A DNA stretch of 64,000 nt, from the NCBI GenBank assembly GCA_002839355.1, contig PGXW01000002.1, forward strand, positions 1 to 64,000, written 5' to 3'. The notes under the pieces are model-generated. The model was given only the letters and a program-made list of their open reading frames with translations. It was not told the DNA's origin and searched no databases. Position numbers and translations under genes: made by a program. Position 1 is the stretch's first letter; every line of letters starts with the position of its first letter. Positions 1-64,000 of the stretch are shown in pieces. Origin of the DNA: Spirochaetae bacterium HGW-Spirochaetae-2. GTDB lineage: Bacteria; Spirochaetota; Spirochaetia; Sphaerochaetales; Sphaerochaetaceae.

Positions 1-1
1 G

Positions 2-307
2 CTCGGGCGCGGATATGCGAATGCTTCGGGAGTCGGGAATGCGATCATCAGGACAGCAGAAGAGAAGTTCGGTATAACGGACATCAGCTTCGAAAAAGCC
101 GACACCCTCTCCGATTGTCTTGAGATGCTGAAACATATCGACAAAGGTAGTACCTGTCCGGATCTTGTGGAAGGAATGGCATGTCCCGGGGGCTGCGTAG
201 GTGGTCCCGGTACATTGGCTTCACCTCCCACGGCGGCACGGCACGTGGCAAGGTTTGTTTCATCGGCACCCTTCGAGTTTCCCGTGTGCGATAAAATCGA
301 GAGCTAA
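2..307 (+). CDS. [FeFe] hydrogenase, C-terminal end (partial, enters from left edge)
   Basis: The frame is open from base 2 to the stop at 305-307 and has no start in the window. The last 101 residues carry MACPGGCVGG, the third H-cluster signature of [FeFe] hydrogenases, whose two cysteines bind the catalytic iron-sulfur cluster. It is preceded by a region rich in A/E/K typical of the end of the large-subunit domain. After the motif only about 35 residues follow, as in short or sensory-type hydrogenases. The enzyme would interconvert protons, electrons and H2 in the cytoplasm; whether it is catalytic or a sensor (HydS-like, often fused to PAS or linked to signalling genes) cannot be told from this end. 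The next gene, facing it, is a c-di-GMP signalling protein. Confidence 0.85.
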   Translation, partial: LGRGYANASGVGNAIIRTAEEKFGITDISFEKADTLSDCLEMLKHIDKGSTCPDLVEGMACPGGCVGGPGTLASPPTAARHVARFVSSAPFEFPVCDKIES

Positions 308-314
308 ATGAAAG

Positions 315-366
315 GTACCATTGGTCTCCTCACGTTGCCCGCACTCGCTCGGGAGCGTGACCATTA
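315..366 (-). repeat. Dispersed intergenic repeat, copy A
   Basis: Read on the minus strand this stretch contains CTCCCGAGCGAGTGCGGGCA followed by ACGTGAGGA. The same core with only two substitutions (CTCCCGAGCGAGTGCAGGCA, ACGTAAGGA) occurs on the plus strand at 20489-20517. Both copies sit directly downstream of a gene end; here it fills the gap between the convergent hydrogenase and HD-GYP genes. It contains the small stem CGCTC-GG-GAGCG. It may be a terminator-like repeat or a small mobile repeat. Confidence 0.6.
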
Positions 367-1572
367 TGGCGACAGGAAAATCCGGCTGACCTGAAGGCAA
401 ATATCCTTGTCCAGTTCGCCGGCTTCCACCATCACCTTAAGAATTTCCAGGGCTTGTTTTTGCGAGAATCCCGGCCTGTAGGGCCTGTCCTCGGTGAGCG
501 CCTGATAGACATCCAAAGCTGCAAGAGCCCGGCTTTCATAATCCAGGCTATCGGACCGAAGCCCCTTTGGATACCCGCTTCCGTTTAGCTTTTCGTGGTG
601 ATTGCTCGCCCATCGGATAATCTGGGAGTCGACACCCATAATCTCAAGTGTCTTTTCCGTATAGTAGGGATGTTCGTGGATGATTTCCCGTTCTTCAGGA
701 GAAAGGGAGGTCTCCTTGTTGAGGATTGAAGTGGGTACAACCAACTTGCCTATGTCATGCAGCAAGGCTGCCAATCGGAACATCTCGGTCTTTTCATCTG
801 AAAAGCCACAAGAAACGGCAAATGCGAGTGCCTTCTCTTCAAGACCTTTGCAGTGGTGGTTGGTGAATGGCGACTTTGCATCTACGATGGCAGAAATTGT
901 TTGCGCCATGGTGTGGAAGGTTTTCTCATCAATGGGGATATCCATGACAGGAAGGTGTTTTACCAGTGCAAAATCGATGTTTTGTGGTTCGATATCCATC
1001 CAGAAGGTCTTTTCTTGGGCAATTTTCTGCAATTTCAAAGTAAGGACGGGATTGAACAGGGTTCCTGAATTTTGGATAACATCCTGAAGGATCGCTGTAT
1101 GATGGTATCCGCTTGTCCTTGAGAAATGTTGCCGTTCAAGATTGTCCGCTAAGGAGATGATTTGTGACATCATGGGGATTTCGTTGCCGACCTTCCTGAA
1201 AAAACCGGAGCCATCGTAATTTTCGTGGTGATAGAGGATGATATCCTTTCGGCTGGAGAACCTCGACGTATTGTCCAGGATCTTTTGTCCGAAAATGCAA
1301 TGATCCCTAAATTTTTCAAGATCATCCCGTTTGGTTGTGGCAAAAATCTGGTTCGATATGCTTTGTGTGGCACCTACATCATGCAGCAGTGCAAGGGCGC
1401 CAAGATCGAACAGGTCCTCCCTTGCATACCCCATCAGTTCTCCGATACGCAGTGAAATATAGGCGACACGCCTCCCGTGGTTGGAAATGTTCTCCAAGAT
1501 ATCCATCTCCGTATAATCGAGCAGTGATGTCATCGATAGGAGGATAGTGTTGTAGGTAACCGTGCTGTGCAT
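364..1572 (-). CDS. Tandem HD-GYP domain protein (c-di-GMP phosphodiesterase family)
   Basis: Cytoplasmic protein of about 402 residues built from two HD-type domains. The first (about residues 25-190) has LLHDVGA and HHENYDGSGF, a GYP-like motif with Phe for Tyr-Pro. The second (about 230-395) is a canonical HD-GYP unit with LLHDIGK, NHHEKLNGSGYP and ALDVYQALTEDRPYR. HD-GYP domains hydrolyse c-di-GMP using a metal centre held by His/Asp; the second domain looks active, the first less certainly so. No membrane segment or sensor domain is visible. I chose the ATG at 1570-1572 because AAGGGA lies nine bases upstream; the frame stays open up to 1710, so a longer form is possible. It is followed two genes later by EAL and GGDEF proteins, making a local c-di-GMP cluster. 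Confidence 0.85.
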   Translation of the reverse strand: MHSTVTYNTILLSMTSLLDYTEMDILENISNHGRRVAYISLRIGELMGYAREDLFDLGALALLHDVGATQSISNQIFATTKRDDLEKFRDHCIFGQKILDNTSRFSSRKDIILYHHENYDGSGFFRKVGNEIPMMSQIISLADNLERQHFSRTSGYHHTAILQDVIQNSGTLFNPVLTLKLQKIAQEKTFWMDIEPQNIDFALVKHLPVMDIPIDEKTFHTMAQTISAIVDAKSPFTNHHCKGLEEKALAFAVSCGFSDEKTEMFRLAALLHDIGKLVVPTSILNKETSLSPEEREIIHEHPYYTEKTLEIMGVDSQIIRWASNHHEKLNGSGYPKGLRSDSLDYESRALAALDVYQALTEDRPYRPGFSQKQALEILKVMVEAGELDKDICLQVSRIFLSP

Positions 1573-2151
1573 TTGATCCATTCCCTTCTGCAGATATTCC
1601 CGCTTGTCGTCGGGGGAAATCGTACGTGGCGCCCTGTGCCGGCAGAACCGTAACTCACGGTCGAACAAGCAAATCACTTGACTGTACCACCGATATCGGC
1701 TCCATTGCAAGCCAAGTAGAAGAGGGGACTCTCATGTACTTCGTAATTGATAGCAATCCTCGTGACCATGAGGCACTCAGCAATTAAAGTCAACATATTG
1801 TGGATGAACATCGTCAGCAGGCAATACATTCCAAAACCCACATTTCTGGAAGAGAATAAAGAACTCATCCGTACTAGCCAAGAGGATTGGAAAATCAAAC
1901 CAAATGAATATCAATATTACAATCCTGAACCAGCAAAAGCCGATACCTAGGACAAAGAATTCCAATAAGGTCTAGGCATCCATTGGGGATGAAGTATACT
2001 GGATACTAAAATTCGTGAGGAATACATGACACTTCGATCAGCCTCAGGACCCCCACGGGAAATTCCTGCAGAGAAATAGATTACTCGGGTAGGTGAATGC
2101 TGCTTGAGATTCGTCAGGTATTCCCCAATCTATGGATACTGAGGAGTTTTT
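1573..2151. other. Intergenic region between divergent c-di-GMP genes
   Basis: No convincing gene. Short frames occur on both strands near 1674-1965 but they overlap each other, lack ribosome-binding sites and show no recognisable motif. The region must hold the promoters of both flanking genes; the EAL gene start at 2152 is preceded by GAGGAG. I could not identify a riboswitch. Confidence 0.5.
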
Positions 2152-4095
2152 ATGCATTATCTTGAAGCAACCTTGCTCTCGATGGTACTCATGTTAGCCA
2201 TCCTGGTAGATGTCCTGAGATTCCCACTGATAAAAAAAGATCGGGGAAGCCGTTTTTTCGCTGAATTGACGATAGCCTATTCAATATTCCTTGTCATTAC
2301 AATATCGACATGTCTCGGAAGAGAAGGAATCGTCTCCTATCCCTTGCAATTAGGTAGAATTCTTTGGACATTGCATTTTCTTTCATTTCCTGTACTCTTG
2401 GGAATGTGGATGCATTTCAATGCAATCAATGTCATTGACGACGTCAAATTCGTCAATATGCTAACTCTTGTCCATGCGATTCCCCTTCTGGTACTTGTAG
2501 TGGTTGCCCTCATCGACATACCGCGCCAACGTTTTTACCCATTCAATGGAACCTATGAACACCTGTTGCCAGTCAGCGGAACCTATTTCATGATGATCCT
2601 CTCCCTATTCTTTTGTCTTGCCATGATTCTTCCCACCTTGGGCCATCGGAAAGAGCTTCAAGGATCCTTCCTGTTCATATCCGTTCTCATGCCCATTACC
2701 TTTACAATATCGCTGGTAACCTTCTGGATGACACATACCCACATCATGTTCATCATGGTGAATTCCTTCATGATGCTGCTCTACTATTTGATCGGTCAAC
2801 GGGATTCTGTCAGGACCGATTCCTTGACAGGTTTACCATCGTATTCCCTACTCAAGCGCAAACTGATCCGAATATTCCGCTTCCAGTCCTCCTATGCCGT
2901 TATTCTTCTGGATATCGAGAATTTCAGGTATTTCAACTCCAGATACGGTCAATTGTTGGGTGATCGAATGTTGGTGAATCTAGCAAAGTTTCTCAGTACA
3001 TTGGGTAGTACAAATGAAGTGTTCAGAATCTCCGACGACCAGTTCTGCCTGTGCTTACCTTCCAAGGACGAGAAAACCGCTGAAATTGTTGCTGACCAGA
3101 TCAAGAATCGAATGAATCAGCCTTGGGAATTTGATGGGAGATCGGTATATATCCAAGTCAATCTGGCTGTAGTCAACATCCCCCAGCAAGCGGGAACGGT
3201 GGAAGAATTCAAGCGGGCTGCCAACCATTTGTTGCTGGAGATCAAGATGGTGCGAAATAGGTCCATGATAGTATATACACGTGAAAGCACAATCGACCAA
3301 GAACGAAAACTGAACATCATCTCTGCATTACGGGAATCCATCAAGTATCCCGAACAGGTTTTAGCATATTACCAACCCATCTATGATGTTAAAACCGAAC
3401 GACTTGTATCTGCTGAAGCATTGATGAGGATCGAGGACAGCCACTTGGGATTCTTACAGCCCAGAGAGTTCATTCCTCCCGCAGAACAGACTGGCCTGAT
3501 CAAGCAACTCACCCAAATTTTGTTAACCAAGGTTTGTAGATTCATAAAACAACTTCCAGAGGATAATTGTCCGTTGAAACATATTTCCATAAATCTCTCT
3601 GGCGAAGATTTTGAGTCAAAGGCAATTGGAAAGACACTGCTGAATATCATTGAACATGAAGGGATAAAACCCAAACGAATTGGATTTGAGATAACCGAAT
3701 CGGTGGTCTTGCAATCGTATGAAACGGTCTCCGATGTAATGATCGAATTATCATTGAAAAAAATCACTTTCGCCTTGGACGATTTCGGAACAGGATATTC
3801 GAACCTTCGAGCATTGATGGACCTACCGTACGATTATGTGAAATTTGACAAGAGCGTCATTCAAAGTGCCATGACAAATCCTTCCATGCTTACATTGTTG
3901 ACAGAGATGCTGCATAAGATGGGGAAAGTCATCGTCGCGGAGGGAGTAGAAACTGCGGATCAACTGGCACTGATCCGTAAAGTTGGAATAGAAAGGGTTC
4001 AGGGATTTTACTTCTCAAAACCCCTACCGGAAAAAGCATTTCGGGAATTGGTTGTGAGACTGCAGGCGCAGCCTGTGGATTTCACAGATTATTGA
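2152..4095 (+). CDS. Membrane EAL phosphodiesterase with degenerate GGDEF domain
   Basis: 647 residues. The first about 220 form roughly seven hydrophobic segments, a probable membrane sensor. Residues about 245-385 are a GGDEF fold in which the active-site motif is replaced by SDDQF, so diguanylate cyclase activity is unlikely. Residues about 395-640 are an EAL domain with all hallmark residues visible: AEALMR, NLSGEDF, EITES, DDFGTGYSN, YVKFDKS, VAEGVET and VQGFYFSKPLP. It should hydrolyse c-di-GMP to pGpG at the membrane, with the dead GGDEF acting as a GTP or ligand sensor (inference). GAGGAG precedes the ATG. A paralogue with the same architecture and another destroyed GGDEF motif is encoded at 27273-29207. 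Confidence 0.92.
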   Translation: MHYLEATLLSMVLMLAILVDVLRFPLIKKDRGSRFFAELTIAYSIFLVITISTCLGREGIVSYPLQLGRILWTLHFLSFPVLLGMWMHFNAINVIDDVKFVNMLTLVHAIPLLVLVVVALIDIPRQRFYPFNGTYEHLLPVSGTYFMMILSLFFCLAMILPTLGHRKELQGSFLFISVLMPITFTISLVTFWMTHTHIMFIMVNSFMMLLYYLIGQRDSVRTDSLTGLPSYSLLKRKLIRIFRFQSSYAVILLDIENFRYFNSRYGQLLGDRMLVNLAKFLSTLGSTNEVFRISDDQFCLCLPSKDEKTAEIVADQIKNRMNQPWEFDGRSVYIQVNLAVVNIPQQAGTVEEFKRAANHLLLEIKMVRNRSMIVYTRESTIDQERKLNIISALRESIKYPEQVLAYYQPIYDVKTERLVSAEALMRIEDSHLGFLQPREFIPPAEQTGLIKQLTQILLTKVCRFIKQLPEDNCPLKHISINLSGEDFESKAIGKTLLNIIEHEGIKPKRIGFEITESVVLQSYETVSDVMIELSLKKITFALDDFGTGYSNLRALMDLPYDYVKFDKSVIQSAMTNPSMLTLLTEMLHKMGKVIVAEGVETADQLALIRKVGIERVQGFYFSKPLPEKAFRELVVRLQAQPVDFTDY

Positions 4096-4330
4096 GGCTG
4101 TCGCTTTTTTCAACTTCCCTTTTCCTTTCCTATCGGTATAGGCCCCTGCCTTTATGGAAAATTGGATTCCCCATCTGGTTTCAAGTTTGCTTATTCGGCC
4201 TTTTTACTTGTAGGAGCACCGCGGATTCTGTACAATTCCAGTATCTTCGGATGGATACGGATCCGCAGATACGCCGAAGCTCCGTGTTGCGAAAGCACAA
4301 TAACTGTTCACCTGCCAAGGAGTGCTTCCG

Positions 4331-5533
4331 ATGAACGACCTGATCGAAAATATCCTTCGGGGTAGTGTTTCGTCTGTCATGTATGTGATACTCCTGTTTA
4401 CCTTGACAAAGGCCAGGTTCGGCCGCAAGGTTACCATCATTGTCGCCACCTTCGCGTTTGTCGTCAACATAAGCAGTACCCTCTGGTTCTATGTGTACGG
4501 AGACCTTACCGGACTATCCCGTTTCACCATACTATTGTTTATTGTAGTCGGACTCGCACTCAAACCCCTGACACGGCAAACGTTCATGCAATGGTGCTTT
4601 ACATTTCTCACCACCGTCAATATCGCAATGATGATCATCATCCTCAGCTTTCATCTGGGCAGACTGTTTCCCAAGCCTCAATATGCCAACACTGTCTTTA
4701 GGCTCTTGCTCTACATACTCGTGATTTTCCTTTTCGAGCGGTACTTGCTCACCTTCTACCAATCGATCGTCAACAACTGGCCGATGTTCTCGGTTCTTAT
4801 GATCGCTATCTTCCTCAACCTGTCCTATTTCTTCTACGCAACCGACGATATCAAGAACACCCTGGCAATGTATCGAACGCCCCTGCTCCTTCTGGTCTCG
4901 CTTTCGGTAGCCGCCTATGGCACCTTGTTCTATTCCCTGAAGAAAATAATAACGATGTACGATTTGGAAATGGAGAACCTGAAAATCCAGAAGGAATCGG
5001 GACGTCTACAGAAAGCGAAAGCGCAATTGGAGCAGTATGCGAATTACGACACGTTGACAGGCCTACCCAATAGACGGTTCTTTTTCGATACATTGGAACG
5101 GATCGTAGCGGAGAGTGAAAAGGCTGCAGGAAGGTTTGTACTCCTGTACATCGATCTGGACGGATTCAAGGATATCAACGACAACTATGGACATGAGGTT
5201 GGCGATACCGTCCTCATTGAAGTGGGGAACCGTCTGGTGAAGCATGTTCGGGAAACAGACTTTGTCGCCCGGTTGGGTGGAGATGAATTTGCGATAATCT
5301 TTCGTGATATCGAAGATATGAAAAGTGCCGTGGATATTACCGAAAATATCCATACAATACTCCAGGAACCCATGCATATCGGAACATTGGACTGCAGCAT
5401 AAATTCTTCCATCGGTCTTGCCGCATACCCCGACACCGCCAAAGAGAGCGAAACATTGGTGAGGGATGCCGATTCGGCGATGTACGGGATAAAAAGGAAC
5501 GGCAAAGGCGGATACGGGATCTTTATGAATTAG
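4331..5533 (+). CDS. Membrane diguanylate cyclase (GGDEF)
   Basis: About 400 residues. The N-terminal half has about six hydrophobic segments; a charged, probably coiled-coil stretch (about 205-235) leads into a complete GGDEF domain. Visible motifs are DTLTGLPNRR, IDLDGFKDINDNYGH and ARLGGDEF, with the product-inhibition site RETD five residues before GGDEF. It should make c-di-GMP from two GTP and be feedback inhibited. The frame could start at a GTG at 4322, but AAGGAG at 4317-4322 is correctly spaced for the ATG at 4331, so I use that. It follows the EAL gene after about 235 bases on the same strand; the pair could set the c-di-GMP level in opposite directions. Confidence 0.92.
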   Translation: MNDLIENILRGSVSSVMYVILLFTLTKARFGRKVTIIVATFAFVVNISSTLWFYVYGDLTGLSRFTILLFIVVGLALKPLTRQTFMQWCFTFLTTVNIAMMIIILSFHLGRLFPKPQYANTVFRLLLYILVIFLFERYLLTFYQSIVNNWPMFSVLMIAIFLNLSYFFYATDDIKNTLAMYRTPLLLLVSLSVAAYGTLFYSLKKIITMYDLEMENLKIQKESGRLQKAKAQLEQYANYDTLTGLPNRRFFFDTLERIVAESEKAAGRFVLLYIDLDGFKDINDNYGHEVGDTVLIEVGNRLVKHVRETDFVARLGGDEFAIIFRDIEDMKSAVDITENIHTILQEPMHIGTLDCSINSSIGLAAYPDTAKESETLVRDADSAMYGIKRNGKGGYGIFMN

Positions 5534-5549
5534 TCGACTCAACAACTTC

Positions 5550-6626
5550 CTAGGGATTGAAGAATCGGATGCACACGGGGGAGCCTGTCTGCATCTGGCT
5601 TGTCATGGCCAGATGACCGCTTGGTTCAATGGCGAACACACTGATCGTATCGCTGTCCTGATTGCCGACGAGCAGGTGGTTCCCGGTGGGGTCAATGGCG
5701 AAATTCCTCGGCGTCCGGCCACCACAGGGTTGCCGTTCCAGGAAAGAAAGACTGCCGTCCTTCTGTACAAGGTAGCAAACGATACTGTCGTGACCACGGT
5801 TGGAGGCATAGAGCCTACTACCATCGGGAGTCAGGTGCAAGTCGGAACAGATATTGTCACCTGTGAAATCTTCCGGCAGGGTCTCGACCGTTTGCCGGTG
5901 CCGCAATCGTCCGTTCTCGTTAATGAAATGCACCACTTGGGAACTTATCTCATCGATAAGATAGAAATGCCTGCCATCCTTGCTGAATTCGCCATACCGC
6001 GGACCACTTCCGGCGGGAACGGCAACGCTCAGCGATCGATTCTCAGAAATCCCGTCCCCAACGTAGTCATAGGCGACAACCTGGTCCAAGCCCAGATCGG
6101 GGACATAGAGCAATTCGGGCTTTTCGGTAAAGATGCAACTGTGCGCATGCGGACCTCTTTGGCGTACCGGGTGCACACTGCTACCCTCGTGTTGGAATAC
6201 TCTCCGGCCCTCGCCAACAACAGCTCCCGTCGAGTCCAGCGGGAAGGTTGTCACAGATCCGCTCGCAAAATTCGAGATAGCCAGAAACCGCGAGTTTGGT
6301 GCCAGTGCCAGATGGCAAGGATCCTTACCACCGGCATTCCATGTACCCTCGACGGACAGGGACAGGTCGTCGTCATACGACAATTGTGTCAATCCGCCCC
6401 CTTCTGCACCAAGATATTCCTTCATCTCATTGACCGCATACATCTTGTGTCGCACTTCATCGATACAGAGGAACGACGGATTCCGAACCGAAATTTCACG
6501 TATGACTTCAATCCGCCCATTTTCAAGGGAACAGATGGAAATGCCCTTCCCCTTTCCCTGGAACACCTCGCCGGTACCGAACAGGATCGGCTCGGTATAG
6601 GAACCCAATGCAAAATACAGTTTCAA
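5550..6626 (-). CDS. Lactonase family protein (6-phosphogluconolactonase-like beta-propeller)
   Basis: 358 residues with the repetitive pattern of the seven-bladed lactonase propeller (Pgl/YbhE and muconate-cyclase-like family): repeated segments such as LALAPNSRFLAISNFASGSV, LHLTPDGSRLYASNRGHDSI and FAIDPTGNHLLVGNQDSDTI, spaced about 50 residues apart. Such enzymes open sugar lactones to the acids. The start is a TTG at 6624-6626 supported by GGAGGG seven bases upstream. It lies at the end of the minus-strand sugar locus, 17 bases after the stop of the 3-hydroxyacyl-dehydrogenase-like gene, so it probably hydrolyses the lactone made by one of the neighbouring dehydrogenases. The actual substrate is not visible. 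Confidence 0.85.
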   Translation of the reverse strand: MKLYFALGSYTEPILFGTGEVFQGKGKGISICSLENGRIEVIREISVRNPSFLCIDEVRHKMYAVNEMKEYLGAEGGGLTQLSYDDDLSLSVEGTWNAGGKDPCHLALAPNSRFLAISNFASGSVTTFPLDSTGAVVGEGRRVFQHEGSSVHPVRQRGPHAHSCIFTEKPELLYVPDLGLDQVVAYDYVGDGISENRSLSVAVPAGSGPRYGEFSKDGRHFYLIDEISSQVVHFINENGRLRHRQTVETLPEDFTGDNICSDLHLTPDGSRLYASNRGHDSIVCYLVQKDGSLSFLERQPCGGRTPRNFAIDPTGNHLLVGNQDSDTISVFAIEPSGHLAMTSQMQTGSPVCIRFFNP

Positions 6627-6643
6627 GTGCCTACCCTCCGTTT

Positions 6644-7591
6644 CTACTGCTGGTCCAGTTTGCTGGTGATCTTCACCGCCTCGATTATGAACTGGTCACG
6701 CTTCTTCATATCCGCCTCGATGCTCCGTTGGCTCCAATCGTAGAAGCCCTTGCCGGACTTGGCTCCAAGACTTCCTTGGCTAACCAAATCCCGGATATAT
6801 CCGTTGGCGTGCTTTTGTGCGCATATATCGGGAAGCACCGTCTCCTGCACGGCAAGTCCAAGTTCCAGGCCGACGGCATCCAGGTGTTTCAACGGACCCC
6901 ATACGGGAAATCTCATGGCCATTCCACAACTTATCGCGGTATCCACATCCTCGGCAGTGGCCAGCCCGGAGGCGACGATATCTATCGATTCACGGATAAT
7001 CGCTTGGAATACTCGGTTTGCCAACTGACCTGGAAGATCCTTTTTCACAAGAACAGGGGATTTCTTCCATCTCTTCAGCTCCGCCAACACTTTCTGGGCG
7101 ACCGCCAAATCCGTTTTGTCTCCCATCACCACTTCCACAAGGGGAACAAGATGTGCAGGGAGCCAGAAATGTGTAGTTACCGTACGCTGCGGATGCTTGC
7201 ACCGTTTGCTTATGTCGGTAATTTTCAATCCGCTGGTATTGCTGCAGATGGGAATCTCGGGTGGGAGTATCGCGTCCAGCTGGGCGAAGAGCTCCTGCTT
7301 GGCCTCAACCTTCTCGATTATGGCTTCCACCACCAGAAAGGCCCTGTCCGCCACCTCCGTCATGCTTGTACTGGTTTCCAACAGCTTCAAAGCCAGTTGG
7401 GCCTCTTCATGGGAGTTCAGTCCATTTTCTTCCCGCAGACGTATGCATGCATAGGCCTTTTCCAAACCAGCCTTGACTCGCGCTTCATCGATATCCACCA
7501 GCACCGTCTTGTTCCCGGCCAGAGCGCTCATTGCACCGATACCGCTTCCCATCATGCCACTGCCAACCACCATCACATACTCTCTCATCAT
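6644..7591 (-). CDS. 3-hydroxyacyl-CoA dehydrogenase family NAD-dependent oxidoreductase
   Basis: 315 residues. The N-terminal Rossmann domain begins VMVVGSGMMGSGIG; the acidic residue after the second strand (LVDIDEAR) implies NAD rather than NADP. SNTSGL and THFWLPAHLVPLVEVV are the catalytic Ser/His region of the 3HCDH family, and the C-terminal helical domain ends GAKSGKGFYDW. The family includes 3-hydroxybutyryl-CoA dehydrogenase, carnitine dehydrogenase and L-gulonate 3-dehydrogenase. Because the neighbours are sugar-transport and polyol-type dehydrogenase genes, a sugar-acid substrate such as a gulonate-like acid is more plausible than an acyl-CoA (inference). GGGAGAAG precedes ATGATG; either ATG may be used. 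It is nine bases from the upstream zinc dehydrogenase gene. Confidence 0.85.
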   Translation of the reverse strand: MMREYVMVVGSGMMGSGIGAMSALAGNKTVLVDIDEARVKAGLEKAYACIRLREENGLNSHEEAQLALKLLETSTSMTEVADRAFLVVEAIIEKVEAKQELFAQLDAILPPEIPICSNTSGLKITDISKRCKHPQRTVTTHFWLPAHLVPLVEVVMGDKTDLAVAQKVLAELKRWKKSPVLVKKDLPGQLANRVFQAIIRESIDIVASGLATAEDVDTAISCGMAMRFPVWGPLKHLDAVGLELGLAVQETVLPDICAQKHANGYIRDLVSQGSLGAKSGKGFYDWSQRSIEADMKKRDQFIIEAVKITSKLDQQ

Positions 7592-7599
7592 TCTTCTCC

Positions 7600-8640
7600 C
7601 TACTGTTGGTCCATCATGAGTACGACACGTCCCTTGGCCTCTCCAGTCCTGAGCATGTTCAAACCTTCATTGATTCGATCGAACGGGATGGTTTTGTAAA
7701 TGAAGGGAACAATCTTTCCCGTCTCGATAAAACCGATCACCTCGACAAGATCCTGCTTGGTCATACCTCGGATTCCCAGGATTTCCTTCTCGAACTTCAT
7801 GATATCCTGGTATTCCGCCTCGAAGGTCGGATCATTGTACCCGGCCACAATCACTCGTCCACCCGGACACATAAGCCGGAGGGAATCGTTTATGGAGGAC
7901 TTGATTCCAATATTGTCTATGACCACATCGCACATCTCACCATCGGTCAGTCGAACGATCTCGTCGTACAGGTTCTGTTCTTTCGTATTGATGGCTGCAT
8001 CCGCGCCCATCTCCAACGAAATGTCCAACTTCTCTTTCTGACGGCTGGTCGCATACACTGTTGCACCAAAAATCTTGGCGATCTGAATGGCGTTCATGCC
8101 AAGACCCCCGGTCCCCAGGATCAACACGCGCTGTCCCGGCTGGACCTTGGCCCGGTTCTTTATCGCGTTGTACATGCACCCGACGGCATCGGTGATACTG
8201 GTCATCTGGTCAAACGGCACCCATTTCGCAACCTTGAAGGCATTGGCTGCGGGAATCACGCAGTACTCTTCATGGGAGCCATCGCGCTCAAAACCCACAC
8301 GCACCAGGTTCCTACACAAGTTGGTACGTCCGCTGAGACAATACTTGCAGGTACCACAGGTGATATCTATGGCGCCTACCACATGGTCCCCGATAGCCAC
8401 TGCCGTGACTCCCTCTCCGACTTGGGCAACAACCCCGGCCATTTCATGGCCAGGGGTATATGGTAGTCTCACCGTCCCTATCATGCCATCCTGAATGTGG
8501 AGATCCGATACGCATAATCCGCTGGCGCAGACCTTGACCAGGACCTCTCCGGAACCGGGTACGGGAATCGGCTTTTCCTCGATTGTCAGGGGTTGTCCGA
8601 ATTGCCTGAGGACCGCTGATTTCATTGTCTTGCTATTCAT
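7600..8640 (-). CDS. Zinc-dependent medium-chain alcohol/polyol dehydrogenase
   Basis: 346 residues of the MDR superfamily. Catalytic zinc ligands appear in GLCVSDLH and PGHEMAG; the structural zinc site is CGTCKYCLSGRTNLC. The cofactor domain has LGTGGLGMNAIQIAK, and the polar residue after the second strand (ATSRQKEK) is not a clear acid, so the cofactor preference is open. It would oxidise a secondary alcohol or polyol to a ketone. It shares the operon with a second zinc dehydrogenase 22 bases upstream and the NAD-dependent enzyme nine bases downstream, implying successive oxidations of one carbon source. Confidence 0.88.
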   Translation of the reverse strand: MNSKTMKSAVLRQFGQPLTIEEKPIPVPGSGEVLVKVCASGLCVSDLHIQDGMIGTVRLPYTPGHEMAGVVAQVGEGVTAVAIGDHVVGAIDITCGTCKYCLSGRTNLCRNLVRVGFERDGSHEEYCVIPAANAFKVAKWVPFDQMTSITDAVGCMYNAIKNRAKVQPGQRVLILGTGGLGMNAIQIAKIFGATVYATSRQKEKLDISLEMGADAAINTKEQNLYDEIVRLTDGEMCDVVIDNIGIKSSINDSLRLMCPGGRVIVAGYNDPTFEAEYQDIMKFEKEILGIRGMTKQDLVEVIGFIETGKIVPFIYKTIPFDRINEGLNMLRTGEAKGRVVLMMDQQ

Positions 8641-8661
8641 AGCTTCTCCTCTATATTCCGG

Positions 8662-9756
8662 TTAGGGATGAATCACAACTTTCAAGGAACCGTCCTTCTT
8701 GTTCTCGAATACATCGACTGCCTGCTCATACTCCTCAAGAGGAAATGTGTGGGTGATAAGCTTTTCACCTTGGATCGCACCCGTCGAGAGGAAGTGGAGC
8801 ACCTGCTCCGACACATTCGGATTGGCTTTCGATCCTACGATACGGATTTCATTGAAATTGACCGTATTCGCCGGAATCAGCACTTCATTGTTATGATACG
8901 TGGCAATAATAGCGACAGTTCCTGTCTTGCGCACCATCTGGCATGCCTTCATTGGAGAATCCATGGCTCCTGAACATTCCATGACCTCGTCTGCGCCAAC
9001 ACCGTTAGTCAACTCGAGTACACGCTGTACAGGATCTTCCTTTTCGAAATCGATGCAGACGTCCGCACCCAGTTCCCTGGCTTTCTCCAACTTCGAACCA
9101 CGACCAATCATGATCACACGGCCCGAGCCGAGCGCCTTGCACTCCATCATGGCACACAAACCGATCGCTCCCGGCCCCATGACCACACTGGTTCCACCGG
9201 GGGAGACCCCTGCCAGCTGCACACCATGGAAAGCCACTCCCGCACAGTCGTTCATGGCTGCGACATCGTAGTCCACGTTGTCGGGTATCCAGTGGAGTGC
9301 ACTCACTTTGTATACGTTGTACTCCGCGTTGGCTCCCTGCCAGTAGAACCCGTAGTGACGGTGTCCCGTGTCGAGTGCACCGTCCCGTCCATCCTTCCCG
9401 TAGTTCAGGCACACCGTATAGTGTCCATGCTTGCAGTTGTCACATGTACCACAGCCCGCATGCGCTTCACCGGCAACCCTGTCACCCGGCACAAAATCCT
9501 TGACACCTTCTCCGACCGCAACAATTTGGCCTGCCCACTCGTGTCCCATGATAAAGGGAAAGTACGGCGGCCAATTGGCGAACTTGTACCCACCGTGGAT
9601 CATCTTGGGATCGGATCCGCAGATTGCGACAGACTTGATGCGGCAAAGCACTTCACCCGGGCCAGGCTTCGGTACAGGGATTTGTGCAAGTTCCAACTTG
9701 TCATAGGCGACAAGCGTCATCGCCTTCATTGTTTCCGGTATGTTGTATGTATCCAT
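8662..9756 (-). CDS. Zinc-dependent medium-chain dehydrogenase (polyol/sugar dehydrogenase type)
   Basis: 364 residues. Catalytic-zinc region is AICGSDPKMIHGG and MGHEWAG; structural zinc cysteines are in CGTCDNCKHGHYTVC. The nucleotide-binding turn is MGPGAIGLCAMME, followed by MIGRGSKLEKARELGA. A loop of about 20 residues (GALDTGHRHYGFYWQG) after the structural zinc site and the length resemble erythritol/threitol- or L-iditol-type dehydrogenases. The first dehydrogenase after the regulator gene, it probably oxidises the imported sugar or polyol. Its substrate is not recognisable from sequence alone. It is only 41 bases downstream of the GntR gene. Confidence 0.88.
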   Translation of the reverse strand: MDTYNIPETMKAMTLVAYDKLELAQIPVPKPGPGEVLCRIKSVAICGSDPKMIHGGYKFANWPPYFPFIMGHEWAGQIVAVGEGVKDFVPGDRVAGEAHAGCGTCDNCKHGHYTVCLNYGKDGRDGALDTGHRHYGFYWQGANAEYNVYKVSALHWIPDNVDYDVAAMNDCAGVAFHGVQLAGVSPGGTSVVMGPGAIGLCAMMECKALGSGRVIMIGRGSKLEKARELGADVCIDFEKEDPVQRVLELTNGVGADEVMECSGAMDSPMKACQMVRKTGTVAIIATYHNNEVLIPANTVNFNEIRIVGSKANPNVSEQVLHFLSTGAIQGEKLITHTFPLEEYEQAVDVFENKKDGSLKVVIHP

Positions 9757-9797
9757 TTTTCCCCTCTACATGTATTTGCTTTATCCTATTACAGATA

Positions 9798-10565
9798 CTA
9801 CTGCTCCATCTTAAAGACATTCTTCACATACTTTTGTTCTTTCAAGGCCTCAATCTCTTCCGGAGTATGGGTCTTGGTATACTCGATATAGTCCTTGACA
9901 CGCAGAACAAGATTCTTGATATGGGAATCCATCATATAGGCAGCCTCATCCGGTTTTTTTTGCTTGATACACCGGAACACCATATAGTGGTAGAAACTGG
10001 AATCCTCGACATTCGGTTTGTAGTAGAGAAAATTCTCCATTTTCGATGTCATGATCCAACCTACCAGCTCAAGGAGCCTGACGAACAGTTCGTTCTTCGA
10101 GGCAATGGCAATCTTTACATGGAAATCACTCGTCAACTGAGCAAAGTCATGACTGCTGGTACCTTCCTTGTTGATCTCCTCGAAATAGTGTTCCATATCC
10201 CGGATATCTTCTTCTGTCGCATTAATAGCGGCGAGACGTGCCGAAGCCATCTCGACACCACGCCTGAATTCAACCAAGCCGATAAGGTCGTCCTCGTTCA
10301 ACAGGATGGACGGGACGAAACTGTTCACATATATCTGGGTCCCAATACCTTTGAGAAAGCTACCTTCGCCCCTTCGTGTCTCGACAATACCCATGACGAC
10401 AAGCTTGTTCAGTACCGCACGGATCGTATTCCTGCTTACCCCGAACATATCCTTCAGCTCATTCTCTGGGGGCAGCTTGTCACCGGGCGCGTACTTTCCG
10501 CTCAACAGCAAACCCATTACCTCGGTATACGCCTTTTCGGTTACATTCTGCTTTGTCGTCTCCAT
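9798..10565 (-). CDS. GntR-family transcriptional regulator, FadR subfamily (FCD domain)
   Basis: 255 residues. Residues about 10-75 are the winged helix of GntR proteins (YAPGDKLPPENELKDMFGVSRNTIRAVLNKL, shown here in two parts: YAPGDKLPPENEL and FGVSRNTIRAVLNKL). The rest is an all-helical FCD ligand domain with the metal-binding pattern of the family (FRRGVEMASARLAA, DFHVKIAIASKNE, HMV-type histidine). FadR-type regulators normally repress catabolic genes and release DNA on binding a carboxylate or sugar acid. Its likely operators are the four TTGTAGWACAA sites between 14779 and 15008 at the head of the locus, which match the subfamily pattern GTNNNAC. The gene lies in the operon it probably controls. 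Confidence 0.9.
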   Translation of the reverse strand: METTKQNVTEKAYTEVMGLLLSGKYAPGDKLPPENELKDMFGVSRNTIRAVLNKLVVMGIVETRRGEGSFLKGIGTQIYVNSFVPSILLNEDDLIGLVEFRRGVEMASARLAAINATEEDIRDMEHYFEEINKEGTSSHDFAQLTSDFHVKIAIASKNELFVRLLELVGWIMTSKMENFLYYKPNVEDSSFYHYMVFRCIKQKKPDEAAYMMDSHIKNLVLRVKDYIEYTKTHTPEEIEALKEQKYVKNVFKMEQ

Positions 10566-10636
10566 ACCCCGGTACCTCCAGAACCCTTTTGGAATATTAA
10601 TGCCACAAACCGTGTCCTACCAGGACACTTGGCCTT

Positions 10637-11671
10637 TTACCGTTTCTTGATATACTTTTGTGTATCGACGGCAATCGCAAACACAATAATCAAACCCTTG
10701 ATGATGAATTGGATATACGGATTGATGTCCATATACACCAGACAGTAGCTGAGTACTTGAAAAATCAGAACACCAATCACAACACCACTAATCTTTCCCA
10801 CTCCACCGCGTAGGGAGACGCCACCCACGACACACGAGGCGATCGCATCCAATTCATACCCTTCACCAAGGGCATTGGTCGCACTTCCTGTTCTGCCGGC
10901 ATCCAGGAACCCTGCCAATGCATAGGCAAGACCGGCAATCAGATAGACATACATGATAACCCGCTTGGTGTTCACGCCGGAAACGACAGCCGCTTCCTTG
11001 TTTCCCCCGACGGCATACATGTTCCTCCCGAGTGTGGTACGATACCACAACACCCAGAAAAGTATTGTAATTACCACCGCATATATGACAATCCATGGCA
11101 ACCGGAACGTACCTATCTGTATGGCCCCTTGTGCAATCTTGGTGAATCTGGTGTCGAATCCTCCGATCGGAGAGGAATTGTTCACACCGTCGAAATAGAG
11201 CGACATGGCTCCATAGACGATCATCTGCATACCGAGCGAAGCAATGAACGGTGCGATCTGCAAAACGGAGATCAACAGCGAATGCACCAGGGCGAAGAGT
11301 AGGCAGACAGCAATGGCAATCAATAGCGGCACGATGATCGGCAACGGCTTCATGTTGGAAAATATCCGGAGCGCGTAATCGGGCTTCTGCAACAGGGAAG
11401 CACAGATGATGCCGGCGATTCCAACCATTCTCCCCGCCGAAAGATCTGTTCCTCCCAAGAGGATCAACCCGGCGAGACCAAGTGCGATGATAAGTTTCGG
11501 AGCTGCCTGCTGGAGAATGAATGTAGCATTCCTTACACTGAGGATAGACGGTTCCAATATGACGATCGTCATAATGACCGCCAATAGCACAAGGTAAATG
11601 GCATATTGCATGAGCCAATGCTTGGTATTCTTTACTAACTCGGGATTCATTCCTCTCATGTTCAATTCCAT
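10637..11671 (-). CDS. mglC: Galactose/ribose-type ABC transporter permease (MglC-like)
   Basis: 344 residues with about ten membrane segments, BPD_transp_2 family. LILLGGTDLSAGRMVGIAG and the distal GGVSLRGGVGKISG (the conserved loop touching the ATPase) are characteristic of MglC/RbsC permeases, with the first closest to MglC. It should form the homodimeric inner-membrane channel for a sugar delivered by the binding protein at 13706-14755 and powered by the ATPase at 12123-13625. The order binding protein, ATPase, cupin, permease is unusual because a cupin gene sits between ATPase and permease. The galactose specificity is inferred from the family; the local enzymes suggest a different sugar or polyol may be carried. 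AGAGG precedes the ATG. Confidence 0.88.
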   Translation of the reverse strand: MELNMRGMNPELVKNTKHWLMQYAIYLVLLAVIMTIVILEPSILSVRNATFILQQAAPKLIIALGLAGLILLGGTDLSAGRMVGIAGIICASLLQKPDYALRIFSNMKPLPIIVPLLIAIAVCLLFALVHSLLISVLQIAPFIASLGMQMIVYGAMSLYFDGVNNSSPIGGFDTRFTKIAQGAIQIGTFRLPWIVIYAVVITILFWVLWYRTTLGRNMYAVGGNKEAAVVSGVNTKRVIMYVYLIAGLAYALAGFLDAGRTGSATNALGEGYELDAIASCVVGGVSLRGGVGKISGVVIGVLIFQVLSYCLVYMDINPYIQFIIKGLIIVFAIAVDTQKYIKKR

Positions 11672-11698
11672 ATATCTATACCTCTTCGTTTTCTGGGC

Positions 11699-12100
11699 TC
11701 AGTTGCCTACAAGTCCGGTTTCCACGCAGAGGTACACCAAAGGTGTATTTCCTGTATTGCGGATACCATGGGAACCTCCGGAGCGGATGAGGGCAATGGA
11801 CCACGGCTTGACCGGGAAGAGTTTCCCCGATAGGGTCACTTCCCCTTCTCCCTCCACAATCAGATAGAACTGCTCGTTTCCTTCATGCGGATGTTCACCT
11901 ACCGATCCGCCAACAGGGAGCGTTGTCTTGTGGACATAATGGAAATTGTTGTTTTCCTCCGGGTTGCGGGGTCCCACCACAGGCATCTTGGGTTCATCAC
12001 CAAACAGCGTTATGTTGGCGATTGTACCGGCGCCATTCTCGCAGTTTGCGACATCATAAGCGGGGGCATCCTCGATATTCCTAAACACGAACTTGTCCAT
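11699..12100 (-). CDS. Small cupin-domain protein
   Basis: 133 residues forming a single cupin barrel. The first cupin motif is seen in GEHPHEGNEQFYLIVEGEG and the second in GGSHGIRNTGNTP; the His/His/Glu/His set is compatible with a bound metal. Such proteins in sugar loci act as isomerases, epimerases or sugar-binding proteins. It is located between the ATPase and permease genes of the Mgl-like transporter and starts after GGAAGGAGATG. It has no signal peptide and no fused HTH domain, so a metabolic rather than regulatory role is favoured. The reaction is unknown. Confidence 0.75.
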   Translation of the reverse strand: MDKFVFRNIEDAPAYDVANCENGAGTIANITLFGDEPKMPVVGPRNPEENNNFHYVHKTTLPVGGSVGEHPHEGNEQFYLIVEGEGEVTLSGKLFPVKPWSIALIRSGGSHGIRNTGNTPLVYLCVETGLVGN

Positions 12101-12122
12101 ACTTCATCTCCTTCCTAAATTG

Positions 12123-13625
12123 CTACAAATATTTGGCAGCCAATGTCATAATTTTTTCCTGACTACAATCCTGCGAATCCATGATTCCGGCATTCCTTCC
12201 GTTGCTCATGACAAGAATCCTGTCGGCGACACCAAGAAGTTCCGGCATCTCCGAAGATACGAAAACCACCGCCTTGCCCTCTTTTGCCAACGCGATCATC
12301 AGTTGGTAGATCTCATATTTGGCTCCAACATCAATGCCGCGTGTAGGTTCGTCAAGCAATAGGATGCGCGGTTGGTTGAGCAGACATCTGCCGAGCAGAA
12401 CCTTCTGTTGATTTCCACCCGAGAGCGAACTTATCAGCGTTTTCAATGTCGGCGTCTTGATCCTCATGGCATCAACCGCCCATTGGGTGTTCTTCTCCAC
12501 CTTCTTCAGGGAAATGAATCCCGCCTTGGTACGATTCTTTTCCATGCTGGAGGATACGGTATTCCACCGGATATCCATCATGGGAAAGATTCCCGTTTCA
12601 CGACGCTCCTCGGTCACCATCGCAATCCCCGAATACTTTGCGTTCCTGTTTGATTTCAGAACATCTTTTCCGTGCACGAAAACGGCACCTTCGGCAACGG
12701 TACGGAGACCGAATATGCATTCGAGCAACTCGGTCCGCCCTGCTCCCACCAGTCCGCCGATTCCCAGGATTTCACCCGCTCGAACTTCGAAGGAAATATC
12801 TTGGAGTCTGGGACTGTACACCGAACTGAGATTCTCGACCTTGAGGATCGTCTCGCCGATCACCTTGTTCTTGGGAGGAAACCTGTTGCCCAATTCGCGA
12901 TTCACCATGAGCTTGATGAGTTGGTTCGAATCGATATCCTTTGTGTTCTCCGTAGCAACCCATAGCCCATCCCTAAGCACGGTGACCCTGTCCGAGATAT
13001 TCATGACTTCTTCGATCTTGTGGGAAATATAGATGATGCCGCAACCTTCCTGTTTCAGTTGTCGTATGATCTTGAACAACCCCACCGTTTCCTTCTCCGT
13101 CAAGGAAGAGGTAGGTTCGTCAAGAACGATGATCTTCGCATTATAGGAAACAGCTTTCACGATATCGGCCATCTGCTTGGTGGATACCGACAGATGGTTG
13201 ACCTGTGCCCGCGGATCAATGTTCATATTGAAGAGCTCGATGATTTGAAGCGTATCCTTATACATCTTCTTGTCATCGATCAGCAAACCCTTGCGGGGAT
13301 ATCTTCCCAGCCAGATGTTGTCCATCACATTTCGGTGCGGAACTTGCTCCAGCTCCTGTTGTACCATCGCAATGCCGATATCGAGTGCTTGCCGGGGATT
13401 GTCGATCACGACAGGGTTTCCGTTCATGAATATCTCACCTTGATCCATCTTGTAGATGCCAAAAAGGCATTTCATCAGGGTGGATTTTCCAGCTCCGTTC
13501 TCACCCATCAAGGCTAGAACTTCACCAGGCTTCACATTGACCTGTACGTCTTTAAGCGCTTGCACACCCGGGAATCTCTTGGAGACATTTTTCATTTCAA
13601 GCAAGTATTCTCCAGCATTCATCAT
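12123..13625 (-). CDS. mglA: Sugar ABC transporter ATP-binding protein, duplicated (MglA-like)
   Basis: 500 residues with two ABC ATPase halves, the hallmark of the MglA/RbsA/XylG class. First half: GENGAGKSTLMK, LSVSTKQM, IIVLDEPTSSL. Second half: GGLVGAGRTELLE (degenerate Walker A), LSGGNQQKVLLGR, ILLLDEPTRGIDVGAK. It energises uptake through the permease at 10637-11671. GGGGAG lies before ATGATG. About 80 bases separate it from the binding-protein gene upstream, and 22 from the cupin gene downstream. Confidence 0.92.
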   Translation of the reverse strand: MMNAGEYLLEMKNVSKRFPGVQALKDVQVNVKPGEVLALMGENGAGKSTLMKCLFGIYKMDQGEIFMNGNPVVIDNPRQALDIGIAMVQQELEQVPHRNVMDNIWLGRYPRKGLLIDDKKMYKDTLQIIELFNMNIDPRAQVNHLSVSTKQMADIVKAVSYNAKIIVLDEPTSSLTEKETVGLFKIIRQLKQEGCGIIYISHKIEEVMNISDRVTVLRDGLWVATENTKDIDSNQLIKLMVNRELGNRFPPKNKVIGETILKVENLSSVYSPRLQDISFEVRAGEILGIGGLVGAGRTELLECIFGLRTVAEGAVFVHGKDVLKSNRNAKYSGIAMVTEERRETGIFPMMDIRWNTVSSSMEKNRTKAGFISLKKVEKNTQWAVDAMRIKTPTLKTLISSLSGGNQQKVLLGRCLLNQPRILLLDEPTRGIDVGAKYEIYQLMIALAKEGKAVVFVSSEMPELLGVADRILVMSNGRNAGIMDSQDCSQEKIMTLAAKYL

Positions 13626-13705
13626 GCGCTCCCCTTCTTACATTTGGAATGTGGCGAGGAAAGCAACCCTCGCCACATACAACTACGTGAGTCTTTACCG
13701 ATAGT

Positions 13706-14755
13706 CTACTTTGCCAGCTTGTAGCCTGCAATTGCTTCGTGAACATTCTCAACGGTAATTTTCTTCTCGGGAATCTTGACAATCTTGTTTTTCATGGTCC
13801 ACTCGAGACCTTCATCGGCTGCCTTGCCGTTCGCAACGTTCATGCTGATTTCGATAACAGCGCGCGCCGTGTCGTAGGTACTGGTGAGGATCGACCCGAG
13901 CATGACACCGGATTTGATGAGTTCCGCAGTCTCGGGCAGTGCGTTGACTCCGATTACAGGAACGGCCTTCTTATCGGTGATGAGACCATTTGCCCTCAGG
14001 GCCTCAACAGCACCCAGTGCCATGGCATCGTTGCTGCAAACGACCATCTCGATCTTGTCGCCGAACTTGCCGATCCACGAGTTCATGACTTCAACTGCCA
14101 TCGCCGTGCTCCAGTTGGCCGGCTGTGTAGCCAATTGTTGGGCTGGAATACCAGAAGCCTTGACTCCCGCATAGAACCCATTGGCACGGTCTGTGGCATC
14201 GCTGTGTCCAGGTGCACCGGTCATGAGCACGTATTGGAGTACACCATCCTTGTTCGTATCAAACTTGGCCGAATCCTTTTTCCATGCATCTCCAACCATT
14301 TCTCCTTCAAGCTGTCCTTGATACAGGGCATCGAGGCCTACATACCAAGCCTTGTCATAGCTGTTGAGTACTTCGAGGGTGGGCATTCTGTTGAAAAATA
14401 CAATTGGGATACCTGCTGCCTTGGCTTTGGCAACGATAGTTTCACCAGCCGATGTATCGACCGGGTTGACTGCGAGTACATCGACACCCTTGTTGATCAT
14501 CGTATCGATGCGTTCAGTCTGTGTCGCCTGATCGTTCTCACCGTTGACCATCATGAATTCGAGGCCTGGATACTGTTCCTTCATGTGATAGTTGACACCG
14601 TTGCGGATGTAACCCACGAATGTATTGGTATAGTCAAAAATCGTAAAACCAATGTAGGGACCTTCTTTGGCAGCGCCCTTCTCCGCTGAACCAGCCGCCC
14701 CTACAAAACTCAGAACCATTACCAATACCAGTAAAAACACCGAGATCCTTTTCAT
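13706..14755 (-). CDS. mglB: Periplasmic galactose-type sugar-binding protein (MglB-like)
   Basis: 349 residues with an N-terminal signal (MKRISVFLLVLVMVLSFVGA). The mature part is a periplasmic-binding-protein type 1 fold. FDTNKDGVLQYV is an EF-hand-like calcium loop, the distinctive element of MglB, and VVCSNDAMALGAVEAL is the conserved hinge and sugar-binding region. The longer open frame to 14812 is not used because GGAGGAAG lies directly before the ATG at 14755. It is the first gene of the minus-strand locus, behind a promoter flanked by the four putative GntR operators, so it is expected to be induced with the dehydrogenases. Confidence 0.92.
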   Translation of the reverse strand: MKRISVFLLVLVMVLSFVGAAGSAEKGAAKEGPYIGFTIFDYTNTFVGYIRNGVNYHMKEQYPGLEFMMVNGENDQATQTERIDTMINKGVDVLAVNPVDTSAGETIVAKAKAAGIPIVFFNRMPTLEVLNSYDKAWYVGLDALYQGQLEGEMVGDAWKKDSAKFDTNKDGVLQYVLMTGAPGHSDATDRANGFYAGVKASGIPAQQLATQPANWSTAMAVEVMNSWIGKFGDKIEMVVCSNDAMALGAVEALRANGLITDKKAVPVIGVNALPETAELIKSGVMLGSILTSTYDTARAVIEISMNVANGKAADEGLEWTMKNKIVKIPEKKITVENVHEAIAGYKLAK

Positions 14756-14869
14756 TATCTTCCTCCTGATAAATTGAATTGTTCTACAACTGATGCGATT
14801 TCCCCAAATCATGGCAAAAATTTTGCACGATCAACTAGTCGCACTTGTAGAACAATTTACGTCTACCAC

Positions 14870-14898
14870 ATTGAAACACACATATATTTAGGTGTCAA
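14870..14898 (-). promoter_or_regulatory. Probable sigma-70 promoter of the mglB-led operon
   Basis: On the minus strand TTGACA (14893-14898) and TTCAAT (14870-14875) are separated by 17 bases. The operator at 14845-14855 lies just downstream of the expected start, suitable for repression. Confidence 0.55.
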
Positions 14899-14948
14899 CA
14901 ATTATTTTATCACATATATTGCCGTTTTTTCTTGACGGGTTATCCAAA

Positions 14949-14977
14949 TTGACCGTAATATGCTTTTAAGTTGTAGT
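14949..14977 (+). promoter_or_regulatory. Probable promoter of the TIM-barrel gene, overlapping an operator
   Basis: TTGACC (14949-14954) and TGTAGT (14972-14977) are 17 bases apart. The -10 hexamer lies inside the operator copy at 14971-14981 and a second copy follows at 14998, so binding would block the polymerase. Confidence 0.5.
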
Positions 14978-15031
14978 ACAACTAAAGCATCTACAACTTG
15001 TAGAACAACCTTGGAGAAAAGAGACAAAATT

Positions 15032-15877
15032 ATGAAAAACATGTGCAAATTTGCTTCCCCAACCTTTCTTTTCCGCGATATATGCCACTCCCAGCTCAGA
15101 CATATCATGCAGCGGCTTGCGGGTATCGGGTTCGACGGCCTGGAACTGTATGGCATGTTTGGATTGGACAGCGATACAATCCTTGGTTTCTGCAAGGAGA
15201 GCAAACTCGAGATCACCTGCGACCATATCCATTACGAAGAGTTCTCACAAGACACGGTGAATGTCATCACCCGTCGTACGGCTTTGGGTGCGAAATACCT
15301 GACCATCGACAATATTCCACCACATCTTCTCCCCGGAACGCAGTCCTTTCCAGAGGTGATCACCGAAATTGAACGGATATCCCGCGTATGCAAAGAACAT
15401 GGCGTGCAACTGCTGTATCACAACCACGGATACGATCTCATGACCAAGGTAAACGACGTGCCTATCCTGGATATCATCCTGGATAGTACGGATCCGGAAC
15501 TTCTGAAATTCCAACCCGACCTTGGTTGGATTGCCCTTGGTGGCGGAGACGCCTCCCGGTACCTCGACAAATATGCATCCCGGTGCCCGGTCATCCACTT
15601 GAAAGATTACTTTGCCATTGCCCCAGTCCTGCTGGAATCGCCATTCCCCCTTGGAAACAAACGTGGTGGACAGGAATATAATTTTTTTGAATTCAGACCT
15701 TCAGGTTATGGAATCATGGATTACCCTGCCCTCATGCCCAAGATCCTGGCCTGCAACCCGCAATGGATTACCACAGACCATGACCTGTCCTACGAGCGGG
15801 ACACCTTTGAGGACATGAAGATGGGATTGGACTACACGAAGTATCTCGTCTCCATTCATTGCGAGCGGGAGCAGTAA
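15032..15877 (+). CDS. TIM-barrel sugar phosphate isomerase/epimerase family protein
   Basis: 281 residues of the xylose-isomerase-like TIM-barrel family (AP_endonuc_2 fold). Metal and substrate residues typical of the family appear in strand order: EITCDHIHYEEF, LLYHNHGYDL, FQPDLGWIALGGGD, VIHLKDYF and WITTDHDLSYERD. It would isomerise or epimerise a sugar or ketose. It is divergent from the mgl-like operon and shares its operator array, so it belongs to the same pathway. The ATG at 15032 is chosen because upstream residues in the longer frame fall inside the operator region; the ribosome-binding signal is weak (GGAG fifteen bases upstream), and ATG at 15041 is an alternative. Confidence 0.85.
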   Translation: MKNMCKFASPTFLFRDICHSQLRHIMQRLAGIGFDGLELYGMFGLDSDTILGFCKESKLEITCDHIHYEEFSQDTVNVITRRTALGAKYLTIDNIPPHLLPGTQSFPEVITEIERISRVCKEHGVQLLYHNHGYDLMTKVNDVPILDIILDSTDPELLKFQPDLGWIALGGGDASRYLDKYASRCPVIHLKDYFAIAPVLLESPFPLGNKRGGQEYNFFEFRPSGYGIMDYPALMPKILACNPQWITTDHDLSYERDTFEDMKMGLDYTKYLVSIHCEREQ

Positions 15878-15954
15878 ACAGATGAAGACAAGTTGCCATC
15901 GTTCATGCTGAACGAACAGATTGCAGCCGGATAGACAGGGAATTTTCGATGTAT

Positions 15955-16257
15955 CTATCCGTGATAAGCACTGTCAAGTTCACCCAGCATCTGATAGACA
16001 GCTTCATATGTCTCGCAAACATCCTGGGGAACGCGGTAATCGTGAGTGATCTCGCGCAACTTGGCGAAGTCCTCTAGGAGCATGGGTTTTTCCGTACCCG
16101 TTTTTCGCATCTTCCCGACCAGCACATCGAAAACCGTACGGACTTCATGGAATTCGGGATGGTTGTCTCCGTGCACACGAGCTACGATAGGAACATATTG
16201 CTCCAGGGTTTTGAGATAGCTTTCCTTCACTTGATCGAATGATACCTGTTCCGACAT
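15955..16257 (-). CDS. ric: Short RIC-like (iron-sulfur cluster repair/hemerythrin-related) protein
   Basis: 100 residues. The pattern VARVHGDNHPEFHEVR (His29, His33, His37) followed by LREITHDYRVPQDVCETY and a final helix with GELDSAYHG resembles two of the helices of RIC/YtfE/ScdA di-iron proteins, which repair nitrosatively or oxidatively damaged Fe-S clusters. The protein ends where full RIC proteins continue into a third block with further His/Glu ligands, so it is a shortened version; short proteins named Ric are known in anaerobes. The ATG at 16257 follows AAGGAG. It sits just downstream of the broken PocR-GGDEF-HD-GYP gene. The assignment rests on motif resemblance only. Confidence 0.55.
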   Translation of the reverse strand: MSEQVSFDQVKESYLKTLEQYVPIVARVHGDNHPEFHEVRTVFDVLVGKMRKTGTEKPMLLEDFAKLREITHDYRVPQDVCETYEAVYQMLGELDSAYHG

Positions 16258-16377
16258 AATTTCTCCTTCCTTACACTTTTTCTGCACGTACTGTAGCATT
16301 GGTGGGAAGAATAAAAATTGACCTGCATCAATTTTGGGATATGTTTTGGAAATCTTTTGCACACAGTCCTTATCGCA

Positions 16378-18335
16378 TCATTCGCGGTTGGCGAACTCCC
16401 CGAAGTGCTCGGTGAAGACACGCACGATGTTCGGATCGAAATGTGTGCCTGCACACAGGTGCAACTCGTCGACAGCCTCCTCGATATCCATCGGTGGCTT
16501 GTACGATCGATTATCCTCGCTTGCAGGGAGATCGATTCACCCGAAATACCCCGCGGATACCCCGTTCCGTCCCACCGTTCATGATGCTCCAGAATCGCAG
16601 CGGAGATATCGATGAATTCTTGCGATGCCGCCAAAATGCGGAACCCAGTCTCCGGGTGCCGCAATATCTCCTCCCATTCCCTCTCCGAAAGTCGCCCCGG
16701 CTTGTTGAGAATACTCTCGGGAGTCCCGATTTTCCCGATATCATGCATCAGACCCGCAATGCGCATCCGCTGGATCTCCAATGTCGACATCTGCAATTTT
16801 CCCGCAATGAACTCACACAGGTCGCTCACCCGCTTGGAATGTTCCGATTCCCGGTCGCTCTTGGCAAACAGCGAATTGATCACCAGTCCGATCGTCTTGT
16901 TCTTCGCACTGGAACTTGCATAGAGCTTGTTCCGGTACATCATATCCTCAGCCAATTTGAAGATGGCGGTGAAGTCGTCCTCCATGATGATGCGGGTCTC
17001 GTATCCGAAAGACAGTGACAATTCAATGGATGCGATCTCCTCCGTCCGAGCTGTCGCTTCGATCTCCTCCAGTAGTGCTTCCGTCTCGGACCGGGAAGTA
17101 TTGGGAAGGATCACGATAAACTCGTCACCTCCGTACCGTGCAACAATATCCTCTGGCCTGCAATGGGATTGCAGCAGATCTGCCGCCTTACGCAGCACCT
17201 GGTCCCCTTCGGCATGACCAAACGAATCATTGATCAGTTTCAACCCGTTCGTATCGGCGATAATAAGCGATACCGGCAGGAAACGTGGATCATCGAGGCG
17301 CTCGAGCTCCTTTTCCAGAAAGCCCCTGTTGTACAATCCGGTGAGGAAATCGTGCGTATGTTGGTATTCAAGGCGTTCCTCGGAAACTTTGCGCTCGGTG
17401 AGGTCCTGGGCAAGGATGGCGATATCGCCTGCCATGGGGACTACCACCAACCTGAACCAAGTCGGTCTGACCATACTATCGCCCGAAAAACCCATTTCCA
17501 GGGTCTGACTTTTCCCTGATTGGGCGACCTGGTGGTATATCTGGAAGATATTGGTATCACGATGACTGGGAAACAGGTCCAACAACCGCTTGCCGACCAC
17601 CAGGTCAGGATCGGTTCCGTTCAATCGGGCAATCGCAGTATTCTCGTATACCCAGGTAAAATCAACCACGTCGCCTTGCGTATCCCATATCGGGCGCAGA
17701 ATCGTAAATCCATCGGGAGACATGTCCTGGGCAATCCGGAACCGTTCCAAGCTTTCCCGCAAGGCAATCTCGCTGAGTCTCAGCGCATCGTTCAACTCGC
17801 TCTGTTCGATCCGTTGCAAGGTCATCTCACTGATCAGCTGGGTCATATCCAACAGGAAATCCATCACCGTCCTGACTTTCTCCTGCGAGACAACCGGCAC
17901 TTCTCGCAATGCGGCGAGGTAGGCATCGGGTTCGAATCCGAAACGTGCCGCCTGTGCCTTGAAGTATTCGACGTCCGGTGTTTCGAAGAAGAATTGTCCG
18001 GAAAACAGGTTTGCGACATGGACACTTTGTATGACAATCGGTACCGCAACATCGACCAAACCATTCAAACACGTATAGAAATGGTACTTCTCCCCCTCAC
18101 TCATCTTTTGGGACAATACGGTATCGCTCTCAATACACTGTCTGTTGGTTTCGCAATTGACCCGATGGAACTTTGTACATATCCGCCGCCATCCCGACTT
18201 CGACAGGATATTCCCCTCGAGATCCAAAATGGCCGTCACGAAACCTGTCGATTGGTTGAACCCTTCGAGCAACGCATTCACCCGCTCGAAATCGAGATAC
18301 TCCAGACCGTTGTGTTTCATAGTCTCATGCCCCAC
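16378..18335 (-). pseudogene. PocR-PAS-GGDEF-HD-GYP signalling protein, frame broken in the HD-GYP domain
   Basis: Domains in order: PocR-type sensor (about residues 15-170, with Cys-rich features such as CTKFHRVNCETNRQCI and LFSGQFFFE), a PAS domain (about 205-320), a GGDEF domain with intact motif YGGDEF and RPED product-inhibition site, and an HD-GYP domain with HDIGK and EHHERWDGTGYP. After QARII the frame changes: the literal frame runs on as unrelated residues to 16227, while another frame continues YKPPMDIEEAVDELH and FDPNIVRVFTEHFG to a stop at 16378-16380. Where the family has about 14 residues (ADAYDAMTSDRP-like) only five bases, 16504-16508, remain, implying loss of about 37 bases. 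The GGDEF half could still work; the phosphodiesterase half has lost a conserved Asp/Arg segment. The shifted frame would also overlap the RIC-like gene. Either a real mutation or an assembly error. Confidence 0.8.
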
Positions 18336-18380
18336 AAATTAATTGTATACCTTCCTTCCACCAAGTCCATATACTCACAA

Positions 18381-18404
18381 TGGCACAGACTGGTAATCTG
18401 TGCC
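18381..18404. repeat. Hairpin palindrome upstream of the signalling gene
   Basis: TGGCACAGA and TCTGTGCCA are perfect nine-base inverted arms around a six-base loop. There is no T-run. It lies in the divergent space between the PocR-GGDEF gene and the HipB-like gene, so it could be an operator rather than a terminator. Confidence 0.5.
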
Positions 18405-18627
18405 AGCATAAAATTGTACCCACGCTTGGCGTGGATTGGCCATAGGGAAAAGAGAAGAAACCTGTGTGTAGAACCTTTCAGTCCCATTGAAGAGTTATAC
18501 GTTGGGATGGTTCATATCACCAGTACTGCCAAAAGGATCGGTATTTGTTCAAGTTTCTATTATATTCCTTATTATGCTTGTTAATTAACTTAATTGGTAT
18601 TATTATGGATATAAAGGAGTTTATGGT

Positions 18628-18957
18628 ATGAGCACATTCATTCCAATTCCAGCGCAACGGGCAATGCGAAAACTTGGCCAAGACATCAAGGAAGCACGGC
18701 TTCGTCGCCGGATTCCCGCAGCAATCATGGCCGAACGTGCAAACATCTCGCCTAAGACACTCGTAAAGATTGAGAAGGGAGACTCCTCCGTCGCAATCGC
18801 ATCCTATGTCTCGGTCATCTTCTGTTTGGGAATGATCACTAGAGTAGAAGATCTCATGGATGTCAGCTACGACAAGACAGGTCTCGTGTTGGAATCGGAA
18901 CGATTGCCAAAACGGATCCGACTTCCACGACTCAATAATGAGAATAGGTACGATTGA
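18628..18957 (+). CDS. XRE-family HTH protein, HipB-like, without a HipA partner
   Basis: 109 residues. An HTH_3 domain is seen at about residues 13-70 (LGQDIKEARLRRRIPAA, AERANISPKTLVKIEKG). This length, the PIPAQRAMRKLG start and the C-terminal extension LESERLPKRIRLP are typical of antitoxin/regulator proteins encoded directly in front of HipA-type kinases. Here no hipA follows; a terminator-like palindrome and a DUF4143 ATPase gene do. It may be an orphan antitoxin or an independent regulator. AAGGAG is eight bases before the ATG. Confidence 0.8.
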   Translation: MSTFIPIPAQRAMRKLGQDIKEARLRRRIPAAIMAERANISPKTLVKIEKGDSSVAIASYVSVIFCLGMITRVEDLMDVSYDKTGLVLESERLPKRIRLPRLNNENRYD

Positions 18958-19033
18958 GAGGAAGTTTTTCGTATCTATTCAACTCTACAAGACGCCTGTA
19001 CTAAGAATTTTATACACATGAACTATCCCCATA

Positions 19034-19072
19034 CGAAACTTAGTCAACATGTCGACCAAGTTTCGTTTTTTT
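19034..19072 (+). terminator. Terminator-like hairpin containing palindrome copy 1
   Basis: CGAAACTT and AAGTTTCG form eight-base arms followed by seven T residues, a good rho-independent terminator for the HipB-like gene. The loop holds GTCAACATGTCGAC (19043-19056), a near-palindrome that recurs in the next hairpin at 19117-19130. Confidence 0.7.
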
Positions 19073-19107
19073 ATTGCAACTTTGGATACCTTGGGATAAT
19101 GTTAGGC

Positions 19108-19139
19108 TGAAAGTGAGTCAACATGTCGACTTACTTTCA
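19108..19139. promoter_or_regulatory. Palindrome copy 2, directly upstream of the DUF4143 ATPase
   Basis: A 32-base imperfect palindrome with outer arms TGAAAGT and ACTTTCA and the core GTCAACATGTCGAC, identical to the core at 19043-19056, 74 bases away. The outer arms differ between the two copies but remain self-complementary. It ends 11 bases before the start codon, so it would fold in the leader RNA or bind a dimeric protein at the promoter. Confidence 0.65.
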
Positions 19140-19150
19140 AATGAGGCTAT

Positions 19151-20443
19151 ATGTATATACAAAGGGATACGTATCTAGAACAACTCAAGGATAGCAGATT
19201 CAATGGACAGGTGAAGGTGATCACGGGAATCAGAAGATGTGGAAAAAGCTTCCTCCTTTTTAAAATCTTCCACGACTACCTGATCGAAAATGATGTGAAG
19301 GAAAAAAACATAATCGGAATTGTTTTGGATGACGATACATATGCGCAGCTATGTGACCCGAACGAGCTCTCCAAGTATATTCGTTCACGCGTGACTGAAA
19401 AGAATACAAAATATTATGTCTTCATTGATGAAGTGCAGTATGCAATTGCCAGAGAAGAAATCAGGAACCCCGATAAGCCAATTCGGCTGTATAGCGTATT
19501 GAACGGGTTGCTTCATCTTGGTAATGTCGACATCTATGTGACGGGAAGCAACTCGAAATTCCTCTCAAAGGATGTAATGACAGAATTCCGGGGAAGAGGG
19601 GATGTGATCCATGTATATCCATTGTCATTCAAAGAGTACTATAAGCATGTAGGGGGAGAAAAGGCAGAGGCCTACGAACAATATGCAATGTTCGGAGGGA
19701 TGCCCTATGTGCTATCGAAAAATACGGACGGGAAGAAAATACAGTACCTTTCCAATCTGTTCTCAGAAGTCTATTTCAAAGACATTGTTGAGCGATACAG
19801 AGTTGATCTCGAGCATGTATTGGCTCAATTGACAGATGCGCTTTGTTCATCGATAGGTTCTTTGACCAATGCGAACAAACTATCGAATACTTTGACTAGT
19901 GTTGGAGGCAGGAAGGTCTCTTCAGAGACTATTGCAACATATATCGGGTATTTGTCAGAGTCCTTCCTTTTCCGTGAAGCCAAACGCTTCGATGTGAAGG
20001 GAAAGCGATACTTCCAGTATCCATATAAGTACTATTGTGCAGATATCGGTCTGAGAAACGCACGGCTCAATTTTAGACAACAGGAAGAAAGCCACATCAT
20101 GGAGAACATCATATTCAATGAGCTAGTTTCAAGAAACTATAATGTAGATGTTGGTGTGGTGGAACTCACAGAAACTTCTGAGGACGGCAAAAGGCATCAA
20201 AGACAGTGTGAGATTGATTTCGTGGTAAACAAGGGGTCCACGAAGTATTATATCCAGTCGGCATTGACAATGGATACTGAAACGAAGACGAAGCAGGAAC
20301 TACGATCTCTTCTCGGTGTCAATGATTCATTCAAGAAGATAGTAGTTACCAAGACCTACGCAAAGCCATGGACTGATGATACTGGAATTCTCCATATTGG
20401 GCTCTACCAGTTCCTATTGGAGGAAGATATCATCATGTCTTGA
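19151..20443 (+). CDS. AAA ATPase with DUF4143 domain
   Basis: 430 residues. The N-terminal AAA_14 ATPase has Walker A GIRRCGKS (residues 26-33), Walker B YYVFIDEVQ and sensor-like IYVTGSNSKFLS. The C-terminal DUF4143 region (about 215-400) includes YFKDIVERYRV and ends with a PD-(D/E)XK-like strand pair, CEIDFVV followed by KYYIQSA. This family is abundant and often multicopy in gut bacteria and spirochaetes; its function is not established, though the fold resembles DNA-processing or toxin-like ATPases. The gene stands alone behind the twin palindromes. Its codon usage (more A/T-ending) differs from the sugar locus, suggesting transfer. GAGG precedes the ATG. Confidence 0.88.
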   Translation: MYIQRDTYLEQLKDSRFNGQVKVITGIRRCGKSFLLFKIFHDYLIENDVKEKNIIGIVLDDDTYAQLCDPNELSKYIRSRVTEKNTKYYVFIDEVQYAIAREEIRNPDKPIRLYSVLNGLLHLGNVDIYVTGSNSKFLSKDVMTEFRGRGDVIHVYPLSFKEYYKHVGGEKAEAYEQYAMFGGMPYVLSKNTDGKKIQYLSNLFSEVYFKDIVERYRVDLEHVLAQLTDALCSSIGSLTNANKLSNTLTSVGGRKVSSETIATYIGYLSESFLFREAKRFDVKGKRYFQYPYKYYCADIGLRNARLNFRQQEESHIMENIIFNELVSRNYNVDVGVVELTETSEDGKRHQRQCEIDFVVNKGSTKYYIQSALTMDTETKTKQELRSLLGVNDSFKKIVVTKTYAKPWTDDTGILHIGLYQFLLEEDIIMS

Positions 20444-20460
20444 TTGCCAAACGAAGCGAG

Positions 20461-20598
20461 AGGAAAGGGACCATGCAATGGTCCACTCTCCCGAGCGAGT
20501 GCAGGCAACGTAAGGATCCATACCCCGCCCCTTGGGGCGGATAAGGAGGTAAAGCCTCCACTTTCCTGGGTTTGCATTGGGGAGAGGTATCGATACCT
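20461..20598. repeat. Cluster of hairpins with dispersed repeat copy B
   Basis: Between the convergent ATPase and CoA-disulfide-reductase genes lie, in order: a hairpin at 20468-20484 (GGACCAT/ATGGTCC), the dispersed repeat core at 20489-20517 shared with 315-366, a very strong stem at 20525-20540 (CCGCCCC/GGGGCGG), a stem at 20545-20559 (GGAGG/CCTCC) and the palindrome AGGTATCGATACCT at 20585-20598. AGGAAAG at 20461-20467 can pair with CTTTCCT at 20561-20567, enclosing the first three stems in a multibranched fold. No T-run follows. Confidence 0.6.
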
Positions 20599-20733
20599 TT
20601 CATTCCATGACATCGCTGATTTTTGCAGGAATACTCTAGCCGATGTATCCACTCGTCCAAAACTGCCCGATCACCAGCCACCCCTAACGGATAGTGACCG
20701 GAAATCGGTTTGTTCGTTACCTCAGCGCATAGT

Positions 20734-22752
20734 CTACTGCGCCCTCGACATCATATCGTGCAGACCGCCGCCATTCTCCACGTTGGTGAACCCTTGTTGT
20801 TTAAGAAGCCGCAATCCATAGCTCGAGCGGGCTCCGGAGGCACAATACACTATGATCTTGCGGTCCTTGTCCTCCACCGCCTGTGCCCACTGCACAAGGT
20901 TGTCCAAACCCACATTGACGGCACCGGGGAAAGAACCCATGGAAAACTCCATCGGGGTACGCACATCCAGGATAATCGGTCCATCGGATGCCGGGGTATC
21001 AGTATCTTCGACAGCTTCGCCAGCTGTTCGTGGTGCACCACTCTCGCCCATATCCTCCACGGACTTGTGCTCAATCGGATACAGTCCCACACTCACGTGT
21101 TGGTACCCGATCGCACGGGCATACCGTTCGACACTGATATACCCACCGCTCACATTGTACACCTGGTCGAAACCGGAGCCCTTAAGCATCCTCAGCACCA
21201 CATGCCCCTTTTGACCGTCATCGCTGATCAGGAGAATCGGATGCCCCGAAGGAATGCGGTCCAGATTGTCCCGAATCACATTCTGGCTCAAGTTGTTGGT
21301 TCCCCTCACATTGGCTTTCGCGTAGCTTATCGGGTCGCGCAAGTCTATGACAATAGCTTCATGCTCGAGGATGAAGTTCTCGAAATCTTGAGCCAGGATG
21401 GATGGACTGAAGTCGCCGGCATGGTTCACCGCAGTGAAGGCAGCCATATTCACCGGCCCGTTGGGTGAGTTGAATGGCGGAGCGTAGGCAAGATCGAGCT
21501 CCTCAAGGTCTTCCAGTGTCAGCCCGCCCGCTATTGCCGTCGCGATCACATCGAGACGCTTGTCGATTCCCACACGACCGGCGGCCTGGGCACCCAAAAC
21601 CTTACCGGTCGCACGATCCCAAACGAGCATCAGGCTCACTTTCTGGGACCCGGGATAATAGGCGGTATGGCTGCTCTTGTGGACCACAATAGCATCGGCA
21701 TCGTACCCGGCATCCTTGGCCGCCTTCAGTCCCATGCCTGTGGACCCGGCGACAGCCTCGAACACCTTGACAATCGAGGTCCCCATGACACCCTTGTACG
21801 TACGCGAACCACCCAGGGCATTCTCTCCCACGATCCTTCCCTGCCGGTTGGCGGGTCCAGCGAGGGGCATACGCACCTGTTTCCCGTGGACGGAGTGTGC
21901 TATTTCGACCATATCGCCGGCAGCCCAGATCGAAGGGTCGCTGGTGCGCATCGAAATATCGACCAGCAATCCACCCGACGAGCCGATCTCCAGACCGGCA
22001 TCCTTGGCCAACTGCAAGGTGGGGCGTACTCCAACCGAAAGGAGCACGAAATCGGCATCAACCGCGGTCCCGTCACCCAAAAGTACCCGTGTATCCTCGA
22101 TTGCCTGCAGCAACTTGCCAAGTTTCAACTCCACCCCATAATCCAGCAGTTCCTTGGTGATGAAACCGGCGAACTCACCCTCGAGATTCGGCATCACCTG
22201 GGGCGCCATTTCCACAAGCGTAACCGCCATTCCTCGTTTTGCCAAAGCCTCGACCATCTCGAGACCGATGAATCCACCACCTACTACCACCGCATGCTTG
22301 GGCTCCCGTTCTTTGATATAGTTGTCAATGGCATCCATATCTTCAAGAGTCCACAATTGGAATACGTGCTTCTTGTCTACTCCGGGAAGCGGGGGGACCA
22401 CCGGTTTGCCACCTTGGGCCAAGATCAGCGAATCGTAGGAATAGTCCTGCTCTTCGCCACTTTGGGTATTGCGTACCTTTACCTTCTTGTTCTTGCGATC
22501 GATTCCGATCGCCTGGGTATGGGTATGGACCTTAACCCGGTACTGGTCGTCGAAGGTCTGCTCGCTTGCCAAGATCAAGGAGGAGCGGTACTCGATATCA
22601 CCGCCAATGTAGTACGGAAGTCCACAATTGGCGAACGAAACATCCGCCCCTGCCTCCAGCAACGTGATATTCACCTCGTTGTCCAATCGTCGTGCCCTGG
22701 CCGCTGCAGTCGCTCCAGCCGCAACGCCACCTATTATCAAAAGATCTTTCAT
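20734..22752 (-). CDS. CoA-disulfide reductase with tandem C-terminal rhodanese domains
   Basis: 672 residues. The N-terminal flavoprotein part (about 1-440) has the FAD motif IGGVAAGATAAARARR, the redox cysteine in FANCGLPYYIGG, the NAD(P) motif VVGGGFIGLEM and the second FAD motif IWAAGDMVEI, as in CoADR/NADH-peroxidase enzymes. Two rhodanese folds follow: the first (about 455-550) has LISDDGQKGH where the catalytic Cys would lie and is probably inactive; the second (about 575-670) has VYCASGARSS with an intact Cys. CoADR-rhodanese fusions reduce CoA disulfide or persulfide and polysulfide with NAD(P)H. The start at 22752 follows GAGGAG. It is a single-gene unit. Confidence 0.9.
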   Translation of the reverse strand: MKDLLIIGGVAAGATAAARARRLDNEVNITLLEAGADVSFANCGLPYYIGGDIEYRSSLILASEQTFDDQYRVKVHTHTQAIGIDRKNKKVKVRNTQSGEEQDYSYDSLILAQGGKPVVPPLPGVDKKHVFQLWTLEDMDAIDNYIKEREPKHAVVVGGGFIGLEMVEALAKRGMAVTLVEMAPQVMPNLEGEFAGFITKELLDYGVELKLGKLLQAIEDTRVLLGDGTAVDADFVLLSVGVRPTLQLAKDAGLEIGSSGGLLVDISMRTSDPSIWAAGDMVEIAHSVHGKQVRMPLAGPANRQGRIVGENALGGSRTYKGVMGTSIVKVFEAVAGSTGMGLKAAKDAGYDADAIVVHKSSHTAYYPGSQKVSLMLVWDRATGKVLGAQAAGRVGIDKRLDVIATAIAGGLTLEDLEELDLAYAPPFNSPNGPVNMAAFTAVNHAGDFSPSILAQDFENFILEHEAIVIDLRDPISYAKANVRGTNNLSQNVIRDNLDRIPSGHPILLISDDGQKGHVVLRMLKGSGFDQVYNVSGGYISVERYARAIGYQHVSVGLYPIEHKSVEDMGESGAPRTAGEAVEDTDTPASDGPIILDVRTPMEFSMGSFPGAVNVGLDNLVQWAQAVEDKDRKIIVYCASGARSSYGLRLLKQQGFTNVENGGGLHDMMSRAQ

Positions 22753-23070
22753 CCTATGCTCCTCTGGTATGTACAACCGAATATATGAACCAAAAATTTT
22801 CAGGGTCAAGCAAGCAACGGGGCCATACATCGGCAAAGCCCTTGCCCCTTCCCTGCCAACCTGCAACCAAATGCTGGCAACGGCAGGATTTCAATGTCTC
22901 AATAATACCAAAATCATCCTGTTGTGGCTGTGATTAAGTCACACATGTTCCACGTATCTGACTCCAAAAAGAAAATCCGGTTATCCGGTATATACCAATT
23001 CCGCCGAAAAGACCTCCGAGAGCTCCAGTTCTTTTGACTTTTTCCAGATAAATCGATAATATGACAGATT
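22753..23070. other. Intergenic region between divergent genes
   Basis: About 318 bases with no coding signal. It must contain the promoters of the CoA-disulfide reductase and the small hypothetical gene. I see no clear operator or terminator. Confidence 0.5.
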
Positions 23071-23439
23071 ATGGATGAAGATTCCTCGCTGCTTGAAATC
23101 AATATAGACAAAAAGAATTATCTCAGGTTGTATGCCTATACCTACCACGATGAGCTTCGCCTCACGATTTCGCTGGAGACCGATGATTCTGTCATTTCCA
23201 GTGAAAACCTGAAGCCCGCGTTCTGTCCGTTCACAGGAAAGAAGATCTCTTCCGACAGCGATGATATGAATCGGCTGGCAAAAGGAATCTCCCTGAAACA
23301 GAGCAATGGCAAGATGCTGGAACATTGTTGTTTTATCGATGGCAAGACTATCCATCTACATACGCCGGACAGGCAGCTACACTATCAGCTGGCCTTCGAT
23401 CCCTTGACCGGGATCGGCATGAAACAACCGAAGCGCTAA
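23071..23439 (+). CDS. Hypothetical protein with CPFTGKK motif
   Basis: 122 residues, soluble, no signal or membrane segment. CPFTG in the middle resembles a half zinc-binding motif, but only one further Cys pair (HCCF) is present. It is flanked downstream by a strong convergent hairpin at 23444-23470, which supports it being a transcription unit. The ribosome-binding site is weak, and another start cannot be excluded. Not recognised. Confidence 0.5.
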   Translation: MDEDSSLLEINIDKKNYLRLYAYTYHDELRLTISLETDDSVISSENLKPAFCPFTGKKISSDSDDMNRLAKGISLKQSNGKMLEHCCFIDGKTIHLHTPDRQLHYQLAFDPLTGIGMKQPKR

Positions 23440-23443
23440 CGAA

Positions 23444-23470
23444 TGCGCACCCCAAATTCTGGGGTGCGCA
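23444..23470. terminator. Bidirectional terminator-like hairpin
   Basis: Perfect eleven-base arms TGCGCACCCCA and TGGGGTGCGCA around a five-base loop, located exactly between the convergent stops at 23439 and 23493. No long T-run follows on either side. Confidence 0.7.
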
Positions 23471-23492
23471 GGAAACATACTAGGAACACATT

Positions 23493-25166
23493 CTACGGTT
23501 GCGTTACAGTGGCTGTATCCAACGTCACCGCAGTCTTTGCGTACAACCGGCCATGGGCAGAAGCTCCTGCGCCAAGCGCGATTGAAGTTCCGGACAACAC
23601 CACTCCTTCAATATGGGAGTTTGCGCCCAAAAGGACTCCACCTTCGACCTGCCAGAAGATGTTCTCAGCCAGCGCGCCGCCGGAGAGCAGTACCTGGGCA
23701 TTTGCCGCCTCGGTGAGTGATCCGGTCATCTGGAATATCCAGACACCATTTGCTGGGCCATCAAGCGTCAGGTTGGTGGTGATCGAAACGGCCGAGCTCC
23801 ACTTGTACAGACCAGGAGCCAACGTCATCCCACCGATTTCCCCGATCAAGGTATCGACAACTTCAAGCTCGACCCTTGATTGGGCCGCTACATATGCATC
23901 GTTCGAATCGAGTACCGCTTGGGTAAGGTTTGTTGGAGTCGGTTCGGTATAATCGGATGCGTAGATGGCACCGGTAACGAGTTCCGATGTGGAGAACGTC
24001 CCCGATCCATCGAGAATCAGGGCGAACCCTGTTATCGCTGCTGCGGTTACAGGACTTGCACCTATATCTCCGACAACAGTAGTTCCGGCATTACCAGAGA
24101 TCGCCGACTGTGCAAGGATAACGTAAGTACCCGCAGTCTTGAGGTCCACCGACGAGATAATAATCGGAGCCTCACCTATGAGAAACGTCGCATCCGCCGA
24201 GCCGGCAATGTCACCATTCCTCCCAACCACTGTGAGGGTATGGATGGTATTCTCAGCGAGACCTACACCAACGGTTACCGAGGATGTCGTCTGGCCAACC
24301 AACTCATCCGCATCCAAGAACCATTTGTAGGATGTCGGTACAGGAGTTCCCGTTGCGGTCACTGTCATATTGGTATCATAGGCAAGTTCCGCGACAGCTC
24401 CCGTAAGAACCATCTCTATAGGCGACTTGGTATCGGAATCAAGGACAAGTCCGAGATTCTGGGGAGTAGCTGTGTTCATATCCGTAGAGACGAGGACCCA
24501 ATTTTCACTTGTGGTCGCGTCTGCAAATATGAGGACCGTCTCGACCTTGGACCACGCGAGGTAGGAGTCGAACGATGCATCGGTGAGTTTCAGGGTCAAT
24601 TCGTAGTATCCACGTGGGAGTGGCAAAGGCACAATCGAGGCACTGGTACCCGTGATGACAAAATCAAGTGCAATGGCCTCACCCACATCTGGAGTGAGTA
24701 CCGCGACTATCTCAGGTGTGCCAATCAAATCGACGGGCCACGAAAGATCTAGGCCAAAGGTGCCCGAACCTTCGAGCGGGAGCAGCGAGAGGATAAGGTC
24801 GTTGTTCGCACTGTTGAGGTTGATCACCGTTGTTGGTGATTGGACGATAACGATACCATCGATATTCTTCCCTTTCGCAACCAAAGACCATTCGCCCGGT
24901 GCCAGGTTTTCCAGCACGTAGGTGTCGGTGGTGATTCCAACAATAGACAATACTTCGCCACGAGGTCCCGTTCCGCTGATGTCATACGTGACGACGGCAA
25001 GATTCAGGGAGTCTGGTGTGAGAGTCCTGGCACCGGGATCCGAAGTGAACCGTAGGGTCAAATCCGAATTCAGTGCAGGTGCGTCGTCTAGCTTACAATT
25101 GGTGAACGACACAACCAATACGAGGACAAGTAACAGACTGAATACAGTCATTGGTATTTTTTTCAT
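23493..25166 (-). CDS. Lipoprotein with Ig-like repeats and C-terminal ice-binding-like (DUF3494) domain
   Basis: 557 residues. The first 24 residues form a signal ending SFTNC, a relaxed spirochaete lipobox. Residues about 30-330 are beta-rich, Thr/Val/Asp-rich modules. Residues about 345-557 match the ice-binding-protein-like family: AISGNAGTTVVGDIGASP, LTQAVLDSNDAYVAA, LAPGLYKWSSAVSITTNLTL, GVWIFQMTGSL, ENIFWQVEGGVLLGANSH and GRLYAKTAVTLDTATVT. This beta-solenoid domain binds ice in polar microbes, but in non-polar bacteria it is common in secreted adhesin-like proteins, so a surface adhesive role is more probable here. It is exported and lipid-anchored. Monocistronic, ending at a bidirectional terminator. 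Confidence 0.88.
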   Translation of the reverse strand: MKKIPMTVFSLLLVLVLVVSFTNCKLDDAPALNSDLTLRFTSDPGARTLTPDSLNLAVVTYDISGTGPRGEVLSIVGITTDTYVLENLAPGEWSLVAKGKNIDGIVIVQSPTTVINLNSANNDLILSLLPLEGSGTFGLDLSWPVDLIGTPEIVAVLTPDVGEAIALDFVITGTSASIVPLPLPRGYYELTLKLTDASFDSYLAWSKVETVLIFADATTSENWVLVSTDMNTATPQNLGLVLDSDTKSPIEMVLTGAVAELAYDTNMTVTATGTPVPTSYKWFLDADELVGQTTSSVTVGVGLAENTIHTLTVVGRNGDIAGSADATFLIGEAPIIISSVDLKTAGTYVILAQSAISGNAGTTVVGDIGASPVTAAAITGFALILDGSGTFSTSELVTGAIYASDYTEPTPTNLTQAVLDSNDAYVAAQSRVELEVVDTLIGEIGGMTLAPGLYKWSSAVSITTNLTLDGPANGVWIFQMTGSLTEAANAQVLLSGGALAENIFWQVEGGVLLGANSHIEGVVLSGTSIALGAGASAHGRLYAKTAVTLDTATVTQP

Positions 25167-25934
25167 AGTTTTTCCTTAGGTTTCTTCCTCTAGGATCATC
25201 CGGCAAATTGTTTTTATCGAGTTGTTGGGTGCCAGATCCAGCCGCTGCTTCGCATTGGAGGATCATCGGCGAGGTTGAAATACATGAATAGTTGGAAGGA
25301 ATCTTCGATACCGCGCGATTGCCCGATAGAATACAAGCTTCTAAATCCCTCGGGGAACAGATTGCACTTACTGACTTTAAGGTCCTTAAGCTAAAGGAGA
25401 TAAGGATGCTGCCCGTTGGTTGGCAGGTACTGCCCACTTGAATCCGGACCGAACGACTTTCGCATAGGACATTACCTGGTGAAAGACTTCTTCTTACCTT
25501 AATAGTATCGATTTATCCAAGCTTTGTCAATCAATTATTATCATTATCTATCAATTATTAATAATATATGTTATTTACTGTTATTTATTAATAATTTATA
25601 GCTTTTTTTATTATTTATTACTTTTAATTATTTATTTCCATCATTTTAATGATCTATTGGTGCTTCTTGCAGTCGTAAGAAGGTTTGGGCCCGACAGATT
25701 TGTAGACTTCAAAGCAAAGTCCTTTAATTTTAATGCATCGCTTGTCAGATTCAAAATTGTTCCGTGGAGAAAAATCGGAGCCGATTGTGGGGATTACGTT
25801 ACCATATCGAAGAGCATGGATACTTCGATTTGAACAATTACAGGTTTATGATTGTTACCCTGGTATCTCCCCTCTGGATACTCCAGGTAAAAGTTTGGAA
25901 GAGGAATTTCTAAGACTGAGACAACTACCATCAC
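25167..25934. other. Long leader and AT-rich spacer upstream of the lipoprotein
   Basis: About 770 bases without a supported gene. 25510-25660 is extremely AT-rich, almost only A/T. Nearer the lipoprotein start (25380-25460, minus strand) are inverted repeats, including TTAAGG-T-CCTTAA at 25377-25389 and GGCAG-TAC-CTGCC, which could belong to a structured 5' leader. The plus-strand frame at 25733-26083 overlaps the CI-like gene and looks non-coding. Confidence 0.4.
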
Positions 25935-26642
25935 CTAATAGGGATGACAATGAACCCACCCTACGACTTTCCCAAGAATTACCATGTGTTCGTTGCGCAT
26001 TTCCACTTTCTCAGTCGAATAATGGGAATTTTCGCTATGGATATAGATCAATTGCTCTACAGCCCGGAATTCGAGTCTCTTGACTTTGACCTCACCAAAT
26101 AGAAGAATCACATAAATCCCATTTTCACTGATACGTCCATGGACAAAAATGACTAGATCACCTTCGAACAATTGAATTCCAATCATACTGTCACCTTTGA
26201 CTGATGTCGCAACCAAAGAAGATGTATCAACGTCCTTGGCTATCCTTTTGAGTATCCGAACATAGCCGATAAAGTGATTTTTACGTAGACCGACTTCACC
26301 CGGACCGATAGAGATTCGTTGAGGGATAACCGGTACCACGACAGATGTCTCCTCGTCGTATCCAACGTTGATACTGGTGTAAGCCTGGACAACTGGCTTG
26401 TATGGCAGGACATAGTCATCGTCGGGAAGCTCCAGTTCTTCTCCCGTAATCAAGTACTCTGTGGTTGTCGAGAAGATTTTGGCGATTTTTACACAGACCA
26501 AACCATTTGGAACATACGATCGCTTTTTCCAATCTTCGACTGTCCGATGACTTTTCCCAATCTTCTCTGCCAGCCGTAGTTGTGTCATCCCCTGGATTTC
26601 ACGTAAAGAATCGACACGATTCCAAAAGTCTTTCATGTGCAT
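25935..26642 (-). CDS. CI-like repressor: HTH plus LexA/S24-type peptidase domain
   Basis: 235 residues. The HTH (residues about 5-65: LREIQGMTQLRLAEKIGK, SHRTVEDWKK) is followed by YLITG, a sequence shared with the HTH protein at 45887-46282. Residues about 120-225 are an S24-like domain with the serine of GDSMIGIQLFEGDLVI and the lysine of VKVKRLEF, the catalytic dyad of LexA/CI proteins. No obvious Ala-Gly or Cys-Gly cleavage site is visible in the linker, so self-cleavage is uncertain. It is divergent from a small RHH-type gene across an inverted repeat, as in phage-like or mobile-element control regions. GAGG precedes the ATG. Confidence 0.85.
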   Translation of the reverse strand: MHMKDFWNRVDSLREIQGMTQLRLAEKIGKSHRTVEDWKKRSYVPNGLVCVKIAKIFSTTTEYLITGEELELPDDDYVLPYKPVVQAYTSINVGYDEETSVVVPVIPQRISIGPGEVGLRKNHFIGYVRILKRIAKDVDTSSLVATSVKGDSMIGIQLFEGDLVIFVHGRISENGIYVILLFGEVKVKRLEFRAVEQLIYIHSENSHYSTEKVEMRNEHMVILGKVVGWVHCHPY

Positions 26643-26725
26643 ATATTACCTCTACCTACAGCTATAGAACGGATTTTCAGTGTTGATTTTATGATTATAC
26701 AGAATGTTGTTGATTTTACACGAAA

Positions 26726-26767
26726 ACACAGTATATAGTATGGATATGAATAACGTATATACAGTGT
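26726..26767. promoter_or_regulatory. Inverted repeat over the start of the RHH-like gene
   Basis: ACACAGTATATAG (26726-26738) and GTATATACAGTGT (26755-26767) are inverted copies matching at 11 of 13 positions. They flank the start codon at 26740 and could be the operator of the RHH protein or the neighbouring CI-like repressor. Confidence 0.5.
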
Positions 26768-26931
26768 ATGTTGGTATTAGAATCCCACAAGAGGTAGTTA
26801 TCAAAGCAAAAAAATATGTTGCCGAGCGACCGGGGTTAACCCTATCCCAATTATACAAGCTGTCTGTTCTAGAATACATGGATAATCACAAGAAGGATTT
26901 CGATTCTCAAGACGAATACTATGGCAGATGA
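26740..26931 (+). CDS. Small ribbon-helix-helix-like protein
   Basis: 63 residues: a short beta strand (VYTVYVGIRIP) followed by two helices (QEVVIKAKKYVAE and LTLSQLYKLSVLEYMDNHKK), the layout of Arc/CopG/MetJ DNA-binding proteins. A second in-frame ATG at 26746 is possible; there is no clear ribosome-binding site, so it could be leaderless. It is divergent from the CI-like repressor. It may be an antitoxin without toxin or an autoregulator. Confidence 0.55.
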   Translation: MDMNNVYTVYVGIRIPQEVVIKAKKYVAERPGLTLSQLYKLSVLEYMDNHKKDFDSQDEYYGR

Positions 26932-27272
26932 TTATTCTCTTGCGATTACAACCTTTGCTAACTATTGAATTTTCCATCGCAGTTCCCCCAACTATTCTTA
27001 TGGGTGGGCAAGCGGTTTCGAGAATCTTGGATTATTGTATAACCTGAACCAAATGGGAGGGAGACCGATTTAGTTCCGCGCTGACTAAAATGTACGGAGG
27101 GGCAAGTCGCTGGAAAATCCCTTCTTGACCGCGTACGCATATGATAGATTTCTCCACCAATACGGCAAATACAATAACGCAATTATGTTTGCTCATTTTG
27201 CTGCTAAATATTACGGATACTGGAAATATGTGTACAAAGAATTAGATATCTGACTGGTTTGTGGGGATTCAT
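26932..27272. other. Intergenic region before the second EAL gene
   Basis: About 340 bases. No gene, hairpin or recognised regulatory motif found; it must carry the promoter of the EAL gene. Confidence 0.4.
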
Positions 27273-29207
27273 ATGCATGACTTGGAGGCTGATGTTCTTT
27301 CCATCGTATTGTTGCTTTTTATTTTTTTTGATGTTCGGAGATTTCCTTTACCAAAAAAAGACAAGGGAAGCATTTTTTTTGCCGAATTATCGGTTATCTA
27401 TTCAATATTCCTTGTAATCTCGTTGTTGGTGTATGCCTGTACCATGAAATTCATGGCATTCCCAATGTATGTCGAGCGGTCGTTGTGGGCACTGCATGTC
27501 ATATCATTTCCATTCATGCTCCTACTGTGGGCTCACTTCAACGCTATAAATGTTATCGAGGACAGGAGGAAAGTATCAATTCACACCAAGATACTTGTGG
27601 CTCCTTTGGTTGCCCTGTCGGCACTCATGATTGCAGATATTCCGCATCAGCATTTTTTCATGTTTGGTCGACATCATGAGCACTTGCCGAAAATCCTTGG
27701 TTCATACCTCATAATTACCCTTTCCCTCCTCTATTGTCTGGCAATGATTCTCATTGTGTTAATCAATATCAAAGAACTCCCGGGATCAAGGTTGTTCCTC
27801 TTCATGCTTACTCCTTCTACATTATTGATTTCCATAGTCTTTTTCTGGTATATGCACGACCATACCCAATTTACCGTGGTTTCCTCATTTCTACTGATTC
27901 TCAATTATCTGATAATCCACCGGGATTCTGTGGTTGTCGATACTCTGACAAATCTTCCGACAAAATCGCTGTTCAATCGTCGATTGCTTAAAATATTCAG
28001 ATTGCAGTTGGAAAGCACTGTAATCATCTTGGATATTGAGAATTTTAGATTTTTCAACAAACGGTATGGCAGGGTGATTGGGGACAGGATGTTGGCCCAA
28101 GTGGCGGAATTCCTGGTTTCATTGGAAGGTCGACACGAGACGTATAGATTTGACAATGATTGTTTCTGCATATGTATCCCAAAGTCAGACAGGCATATGG
28201 TTGAGGGGTTGGTGCAACAGATTGAAGAGAGAATGCAAAATTCGTGGCAGTTGGATGTTAATCAAGTGCACATCCAAATCAATTGCGCAATCATCGATAT
28301 TCCTGAACAAGCTTCAGACTATGATGAATTCAAGAACGCAGTAGACCAGTTGTTCATAGAAATAAAATCCGGCCGCAGGGAAAACATTATCATCTATAAT
28401 CGTGAGAATTCCATTAACCAACAAAAGAAATTGGACATCGTTTCCGCATTACGGGATTCGATAAGGAACCCGGAACAGGTTAAAGTATACTTTCAACCGA
28501 TTTATAATGTGAATGATTCGAAAATGGTATCTGCTGAAGCACTTATGAGAATCCAAGACAGCAATCTTGGTTTCCTGACACCCGGAGAATTCATCCCTAT
28601 CGCCGAACAAACCGGACTGATAATCCACCTCACCGAGATTGTGCTATCAAAGGTGTGCACTGTAATCAACCAATTGTCAAAAGAGAAAAATACCATTGAC
28701 CATATTTCGGTGAACCTCTCTGGTGAAGATTTTTCTTCTTCTGCCATTAGCAAGAAATTGATGAACATCATATCAAAGGAAGGGGTAAACCCGGAACGAA
28801 TTGGATTTGAAATCACCGAATCAATGATGTTGCAATCCTACGAGGAGGTAGCTAAGGTAATAATTGAAATGTCTTTGAAGAAAGTTACATTTGCCTTGGA
28901 TGATTTTGGCAAGGGGTATTCCAACTTGCAGGTATTGATGGAGTTACCGTACAATTATGTCAAGATTGATAGAAGTGTAATCGCCAAGTCAACGATCAAT
29001 CCAAAAATGCTGACATTGCTTACGGAAATGTTACACAAGATGGAAAAACAAATAGTCGCGGAAGGTGTCGAGACTGAGGAAGAGTTGGCATTGATCAAAC
29101 GTATTGGCATTGAACGTGTGCAAGGTTATTATTTCTCCAAACCCTTACCTGAAGAAGAATTTCTGGAACTGGTTAAAAGGGCTTCCAACATTGTGGACAG
29201 AATATGA
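27273..29207 (+). CDS. Membrane EAL phosphodiesterase with degenerate GGDEF domain (paralogue)
   Basis: 644 residues, the same design as 2152-4095 along its whole length: about seven N-terminal membrane segments, a GGDEF fold whose motif has decayed to DNDCF, and a complete EAL domain (AEALMR, NLSGEDF, EITES, DDFGKGYSN, YVKIDRS, VAEGVET, VQGYYFSKPLP). It should degrade c-di-GMP. The frame opens with GTG at 27261, but the ATG at 27273 follows GGGGA and aligns with the start of the paralogue (MHDLEADVLS against MHYLEATLLS). Codons end more often in A/T than in the other copy, so the duplication is old or one copy was acquired. Confidence 0.92.
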   Translation: MHDLEADVLSIVLLLFIFFDVRRFPLPKKDKGSIFFAELSVIYSIFLVISLLVYACTMKFMAFPMYVERSLWALHVISFPFMLLLWAHFNAINVIEDRRKVSIHTKILVAPLVALSALMIADIPHQHFFMFGRHHEHLPKILGSYLIITLSLLYCLAMILIVLINIKELPGSRLFLFMLTPSTLLISIVFFWYMHDHTQFTVVSSFLLILNYLIIHRDSVVVDTLTNLPTKSLFNRRLLKIFRLQLESTVIILDIENFRFFNKRYGRVIGDRMLAQVAEFLVSLEGRHETYRFDNDCFCICIPKSDRHMVEGLVQQIEERMQNSWQLDVNQVHIQINCAIIDIPEQASDYDEFKNAVDQLFIEIKSGRRENIIIYNRENSINQQKKLDIVSALRDSIRNPEQVKVYFQPIYNVNDSKMVSAEALMRIQDSNLGFLTPGEFIPIAEQTGLIIHLTEIVLSKVCTVINQLSKEKNTIDHISVNLSGEDFSSSAISKKLMNIISKEGVNPERIGFEITESMMLQSYEEVAKVIIEMSLKKVTFALDDFGKGYSNLQVLMELPYNYVKIDRSVIAKSTINPKMLTLLTEMLHKMEKQIVAEGVETEEELALIKRIGIERVQGYYFSKPLPEEEFLELVKRASNIVDRI

Positions 29208-29406
29208 TAAGACAAATGGTCCGCAACAAATCCATGGGATGGTAATAGGGGTCGGATAGCGAATGAATTGATTGGCTTTTCTTCGCATCAGCACAGGATA
29301 GCGGAAGGTGAACAAATATCCTGGGATAGGGGATAAGGTGGAAGAATTTGTCTAAAAAATGTTTTATCAGCTCAGGGAGATTGATAAATTATGGGTGGAG
29401 ATGACA

Positions 29407-30510
29407 TTAATCTTCTCCATGCCCTGCAACTTCAACAATCTTGGCTATCTGCCCATCAAGTTCAGCGCCAAGTCCCTCGACATCGGTTCCCAAGAATCCA
29501 CGGATCAGCATGGAAATCGCCTCACGTTCCTCCATACCCTTCGACATCAGATACTGTACCTGCTCCGGGGCAATCTTTCCAATACTGGCCTCGTGGCTCA
29601 TCCGGGCATCAGGATGCATTGATCGTAAACCCGGTACCGATTCAATATACCCACCCTCGCCACAAAAAAGCAACATGCCCGCACAATCCACATGAGCTTT
29701 ACAGGAAGCTACTCCCACCAAAAGACCTCCTTGGTTCATGACTCCACCGGTACATACACCCCGGTGTGCCAATTCTGCTGACGTATCCTCGGCATTCAGG
29801 TATACGGTACCGCCGGTTTCGATAACCGAACCAGGGGAAGCGAGCACAACTGTCAGATACTTCGCCGAGGCCCCTTTTCCAATTAACCATGATTGTGGAT
29901 TGCTGACAAAGTGCTTGGCCGGGCGTAATGAAACATAGTTGCTTTCGAACCGCCCCCCCTCCTCAACAACTGTACCCGTATGGGGGTACACGAATTGTTC
30001 GGAACCCCAAGCGTGCACCATGGTGCTGACAAGTCTTGCATTCTTACCTATGTATTGTTCTTCTATAGCAATATGGGTGCCCGTTTTTATCTCATGTCCC
30101 GCTAAGCAACCGGTGATCAATTGCAGTTCCGAATCTTCCTCCAGAATAATCACATTATGGATTATCTGGACGATATCTTCGTTTTTCATGTACATGGCGG
30201 CCTGAACGGGAAAAGCTATTTTAACCCCTTTATCCACGTGTAGAAAAAAGCCCAGGGGATCAACCTCTTTCGCACAACGTGAAACTGTTTCATCCAGGTC
30301 GGCTGGGAGGGCTTTGAAAAAGTATTGTTCCCTCAACCAAGAGTACCGTTCCAATGCAGATGAAATCGGCATCAATTCAAAACCACGGGTATTGTTCTCT
30401 AGGCAAACCTGTGCAAGGTCGCACACGACGATGGTAGCCGAACGTACGGTACTTCCCAGATATACTCCCGTTACCGTCAAGGCCTCTCGATCAGCATCGT
30501 TCAAAACCAT
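29407..30510 (-). CDS. sufB: SufB/SufD-family Fe-S cluster scaffold protein
   Basis: 367 residues, shorter than classical SufB (about 480). The beta-helix core is recognisable by VIILEEDSELQLITGC, the long parallel repeats, and the C-terminal helical signature MSHEASIGKIAPEQVQYLMSKG typical of SufB/SufD. A Cys-containing loop GMLLFCGEGGYIESVPGLRSMHPDA is present. With the SufC-like ATPase 90 bases upstream it forms a two-gene SufC-SufB unit, like the minimal SMS/SufBC systems of anaerobes and archaea, in which one SufB-type protein makes a homodimeric scaffold. No sufS, sufU or sufD lies in the window. Confidence 0.88.
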   Translation of the reverse strand: MVLNDADREALTVTGVYLGSTVRSATIVVCDLAQVCLENNTRGFELMPISSALERYSWLREQYFFKALPADLDETVSRCAKEVDPLGFFLHVDKGVKIAFPVQAAMYMKNEDIVQIIHNVIILEEDSELQLITGCLAGHEIKTGTHIAIEEQYIGKNARLVSTMVHAWGSEQFVYPHTGTVVEEGGRFESNYVSLRPAKHFVSNPQSWLIGKGASAKYLTVVLASPGSVIETGGTVYLNAEDTSAELAHRGVCTGGVMNQGGLLVGVASCKAHVDCAGMLLFCGEGGYIESVPGLRSMHPDARMSHEASIGKIAPEQVQYLMSKGMEEREAISMLIRGFLGTDVEGLGAELDGQIAKIVEVAGHGED

Positions 30511-30600
30511 GACATATCCTCCTTCCAGTCTATTGAACCCTTACATATTCCCATATGCCCTAGACACTCGATCCGGATCCTATCCGCCAGAACCTGCTTC

Positions 30601-31365
30601 TCATCTCGCACCCATGCATCGTATACATGAATCGTATCCGAAATTGTTGATATGCTTCATCAGAATGGTTGGATTCCCCGAGCACCCTATCTGCCCATTC
30701 ACCATCACATACGCCTTATCGATGGGGAAGCTTCGCAGGATGCTTCCACAATGCGTAATGATCAGCCCTGCTTTTCTATGTACGGGATGATCCGGATCGA
30801 ATGTAAACAGCCGATTGATCAGTTCTCCCATCAAGGAGAGAGCTTCCACATCCACGCCAGAATCAGGTTCGTCCAACATAGAAAAAATGGGTGACAATGC
30901 GAGAAGCTGCAACAGTTCAGCTCGTTTGATTTCTCCACCCGACAATCCATGATTAATATCCCGGTCCAATAACGACTCCATACGTGAAGAAACGGCAAGT
31001 CCAGAGATCTTCTTTTCGGGGTTGTCTTCATTTCGAAAAAAATAGGCAAGAATATCTCGGAGCGTAACTCCCCTGATCGTAGGCGGACGCTGTTGCGCGA
31101 GGGCAATTCCCAATCGAGCGCGTTCACACACATCGGATTCCGTGATATCCTTCCCTTGGAACAGGATAGTACCATGAGTCACTTCATATTCTGAAAACCC
31201 CATGATAGCCATCATCAATGAGGTTTTCCCGCTCCCGTTCTGTCCTAAAAGGGCATGCACTTCTCCATCCGGAATTTCAAGATCAATATGGTTGAGTACT
31301 TCTTCAGTACCTACACGAACACAAAGATCCTTGATTTCAAGTATATTGCCATTGGATTTGCTCAT
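30601..31365 (-). CDS. sufC: SufC-like ABC ATPase for Fe-S cluster assembly
   Basis: 254 residues. Walker A is LGQNGSGKTSLM, the signature motif LSGGEIKRAELLQ, Walker B FSMLDEPDSGVDVEAL; the SGGE.KR-type signature with DEPDSG(V/L)D is specific for SufC rather than transport ATPases. It hydrolyses ATP to drive conformational change in the SufB scaffold. The start at 31365 follows GGAGGT; the frame is open further upstream. It is the first gene of a two-gene unit. Confidence 0.9.
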   Translation of the reverse strand: MSKSNGNILEIKDLCVRVGTEEVLNHIDLEIPDGEVHALLGQNGSGKTSLMMAIMGFSEYEVTHGTILFQGKDITESDVCERARLGIALAQQRPPTIRGVTLRDILAYFFRNEDNPEKKISGLAVSSRMESLLDRDINHGLSGGEIKRAELLQLLALSPIFSMLDEPDSGVDVEALSLMGELINRLFTFDPDHPVHRKAGLIITHCGSILRSFPIDKAYVMVNGQIGCSGNPTILMKHINNFGYDSCIRCMGAR

Positions 31366-31572
31366 CGTTACCTCCAACAAAATCCCCGCCCGTCGGTTGC
31401 CTATTCTCGGCATGCAACCCTACAATCGAGAACCCAGACTGGACCGGAATATGCCCAGGTATGTCAAAAGCAGACAACGGTACGAAATACAGTAGGGAAA
31501 ACTCGCCGACTATGATAGGATCTTTTGTCCGCAGTCTTTTCATTCCATGACGTACTCCCTTGCATGGTACTC

Positions 31573-33318
31573 CTATATGTTCCATCCGGCGCTATCCTGC
31601 TGAATCTGCCACATCCTTGCATACGTTCCTTTCTTGGCCAGTAGTTGTTCATGGGAACCTTTTTCAACAAGTGTACCCCCGTCAAGCACCACAATGGTGT
31701 CGGCCTTGGCTACGGTTCGCATGCGATGGGCAATGATCAGAACAGTCTTTTCATGGATCAACTCAGCTAAGGCTGCTTGGATTTTCGTCTCGTTCTCAAC
31801 GTCCAGTGAAGCGGTCGCTTCATCGAGTAGAACGATCGGAGCATCCTTCAACAATGCACGGGCAATGGAAACCCGCTGTCTCTCACCACCGGAGAGAGTC
31901 TCGCCATTCTCTCCAATTACCGTATGGTACCCTTGCGGCATATTGCGCACAAACTCATCACATTGGGCAAGTTCAGCCGCCCGCATGACCTCATCGTCGG
32001 TCGCATCGCGCCTACCAATACGTATATTGTCCAGTATGGATGTATTGAACAACACGACATCCTGGAACACCACCGAATATTGCTCAAGAAGCGTTTCTGG
32101 ATCAACTTCCTTGATGTCATATCCTCCCAATCGTATCGTTCCTCCATCACAATCCCAGAATCGTGCTGCAAGCTTCGCACACGTGCTCTTTCCTCCTCCC
32201 GACGGTCCTACCAGAGCAGTGATTTCCCCTTGTTTCGCCGTAAAGGACACCTCCTTGACAACCTGTTTCTCCTCTTCATAGGAAAACGAAACATTGTTGA
32301 ACTCAATGTCGTAGTTCTCCGGATCGAACACCGTAGTACCCTGTTGGATTGCCAGGGCTTCCATCCCATTCATGCGATTGATACGCACATCGAGGAAGAA
32401 GAGCGCAGCAAGATTGTTGAAGACCTCTCCCATCGGTGCATAGATGCGCGAGGCAACCAGCAGAAATACCAGATACGTGAACAGATCAATACTCCTGGAG
32501 AAGAGGAGATTGGCACCAACGATAATGACACTGACCAAGCCTAGCTTGAGAAAACTTTGGGAGGAATTCACCAAACCACCGACAAGAAGCTCCCCTTTGA
32601 TCAATTGCTTCTCGTACCGGTCTATCGCCGTGTGCAGCGTACGAAGGTACGAAGCTTCCTGCCGGTACGATTTGATCTCTTGAATGGTTTCCAAACCCTC
32701 CTGGATATGTTCGCTTACTTCCCGTTTGATCTGGTAGCCGGTGAAGAATTCCCTATGCTGGATATTCTTCGATACTAGAATGATTGCCGCTGCACAGGGA
32801 ACGACCCAGAACAGGGCGAGTGACAGTTGCCAGTTATAGATGAACAAACCGACAGCCATGAGCAAAATACTCAGGATGGAAGCGAACAGTTGCGGCACAG
32901 CGTGGCTGAATGTATGCTCAAGGTCGGTACAATCCTCCATGATGGTGGACGTGAGGTCGGAAAGGTCCTTCTCCCCGAAAAAAGCCAATGGCAGCCGCCT
33001 CAGTTTTTCCGCCAAGGATATTCTGCGGTTGGCACTCTCTTCATATACGGTGGTATAGGTGCTTCTATACTGGAATATCGCAATCATGAACATAAGAAAC
33101 ATGAAGCCGACACCAAGCAGGATATAGTACCGAAGGCCGTTTTTTACTTCTACAAATGGATTGAATACGCTGGATAGATAATCATCCAGAAACGAGAACA
33201 TATACACGGCAGGAAGCATGAGCGCGAGGTTCTGGACCATAGTCCACAATGTACCGATGACAAAATCCCTTGCTCCCTTATGAGACAAGGCGAACCGCTT
33301 TTGTATGAAACTAAGCAT
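31573..33318 (-). CDS. ABC exporter-type half transporter (second of a heterodimer)
   Basis: 581 residues: six membrane helices (about 1-310) then a nucleotide-binding domain with Walker A GPSGGGKST, Q-loop VFQDVVLF, signature LSGGERQRVS, Walker B IVLLDEATAS and switch histidine IIAHRM. All catalytic residues are intact. Its ATG overlaps the last eight bases of the upstream half-transporter gene, indicating a heterodimer made in equal amounts. Exporter-fold pairs of this kind next to iron genes include siderophore importers (YbtPQ, IrtAB) as well as drug exporters. A palindrome shared with feoA lies upstream of the operon (35309-35324), favouring an iron-related role (inference). GGAGG precedes the ATG. 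Confidence 0.88.
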   Translation of the reverse strand: MLSFIQKRFALSHKGARDFVIGTLWTMVQNLALMLPAVYMFSFLDDYLSSVFNPFVEVKNGLRYYILLGVGFMFLMFMIAIFQYRSTYTTVYEESANRRISLAEKLRRLPLAFFGEKDLSDLTSTIMEDCTDLEHTFSHAVPQLFASILSILLMAVGLFIYNWQLSLALFWVVPCAAAIILVSKNIQHREFFTGYQIKREVSEHIQEGLETIQEIKSYRQEASYLRTLHTAIDRYEKQLIKGELLVGGLVNSSQSFLKLGLVSVIIVGANLLFSRSIDLFTYLVFLLVASRIYAPMGEVFNNLAALFFLDVRINRMNGMEALAIQQGTTVFDPENYDIEFNNVSFSYEEEKQVVKEVSFTAKQGEITALVGPSGGGKSTCAKLAARFWDCDGGTIRLGGYDIKEVDPETLLEQYSVVFQDVVLFNTSILDNIRIGRRDATDDEVMRAAELAQCDEFVRNMPQGYHTVIGENGETLSGGERQRVSIARALLKDAPIVLLDEATASLDVENETKIQAALAELIHEKTVLIIAHRMRTVAKADTIVVLDGGTLVEKGSHEQLLAKKGTYARMWQIQQDSAGWNI

Positions 33319-35086
33319 GGGGGGTATCCTCCTTCCCGATTTTCCAGTTGACCGATTGCTGGTATTCTCTCCACATATTTGCGTATAGCCCCTGCTTCTG
33401 TAATAATTCCTTATGGCTGCCCTGCTCGGCAATCCTGCCTGCGTCCATCACAATAATATTGTCGGCAGAGGTTACGCTCGTCAGGCGATGTGCGATCATG
33501 AGTACGGTCTTGCCTTTGGTCAGTTTCTTGAATGCCAGTTGGATCAGGTGTTCATTCTCCGGATCGGTGAAAGCTGTCGCCTCGTCGAGAATCACAATCG
33601 GAGCATTCTTCAAAATCGCACGCGCCAACACAATCCGTTGTTGCTCTCCCCCCGAAAGATAGGTGCCTTCCGTGCCGATCTTGGTATAAAGCCCATGGGG
33701 AAGCCGATCAATGATTTCGCGACACTGGGCCTGGTCCACGGCTTGATCGATTTCTCCCAGAGTCGCCGAGGGATTGCCGAATCTCAGATTTTCCCAAAGA
33801 GAAGTCTTGAACAGGTGCGTGTTCTGAAATACGAAGGAAATGTGCCCCATGAGTTCGGCGGGATCAATGTGTTTCACGTTGGTCTCACCGATAAGTACCG
33901 AGCCTTGATCAACATCCCAGAAACGGGGCACAAGACGAGCTATCGTGGTTTTACCGCTCCCGGAGGCTCCTACCAATGCAGTTGTCTTTCCTTCTTGGAT
34001 TTTTAAGCTGACAGTATCGACAGCCTTGTGCCGGGTTCCCGGATAGCAGAACGATACGTTATCGAACTGTATGCTATGACCTCTGATGGCTTTTGGCTCT
34101 ACCGGAACAGGCAGGGCGGGAAAATCCATGAGATGCTCGATACGATCGACAGCTTCACGCGCCTGTCCCAACGCCTGATTCAGATACATGCTGCGCATGA
34201 TGCTCTGTGAAAATACAGGAGTAAGCAACACATACAGAAAGAGATTCAGGATTGTCTGAGCGGTATTTCCCGTATGACTGATGATGATCAAGGCTATCGG
34301 CACGAGCAGGAAAACAAAGCTGTTGATGATCACCGTGTATGCCGACATGGGTTTTTCCCACATCCTTGTGTATCCGAATACCATGTGCTTATAGGCTATG
34401 ATGCACTTGTGGAAATTCTTGAAGGAAAAGACAGTCTGCTGAAATACCTTCACCACCGGGATACCCCGCACATACTCGACAGCTTCGGTATTCATGTTTT
34501 CCAGGGAAGTCATATAGCTTTCAAGGAAGTGCTTTCCCCGTTTGTTCATCATGAAACTCATGATGACAAAGGAAAAAAACACAGGAATAAGACATGCAAG
34601 CCCAAGTCTCCAGTCGAACACGAATATCAGTAACAGAACGGTAAGCGGCATCAGAATCGTTGCGGCAAGATCAGGCATCTGATGTGCCAAAAAACCGTGC
34701 GTGATACCGGCGTTGTCGTCGATGATCTTGCGTATGCGTCCGGTTGTCGTGCTATTGAAGAAACCAAGTGGCAAGGCGATGATCTTCGCCATGGCATACC
34801 TTCGCATATTGGTCTCAACCCTGAAAGCCGCCAAGTGTGAGAACGACAAGGCCATGAAATAGAACAGGATACTCGCTATGGCTGATCCAACTGCCCACCA
34901 TCCGTAGATGGCAATAGTCGTGTTCGATACATGAATTCCATGTGTGAACAATTCCCTGATTATGAACCAAAGCAGTACATACGGAACCATGGCTGCAATC
35001 GAACTCAATGCCGATACCACCAATGCCGCAGGAAGAAGAGCTTTTCTCCCCTCCATATATGTTTGCAATTTCCTTAACGTACTCAT
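33311..35086 (-). CDS. ABC exporter-type half transporter (first of a heterodimer)
   Basis: 591 residues with six membrane helices and an ATPase domain: Walker A GASGSGKTT, Q-loop VFQNTHLF, signature LSGGEQQRIV, Walker B IVILDEATAF and IAHRLT. Both halves of this pair retain the catalytic glutamate, unlike many heterodimeric exporters with one degenerate site. It is transcribed from downstream of a TetR gene and behind the iron-type palindrome at 35309. AAGGA is six bases from the ATG. The cargo is unknown; siderophore or haem movement is suggested by the context. Confidence 0.88.
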   Translation of the reverse strand: MSTLRKLQTYMEGRKALLPAALVVSALSSIAAMVPYVLLWFIIRELFTHGIHVSNTTIAIYGWWAVGSAIASILFYFMALSFSHLAAFRVETNMRRYAMAKIIALPLGFFNSTTTGRIRKIIDDNAGITHGFLAHQMPDLAATILMPLTVLLLIFVFDWRLGLACLIPVFFSFVIMSFMMNKRGKHFLESYMTSLENMNTEAVEYVRGIPVVKVFQQTVFSFKNFHKCIIAYKHMVFGYTRMWEKPMSAYTVIINSFVFLLVPIALIIISHTGNTAQTILNLFLYVLLTPVFSQSIMRSMYLNQALGQAREAVDRIEHLMDFPALPVPVEPKAIRGHSIQFDNVSFCYPGTRHKAVDTVSLKIQEGKTTALVGASGSGKTTIARLVPRFWDVDQGSVLIGETNVKHIDPAELMGHISFVFQNTHLFKTSLWENLRFGNPSATLGEIDQAVDQAQCREIIDRLPHGLYTKIGTEGTYLSGGEQQRIVLARAILKNAPIVILDEATAFTDPENEHLIQLAFKKLTKGKTVLMIAHRLTSVTSADNIIVMDAGRIAEQGSHKELLQKQGLYANMWREYQQSVNWKIGKEDTPHA

Positions 35087-35308
35087 GAATATCCTTCTCC
35101 ATCAATGTTGAAATACATGATTCCTCCGATTGCCATCACCATCTGGTGATGCCCTTGTCACTGTCGGACAATGCTACCTCCAAGCACGTCGTACGAAAAT
35201 ACAAACCGGGTTTCTCCGCGGCTTGCTTTCCCACGATCGACCTGGTGCCGATACCAACCGCTTCATCCTATTGTGATCGTCCCAATAGTACCCCTCCCCC
35301 TATTAATT

Positions 35309-35324
35309 GTTAGCTATAGCTAAC
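35309..35324. promoter_or_regulatory. DtxR-family-like palindrome upstream of the ABC pair
   Basis: GTTAGCTATAGCTAAC is a perfect 16-base palindrome. The same TTAGC-N4-GCTAA pattern precedes feoA at 44798-44813 and a partial copy precedes feoB. Such sites are typical of iron- or manganese-sensing DtxR/IdeR/MntR repressors. No dtxR gene is in the window. Confidence 0.7.
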
Positions 35325-35364
35325 TTCCATTCTAAAAAAAATACCCCCCCCTTACGGACGATGC

Positions 35365-35988
35365 TTAAAGATGACTGCATCTGCCAAATACGTTCAACCA
35401 GCCTCCAGTGTAGAATGTCACGATAAAATCCAGATTCCCCAGTGCTTCACCATGGCTCATGCCATGGCGGACCGGCTCCAACAGAGCGTTGATGTATCCC
35501 TCTGAAATGGTGTGGATTACGGTAGTGTCCAATCGCATGTTATCGTCTCTGCCTATCCCAAGTCTATCCAGATAAGCCAGCGTATGATTCACCTCATGCT
35601 TTACAAGCACATGGATGAAGTCGGAATGTGCCGAGCCGCCGGCACCGATCAGCAGGATTCTGAACAAGTCAAAATTCTTATAGATAAAATCATACACAAC
35701 CGCTAGATCTTCAATGGTTTTTTCATAGGTAATCTCTCGGATGATACTGTCGTTGGAATAATACGATTTGCTCAGCTCTGAGAATACACTCTCCACCTGC
35801 CCAGTCACAGGGGCAACAACTTCATCGAACAGAGCTTGCTTATCTTTGAAATACGTATAGATCGCCCCGGTTGTCATCCCGGCAGCCGACGCGATTCGCC
35901 GGAGCGACGCATCTTTGAATCCGTATTGAAGGAATTCCTGTCTTGCAGCTTGTATAATCCGATCTTGCACGCTTGGCCCTGTACCCAA
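35365..35988 (-). CDS. TetR-family transcriptional regulator
   Basis: 207 residues. The N-terminal HTH is VQDRIIQAARQEFLQYGF, ASLRRIASAAGMTTGAIYTYFKDKQALFDEV, split here into its two recognisable parts. The C-terminal ligand domain is divergent. A 17-base perfect palindrome lies immediately behind its own promoter (36008-36024), so it is very likely autoregulated. It probably also controls the ABC pair located downstream on the same strand. Confidence 0.9.
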   Translation of the reverse strand: MGTGPSVQDRIIQAARQEFLQYGFKDASLRRIASAAGMTTGAIYTYFKDKQALFDEVVAPVTGQVESVFSELSKSYYSNDSIIREITYEKTIEDLAVVYDFIYKNFDLFRILLIGAGGSAHSDFIHVLVKHEVNHTLAYLDRLGIGRDDNMRLDTTVIHTISEGYINALLEPVRHGMSHGEALGNLDFIVTFYTGGWLNVFGRCSHL

Positions 35989-36007
35989 GAAACTTGCCTC
36001 CCTCCTT

Positions 36008-36053
36008 ACATAACATTGTTATGTATTATCCGAAAGCAATGGTTTTTTGTCAA
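36008..36053 (-). promoter_or_regulatory. tetR promoter with TetR operator
   Basis: On the minus strand TTGACA (36048-36053) and GATAAT (36025-36030) are 17 bases apart, a near-consensus sigma-70 promoter. ACATAACATTGTTATGT (36008-36024), a perfect palindrome with a single central base, covers the transcription start, the classic arrangement for TetR self-repression. Confidence 0.85.
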
Positions 36054-36234
36054 TGCAGTTTGATAAGAATATGTACATTTGTTTTCTAGTGCCTCATTGA
36101 AGTAGCCAATTCGGCGCGCCAATGGTGAATCGGACATCGCCTAATTGGAGAAATCGATAAATCATTGCTATTCAAGCGCTTTTCCCCAGTTTCTCCCAAG
36201 TGTGCTAAAGTACATGAAAAGAGGATACCCACAT

Positions 36235-36666
36235 ATGCAGACAATCCGTATTGGTGTAAAACTCCACACACCAACCTTTATGCATCAACGACGACTTCGA
36301 ATCGGTGATTTTCTAATACTTCTGAGTTCGCTGTTGATCATCGGCATCATGACATACCAGGTCTATGTTATAGGTTTCACCCCTGCAGCTACCGTACGCA
36401 TAGAGTCTTGCAACGGAACTTTCCTCTATACACTGGATGAGAATAGAAATCTCCCGGTTGAAGGCCCTTTGGGAATCACTGAAGTAATCATTGAAGATAG
36501 GAAAGTACACGTATCTTCTTCCCCTTGCAGGAACCAGATAGCAGTTGCAGCAGATAAGATTTCGAAATCGGGGGAATGGCTGATCAACCTGCCGAACGGA
36601 GTATTCATTGTCATCGAAGGTGGAGAACCCTATGGGAATGGGGAGATAGACGATTTGGCATTTTAA
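36235..36666 (+). CDS. NusG domain II-type membrane-anchored protein
   Basis: 143 residues. One membrane helix (about residues 22-45) is followed by an exported domain of the NusG_II family: NLPVEGPLGITEVIIEDRK, VHVSSSPCRNQ and WLINLPNGVFIVIEGG. In the family the SPC..K.C...G...C.PN pattern normally carries three cysteines; here only the first remains (SPCRNQ), the others being replaced. Related proteins are often encoded next to ApbE/Rnf or heptaprenyl synthase component genes; that context is absent. GAGG ten bases before the ATG at 36235 decides the start; ATG 36214 is an alternative. Confidence 0.7.
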   Translation: MQTIRIGVKLHTPTFMHQRRLRIGDFLILLSSLLIIGIMTYQVYVIGFTPAATVRIESCNGTFLYTLDENRNLPVEGPLGITEVIIEDRKVHVSSSPCRNQIAVAADKISKSGEWLINLPNGVFIVIEGGEPYGNGEIDDLAF

Positions 36667-36998
36667 CCATCCCTGTCGGAAAACGACGGCCTGTAACTTC
36701 GCATGAAATTCATGACCACCGAAGGCTCTGGTCCTCAGTACTTGCCACAATGGTAACAGCAATGAAAATAGGATGTGGGCATACAGAGTTGGAGATTACA
36801 AAGGCTTGGAGCTTTATGCTGAGATCATCGCATTGTATCTGACGTATCACAGATCCCCCCCCACTGCCAGGAAAGAGAGATTTATTTTATTACCATATAG
36901 TTATTTATCTTTGATTTGCAAATGACTTGCATTTTCCTCTCAAAATATTGTATCCTGTACAGAATAATGGCCTTTGAGGCCATGAAGGAGTAATAGTC
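36667..36998. other. Intergenic region upstream of znuA-like gene
   Basis: About 330 bases; no credible gene. Near 36915-36945 the stretch TTTGCAAATGACTTGCA with inverted GCAA/TTGC halves lies about 60 bases before the metal-binding-protein gene and could be a metalloregulator site, but it is not a recognisable Zur box. Confidence 0.4.
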
Positions 36999-37922
36999 AT
37001 GCGTATGTATAGTAATAGATTCTGCTTAGCGATAATTCTATTCGCTATGGGAACACTCGTGTTTTCTGCTGGAACACAAGAATTTCCTGCTGCATCTGTG
37101 GAGGAGAAACCCACAGTTGTTGTCAGCATCCTCCCGCAACGATATTTTATAGAGCGTATCGGAGGAGACCTTGTCAACCTTCTGGTACTGGTGGGTGAAG
37201 GGCAAAGCCCACATACCTATGAACCTACACCCAGCCAAATGAGTCGATTGGCAAGCGCCGATATCTGGTTTCTATCCGGAACGGATTTTGAAATTGCTTT
37301 AGAATCCAAAATCCGCTCATTGTATCCGAATTTATCTATCGTTGATGGCACCGCAGGCGTAGCGTTCCGATTGATGGAGGCTCATGGTCATCATGAGGAA
37401 GATGACAATCATGGGCATGGCCACGATCAAACGGAAAACATCGACCGACACACATGGCTTGGTAAACAGCCTGCGTTGATCATGGCGGGCCACATAGCCG
37501 AACAACTTGCTCTTGAACTTCCTGCCAAAAGAGCGGTGATCGAGGCAAGACACCAGGAATTGATAATCGAAATCGAAGCGGTCTTCTCACAGCTTTCCGC
37601 ACAGCTATCCCCGTTACATGGTCGTACCATATTTGTGTATCACCCCGCTTTCGGATACTTCTTCGATGAATTCGGTATCATCCAAGAGGCTGTGGAGACA
37701 GGCGGTAAGGAACCGACGGCCAAAGTATTGACCGAACTCATCGAGAATGCCCGTCAAGAAAATGTGGCCGCGATCTTTGTCCAAAAACAATTTCCAGTGA
37801 ATGCGGCAAGAACCGTTGCGAATGCAGTCGGAGCCGAAGTTGTTGCACTTGATCCGCTCGACCCTGATTGGATTGAAAATGTGAAGAATATCGGAAAGGC
37901 TTTGCTGGATTCGACTCATTGA
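36999..37922 (+). CDS. znuA: Zinc/manganese-type ABC substrate-binding protein (ZnuA-like)
   Basis: 307 residues with a signal peptide ending near VFSAGTQE. It belongs to cluster A-I metal-binding proteins: VVVSILPQRYFIERIGGD, the metal His in GEGQSPHTYEPTPSQ, a His/Asp-rich loop (HGHHEEDDNHGHGHD at about 128-143), the second His in RHTWLG, the third in VYHPAFGYFFDEF and an Asp near the end. The acidic His loop is characteristic of zinc-specific members. It collects Zn(II) in the periplasm. No znuB or znuC gene lies nearby, so the protein must use a transporter encoded elsewhere. AAGGAG precedes the ATG. Confidence 0.88.
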   Translation: MRMYSNRFCLAIILFAMGTLVFSAGTQEFPAASVEEKPTVVVSILPQRYFIERIGGDLVNLLVLVGEGQSPHTYEPTPSQMSRLASADIWFLSGTDFEIALESKIRSLYPNLSIVDGTAGVAFRLMEAHGHHEEDDNHGHGHDQTENIDRHTWLGKQPALIMAGHIAEQLALELPAKRAVIEARHQELIIEIEAVFSQLSAQLSPLHGRTIFVYHPAFGYFFDEFGIIQEAVETGGKEPTAKVLTELIENARQENVAAIFVQKQFPVNAARTVANAVGAEVVALDPLDPDWIENVKNIGKALLDSTH

Positions 37923-37941
37923 TTTTTATCCGGGATGTGGT

Positions 37942-37968
37942 GGGGTTGGGATGTCGTATCCCAATCCC
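37942..37968. terminator. Terminator-like hairpin between convergent genes
   Basis: TTGGGAT and ATCCCAA pair, extended by GGG/CCC with a one-base bulge. It lies between the znuA-like stop and the end of the 38048-38659 gene. Confidence 0.55.
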
Positions 37969-38047
37969 GTATATCCTGATGGACACTCAAACCGGTTCTT
38001 GGCTTAACAGTGGAAATCTCGTTGTACGTATCAGAGTTCATTACAAA

Positions 38048-38659
38048 CTAAAGCCAGCATAGGTTTTCTCGGTCAGTCTTGTTTGTTTTGGGTGGTTGGG
38101 GATAGAGCTCCCTCTGCTGTTCCATGGTGAATATCCTGTAGTGGGGATCATATAGCTCTCGATACCGGCTGCTGTGATTCAACGCCCACGATCCCTTCTC
38201 CAACGCCATCAGGATAAGTTCAGAATCTTTCCAGAAATCTTGTATAAATTCGCGTTTCATATCGAGGACTTCCAGAATGCAGCACCATGTCTGCTTCCAG
38301 ATTCCCACATCTGGATTCTTGAACGCTGAAGCACCGGCAAGAAAAGCCGAAAAGTAATTCCCTTCGTCAATGATTCCATCAATCACCAAGTCCATGGGAA
38401 TTCGGCAGAAACAGATCCCCATCCCGCAGGGTTCCACAGTTCTGCAGCCACGGGTCTTCATGGCTTCCAATTCGTATTTGAAGCTTTCCCGTGCCTTTTC
38501 CGGGTCAAACAAGAGGTGCTCCGGTCCGAACGCATCCTGGAAAAAGCTCTTATAAATATCAACAAGAGATAGAAAAGGATACCGTTCCAATTGGTACTTC
38601 AGTACCCTGAGAACATCCATTTCAAAATCATTCGGTGCCTGTTCGTTTCTCTGCATCAT
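38048..38659 (-). CDS. Conserved-looking hypothetical protein in iron-uptake operon
   Basis: 203 residues, soluble, Trp/Phe/Tyr-rich. Motifs such as LVDIYKSFFQDAFGPEHLL, CRTVEPCGMGICFCRIP and WKQTWCCILEVL are visible; seven cysteines are present. I do not recognise the family. It is the last gene of the operon, nine bases after the siderophore-type ATPase gene, so it may act after uptake, for example on the imported iron compound (inference). Confidence 0.65.
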   Translation of the reverse strand: MMQRNEQAPNDFEMDVLRVLKYQLERYPFLSLVDIYKSFFQDAFGPEHLLFDPEKARESFKYELEAMKTRGCRTVEPCGMGICFCRIPMDLVIDGIIDEGNYFSAFLAGASAFKNPDVGIWKQTWCCILEVLDMKREFIQDFWKDSELILMALEKGSWALNHSSRYRELYDPHYRIFTMEQQRELYPQPPKTNKTDRENLCWL

Positions 38660-38668
38660 CGTCCTTCT

Positions 38669-39421
38669 TCATAGGGGAACGACCAAAGGGTATCCTCCGG
38701 CCTCCACCACACTGACTGGCATATCATATACCTCCCGAATATTTTCGGGTGTTATGATACTCCTGTCTCCGGCTGAACAGATGCAGCCGTCTTTAAGGAG
38801 AAGGAATTTGTCTGAATATCTTATGGCAAGATTGATGTCATGCATCGTCATGACTGCAGCCCTGGGATGGTTGTGAATTATGTGCCCCAGCTTCTCCATG
38901 AGTCGATATTGATTGCGAATATCGAGACTGCCTGTCGGCTCATCCAAGAGAATCACCCTGGGGTCCTGTGCCAGGGCACGAACTATCTGGACCAGTTGGA
39001 ATTCGCCCCCGCTCAGCTCATCGACATACCGCAGCGAGATATCCCCAATCCCCAGCATGTCGATGGCTTCTTCAACCTTCCTGTAATCATCCTGTGTGGG
39101 ACTCCACCGGAAGTACGGCTTCCGGCCGAGCAGTATCAGGTCATATACCGTCATCCTGGAAATATCTCCCCGTTGCGGTACCCACCCTATTCTCCGCGCA
39201 ATGTCTACGGGTCGCATATCTCTGGTATCGATACCGTCTAGCCACACGGCTCCTCCCTGGGGAGACAGGATATGGTTGAGACATTTTAGGAGTGTGGTCT
39301 TCCCGGCACCGTTTCTCCCAAGGATGGTAAACACTTCTCCTTCCACAACGGCGAAGGAGACATCCTTGATAACGGATACGCTTTTATAGTGAAAGTCCAC
39401 TCCCTGTATACGTAGAATCAT
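38669..39421 (-). CDS. Siderophore/haem/cobalamin-type ABC importer ATPase (FecE-like)
   Basis: 250 residues. Walker [16 protein letters not shown]-loop WVPQRG, signature [15 protein letters not shown], Walker [13 protein letters not shown], switch [10 protein letters not shown]. The HDINLA ending is typical of FecE/FhuC/BtuD ATPases. It starts with an ATGA overlap with the permease stop, so translation is coupled. It powers the importer encoded at 39418-41658. Confidence 0.92.
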
Positions 39422-40509
39422 CTATTACGTCCTACAACAAGAAGATAGATGAACAACGGCCCGCCAAACAAGGAGGTCAGTATGCCGACCGGGAGGATCA
39501 TCGGAGACAGGATCGTCCTCGCAACCGTATCGGCCGCCAATAGGATGGAGGCTCCTATGAGCGGAGATGCGACCAATAGGAAACGATGGTCTCCTCCGAG
39601 GAGCCTTCTCGCTATATGCGGCCCGAGAAGTCCGATGAATGCTATCGTACCGAAGAAAGAGACTATCACAGCAGATAAAACCGACGCCACAGCCATACCG
39701 ATAATCCGGACCACCCCGGTCCTTACTCCAAGTCCCCTTGCCGAGTCCTCTCCGGTATCCATGGCATTGAAATCCCAACGGTAGAAAGAACAAATCGCAG
39801 TCAAAGGAAACAGTACCAATGCTATGATGGAGAGAATATGCCAATTCGCACGGCCAAGATCTCCAAAAGTCCATGAAACGATACTAGCCAGTTGGATGGA
39901 ATCCGCAAGATACTGCATCAGCGTGAGACCCGCCGAAAAAATCGAACCGATCGCTATTCCCGCAAGCACCATGCTCTCTGCCGATATCTTTGTCAGAACT
40001 GTAAGAAACAGTATGGCCATAGTGGAAATCAATGAGAACATGAACGCCGACATGGCAACAGTGAAGAAATCATCTATAATGATGGTGGAGGTGGTTGTGG
40101 TCCCGGCACCAAAGAATACTATGGCGAAGGAAGCACCGAACGCAGCGGCACTGGACAACCCCAGCGTGTAGGGGGATGCAAGGGGATTCCGGAGAATAGA
40201 CTGCATGACGGTACCGGATAGTGATAATCCCGCCCCGACAAGGATGGCGGCCACAACCCTGGGCATCCTCACGTCCCAGACAATCCTTCCGGAACCCATC
40301 CGATCAAACCGAAGGATACTTGATACCACTTCGTTGAAGGGTATCCTGATAGTCCCTGTACTGGTTGCAACGACACCAAGGACGAAGAGCAACACCCCTA
40401 TGACAACTAGGAAGATGACTTTCTTCCTGATATACCCTTTATAGAGTGTGTGCATGGAACCAATAGCGGACCTAGGCGAAGGTCCGCTTCCATTCGCATA
40501 TTCTATCAT
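39418..40509 (-). CDS. Siderophore-type ABC importer permease (FecCD family)
   Basis: 363 residues with about ten membrane helices. Family motifs: RMPRVVAAILVGAGLSLSGTVMQSILRNPLASPYTLG, given here as RMPRVVAAILVGAGLSLSG and LRNPLASPYTLGLSSAAAFG, and the ATPase-contact loop FIGLLGPHIARRLLGGDHR. It forms the homodimeric inner-membrane pore. Its ATG follows the TGA of the binding-protein gene directly. An internal ATG (MHTLYKGY) could also serve as the start. Confidence 0.92.
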   Translation of the reverse strand: MIEYANGSGPSPRSAIGSMHTLYKGYIRKKVIFLVVIGVLLFVLGVVATSTGTIRIPFNEVVSSILRFDRMGSGRIVWDVRMPRVVAAILVGAGLSLSGTVMQSILRNPLASPYTLGLSSAAAFGASFAIVFFGAGTTTTSTIIIDDFFTVAMSAFMFSLISTMAILFLTVLTKISAESMVLAGIAIGSIFSAGLTLMQYLADSIQLASIVSWTFGDLGRANWHILSIIALVLFPLTAICSFYRWDFNAMDTGEDSARGLGVRTGVVRIIGMAVASVLSAVIVSFFGTIAFIGLLGPHIARRLLGGDHRFLLVASPLIGASILLAADTVARTILSPMILPVGILTSLFGGPLFIYLLVVGRNR

Positions 40510-41658
40510 TCAGTTGAACCAATCCACTTGTTCAGGGGCCGCTTTCTGTTGGTCACAAACAGTGGCGAAATCAAGCGTAACACCAAAGAACATATCCCAT
40601 ATCTCCTCGGCCTTCTCCGGGATGGTCATGTCGGCATACTGGTCCGGATATAGGACTTTCCCGACAAAATAGACATTGATCAGCTGGTTCTCCCAGTTTG
40701 TCCCGTAGTATTTGTATACGAAGGTAGTATACACGTCATGATTCTTGAATGCGGGGACCAGCTCCTCCAGTACCTTCCGATTGTCCATGAATCCGGTCTT
40801 GGACAACTTGACATTCGCAGCGTCAATGAAGATGAAATCGGGTGCGGCAGCTATCAAATCCTCCAGAGAGGTCATGTAGGGCTGCATATTCCCGGTTGGA
40901 TTGGTGGGCATGACATTATCGGACCCTGTCAGATCGAAGGGAAGAAAATCTCCGGTTGTGCGAAGCAGGTCAGCCGGTCCATAGAACATCATTCCCCCAG
41001 CATAAACACGTTTTGGAGTCTCTACTTCTCGGGTTCTCCGTTCGATATCCGCCAAGGATGCTTGAATACCACCTACCAACTCCCTGGCCCTCTCTTCTTG
41101 CCCCAAGATTCTGCCCAGCTTGATCAGTTGGCCATAGAAAAGGTCTGTTTCATACAATTCAATATCGACATTCACTCCAAAAACAGGAATACCCAAGGTA
41201 TTCTGTAGCTGGTCGAGCTTATTGATATCCACAGCCGAGGATATGATCAGGTCAGGAGCCGCGGCGATGATTCCCTCATGATTCTCCGCACTCCCGATGC
41301 TTGGCAACCCACGCAGATTGGGGAACGCGATCCGATAAGTCGCCAACGGAAAAAAATCATACAAGGTCTTTTCCCTGCCGTGTCCGACGTCCTCAACCGC
41401 AATGATCTTGTCCGTAGCGTCAAGGTAGCTTACCAGTCTCAGTGAACCCGCATCCAGAGCAATGACTTTATTGACATTGCTTGGAATCGTAACGCTCCGT
41501 CCCCTCATATCGGTGACTGTGTCATATTCCCGTGTTGCTGAAGTTTCCTGTTGGGGTGCAGCGAGAAGCCCTGTCATACTTAATAGAAGCGCAAGAGTGA
41601 AAACAAGAGCCTTCGATGAACTTCGGAAATAGCAGCCATAGCCGTTGGTATTAGACAT
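40510..41658 (-). CDS. Iron-compound ABC transporter substrate-binding protein
   Basis: 382 residues with a signal segment (SSKALVFTLALLLSMTG, then LLAAPQQE). The mature part is a type III periplasmic binding protein: DMRGRSVTIPSNVNKVIAL, then IIAAAPDLIISS and DLIAAAPDFIFIDAANV, the paired beta strands of FecB/BtuF-like proteins. The ligand, presumably a ferric siderophore, haem or cobalamin, cannot be told. The start at 41658 follows GGAGGGG. First gene of a four-gene operon with permease, ATPase and the 203-residue hypothetical protein. Confidence 0.9.
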   Translation of the reverse strand: MSNTNGYGCYFRSSSKALVFTLALLLSMTGLLAAPQQETSATREYDTVTDMRGRSVTIPSNVNKVIALDAGSLRLVSYLDATDKIIAVEDVGHGREKTLYDFFPLATYRIAFPNLRGLPSIGSAENHEGIIAAAPDLIISSAVDINKLDQLQNTLGIPVFGVNVDIELYETDLFYGQLIKLGRILGQEERARELVGGIQASLADIERRTREVETPKRVYAGGMMFYGPADLLRTTGDFLPFDLTGSDNVMPTNPTGNMQPYMTSLEDLIAAAPDFIFIDAANVKLSKTGFMDNRKVLEELVPAFKNHDVYTTFVYKYYGTNWENQLINVYFVGKVLYPDQYADMTIPEKAEEIWDMFFGVTLDFATVCDQQKAAPEQVDWFN

Positions 41659-42271
41659 ACACCCCTCCAAATTATCAATTGTCGGCACTGCCATGACGAA
41701 CCACTGGCAGATCGCATTCGAACACTATAGTAACACGTTTCTTTTTATACGTGCCACTGTTGTCAGGATACTATTTCGCCTTGGCCGGGTCAATACCTCA
41801 TCCCTTTCCATTTCGGAATATTTTTCCTTTCACCAAACTTCTATGGAGTTAATCCGATACAACGAAGGTTACCACATACGGGGAGCAAACCAGAAACATA
41901 AAGGAAATGTCATGGTTTGAGGACAACGGGGCATGGACCCTTCAGCATGACAGACCGGCCGAATATTACCATTGAACGCCTTCCTACCAGTAATGATTCA
42001 GTAAGTGGTAGCCGCGGAAAAATGAGCGGGTCCAATACTGGGGACGCCCCTATACCTCTTCATTCAATCGAGTTTACGTCTTGTATGATCCTCGGGTGCT
42101 TCAAGAGTCTTCATCGGAAAAATCTATCGCATACGTCAGGGATCCCCACTCTTCAAGTTACTATTCCAACAATTGCTTTCAATTACATTCCCACAGATTC
42201 GCCGGAGCCTGTGGATCTCCAGAAACCTGATAGGGTGGGCATACAATCTTTAGATACAAGGCCTTCGGCAA
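41659..42271. other. Intergenic region between iron importer and feo operon
   Basis: About 610 bases without a supported gene. Frames at 41645-41920 and 41917-42492 lack ribosome-binding sites and the latter runs antisense through the end of the feo operon. It must carry the promoter of the iron importer; no iron-type palindrome was found in it. Confidence 0.45.
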
Positions 42272-42421
42272 CTACTTCTTATTGTCGCAGTTCTCTGATA
42301 TATGGCAGCAAGAGCAGCTTGTGCAGGCACCACCTCTCTTCTTGTTTCGATGGAGATAGAGTAATACCGCCACAATCAGAGCCACAACCACCGAACCTAC
42401 AAGGAAATCTGCAGCACTCAT
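42272..42421 (-). CDS. FeoB-associated Cys-rich membrane protein (49 residues)
   Basis: A gene too short to be obvious: 49 residues with one membrane helix (FLVGSVVVALIVAVLLYL), a basic stretch (HRNKKRGG) and then ACTSCSCCHISENC with five cysteines. This is the layout of the FeoB-associated Cys-rich family found after feoB in Gram-positive and other bacteria. Its ATG lies one base after the feoB stop (TAG-T-ATG) and the end of feoB supplies GAGGAGGTGG as ribosome-binding site, so translation is coupled. It probably helps FeoB in ferrous iron uptake, in the place of FeoC. Confidence 0.85.
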   Translation of the reverse strand: MSAADFLVGSVVVALIVAVLLYLHRNKKRGGACTSCSCCHISENCDNKK

Positions 42422-42422
42422 A

Positions 42423-44429
42423 CTATGCCACCTCCTCGACCGCCGGGTTCAAGACTTTTCCTGCATTTCTATTCATAAGAAAAACCACATAACCCACCAT
42501 TGCGGTGATGGCAATCAGACCACCAAGGAATCCGGCTCCCACAGTTCCCGTTGTGAAGAGTGTTCCCAGCTGGTATACCAGAAAGGAAAGTACATAACCC
42601 ATTCCCAACTGGAACCCGATGGCACCCCAGAGCCACTTGGGCGATTCCATTTCCGAATTCATGGAACCGATTGCTGCAAAGCAAGGTGGGGTAAACAAGT
42701 TGAATACCAGATACGATAATCCTGCTACGGCGCCGATACCGAATACGGTCATTACATCGGTACTCCCGGCAACCAACGCCAATTCTTCGATGTCAATGAA
42801 ATTGGTGACAGCAAAGGTTACAGCAAGAGTTCCCACGACATTCTCCTTGGCGATAAACCCTGTGATTGCAGCGGCCGCGAACTGCCATATGCCGAATCCC
42901 AAGGGAATGAAGACCCATGCCAAGGGCGTGGCAAGACTTGCCAGAATGCTGGTATCCGGAGCCGACTGGCCCACGACCTGAAACTGCCAGTTGAAGGTTT
43001 GAAGAATTTGAACAATGGCATTGCAGATTAATATTATGGTTCCAGCTTTGATAATAAAGGCTTTTGCTCGACTAAGCATTGAAACGATAGCCCGCTTGAT
43101 ACTGGGGAACCGATACTCCGGCAGTTCCATGATAAAATATGAGCTGGAGGTATCTCCGGTAATTTTTCGAATTATCAAACCGCTTAGAACGATCACAACG
43201 ATAGCTAAAAAGTACATGGAGGTACCCACCCAGGCGTTTTCGCCGAAGAATACGCTGGCAAAGAGTGCGATAATCGGAAGCTTGGCCCCGCATGGCATAA
43301 ACGGTGCCAGCATGGCGGTAGTCCTTCTCTGCCGCTCGTTTTTAATGGTACGGGTAGCCATGATTCCGGGAATGGCACATCCGGTACTTACAATCATGGG
43401 AATGATGGATTTTCCGGAAAGGCCGATCTTTTTGAAAAAGCGGTCCATAACCAGAGCGACCCGTGCCATATATCCACTATCTTCCAGTAGCGCCAGCATA
43501 AAGAAAAGCACCATAATCAGTGGCAGGAAACCTACCACGGCTCCCACTCCACCGATAATACCGTCCAACAGGAGCGAAGACAGGACCGGACTAACGGTAT
43601 CCCCCATAATACCTTCCACGAAACCGTAGAAACTGTCGATCCAACCAACAAGGATATCCGCCAGCCAAGGTCCTACCCATGACTGGGAAAATGAGAACAC
43701 AAGCCAGATGATGGCGGCAAAAATTGGAATCCCAAGCCATTTGTGGGCAACCACCTTGTCCATTCTATCTTGAAACGTGTGATTGGACGAATCTATCTTA
43801 CGACGCTCTACACGAGCTACTATATCATTCACTAAGGCAAAGCGGTTTCTATCAATCTGCTCCATCTCTTCCTTGGTTGCATTGGCTTTGGCTCCCTTGA
43901 CTCGAAGGGGTTGCTGGTTTCTCTTTTTCATGGAGACTTCCTGAACCGCTTCCACCAGGGAACCCAATCCATTGTTGGAGCTTTTGGTAGATACCGTACT
44001 GATAACAGGACACCCCAGTTCTTCACTTAGAAGATCGGTATCAACAAGGATCTCTTTTTTTTGAATCAAGTCGCTTTTATTCAACGCCACCACCACTGGA
44101 ATGCCCAGTTCCATCAACTGGGAAGTAAAAAAGAGGCTGCGACTTAAATTTGTGGCGTCTACAATATTAATGATAACCTCAGGCGATTCCTTCTGTACGA
44201 AATCCCTGGTGATCGATTCTTCATTGGTGAAGGGCGACATGGAATAGGCACCGGGCAGATCAACTATGGTCATTTTCCTGCTTCCGGGATTCAAGGTGGC
44301 TTTAACCAGACCTTCCTTTTTCTCAACCGTAACGCCGGGCCAGTTCCCAACGTGTTCAATTTTACCGGTAATGGCGTTAAACAGGGTAGTCTTTCCGCTG
44401 TTTGGATTACCTGCCAAAGCAATCTTCAT
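42423..44429 (-). CDS. feoB: Ferrous iron transport protein B
   Basis: 668 residues. N-terminal G domain: GNPNSGKTTLFNA (G1), WPGVTVEKKEG, DLPGAYSM (G3), NKSD (G4). It is followed by a helical spacer and a membrane domain of about eight to ten helices with the two gate regions (SGKSIIPMIVSTGCAIPGIM, MLAPFMPCGAKLPI, FTPPCFAAIG). The cysteines in GCAIPG, MPCGAK and TPPCFA are the conserved iron-path residues. Imports Fe(II) with GTP hydrolysis. Transcribed after feoA with an about 90-base gap that holds a partial iron-type box. Confidence 0.96.
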   Translation of the reverse strand: MKIALAGNPNSGKTTLFNAITGKIEHVGNWPGVTVEKKEGLVKATLNPGSRKMTIVDLPGAYSMSPFTNEESITRDFVQKESPEVIINIVDATNLSRSLFFTSQLMELGIPVVVALNKSDLIQKKEILVDTDLLSEELGCPVISTVSTKSSNNGLGSLVEAVQEVSMKKRNQQPLRVKGAKANATKEEMEQIDRNRFALVNDIVARVERRKIDSSNHTFQDRMDKVVAHKWLGIPIFAAIIWLVFSFSQSWVGPWLADILVGWIDSFYGFVEGIMGDTVSPVLSSLLLDGIIGGVGAVVGFLPLIMVLFFMLALLEDSGYMARVALVMDRFFKKIGLSGKSIIPMIVSTGCAIPGIMATRTIKNERQRRTTAMLAPFMPCGAKLPIIALFASVFFGENAWVGTSMYFLAIVVIVLSGLIIRKITGDTSSSYFIMELPEYRFPSIKRAIVSMLSRAKAFIIKAGTIILICNAIVQILQTFNWQFQVVGQSAPDTSILASLATPLAWVFIPLGFGIWQFAAAAITGFIAKENVVGTLAVTFAVTNFIDIEELALVAGSTDVMTVFGIGAVAGLSYLVFNLFTPPCFAAIGSMNSEMESPKWLWGAIGFQLGMGYVLSFLVYQLGTLFTTGTVGAGFLGGLIAITAMVGYVVFLMNRNAGKVLNPAVEEVA

Positions 44430-44455
44430 TCAATTCCCTCCTTCAATTATAGAAA

Positions 44456-44471
44456 GTTGCATATAGCTAAC
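44456..44471. promoter_or_regulatory. Partial DtxR-like half site before feoB
   Basis: GTTGCATATAGCTAAC: the right arm (AGCTAAC) equals that of the boxes at 35309 and 44798, the left arm is degraded. It lies 27 bases upstream of the feoB start. It may give feoB some separate control or be a relic. Confidence 0.4.
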
Positions 44472-44518
44472 TTTTTTTTCTAAAAAAAGAGACGCCGAAA
44501 AGGACATCCCTAGTTCTA

Positions 44519-44779
44519 TCACACCACTTTACCCATAAGACCGGTAGAAGGCCTCTCTGTCGGACCTCTCAGGCAAATTGCTTCTGCCAGATCCTTATCA
44601 ATGCTGTAGCGGGCATTCTTAATATTTATAATATAAATAGAAGCTAATCGTGAAATGAGGATAATCCTTTCCCCTGGATAGCACCCCAAGGTGAAAAGAA
44701 ATTCTTTCATATCCTCTTCTGAAGCCAAAATGCTGTCAATTAGGTATTCCGTATGTAATTCACATCTTGTAATATTCAT
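44519..44779 (-). CDS. feoA: Ferrous iron transport protein A (SH3-like)
   Basis: 86 residues forming the SH3-like FeoA fold: LGCYPGERIILISRL and the final strands with YSIDKDLAEAICL (the usual IALRxxLAxxI pattern). Cytosolic partner of FeoB. It is the first gene of feoA-feoB-Cys-rich protein and has its own promoter with an overlapping iron-type palindrome. Confidence 0.9.
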   Translation of the reverse strand: MNITRCELHTEYLIDSILASEEDMKEFLFTLGCYPGERIILISRLASIYIINIKNARYSIDKDLAEAICLRGPTERPSTGLMGKVV

Positions 44780-44797
44780 GAATAAACCCTCATAAAA

Positions 44798-44851
44798 ATT
44801 AGCTATGGCTAACTTTTGATTATTGTAAAGTCACTAGGTTGCTATTGTCAA
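44798..44851 (-). promoter_or_regulatory. feoA promoter with DtxR-like operator
   Basis: On the minus strand TTGACA (44846-44851) and TACAAT (44822-44827) are 18 bases apart. The palindrome ATTAGCTATGGCTAAC (44798-44813) begins right at the expected transcription start, fitting iron-dependent repression. Confidence 0.8.
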
Positions 44852-45529
44852 GAGTTTATATTGATAAAAATATATTCAAAATCTGTTGAATACCTACCAC
44901 TTCATCGATTCCTTTCTTCTTAATTCATGAAATCTTCGACTTCCATACAATTCGTGTCCAACCATGTTTGCAATTATATCTTAAACGATCATATGAAAAT
45001 CGCCTGTTACACGTCTTCCACCACCATGAAAAGGCTCATCCAGTCCTATAAACTTCACGCCATTACAGGACGTCCGGGTTTTTACCATCCCGGTGAACCT
45101 TGGTTTGCTGAAGAGGAAAATGGAATCGTTTGATTGGCAGGAAAGGAGATGGAGTTCCCCGTTTGGCCTCAGGGAGCAACCTTTTCCAGTCAAATTCGTG
45201 TGCACACGATTATAGTCAGGCTTCACGAAAGAAGCAACAATGAAGGTACTGCAAAAATTGCTCGATCCACAGATCCTTTCCTGCTTCGTACAGAAGGGAA
45301 AAATCATCTCCCCGTTGGAGGGTAGCGATATAAAACCATAAATGGTTGGACAAGGAATGTATGAATGGATGACCGACAGAGAGAGGACTACCGAAACCCC
45401 ATCTGAAAAGTTTTATCAACTGTACTTCAATAGGATTCCAAGCGCAACAACTGATGCCCAATTCGCTATTTCGCCGTCGGATCGTTAGAGTTCCTGAAAA
45501 ACTGCAGGATTGTATCACCAGCCGGGCAG
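44852..45529. other. Gene-poor region with possible decayed coding remnants
   Basis: About 680 bases. The plus-strand segment 45357-45488 encodes 43 residues (MYEWMTDRERTTE, EKFYQLYFNRIPSATTD) that resemble the end of a GyrI-like/AraC effector-binding domain. Upstream short frames at 44927-45133 and 45240-45341 have no family resemblance I can name. The pattern suggests a decayed gene rather than an active one. Confidence 0.35.
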
Positions 45530-45733
45530 CTACTTGTTTTTATCTCTTTTTGAAATGTATATACCAGCTCCGGCCAGAATAAGCGCTACCACAAATATGG
45601 CGGTAGAAAGTGTGCCCTCCCCTATATTGAACCATTTGGCCCCTCCGGCTAGCATTATCAAGACTATTGCCATGATAAGAATCGGTTGTCCGAGATTATT
45701 ATATGGCATGGTACGTTTATTCTCCCTTCCCAT
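45530..45733 (-). CDS. Small two-helix membrane protein
   Basis: 67 residues or fewer, two hydrophobic helices (PILIMAIVLIMLAGGAKW and LSTAIFVVALILAGAGIYI) with a basic C-terminus (SKRDKNK). No recognised family. The initiator is unclear: an internal ATG (MPYNN) preceded by GGGAG at long spacing is also possible. Confidence 0.5.
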   Translation of the reverse strand: MGRENKRTMPYNNLGQPILIMAIVLIMLAGGAKWFNIGEGTLSTAIFVVALILAGAGIYISKRDKNK

Positions 45734-45886
45734 TGTTCATGGTTCAAGGGTAATGGACATTCGTTCGAAAATTGTCAAATTGACCAGAAACCCGCTTTTG
45801 CAATAAAATCAGGAAGGTGCGTTTCTTCGACAAACGCTTTTGGATAGATGGTAACATTACCATTTATCCATTCCGAAATATGACAA

Positions 45887-46282
45887 TTATTCTCCTGAAG
45901 GCAGTTTGAGTATCCGACGAATATACTTCATCTGTACCTCCCCACAATAGGAAAGTGCTCCAAGAAGATCATCAGGTAGGGATCGGGGAACTCTCTTCCT
46001 ATCCTTTTCCATCCTCTCCTGATAGTCCAAGTCCGGCATTTCGTAGGTATAGCTGTCATCCAACAATGCAGTTTCGCTACCGGTAATCAGGTATTCGACA
46101 CTCACATCCAAATGACGAGCAATCGCGAGACAGGAATCGGCCGGGGGAAGACGTTTCTTTGCCCTCCATCCTGCACCAGTGTTGGAAGAAACTCCAATCG
46201 CCTTCCAGAGATCCAGATATTTGATCGAAAGTTCCGCCATTTGGTGTTCGACACGGTTCCAGAACGCCACTTCTTTACTCAT
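45887..46282 (-). CDS. HTH (CI-like N-terminal) regulator without peptidase domain
   Basis: 131 residues. The start FWNRVEHQMAELSIKYLDLW, the HTH (VSSNTGAGWRAKKRLPPADSCLAIARHL) quoted here by its core SSNTGAGWRAKKRLP, and the closing VSVEYLITG match the DNA-binding half of the CI-like protein at 25935-26642. It lacks the S24 domain and ends in a charged tail. It is divergent from the fucosidase operon and could regulate it, although the operator there looks LacI-type. Confidence 0.75.
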   Translation of the reverse strand: MSKEVAFWNRVEHQMAELSIKYLDLWKAIGVSSNTGAGWRAKKRLPPADSCLAIARHLDVSVEYLITGSETALLDDSYTYEMPDLDYQERMEKDRKRVPRSLPDDLLGALSYCGEVQMKYIRRILKLPSGE

Positions 46283-46335
46283 ATTCGATTTATATCATTA
46301 GAGTACTACGAATTGTTCATTTGGAATATTTTTTA

Positions 46336-46407
46336 TTGACAAATTGTCCATACGGATTTATCATTACGTATCAAAGTACTTTTAATGCCAAAATGTAAAC
46401 GTTTACA
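46336..46407 (+). promoter_or_regulatory. Promoter and LacI-type operator of the fucosidase operon
   Basis: TTGACA (46336-46341) and TATCAT (46359-46364) with a 17-base spacer. TGTAAACGTTTACA (46394-46407), a perfect 14-base palindrome with central CG, lies about 24 bases after the expected start and is a typical LacI/GalR-family operator. No lacI-type gene is in the window. Confidence 0.8.
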
Positions 46408-46442
46408 ATTCACAAACAAGGTAGTAATCAAAGGAGATGCAA

Positions 46443-47705
46443 ATGAAGAAGGATACCAGACAAACTTGGTTCAAAGAGGCAAAGTACGGATTGTTCATCC
46501 ACTGGGGGCTTTATTCGATCCTAGCGGGAAGCTACAACGGGCGACAGGCTCCGAATATATCCGAATGGATTATGAATCATTTGGATATACCGGTAATGGA
46601 ATATGAAAAATTGGCGGAAAAATTCAACCCGACACACTTCAATGCAGACGAATATGTCAAAAAGGCAAAAGCCTGGGGTATGAAGTATATCGTCTTCACA
46701 GCGAAACACCACGATGGCTTTGCGATGTACCACTCCCAGTGCAATCCATACAATGTTGTTGATGCGACTCCATTCAGACGGGATATAGTTCGTGAGTTGC
46801 AACTCGCATGTGAAAAACACGACGTGAGGCTGGGTTTATATTATTCCCATGCCCAGGATTGGCATGATCCCGATGGATATGTTGCAGAAAAGGACAATTC
46901 CAAAAAGAATTTCAACAATTACCTTGAACACAAGTGCATCCCCCAGCTTCGGGAACTTCTCACTTCGTACGGAACGATTTCACTAATCTGGTTTGACACT
47001 CCGCTAATGATGACAAGAAAAGAAAGTGACAAGCTGGTCAGGCTTGTAAAATCCTATCAACCCGATTGTCTGGTGAGTGGTCGAGTCGGTAACAACCGTG
47101 GTGATTATCTGACTACAGGAGACAATTTTATCCCACTTCTTCCGTATAAAGGCGATTGGGAAGTTCCCGCAACCTTGAACGATACCTGGGGGTATAAGAA
47201 AGGTGATCAAAATTGGAAATCGACTGATGATATCTGGACACTCCTACTAAAGATAAATGGACGCGGAGGTAATTACCTGCTCAACATCGGACCTGATGCA
47301 GAAGGTCGAATTCCAGAGGAAACAGATCGGATACTGACTGAGATGGGCAAACGGATACAGGTAAATTCCGATGCTGTCTACGGCACGCATGCATTGGATA
47401 CCTATCACTACGATTTGGACTGGGCGCTTTTCACAACCAAATCGCACAAAGTCTTTATTCATGTGGTCAAGCCGGTACAACGGTATTCGATCCATAACGT
47501 TGCAAATCACATCGAACATGCGTCGATATTGGAATCCGGTGAAGAAGTACGATTCCATCAAAGAAAAACTTGTGAGGGCAACACAGATTGGGAATTTTTT
47601 GTGCCAAATACTTATATAGGTAAAAATTACTTTACCATCGCTGTCGATATCAAAGAAGAGGAACCGATCTTTGAACCATTGGAAAACTGGGAATTTGAAT
47701 TGTAA
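46443..47705 (+). CDS. Alpha-L-fucosidase, GH29, cytoplasmic
   Basis: 420 residues without a signal peptide. GH29 hallmarks: KYGLFIHWGLYSI, FTAKHHDGFAMYHS, LGLYYSHAQDWHDP, and SLIWFDTPLM, whose Asp is the nucleophile position; GNYLLNIGPDAEGRIP closes the catalytic barrel. It removes terminal alpha-L-fucose from oligosaccharides inside the cell. AAGGAG is six bases before the ATG at 46443. It heads an operon with an oligosaccharide ABC importer, so fucosylated oligosaccharides are presumably imported whole and then cleaved. Confidence 0.93.
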   Translation: MKKDTRQTWFKEAKYGLFIHWGLYSILAGSYNGRQAPNISEWIMNHLDIPVMEYEKLAEKFNPTHFNADEYVKKAKAWGMKYIVFTAKHHDGFAMYHSQCNPYNVVDATPFRRDIVRELQLACEKHDVRLGLYYSHAQDWHDPDGYVAEKDNSKKNFNNYLEHKCIPQLRELLTSYGTISLIWFDTPLMMTRKESDKLVRLVKSYQPDCLVSGRVGNNRGDYLTTGDNFIPLLPYKGDWEVPATLNDTWGYKKGDQNWKSTDDIWTLLLKINGRGGNYLLNIGPDAEGRIPEETDRILTEMGKRIQVNSDAVYGTHALDTYHYDLDWALFTTKSHKVFIHVVKPVQRYSIHNVANHIEHASILESGEEVRFHQRKTCEGNTDWEFFVPNTYIGKNYFTIAVDIKEEEPIFEPLENWEFEL

Positions 47706-47734
47706 CAAACCATAACCCAAAGGAGGGAGGAAAT

Positions 47735-48997
47735 ATGAGAAAATTAATGACAACTGTGTGTATCATGATCATCGCCACAGGGATGATTTTCGCCGGCGGA
47801 ACGGGAGAGAGTAAATCCGGGACTGCAGAAACGGTCACACTTCGCTGGCTAATGCAGGTTTCAAGTGCGGAGGAAGCCCGACAGTGGCGTGAACTAGCTG
47901 CCGGAGTAACAGAAAGATATCCGGATATACTGGTTGAACTGAGTACAACCGATTGGAATGGATACTGGACAAAACTGCCTAGCGAATTGGCTGGAGGCAA
48001 TCCACCCGACATACTCTACATGCAAAGCATGCGGGCGAAGGATTATTTGGAGGCAGGATTCTTACCTCTATCACAATATGTTGCGGATGACCCCGATATC
48101 AATATCGCTGATTTTTACTCTGGGATACTTGAAGGATTGAGTATTGGAGAAGAACTGTACTGTCTGCCATACGATTTCGGTCCCTACGTAATGTTCTATA
48201 ATCAGGATTTGTTCGATCTGTATGGATTGCCATATCCCGACACAATCGAGACAACAGAAGATTTTGAAAAGCTATGTAGCCAATTCGCAGATCATGGCAC
48301 ATACGGAACAGTGGTTCCAACAGTGATGGACAAACTGTACACCTATTTTCTAGGTTCAGGGGCAAGTCTTTTTGCTGCTGACGGTACAGTCAAGGTGAAT
48401 GATTCGCGCAAAATCGAAACCATAGAATACCTGCAGGGATTGATAGACCAGGGGTATGCACCCCGGATTTCAGATACCGGCAACAACAATTGGGATCGTG
48501 AACAATTCTATGCAGGAAATGTTGCAACGTATCTGGATGGTCCCTGGAATCTGACTAATATCAAGGAAAAATCATCCTTTGCCGTCGGAGTCACCATGGT
48601 CCCCCCCGGTAATCTATATCAACGATCACAGGTCGCTGGTTCAGGTTTCGGCATCAGCAAAGATACCGATTATCCTGGAGAAGCCTATCTGGCAATCAAG
48701 GAGCTGACCAGCAAGAATTCCCTTTCCAAACTTGCCGGTTGGGGAAGAGCCCTTCCCGCCCGTTCATCGGTCCGTGATGTCTTTTATGAGCTGCATGCAG
48801 ATGTCAACGGATTGCACGATGCGGTTGAAAAATCAATTACGACAGATATTGGAGTTCCATTCATCACTCCAATAAGATGGCAGCAAGTAACAAATACCAT
48901 CAGTCAAAACCTCGAAGCAATTTTTATCGGCAATGTATCGGCTCGGAAGGGGTTGGACAACGCTCAGAAAATCATTGACGGAATTCTCGGCCAGTAA
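47735..48997 (+). CDS. Sugar ABC transporter substrate-binding protein (MalE/UgpB family)
   Basis: 420 residues; signal MRKLMTTVCIMIIATGMIF then AGGTGESKSG, the spirochaete-style mature end. SBP_bac_1 fold: TLRWLMQVSSAEEARQW, ELAGGNPPDILYMQS, CLPYDFGPYVMFYNQDLF, AGNVATYLDGPWNL. It captures an oligosaccharide, probably fucose-containing. GGAGGGAGG precedes the ATG, 29 bases after the fucosidase gene. Confidence 0.92.
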   Translation: MRKLMTTVCIMIIATGMIFAGGTGESKSGTAETVTLRWLMQVSSAEEARQWRELAAGVTERYPDILVELSTTDWNGYWTKLPSELAGGNPPDILYMQSMRAKDYLEAGFLPLSQYVADDPDINIADFYSGILEGLSIGEELYCLPYDFGPYVMFYNQDLFDLYGLPYPDTIETTEDFEKLCSQFADHGTYGTVVPTVMDKLYTYFLGSGASLFAADGTVKVNDSRKIETIEYLQGLIDQGYAPRISDTGNNNWDREQFYAGNVATYLDGPWNLTNIKEKSSFAVGVTMVPPGNLYQRSQVAGSGFGISKDTDYPGEAYLAIKELTSKNSLSKLAGWGRALPARSSVRDVFYELHADVNGLHDAVEKSITTDIGVPFITPIRWQQVTNTISQNLEAIFIGNVSARKGLDNAQKIIDGILGQ

Positions 48998-49094
48998 TGC
49001 CCAAAAGTATCTGCCGGTTCCCATGGCAAAGAAAACCGAAGGAACCGGCAACCATGTAGATCTGACATCATACTCGCGAAGGGAGACGAAACAT

Positions 49095-49979
49095 ATGCAA
49101 TTGGGAAAAAATCAAAGAAACATGCTGACTGCCGTCGGCTTCCTCTCCCCCAATATCATCGGATTCATGCTATTCACGGCTATTCCGGTAGTACAGTCAC
49201 TTATTATCAGTCTGTATGACTGGCCCACATTCGGAGAACGAAAGTTCATCGGATTACAAAATTATATCGATTTGTTCACCAAAGATCCCCTATTTCCCAA
49301 GGTTATGGGTAACACCAGCATATATGTATTCTGTTATGTTGCATTGAATATTGTGTTGGCACTTGCAATGGCTTTGTGGCTCACAAATATACAACGAGGA
49401 GAAAAACTCTACCGTTCAGTATTCTTCCTACCTCAAGTAACGCCGATTGTTGCAACCGGTATGATCTGGAAGTGGCTATTTCTTCCCAAGTACGGAATCA
49501 TCAACAATTTCCTTGGCATATTCGGTGTGCCTGATATCAACTGGTTGGGTACCACAGGTACGGCAATGTCTGCGATTATCATAATGAGTGTCTGGCAGGG
49601 ATTTGGCTACAATATGATCATCTTCATCGCTGGCCTATATGCAATTCCCGAATCTCAGATTGAAGCTGCCCGCATCGATGGTGCCGGGAAATGGCAGGTA
49701 TTCATTAAAATAAAATTCCCTTTGATATCGCCTTCAATTTTTTTCGCCATTGTCATGACTGTCATCAGTTCGTTCCAGGTTTTCGATCAAACAATGATCA
49801 TGACGGCCGGGGGACCGGCCAACGCAACGAATACTCTGGTACTTTATCTATACAATAATGCATTCACATACTTGAAAATGGGATATGCCGCAGCCATGGC
49901 CTGGGTACTCTTTGCCATCATCATGATCTTCACCCTGTTGCAAATGCGACTACAGAAGGATTTTGTAACCTATGAATGA
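49095..49979 (+). CDS. Sugar ABC transporter permease 1 (MalF-type)
   Basis: 294 residues with six membrane helices. The cytoplasmic ATPase-contact loop reads EAARIDGAGKWQVFIKIKFPLI. The start ATG 49095 is preceded by AAGGGAG; the frame is open further upstream but the added residues are not like any permease. About 100 bases separate it from the binding-protein gene. Partner of the next permease. Confidence 0.92.
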   Translation: MQLGKNQRNMLTAVGFLSPNIIGFMLFTAIPVVQSLIISLYDWPTFGERKFIGLQNYIDLFTKDPLFPKVMGNTSIYVFCYVALNIVLALAMALWLTNIQRGEKLYRSVFFLPQVTPIVATGMIWKWLFLPKYGIINNFLGIFGVPDINWLGTTGTAMSAIIIMSVWQGFGYNMIIFIAGLYAIPESQIEAARIDGAGKWQVFIKIKFPLISPSIFFAIVMTVISSFQVFDQTMIMTAGGPANATNTLVLYLYNNAFTYLKMGYAAAMAWVLFAIIMIFTLLQMRLQKDFVTYE

Positions 49980-50826
49980 GATTAAAACGAACAGACAAAC
50001 ATATAAACCAATTATCAAAAAAGCAGCAAATCATATAGTGCTCACAGTGTTGGCATTCATATTTCTCATTCCGTTTCTAGGCATGGTTATTACATCACTC
50101 AAACCGGAAACAGAAGTCCTGCTTCTCCCGATCAGGATATTCGGATCACGCCTTGCTATGGAAAATTACCAAAGGGCATGGACATTTTTTCCTTTTGGAC
50201 AGTTTTTATTCAATTCTGTGTTCATTGCACTATGTACATCGTTGGTTGCCGTAATTACATCAAGCATGTCGGGGTATGCCTTTTCTCGGCTACATTTCCG
50301 GGGAAGGGATCTCTTATTCACCATGTATTTGGGGACGCTGATGATTCCCCAACAGGTGACTGTCATTCCACTGTTTATAATCATGAGAAGGTTCGGTTGG
50401 TACGATACCTATGCGGCAATGGTTTTTCCTGTTGGCTTCACAGCATTCGGAACATTCCTCATGCGGCAATTTTTATTGACGATACCCTATGAGATTGAAG
50501 ATGCTGCACGGATAGATGGTTGTGGAGCAGTCGAATCTTTTATTCGAATTATCCTTCCTATGGCAAAATCTAGTATAGCAACTTTGTTGATTTTTACTTT
50601 CATCAATTCATGGAAAAGTTTCCTATGGCCTCTGATAATCACTGGATCTGACAGGGTCAAGACACTGCCGTTGGGGATTTACATGTTTAATGGGCAGTAT
50701 GGCACCGATTGGTCCGGACTGATGTCCGCCGCATCAATCGCTATTATACCAAGTTTCCTGGTATTCATTCTCTTTCAGAAATACCTGGTAAAAGGAATAA
50801 CCATGACAGGACTCGGTGGTCGTTAA
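49972..50826 (+). CDS. Sugar ABC transporter permease 2 (MalG-type)
   Basis: 284 residues, six membrane helices, contact loop EDAARIDGCGAVESFIRIILP. Starts eight bases before the stop of permease 1 (ATGAATGA overlap). No ATPase gene follows; the operon must use a shared MsmK/UgpC-type ATPase encoded elsewhere, which is common in spirochaetes and Firmicutes. The stop is followed by an exact tandem duplication of the 11-mer ATGATTGTCAA (50826-50847). Confidence 0.92.
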   Translation: MNEIKTNRQTYKPIIKKAANHIVLTVLAFIFLIPFLGMVITSLKPETEVLLLPIRIFGSRLAMENYQRAWTFFPFGQFLFNSVFIALCTSLVAVITSSMSGYAFSRLHFRGRDLLFTMYLGTLMIPQQVTVIPLFIIMRRFGWYDTYAAMVFPVGFTAFGTFLMRQFLLTIPYEIEDAARIDGCGAVESFIRIILPMAKSSIATLLIFTFINSWKSFLWPLIITGSDRVKTLPLGIYMFNGQYGTDWSGLMSAASIAIIPSFLVFILFQKYLVKGITMTGLGGR

Positions 50827-51039
50827 TGATTGTCAAATGATTGTCAAAGGAAGAGATTCCATATTTCCAATTTTCTTGGGACCCTTTGATGATGACCAGT
50901 ATCAAAGATACCAAAATACTGAAGACTCATACCTCATTAAAAAAAACAAAGTTCTTACCATTGCCCCTCCTGGTTGGCGATTTCCTGCAAAAAGGGTACA
51001 GTGTCCATCGGAAAAACAGGTGGGAACAAGCAAAGACGT

Positions 51040-51558
51040 ATGGAAAATCTCGTAACCAGGCATTGCGATCACAAGGACCTTGAAACGCTCCGGACGCTCA
51101 GCGTGAAGACATTCACCGAGACCTTCCTGGCCGAAAACACTCCCGATGATATCGCCACCTATGTGGCCGAACACTTCAGCGTCCAACAGCTCGGACGAGA
51201 ATTGGGTGATGCCTTCTCGATGCTCTTCCTGGTCGAGTACCACGGTATTCCGGTTGCATACATGAAACTCAATTTCGAGCAGGCCCAGACAGAACGGGAG
51301 TACCCCGGCTCGTTGGAAATCCAGAGAATCTACGTCCTGAAGGAATTCAAGGGGAGGCACATCGGAAAACGCCTCGTCGACACAGCCGTCGAGATAGCAA
51401 ACCGGGAGCACCTGGACTATCTATGGTTGGGAGTCTGGGAACACAACAGCCGGGCCATTGCCTTCTATGAAAAGCAAGGATTCAAGAAATTCGCCACCCA
51501 CAGCTTCAAACTGGGCAATGATGTGCAGCAGGACCATATCATGCGGCTGGACCTGTAA
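51040..51558 (+). CDS. GNAT-family N-acetyltransferase (PaiA-like)
   Basis: 172 residues. The acetyl-CoA-binding motif is RIYVLKEFKGRHIGKRLVD, followed by LWLGVWEHNSRAIAFYEKQGF, the standard GNAT motif A/B. The N-terminal TFTETFLAENTPDDIATYV resembles PaiA-type polyamine or protein acetyltransferases. The substrate is unknown. The start ATG 51040 has only a weak GGGA signal. Convergent with the ACT-domain gene, 26 bases between stops. Confidence 0.85.
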   Translation: MENLVTRHCDHKDLETLRTLSVKTFTETFLAENTPDDIATYVAEHFSVQQLGRELGDAFSMLFLVEYHGIPVAYMKLNFEQAQTEREYPGSLEIQRIYVLKEFKGRHIGKRLVDTAVEIANREHLDYLWLGVWEHNSRAIAFYEKQGFKKFATHSFKLGNDVQQDHIMRLDL

Positions 51559-51584
51559 GGTATCGTCAACGTCAAGGCACGCCC

Positions 51585-52127
51585 CTATTCGATCTCTCGG
51601 CTTGACCGTTTCACCGTGATATCGAGGTCCTTTTCCAAAGCCAACCGCTGCAAGAGTTCCTTGAGTTGCGCCGCACGCTTCGGACCCGCAAGCGTAACGC
51701 GGATACGCAGGGTAAATAGCGGCGAACCGGTGAAGGGAGCCGGAGTCGTATCGGTCTCCAGTTCCTCCACCCCAATACCCTCCCGGGCCAACAAGGATGT
51801 CACCGCACGCACAATTCCTGGCGAATCGATGGATACCGTCTCGATCTCATACGGCACCCCTGCACGGATTGCCTGCGGTTCTTTGGTGGGAATCACATCG
51901 ACGGAGAAATCCTTGAGCGCGCCCCGGGAGAAATCGTGCTCGACCAGCGTCCGGATCGCCGTATCGGTGCCCGATACCAGCATCATCACCGCGAACTCTC
52001 CGCCAAGCACAGACATCTTGCTCTCTTCGATATTGCAGGAGGCTTGCTCCACCACTGAGGTGACATCGTCGACCACACCGATCCGATCCGTGCCTATCGC
52101 CCGAACGACAGCAAATGAACTCCCCAT
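51585..52127 (-). CDS. Tandem ACT-domain protein (GcvR-like)
   Basis: 180 residues with two ACT domains: the first begins FAVVRAIGTDRIGVVDDVT, the second VSIDSPGIVRAVTSLLAREGI. This is the build of GcvR, a post-translational regulator of the glycine cleavage system, and of related amino-acid-sensing proteins. No DNA-binding domain is present. GGGAGG precedes the ATG at 52127. Located downstream of the broken transporter operon. Confidence 0.8.
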   Translation of the reverse strand: MGSSFAVVRAIGTDRIGVVDDVTSVVEQASCNIEESKMSVLGGEFAVMMLVSGTDTAIRTLVEHDFSRGALKDFSVDVIPTKEPQAIRAGVPYEIETVSIDSPGIVRAVTSLLAREGIGVEELETDTTPAPFTGSPLFTLRIRVTLAGPKRAAQLKELLQRLALEKDLDITVKRSSREIE

Positions 52128-52274
52128 GCGTAACCTCCCTACAATGTCCACTAGCCATTGTAGGAAAGGTAGAGTGAAAAAGCAACAAAATGTCTTTTCG
52201 TCGACTTTTCGTATGCATCATCACCCGATCGGCGCGATAGCCAACCGGGTGATACCGCCATCTGAAGAAAGGTA

Positions 52275-53517
52275 TCAATAGTACCGCAGCGAGACGTATC
52301 CATACGCGAGGACCAGGGCAAGCAACGTCAAGGGAACTCCGTATGCCAGATAGCCCTTGAAGCTGAGCGGTATATTGTTCTTACGCGCAAAGCCGAACAT
52401 GATCACGTTCGCCGACGCTCCCACTAACGTACCATTGCCACCGAGACAGGATCCGAGCGCAAGGCTCCACCAGATTGGCTGGATCGCATCGACCGAAGTG
52501 GTCTCCCCGATTATCTTGACAACCGGAATGAACGTGGCGACCAGGGGAATATTGTCGAGAATCCCCGACAGGATTCCCGATCCGAATAGCAGCGCTGTGC
52601 TCGTTTTTTGGAGATCTCCCTTGGTCATATCGGTCATCAACGCAGCCAGCTTGTTGATCACCCCCGTGAATTGCAGTACCCCGACCATGATGAATAGACC
52701 GACGAAGAACAGAATCGTATCCCATTCGACCTTCTTCAAGACATCCTCAAGTTCCCGCGAGCGCGAACACACTCGGCTCGGTCTCGAGCATGCCGTTGAG
52801 CAGAAACCCGATAACCACTGCTCCGATAACAATCAGGGACTTCTTCATGAGCACAGGATTGCTGATCATCATCTTCTCATCCATAGCCATGATACGCTTC
52901 CTGTTCAGATCAGACACGACAAGCTGTTTTTTGAACAGGAGAATCAGGATACCCATCGTAATCACCGAGATAACCAGGATAGCCGGAGCCAGGTTCACTA
53001 GGAAATCCATGAAGCTCAGGCCAGCGGCCGAACCGATCATGATATTCGGCGGATCTCCGATTAGCGTCGCCGTTCCTCCGATATTCGAGGACAGGATCAC
53101 GGTGATCACAAAAGGAAGGGCTCCAACCTCCATCTGCGTGGCGAGCAGGAGGGCAATCGGCGAGATCAACAGCACCGTGGTCACGTTGTCCAACATCGCC
53201 GAAAAGAACGCCGTGATCACAAACAAGACAGCCAGAAATGCGATCGGATCGGCTTTCACCATCTTCGCGCTCTTGATCGCGATATATTCGAACACGCCGC
53301 TTTGCTCCGTGATCTTCACTATCATCATCATCCCGATCAGCAGGAAAATGACGTTCATGTCTATATGCTCGACAGCATTGTCGAATGGGATGAAATGGAA
53401 CAGCAGGTAGAGACACGCTCCCAGGACAACAGCCACGGCCTTGTTCATCCGTTCCGTGATCAATAGTGCATAGACAACTATGAACACGATTATTGAAATC
53501 ATCATGATAAGTGTCAT
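52275..53517 (-). pseudogene. SLC13/ArsB-NhaD superfamily permease, frameshifted
   Basis: Two frames together make one carrier of about 11 membrane helices. The first (53517 to 52747) runs from MTLIMMISIIVFIVVYALL through MLDNVTTVLLISPIALLLA and GGTATLIGDPPNIMIGSAAG, ending FALAGT-stop. The second frame resumes with SRELEDVLKKVEWDTILFF and GILDNIPLVATFIPVVK, GGNGTLVGASANV to a stop at 52275. The family has about ten extra hydrophobic residues between FALAG and RRELEDV; the junction at 52751-52770 contains TCGCG/CTCGCGG repeats, pointing to a deletion of roughly 30 bases between short direct repeats. The two DN motifs and the GDPPN/GASAN motifs of the ion-transporter fold are otherwise intact. 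Its ATG overlaps the stop of the EIIA-CBS gene (TAATG). Confidence 0.85.
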
Positions 53518-54381
53518 TATGGCCTCAACATCTTGTTGATGATCTCGTTGGGATTGATTACCCCGATCATCTCACCGCTCTCGTCCACCACCAGCAAGTG
53601 GCGCCGGTTGCCCTTGACCATCATGAAGAAAATCTCCGGATAGGTGATGGACTCCCGAATCACATACGGCCGATAGTCCCTGAGATAGGCACCTATCTTC
53701 AAATTGGCTTCGTTCTTCCAAAAATAGTCGACCGGTTGGAAATCCTTCAGCATCGACAGGTTGTTCAATCTGAACACATATTCGGGAAACCCTGCTTTCA
53801 GCAGATCGAGCAAGTCCAACACGCCGCAAATCTTGCCGTCTTTCGCACTGTACACCGGTAGGAAGTAGATATTGTGCCGCTTCATCTGATCCACGGCGAC
53901 CGAAAGCGTGTCCGTATCCTTTGCCCTCGGCCAGTAGCGGGCAAGATCGGCAGCTGTGAGGGGTGCTCCCATGGTGGAGCTCGAATCGCTGAGGATATCG
54001 AGCACTTCGGCGGGAGTCTGGCAGTTGTCCAGTTCTCCAGAGCGTTTGTCGATCACCTTACCTATCCCCTGCAGTATCCCGAGATACAAATCCTGGTTCG
54101 ATCCCGAAGTCAGGATAGAGAATATATAGTTGACCCGGTTGCCGTCCTCGAGCACAAGCGGAGCACCACATCTGATGAAAATCATCGAGATACCCTTTAT
54201 CTCCGGACTGTGGTTGTGGGGCAACAATGTGTTGTGGCCAATCCATGTCGAACTCAGCTGTTCCCTCTCTTCCCATCTCCTTGGAGAATTCGTCGGACAG
54301 GAATTCGTGGACCTCCCTGACGGTCTTGAAATCACGATCCAGGAAGATGCTGTCCTCCGACACGTACTTACGAAACTGCAT
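53517..54381 (-). pseudogene. PTS EIIA-like plus CBS-pair protein, frameshifted
   Basis: N-terminus in one frame from the ATG at 54381 (after GGGAGAA): MQFRKYVSEDSIFLD, TVREVHEFLSDEFSKE. Another frame continues REQLSSTWIGHNTLLPHNHS, the EIIA-2 active-site region with the phosphorylatable His position, then two CBS domains (about the last 150 residues: IYFLPVYSAKDGKICGVLDLL and HLLVVDESGEMIGVINPNEI). Between the frames (near 54262-54275) about 13-15 residues expected in the family are missing, so about 40 bases appear lost. The protein probably regulated the permease it overlaps, sensing PTS phosphorylation and adenine nucleotides (inference). Confidence 0.75.
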
Positions 54382-54589
54382 ATTGGTTCTCCCTTCCCCG
54401 TCGGGGCAGTCTTTTCAACAACCGGGTGCACGTCACCTCTTCAGCCAGATATTGGCTGCCGTCCAGACGCTGCATGATGTTCGATGGATCCTGGTGCAAG
54501 GATACAGCCGGATAGCTTTCCCCCGCAAGTATTTTCAACGGTATGGATTTCGGGGTTCTTCCCCGAGCATCTGTACCCTGTGTGTCAGA

Positions 54590-54946
54590 TCAGACGGGAG
54601 GGGCCTTGTTGAAAGGAATAGCATGTCGCAAGTATGTCGATGTACTGGGAATTTCCCGGTAATCGAATCCAAAAGCTTGTAGAAATTCGGGTGATGCCGA
54701 GACGATGGTGGCGAGAACTTCCCTTTGTCCACCACTCGTCCGTTCTTCCCGCTTCTCTTCCCGCTTCGAATTCTCCGGGATCTGCAGGTCATAGGTTCCT
54801 GCGGACGAATCATCCGAAATCGAGGAGCTGAAGCTCTTTTCACCTGCACCATCGAAATCCCACGGTGATATGCCGGATACCAACTCCAAGGGTCCTGCCA
54901 AGAGGAGCGGCAGGGAGAGTAGCAGTACCAACAGGGATTTCTTCAT
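54590..54946 (-). CDS. Hypothetical secreted protein
   Basis: 118 residues with a clear signal peptide (MKKSLLVLLLSLPLLLAGP). The mature part is Ser/Glu/Lys-rich and low in complexity (ENSKREEKREERTSGG); no family is recognised. The ribosome-binding site is weak. It stands alone between two other units. Confidence 0.5.
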   Translation of the reverse strand: MKKSLLVLLLSLPLLLAGPLELVSGISPWDFDGAGEKSFSSSISDDSSAGTYDLQIPENSKREEKREERTSGGQREVLATIVSASPEFLQAFGFDYREIPSTSTYLRHAIPFNKAPPV

Positions 54947-55113
54947 AGCGGGAGTCTAGGACGGAACTTGGAATTATGCAAGATGGTACCTCCCCTGGAA
55001 TCTTCCCAATCTCCTGGATACCTTCGATGCGTGGAAATACCTGCGACTTGCATACCAATGCTTTTACCCGGTAAACTCTTGTCCAGCAGTTTGTTGAGAA
55101 GCAGGAGGAACAT

Positions 55114-55467
55114 ATGGGATATTACATGCTGAAAGTTGGTATCTCGGCTAGTGTCATTGTCATGGTGAGTGAAGTGGCAAAACGCAGCTCATTCTTTGGT
55201 GCCCTTATCGCTTCCCTACCGCTCACATCCCTTCTTGCCCTTATCTGGATGCATGTTGAGAAAGCCAAGGTAGAAAAGATATCGGACCTCTCACGATCAA
55301 TCTTCTGGCTTGTATTGCCATCGCTGGCGTTTTTCCTGCTATTCCCTGTCCTACTGAATCGTGGGATGCAGTTCTGGACCAGCTTGAGCCTCGCCGCAGG
55401 TGTCACAATACTCGTGTATTCTGTGCTTGTGTGGGTCTTGAGGTTTTTCAGCATCCCTATCCTATGA
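55114..55467 (+). CDS. DUF3147-family small membrane protein
   Basis: 117 residues with four membrane helices; FFGALIASLPLTSLLALIWM and IFWLVLPSLAFFLLFPVLL match the DUF3147 family. Function unknown. GGAGGA precedes the ATG. Ends next to a hairpin repeat at 55479-55500. Confidence 0.85.
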   Translation: MGYYMLKVGISASVIVMVSEVAKRSSFFGALIASLPLTSLLALIWMHVEKAKVEKISDLSRSIFWLVLPSLAFFLLFPVLLNRGMQFWTSLSLAAGVTILVYSVLVWVLRFFSIPIL

Positions 55468-55478
55468 GTGCCCGGAAG

Positions 55479-55500
55479 AGTGGACCGTTTCATGGTCCCT
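55479..55500. repeat. 22-base hairpin repeat, second copy
   Basis: The arms GGACC and GGTCC with seven bases between them form a hairpin. The whole 22 bases match, inverted, the hairpin at 20466-20487 at 20 of 22 positions. Both lie between convergent genes and may serve as terminators; this one overlaps the end of the VOC gene. Confidence 0.6.
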
Positions 55501-56407
55501 CCCCCTCGAACGCCTCTTCCAATGTGCCGATATCCACCTTCTTCATATCAAGAAAGACCTGGGTCACCCGGTCTATCTGCTGCTGTGTACCTTTCCGCAT
55601 CATCTCTTCCATGGCCACCGGCGATATCTGCCAGGAAACGCCATACGCATCCTTCAACCATCCGCATTGCTCGGCCTCCGGATCTGCAGAAAGCTTCTCC
55701 CAGAAATAATCGATCTCATCCTGGTCCTCGCATTGGACCATGAGGGAAATAGCCTCGTTGAATCCGAACTTGTGTGGATACGCGCTGTCCATGGCGGTAA
55801 ACCACTGGTTTTCAAGCATGAAGTCGGTGAACATCACCGTACCTTCCTTGTCCAGTTCCAGCCCTGCCGGATAGCGTGCCATCAGTCCACGTCGGGAATT
55901 CTTGAACACGGATATATAGAAGTCGGATGCCTCCTCAGCTTTTCCATACGAGTCGTGCGTATACATCAACGAAGGCACGATGAATGGGCGATCCTCGCCA
56001 TCCGGATCGGTCAGGATCAGTTGCCACGACAACCCGTACCTGTCTTGTATCCAACCGTAATGCTTGCTGAACGGATATTCCTGCAGCGGCATGAGCGCCT
56101 CTCCGCCTTGGGACAACTGCTCCCAAAGACGATCCAGGTTTTCCCTCGCATGGGCATCCTTCGATGGATCGAAATTCACAAAGAAGGAAATCGAAGGGTT
56201 CTTCTTGAAAAAAGGACCTCCGTCTATCGCTATGAATGAATATCCCGAAAGATCGAACTCGACTACATCGAAGTCTCCGGATGGTGTGTTGTTCAATCTG
56301 TATACGAATGTGATTTCAGAACCAGGAAATATGGATGTATAGAATTGTGCGGCCTCTTTCGCTTCCTTGTCAAACCACAGATGGGGAACGATTTTCTGCG
56401 TACTCAT
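55490..56407 (-). CDS. VOC-superfamily protein, two PhnB-like domains
   Basis: 305 residues with two glyoxalase/bleomycin-resistance-fold domains of the PhnB type: KIVPHLWFDKEAKEAAQFY, FPGSEITFVYR and later PSLMYTHDSYGKAEEASDFY, FKNSRRGLMARYP; each has the late YGVSWQ or YGLSWQ strand. Members lack a fixed enzymatic role; many are annotated 3-demethylubiquinone methyltransferase-like without evidence. The start 56407 follows GGGAGG. Confidence 0.85.
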   Translation of the reverse strand: MSTQKIVPHLWFDKEAKEAAQFYTSIFPGSEITFVYRLNNTPSGDFDVVEFDLSGYSFIAIDGGPFFKKNPSISFFVNFDPSKDAHARENLDRLWEQLSQGGEALMPLQEYPFSKHYGWIQDRYGLSWQLILTDPDGEDRPFIVPSLMYTHDSYGKAEEASDFYISVFKNSRRGLMARYPAGLELDKEGTVMFTDFMLENQWFTAMDSAYPHKFGFNEAISLMVQCEDQDEIDYFWEKLSADPEAEQCGWLKDAYGVSWQISPVAMEEMMRKGTQQQIDRVTQVFLDMKKVDIGTLEEAFEGEGP

Positions 56408-56588
56408 ATAAACCACCTCCCAACCGCCTCTCCTGGCAGTTGCCATATGGTTGAATATAATCGCGACGAATCCATTCGGCAATTTGCGGGTTTCCCAAGT
56501 ACTACCCAGTGGCACAACCAGTCCACAGTACAAATTTCTCTATTTGACCGCACGTGGAAACCCGCGTAGAATCGATGTGGAGCTATGC

Positions 56589-57011
56589 ATGGCGGATCGG
56601 ATAAGTGTCGAACAAAGAAGCGCATTGATGAGACGGATTCGGGGGAAGAACACAAAACCCGAAATTGTTGTGAGACGCTATTTGCACCGACAGGGCTTCA
56701 GGTTCAGAATCCATGATAGGAGACTCCCCGGTTCTCCCGATATAGTCCTGCCTAAATATCGCACGATCGTGTTTATTCATGGGTGCTTCTGGCATGGGCA
56801 CACCGATTGCGATTTGTATAGGCCGCCAAAGACCAACACCGGATTTTGGGAACAGAAGATCGCAAGCAACAGGATCCGGGACGAGAAGAATCAGCGTCTG
56901 CTCGAAGGGCGGGGCTGGCGGGTAATCGCCGTCTGGGAATGCGAGTTGAAGACGCGGAGCATGCGCGAGACAACACTGTCCGGCCTGGTCAACGAGATTT
57001 GGGGGATGTAA
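56589..57011 (+). CDS. vsr: Very short patch repair (Vsr) endonuclease
   Basis: 140 residues. Vsr motifs: MRRIRGKNTKPEIVVRRYL, GFRFRIHDRRLPGSPDIVLP (with the metal-binding Asp) and IVFIHGCFWHGHTDCDLY (catalytic His and zinc-site Cys/His), plus DEKNQRLLEGRGWRVIAVWECEL. It nicks DNA 5' of T:G mismatches arising from 5-methylcytosine deamination. GGAG precedes the ATG. A cytosine methyltransferase gene is normally a neighbour; none is here, but an HNH nuclease gene follows after 37 bases. Confidence 0.93.
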   Translation: MADRISVEQRSALMRRIRGKNTKPEIVVRRYLHRQGFRFRIHDRRLPGSPDIVLPKYRTIVFIHGCFWHGHTDCDLYRPPKTNTGFWEQKIASNRIRDEKNQRLLEGRGWRVIAVWECELKTRSMRETTLSGLVNEIWGM

Positions 57012-57048
57012 AATCCGAGTCGCACCTGTTCAATAGGAGGTATGATCA

Positions 57049-58209
57049 TTGACACATGTATCTGAGACTGGAACCTGGAATGTCACAACAGACCGCAGCG
57101 ACCTGCCATATTCAAAGCGGGTACACATTCCTACCCTTTTACAAGTTTTTTCAAACACCGCATCTTCTTACAAATACCTCTACTTCCTATCTCTCCTAGA
57201 GATATTGGCGCAGACAGGATTCAATCAACTGGTAATCGATATCGATGACATCATTCTTGAGATGTTGGTGAATGCATGGTATCCACATACATATTTCAAA
57301 CTATCATTTGGGCTCAATGATCGCATTGCTGATGAGCTGAATCGTCTGGGAACAGGGAATTTTTCTGTTGTGAAAGGTGCAATGGGTAATGCAAAAAACA
57401 ACCTGAAAGCACAATTTGCCAGACTGGATGTTAAAAACAATTCATTGTCCACATATGTTCCCTTCCGATTGTTGTCACCATTCTTTTCTGACAGACTTCG
57501 AGGTACAAAAGATGCCGACCGCAACAAAACAATTATGGATCTGGCGTGGGAACAGTTCGATAGAATCAGGCCGTTCTACTATGTATCTAAGGACAAACGA
57601 TCTATTGTCATGCACCCGGAATGGATGCTTTACTTTAATGAGAACTTCAAGCTTGTACAGTCTTTCATCGCGTGGAATTGGCTCGAGTATATGCAGAAGA
57701 GGAATCCAGCCGTGCCAAATATCCAGATAAAACTGCTTCCGCCCTCAACCAGAAATCCGCTAACCACACAATCGGGCTTTTGGCGGACCGTGCTTAGACA
57801 AGAACAACTGACCTGTATTTACTCTGGAGAACCGTTGACTGTAAACAATTTTTCCCTCGATCATTTCCTCCCCTGGTCCTTCGTTGCCCATGATCAGTTA
57901 TGGAACCTGATTCCCGTTTCCATAAATATCAATTCATCAAAATCGAACAAACTTCCCTCTTTGGAACGATATTTCAATCGATACGCCGACATCCAATCCA
58001 AAGCACTGATTGTCTACCACAACAGTCCTGGAAAAACTCCATGGAAAACGATAGTAGAACCGTATGTTGCTGATCTCAAGATAAAACCGGCGGAATTGTT
58101 TGACAGGGATAAGCTTTTCATTGGGTTGAAAACAATGATCGAGCCACTCTATTCCCTAGCCACAAACCAAGGGTTCACTGCGGGATGGGAATGGAAAACC
58201 AGGTCCTAA
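57049..58209 (+). CDS. HNH endonuclease-domain protein
   Basis: 386 residues. The nuclease core (about 260-310) is CIYSGEPL, NNFSLDHFLPWSFVAHDQLWNL and INSSKSNKLPS, an HNH finger with Asp-His and later Asn residues. The long N-terminal region (about 1-250) is helical and unassigned. The start is a TTG at 57049 with GGAGG eight bases upstream. Paired with vsr on the same strand, it may be a type II or type IV-like restriction nuclease or another defence nuclease (inference). Base composition is more AT-rich than vsr. Confidence 0.8.
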   Translation: MTHVSETGTWNVTTDRSDLPYSKRVHIPTLLQVFSNTASSYKYLYFLSLLEILAQTGFNQLVIDIDDIILEMLVNAWYPHTYFKLSFGLNDRIADELNRLGTGNFSVVKGAMGNAKNNLKAQFARLDVKNNSLSTYVPFRLLSPFFSDRLRGTKDADRNKTIMDLAWEQFDRIRPFYYVSKDKRSIVMHPEWMLYFNENFKLVQSFIAWNWLEYMQKRNPAVPNIQIKLLPPSTRNPLTTQSGFWRTVLRQEQLTCIYSGEPLTVNNFSLDHFLPWSFVAHDQLWNLIPVSININSSKSNKLPSLERYFNRYADIQSKALIVYHNSPGKTPWKTIVEPYVADLKIKPAELFDRDKLFIGLKTMIEPLYSLATNQGFTAGWEWKTRS

Positions 58210-58227
58210 GGGCAGACCAAAAACAGG

Positions 58228-58935
58228 TTAGCGGAAAGAGAGCAGCCTTCGGGAAACCAAGACCAACCATACCGCCCACGGAACAAGGGAAGCTAGGGAG
58301 AAAATCATCCCCAACATGCCCGCCGAAGAAGGAACGACCATCAACACTCCGGCTACCAATGACAGGATCGGAATCGCCTTGCCATAGATTCTTGCCTTGC
58401 GCATCACAAAGAAATAGATGAACAGCACCAGCGTATTGAGCACATAGTAGATATCGAACGCAGTCCCCGAATAGGTTTCGAACATCCCGATGGCCGCGGA
58501 AACCAATAACGCCTGCTGATCCGGTTGCGTAGAGTGGACATATTGTCGACCGAGGGAAAGCATCTCGAAAGCGGTGTTCGATGAAAAATACGCCCCTACG
58601 CCTATGACACCCAAGACTGTCGCAACCAGCATCGCCGAAGGGGATGTATCCTTGAGCGTCATATGGATAGCCAGGTAGATGCAGATCAACAGGACACTAT
58701 CGACAATATAGAGCAGATCCATGCTCAAGAGTCCGAGGAACCAGTTGTTGCCAAACAACGTAAGCAATCCTACGGGATCGGACGGAGGGGGCCAGATGAC
58801 AAATACGATGATCTGGACAATCATGAATCCGAACATGGTCAGAGCCCCGACAGCACCCAAGACGTACAATCCGCGCCATGTCGGATCCACCACAGGTTTT
58901 CCGTTATGTGGAGAACCACTATGCGTTGCATCCAT
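58228..58935 (-). CDS. Multi-helix membrane protein (DUF4386-like)
   Basis: 235 residues with six to seven hydrophobic helices; the pattern DLLYIVDSVLLICIYLAIHM, YVLNTLVLFIYFFVMRKARI resembles DUF4386 membrane proteins. Function unknown. The start at 58935 (MDATHSG) is preceded by a G-rich stretch. The MerR-type regulator upstream on the same strand may belong to the same unit after 120 bases. Confidence 0.65.
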   Translation of the reverse strand: MDATHSGSPHNGKPVVDPTWRGLYVLGAVGALTMFGFMIVQIIVFVIWPPPSDPVGLLTLFGNNWFLGLLSMDLLYIVDSVLLICIYLAIHMTLKDTSPSAMLVATVLGVIGVGAYFSSNTAFEMLSLGRQYVHSTQPDQQALLVSAAIGMFETYSGTAFDIYYVLNTLVLFIYFFVMRKARIYGKAIPILSLVAGVLMVVPSSAGMLGMIFSLASLVPWAVWLVLVSRRLLSFR

Positions 58936-59054
58936 CCCGAAGACCCCCCTCTTCCATGGTTGAATTTTTCGATAATCAGAAATAGCTACCAGAATACTAT
59001 CGTGGCAATCGTAGGCATACAAGACGGTATTCATATGCCTTTAGACAATTCCTC

Positions 59055-59828
59055 CTACTCTTCTGAACTGGATTTTCCGCTATCCCGAAAGGCAACCATC
59101 GCATCACACATGAAACGGGCCAGGCCGGCTCCATAGCTGTCGATATTCTGTGTGAAACGCTGGTCCTCCACATACATGCGACCCAAGTTCGCAAACATTT
59201 CGGGTGTGTAGGTACCCATGGTATTGAGCAGTTCATACCAGCGTCCGATCGCCTGTTGGGCAAGCATCGAGGTGGGATCCATATGCCGTATCGCGGCAAG
59301 TTTGGTGAAAAGCGTCTTCATCGATTCGGACATACCGACCTTTTGCTGTTCATCCATTGAACCGAGTCTTTCATTGGCTGTGTCCACCGCCTCGTCTCCC
59401 CACCGCAATCGGGCTTCTTTCTCATGGGGGTTGTGGGAAAAAGCAAATCCTTGGAATCGTTCCGTGTCTTTCATCGTGTATTCTCCTCTCTCTTCAGATA
59501 AGGCAAGGGCGATGGTCTCCAGCATCTCATCCATCCTCCGCCGTTTTTCCGTGAGCAGTTCGACCTGCTGTTCCAACGCCTTTCGTCGGTTGAAGCCAGG
59601 ATCCGTAAGAATCCTCTTGATTTGGGCTAGCGGAAAATCCAGTTCCCGAAGAAAGATCACCTGTTGGAGATCCTTCAGCTGTCCACTCCGATACCGACGG
59701 TAATCGGAACGGCTATCCCGTTCGGGGACAACCAATCCCAACTCATCGTACCAGCGCAACGTACGTGAGGTCAGTCCAGTCAACCTCACCACTTCCTGTA
59801 TGGTCAAACCAGGTTCTTTCGTGCTCAT
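59055..59828 (-). CDS. MerR-family regulator with TipAS antibiotic-binding-like domain
   Basis: 257 residues. N-terminal MerR HTH: TIQEVVRLTGLTSRTLRWYDELGLVVP, quoted by its parts TIQEVVRLTGLTSRTLRWY and DELGLVVPERD; a coiled coil (about 85-120) follows; the rest is a TipAS-like domain (FAFSHNPHEKEARLRWGDEAV). Such proteins bind thiopeptides or other amphipathic compounds and activate efflux or resistance genes. A 21-base perfect palindrome in its promoter (59842-59862) is the probable autoregulatory operator. Confidence 0.9.
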   Translation of the reverse strand: MSTKEPGLTIQEVVRLTGLTSRTLRWYDELGLVVPERDSRSDYRRYRSGQLKDLQQVIFLRELDFPLAQIKRILTDPGFNRRKALEQQVELLTEKRRRMDEMLETIALALSEERGEYTMKDTERFQGFAFSHNPHEKEARLRWGDEAVDTANERLGSMDEQQKVGMSESMKTLFTKLAAIRHMDPTSMLAQQAIGRWYELLNTMGTYTPEMFANLGRMYVEDQRFTQNIDSYGAGLARFMCDAMVAFRDSGKSSSEE

Positions 59829-59841
59829 ATGGAGAGCTTAC

Positions 59842-59862
59842 ACCTTGACGTAACGTCAAGGT
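59842..59862. promoter_or_regulatory. MerR-type operator in the regulator promoter
   Basis: ACCTTGACGT and ACGTCAAGGT are perfect ten-base arms around a single A. On the minus strand TTGACC lies at its outer edge and TAAGCT follows after a 19-base spacer, the long spacer typical of MerR-activated promoters. The -10 match is poor. Confidence 0.75.
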
Positions 59863-59971
59863 CAACACCATTCCCAATTTTTTTCACCACGATACGAAAT
59901 GATCATGAAAGGGCCGGAACCATCTATGGAAGCGGTGGGTTTGGATGTATCATGCGGCATGGAGGCATAGT

Positions 59972-60259
59972 ATGACGAAAATTGGCACAATTCTTATCAT
60001 TATCGGGAGTATCCTTCTTGCGATCGGATTTTTCATAATGCCATCTCTTTCACGCGCCATCATGGAACTGAAAAAAATGTCCACTGCGCTCGTCTGGGTC
60101 GGGTTGGGTGGAACATGCGCACATGTCGGATTGTTCATGGTATTCATTGGTCCGATACACGAAAGACTCAACAGGATGGAACAAGGGCTCGGTAATCGAA
60201 CTGCTATAAAATCCGACACCCAAACGCAACCCTCTCACGATCTGTCGGGCCTTATGTGA
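59972..60259 (+). CDS. Small two-helix membrane protein
   Basis: 95 residues; helices IGTILIIIGSILLAIGFFIM and ALVWVGLGGTCAHVGLFMVF with a hydrophilic tail. No recognised family. GGAGG precedes the ATG at 59972. Confidence 0.65.
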   Translation: MTKIGTILIIIGSILLAIGFFIMPSLSRAIMELKKMSTALVWVGLGGTCAHVGLFMVFIGPIHERLNRMEQGLGNRTAIKSDTQTQPSHDLSGLM

Positions 60260-60312
60260 TTGTCAGATCCATCGATTTGCCGTGCATGGCTAACATCAAT
60301 TATATTGGATGA

Positions 60313-60448
60313 CAGGTACCTGGTACGTGTTTGCATAACTGTATACAAAATGTCCTTAGAAATAGATTTATTGGACACCAAGTCTCATCATCTAGCCATA
60401 AAGAGGCGAAACTGTATACAAAATCGAAAAGTGGTACCAGGTACTTAC
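60313..60448. repeat. REP-like repeat pair 1
   Basis: CAGGTACCTGGTACGTG (60313-60329) and GTGGTACCAGGTACTTAC (60431-60448) are inverted relatives. Inside, ACTGTATACAAAAT occurs twice (60338-60351 and 60411-60424). A second element with the same end motif lies at 63484-63617. No RAYT transposase is in the window. Confidence 0.7.
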
Positions 60449-60551
60449 TTAAAACAACTAATCATTGAGAACTGGCGGTGTTGTGGTTACACTGGTCGGT
60501 AGACATGACTCCGCCATACCGACAGCAGACCTTTTATATTGGAAGGGAACC

Positions 60552-60836
60552 ATGCTACCAAGGGAAGAAGGGAGAAACGATCGAACAAAACGGACCCGGG
60601 AGACATTGGAACAAGTGGATATCACGGCATTCATGTTCGACCTCTCGGGAATGAACAAAGGGTGTCCCCTTGATCATCCCGATGGCCGATATGGATACAT
60701 CACCCTTCAAGATGCCCTGGCCGAGAATTGGAATATCTTCGATTACAAGACCGATCGGCTGATTGGTTGCTACGAATCGATCGATGACCTGATCGAAAAG
60801 GGCTGGAATGTTTGCAAGGTCCCCGAATCTTTATGA
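60552..60836 (+). CDS. Hypothetical protein
   Basis: 94 residues, acidic, soluble: MFDLSGMNKGCPLDHPDGR, ITLQDALAENWNIF, DDLIEKGWNVCKVPE. No family recognised. GGAAGGG precedes the ATG. It overlaps the stop of the DksA-like gene by six bases on the other strand. Confidence 0.55.
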   Translation: MLPREEGRNDRTKRTRETLEQVDITAFMFDLSGMNKGCPLDHPDGRYGYITLQDALAENWNIFDYKTDRLIGCYESIDDLIEKGWNVCKVPESL

Positions 60837-61175
60837 ATGCTTCTTCTCCGAACAAGGAACGCACATAAGTGCCTCAGGAACGTGCCGCAATCGACCGAGG
60901 GGAATTTCCTTTCCACACCGGAGGCATATTCCATAGGTGCCTTTCCGAATCCTTTCCAAAGCGTTCTGCATTCGGACCAGATCGGTTCTGTTCAACGAAA
61001 GTACATGTTCATTGACCGCCTTGGTTCCAAGGGCATCCATGCGGGTAAGACGTCCAAGGCTGATACTCGGAGCAATCACTTTTGTTTCGTCCTTCAGGTA
61101 ACCGAGTGACGAATCCAAAGCAACAATCCGATCGAGTAGCAACTGTTCCATTTCCTGTAATTCCTGTTCTGTCAT
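60831..61175 (-). CDS. TraR/DksA-type C4 zinc-finger protein
   Basis: 114 residues. A coiled-coil region is followed by the zinc finger CLRCGKEIPLGRL...CVPC (two CxxC pairs) and a basic tail. Shorter than DksA, it resembles TraR/YbiI-like or general stress zinc-finger proteins that act in the RNA-polymerase secondary channel. The coiled-coil tip acidic residues of DksA (DxxDxA) are not obvious, so activity on RNA polymerase is uncertain. Confidence 0.88.
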   Translation of the reverse strand: MTEQELQEMEQLLLDRIVALDSSLGYLKDETKVIAPSISLGRLTRMDALGTKAVNEHVLSLNRTDLVRMQNALERIRKGTYGICLRCGKEIPLGRLRHVPEALMCVPCSEKKHS

Positions 61176-61181
61176 GGTATA

Positions 61182-62609
61182 TTATCCTATCTTACGTTCA
61201 CAGGGGAGGCAATCCTTTTCAAGACCCTCAACAAGAGGGTTCTTTTCATCTTCTCCTGGACAAAGTCTCGAATCTTTCGATGGATTGGGGAATTTCACCA
61301 GCAGCAACGCCAATAGGAACATCGCAGAGCAAACCAAACCGATAATCCCTGCGCTCCGATACGAATCTGTGAAACGGAAAGCGAGGCTGAACAACCAAGG
61401 ACCTACAGCGCTTCCAGCAACAAGAATAGACATCGCAAATCCGCTTATCGCCCCCAAATGCTTCTTTCCGTACAGCTTCGGCCACGTTACGATGTTGAGC
61501 ATCCCAAAAAGCCCCGAGCCTATGCCATATCCAACAATCGCAGTGAAACGGGCGATAGGAGAAGCCAAGGAGGCCAACGAAGCCGATGCAATCATGAGTG
61601 CTATTACAAAAGCAAGGTAGATATGTCTGATTGCAATCCGATCGCTCAGGTAACTGCCCAGGAACCGTGCGATTACCGAGATAACGGAAATGGGAAAGAA
61701 GATTTTGACTGCGGTGTTGGCATCCATGCCGATTTCATTGAAGATCGAAACGATATGGAACGTGAACGCTGTATTGAACAAGCTCCAATATCCCATGATG
61801 ATGAGGATTACCCAGTAGACCGTCTCCTTCTTTGCCTCCCCGGCCGTCTTTTCCACATCGGCATCCTTGGCACGTGAAGAGGCCTTTCGCCTTGGTGTGG
61901 GCATCCCTTGTTCGACTTCAAGGCCACACGACATAGGCTCCGAACGATAGAACAGGATCACAAGTGGCATAAAGATCAAACCGAGGAATGCAGCGAGAAC
62001 CACAAGCGCACCACGCCAACCAAATTCTAGTATCAATGCCTGCAAAGGTCGGGGAGCATAGGAAAACCCGAAGGCAGTGGCAAGGCCCAACAAACCGACG
62101 ACCAATCCACGACGAGGACCAAACCACCTGGCTATCATTCCACGGGAAACAAGTGTCAACACTCCTTGCCCGAAAAACCGGATTCCGAAAAACCCCACGA
62201 CTGTGATGGCAGTCGCAACAATACCTGGTGGAATTCCAAAAATGGAGACAATCCCTTCCACAAGGGACGGAGAAAAAGCCAAAAGCAATAAGAACAGACT
62301 TAGAAATAATGCAGCGAACATACCGGTCAATCTGGCTCCCCACTTGTCGAACAGAATGCCGGCAAAGGGAATGAGAAGGCTGCTCGCCAAAGTACCAATC
62401 ATGTATGCAGTGGAAATTCCAACGCGCGAGATCTTGAGAGCGTCCATCAGATGGTCGGTAAATACTGACACTCCCATGGTTTGTCCAGGGATACTAGCCA
62501 GAATACCAAGAGCTCCAACGATGAGGACGACCCACCCGTAGTAGAACGGCAACTGTGAAATGGAAAAATGAAAACGATCGCCTGCATTGAAGCGGCGTGG
62601 ATGAAGCAT
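61182..62609 (-). CDS. MFS transporter (OFA-like)
   Basis: 475 residues with twelve membrane helices and a charged central loop (RRKASSRAKDADVEKTAGEAKK). FYYGWVVLIVGALGIL at the start and GILFDKWGARLTG between helices 2 and 3 are typical of oxalate/formate-antiporter-like MFS proteins of uncertain substrate. The C-terminus has three cysteines (LCPGEDEK, LPCERK). Six bases after the DksA-like gene start on the same strand. Confidence 0.85.
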   Translation of the reverse strand: MLHPRRFNAGDRFHFSISQLPFYYGWVVLIVGALGILASIPGQTMGVSVFTDHLMDALKISRVGISTAYMIGTLASSLLIPFAGILFDKWGARLTGMFAALFLSLFLLLLAFSPSLVEGIVSIFGIPPGIVATAITVVGFFGIRFFGQGVLTLVSRGMIARWFGPRRGLVVGLLGLATAFGFSYAPRPLQALILEFGWRGALVVLAAFLGLIFMPLVILFYRSEPMSCGLEVEQGMPTPRRKASSRAKDADVEKTAGEAKKETVYWVILIIMGYWSLFNTAFTFHIVSIFNEIGMDANTAVKIFFPISVISVIARFLGSYLSDRIAIRHIYLAFVIALMIASASLASLASPIARFTAIVGYGIGSGLFGMLNIVTWPKLYGKKHLGAISGFAMSILVAGSAVGPWLFSLAFRFTDSYRSAGIIGLVCSAMFLLALLLVKFPNPSKDSRLCPGEDEKNPLVEGLEKDCLPCERKIG

Positions 62610-62740
62610 GGGAACTCCTTGAATTGTATATTATGGTTGCATTCTGTCAGGTATTGGATAAAAGTTCAACAAGCGCTCCTTTCGAAAATTAAGGAGTATC
62701 CGATTACGTATATCGACGAATCACTCTCTGGAGGTGCCAA

Positions 62741-63502
62741 ATGATGCGAATCCCCTACCGGCTTGGAAACACCCTATCCTTCATCAGCTTCATCCTATTT
62801 CCGGTGACGTTGAATTTCTTCTCACCCTATGTGAGTATCGATGGAGCCCTGCAAGGAGTGATAACGGGAAGCTTGGTGCTGTTCTTCCTGCTCTACTTGT
62901 CCGGTATCTTTTTGGGTCGCGCATGGTGTTCGCATCTTTGTCCATGGTCGGCTCCTTCCGATTTCCTCATGTCGATCAACAATCGTTGTGTCGACCGCAA
63001 ACGCCTTCGAATCATACGGTATGCCATTTTCGGCATCTGGATCACGGCTTTGGTGCTAGCATTTGTTGCTGCTGGTGGAATCAGAAGCGTCGATCCACTC
63101 CATCTTACCGAAAAGGGAATTTCCACGGACCAACCGGTCAAATACATCACATACTATATGGTTGTCCTGCTGCTGTTCATCACCACTGTCCTGGTTGGGC
63201 GCAGAGGTGCCTGCCATGGTCTTTGTTGGATGTCACCTTTCCTGGTATTTGGCATGAAGACGGGTGAACTGTTGCACCTGCCCCGTCTTCGGGTCGTCTC
63301 GAAACCGGAAAGCTGTATCTCCTGCAATGCGTGTACCCGGTCATGTCCCATGAGCATCGATGTGCAATCCGAGCTTCGGAAAGGAACCATCGGTTCAAGT
63401 GACTGCATCCTGTGCAACCGTTGTGTCGACGTTTGCCCATCACAGGTACTGCATGTTCGCATGGGCAAGGGAAGATCAAAAGAGTACCAGGTACGTAATT
63501 GA
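62741..63502 (+). CDS. NapH-like membrane polyferredoxin
   Basis: 253 residues: four membrane helices with the cysteine motifs WCSHLCPWS and ACHGLCWMS near the membrane, then two 4Fe-4S clusters, CISCNACTRSCP and CILCNRCVDVCP. It passes electrons through the membrane, as in NapH, RnfB-like or maturation proteins. GGAGGTG precedes the ATG. Its 3' end overlaps the beginning of the second REP-like element. Confidence 0.9.
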   Translation: MMRIPYRLGNTLSFISFILFPVTLNFFSPYVSIDGALQGVITGSLVLFFLLYLSGIFLGRAWCSHLCPWSAPSDFLMSINNRCVDRKRLRIIRYAIFGIWITALVLAFVAAGGIRSVDPLHLTEKGISTDQPVKYITYYMVVLLLFITTVLVGRRGACHGLCWMSPFLVFGMKTGELLHLPRLRVVSKPESCISCNACTRSCPMSIDVQSELRKGTIGSSDCILCNRCVDVCPSQVLHVRMGKGRSKEYQVRN

Positions 63503-63617
63503 ATATTTGTATATAGAAACATCAATTAATACCAATACTAAGCAATATCAAACAGATAATTGGCATATAGTTTAAATTTTGTATTCAAAACCGATAATTG
63601 GTGCCAGGTACGTTACG
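63484..63617. repeat. REP-like repeat pair 2
   Basis: GTACCAGGTACGTAAT (63484-63499) and TTGGTGCCAGGTACGTTACG (63598-63617) border an AT-rich spacer. The right unit aligns with the right unit of the 60313-60448 element, including the preceding TTGTAT-CAAAA-CGA-like stretch. It overlaps the end of the polyferredoxin gene and ends at the stop of the ACR3 gene. Confidence 0.7.
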
Positions 63618-63999
63618 AAAACCACCTCTTCGTGTTGTTGGCAATCTTTACCAACGTCAGCATGACGGGAACCTCGACCAGTACCCCGACCACCGTTGCG
63701 ATTGTTGCTCCCGAGCTGAGCCCGAACACCGAGATGGCGACGGCGACAGCAAGTTCGAAAAAGTTTGAAGCACCGATCATACCGGCTGGAGCTGCGACAT
63801 CATGGGGCAGCTTCCATGCCCTCGCCCACAGGTATGCCACGAAGAAGATGAAGAACGTCTGGATAATCAAAGGAATGGCGATCAACACGATATTCAGCGG
63901 ATTATCCACGATCGTCTGACCCTGGAACGAGAAGATGATGACAAGGGTGAGCAACAGCCCGGTGATGGTGACATTCCCGAACTTTGGAATGAATGTATT
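63613..63999 (-). CDS. ACR3-family arsenite efflux permease, C-terminal part (partial)
   Basis: The last 128 residues of a membrane carrier, open to the right edge. [26 protein letters not shown] and [16 protein letters not shown], quoted by their cores [17 protein letters not shown] and [12 protein letters not shown], are characteristic of ACR3 arsenite transporters (bile-acid:sodium symporter fold). It exports As(III) from the cytoplasm. The start lies outside the window. It is cut by the window edge. Confidence 0.9.
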
Positions 64000-64000
64000 C

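Follow-up and report, generated by a model that had tools for sequence, protein, structure and literature searches.

All three genes of a cassette comprising a small CBS-like gene, an EIIA-CBS gene and a CitMHS/ArsB-type permease gene are broken by short, clean losses of sequence in the 64,000-nucleotide stretch analysed here (the window), while the same cassette is whole in the sister genome G001. These losses are specific to the source genome, which is a draft assembly, and the interrupted cassette displays no decay. Among the causes weighed, local collapse of the scaffolded short-read assembly is the most likely, and is considered probable though well short of assured. No support emerges for a new biological process or for a new mechanism of mutation or switching.

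Genomes compared

The window belongs to a 173-kb contig (C25) of a 3.6 Mb Sphaerochaetaceae draft with an estimated contamination of 3.2%. It is divided into 86 contigs and has contig-internal runs of 11 and 62 Ns, which mark it as a draft assembly with scaffold gaps. The main comparison genome, G001, is of the same genus, with the matching contig deriving from the metagenome-assembled genome HGW-Spirochaetae-4; it shares the window's genes and their order, at 92–97% identity over aligned stretches. Two further relatives, L014 and L015, are more distant than G001.

Repeats of two kinds were encountered in these sequences. A stretch of ∼58 bases at 308–365 of the window matches dozens of places in G001 at 82–92% identity and looks like an interspersed intergenic repeat. 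In both genomes, a 60-base coding tandem repeat specifying an Asp/Arg/Pro-rich tail lies at contig ends (L125, 19557–19734; L121, 1–500), where it is a likely cause of assembly breaks.

The interrupted cassette

The EIIA-CBS gene, which runs on the minus strand from 54381 to 53520, lacks exactly 32 bases at about 54270 relative to its G001 orthologue (L002), a single 298-codon frame. A preliminary description of the window had placed a loss of about 40 bases near 54262–54275; the loss is real, and the proposed size, though somewhat too large, was close. As that description also held, the missing bases leave the EIIA N-terminus and the active-site half in different frames. The proteins of L014 (68% amino acid identity) and L015 (61%) align without gaps over all 298 residues of the G001 protein, which identifies the window copy as derived, and the loss is specific to the source genome since G001 and both more distant relatives have full-length copies. 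The Pfam PTS_EIIA_2 domain, complete from profile position 2 in the relative's copy, is not found whole in any one reading frame of the window copy, where the match starts at position 46 (Table 1).

The permease gene of this coupled operon had also been described as broken, correctly: it encodes an intact, gap-free protein of 424 amino acids in G001, L014 and L015, and is split in the window. Its best NCBIfam matches (MamN, ArsB, DASS and NhaD) all fall below cut-off. The preliminary description missed a third lesion in the operon, a loss of ∼274 bases at 54541 that truncates the small gene preceding EIIA-CBS and takes away its start and 5′ end. L014 and L015 also have a small gene at the corresponding position, and the one in L015 is CBS-like by its similarity to G001. 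Relatives keep the domain content and gene order of a PTS EIIA (Pfam PTS_EIIA_2)-CBS protein and a CitMHS/ArsB-type permease, whereas the window copies are interrupted.

In three relatives, the cassette is preceded by a small ORF whose N-terminus is hydrophobic and resembles a signal peptide (54590–54946, minus strand; L014, 5296–5791; L015, 4141–4540). Its sequence has diverged, and a short C-terminal motif is kept (FNKAPP or LLRAPP).

Table 1. Features of the interrupted genes in the window.
Feature	Positions	Strand	Remarks
GGDEF/HD-GYP gene junction, 37 bases absent at 16508	16507..16509	-	Comparison with G001
CitMHS/ArsB-type permease, split over two frames	52278..53517	-	Each half matches Pfam CitMHS (profile 1-230 and 234-336)
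Permease junction, 32 bases absent at 52754	52752..52757	-	2-base microhomology
EIIA active-site half and two CBS domains, post-lesion frame	53520..54269	-	Pfam PTS_EIIA_2 from profile position 46, CBS; 98% identical to intact G001 protein; dN/dS 0.05
EIIA junction, 32 bases absent vs G001	54270..54273	-	3-base microhomology
EIIA N-terminus, pre-lesion frame	54274..54381	-	36 codons; differs from G001 at one residue
3′ remnant of small gene preceding EIIA-CBS	54368..54541	-	Intact 141 aa in G001
Junction, ~274 bases absent at 54541	54541..54546	.	6-base microhomology

Gene-breaking losses elsewhere in the genome

Approximately 370 kb of the source genome was aligned to G001 for a count of lesions. 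A loss was taken as clean when its flanks were at least 93% identical and was counted when it broke the reading frame, leaving out larger differences in low-identity intergenic stretches. Eight such losses of 14–274 bases occur in the source genome and none in G001, an equally distant sister (sign test, p = 0.004). They affect the permease (32 bases), EIIA (32), the small CBS-like gene (274), the HD-GYP gene (37), hisG (23), hisF (34), a NusG_II-like gene (14) and the start of a glycosidase gene (37), the NusG_II-like and glycosidase names coming from reading of the translated frames without a family search. The HD-GYP lesion is the one noted previously at 36 kb from the cassette, and the others bear out the suggestion that lesions of one kind, tens of bases long, recur. 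The hisG and hisF genes (L162, positions 8566 and 14221; G000:C6) are the sole copies in the genome, and both are truncated or split by frameshift.

Five of the eight losses measure 32–37 bases. The sister genome has losses in this size range too, at intergenic or in-frame positions, and its own clean losses, of 11 and 34 bases, are both intergenic. A sharp 32–37 mode seen for both genomes in a first histogram softened with better gap handling and more sequence. A reference-free scan for frame switches by codon usage was abandoned, as it returned about 200 candidates and was too noisy at 49% G+C. Two insert-like intergenic differences, of 154 and 104 bases, separate positions 121231 and 133399 of G000:C25 from C140 of G001; at the counterpart of the first, G001 carries a GC-rich palindromic sequence, and both are probably mobile intergenic repeats rather than lesions.

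The gene-breaking rate is about one site per 46 kb aligned, which, extrapolated from the ∼370 kb, would give some 80 sites in the whole genome. Three of the eight fall inside a 1.8-kb part of one operon, for which random placement gives p of about 0.004. As far as is known, every broken gene is dispensable; no indispensable gene is among them in a small sample, 80 kb selected for tRNA-synthetase and gyrA-type genes.

At the junctions, microhomology amounts to 0, 0, 0, 0, 1, 2 and 3 bases in seven events and to 6 bases for the 274-base loss; the losses do not lie at short repeats, where the preliminary description had proposed looking for them. No motif common to the eight lost segments and no direct or inverted repeats at their ends were found.

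Assembly error or recent deletion

Selection strongly constrains the split EIIA and permease genes to either side of their lesions, with dN/dS of 0.05 for the main EIIA piece, 0.01–0.05 for the permease and 0.11 for the 36-codon N-terminal piece. Ordinary decay brings nonsense changes and one-base frameshifts first. Mid-gene nonsense changes are few in number and no more frequent than in the sister genome, most of the listed stops lying close to the 5′ end, a region with an uncertain start codon; one-base frameshifts likewise show no excess over the sister. The lesions are scattered in genes still under selection, as expected of local assembly error.

Local assembly errors yielding wrong protein-coding genes have been documented in metagenome assemblies (PMC7111523). 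The present case resembles these in that wrong local sequence breaks genes at scattered sites of a draft with scaffold gaps, and differs in that the sites carry no Ns; the comparison here is made from assembled sequence alone. Assembly error is favored because eight losses face none in the sister, constraint is strong, nonsense changes are not in excess and the sole hisF and hisG are broken, as well as because the junctions share no motif, microhomology is 0–3 bases in seven of eight events and the scaffolded draft contains N runs. Of the three causes put forward in the preliminary description, systematic assembly collapse fits best. Under such a scenario, a scaffolded short-read draft would have been wrongly joined at local gaps, dropping short stretches with no Ns to mark the loss, and the same joining fault would recur at the rate given above. 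The three-gene cassette would then probably be intact in the living organism, and reads would be expected not to support the junctions.

Several observations stand against assembly error. Three lesions in 1.8 kb of one operon are rare for random errors, a clustering in keeping with the genuine and recent loss of a coupled function, or else with a stretch where the assembly is locally poor. No indispensable gene is broken in the small sample. The junctions are clean and without Ns, whereas Ns or repeats usually mark the place of an assembly gap. The 274-base loss has a 6-base microhomology of the sort that real deletions often show.

These same features favor the main alternative, namely that the losses are real and very recent short deletions in the strain or population, the cassette and other dispensable genes (the histidine pathway, HD-GYP) having been lost independently through ordinary slippage or end joining. 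Because of the operon clustering, the restriction to dispensable genes and the lack of Ns at the junctions, this explanation retains considerable weight, while falling short of an even chance. Like recent deletion pseudogenes, the broken genes are otherwise conserved, have small losses that shift the frame, in some cases within a single operon, and have intact orthologues in relatives. However, the cassette differs from such pseudogenes in having no nonsense changes, one-base frameshifts or relaxed dN/dS: neither relaxed selection nor further inactivating changes were found (dN/dS 0.01–0.11), although further deletions do occur in neighboring genes of the EIIA operon. The strong one-sided excess over the sister, which does not extend to nonsense changes or one-base frameshifts, and the mostly minimal microhomology also speak against real deletion.

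Mutational and switching mechanisms

A deletion-biased mutational process peculiar to the lineage, for instance a repair defect removing about 30–40 bases, would accommodate both the predominance of 32–37-base losses and their one-sided excess, but is improbable. The sister's own losses of that size indicate that such sizes are not confined to this lineage, the events have no sequence feature in common, and a general process predicts that clean losses of such size should be common between genes as well. It is equally hard to credit that a real process removes ∼32–37-base pieces without repeats and repeatedly inactivates genes, several of them in one operon. The shared, sequence-specific process suggested earlier fares no better, given the lack of a motif, the scant microhomology and the absence of hairpin enrichment: the lost regions are predicted to be no more strongly structured than random ones, and hairpin-driven loss was rejected accordingly.

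Phase variation or site-specific excision toggling the genes off and on, also raised in the preliminary description, is less credible still: the similar sizes in several genes (32, 32, 34, 37 and 37) are accompanied by losses of 14, 23 and 274 bases, and no flanking repeats, invertible segment or stored second copy were found. Even when up to three mismatches are allowed, the 32-base EIIA and permease segments have no other occurrence in the genome, and so were neither moved nor stored. Since there is no motif, little microhomology and no second copy of the two tested segments, phase variation, recoding and sequence-specific excision are all unsupported. A CRISPR link, considered for losses of spacer size, was rejected; the only regular arrays in the examined sequence are the coding 60-base tandem repeats, and neither the EIIA nor the permease segment has a second site in the genome.

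Implications

Taken at face value, the draft describes a spirochaete without histidine synthesis and without the EIIA-CBS/permease transporter system. An annotation of histidine auxotrophy from this draft is unsafe because the sole hisG and hisF are both frameshifted. Should the losses be assembly faults, some 80 genes of this reference genome would be mistaken for broken ones; should they be real, the cassette would constitute a clean case of recent multi-hit operon loss.
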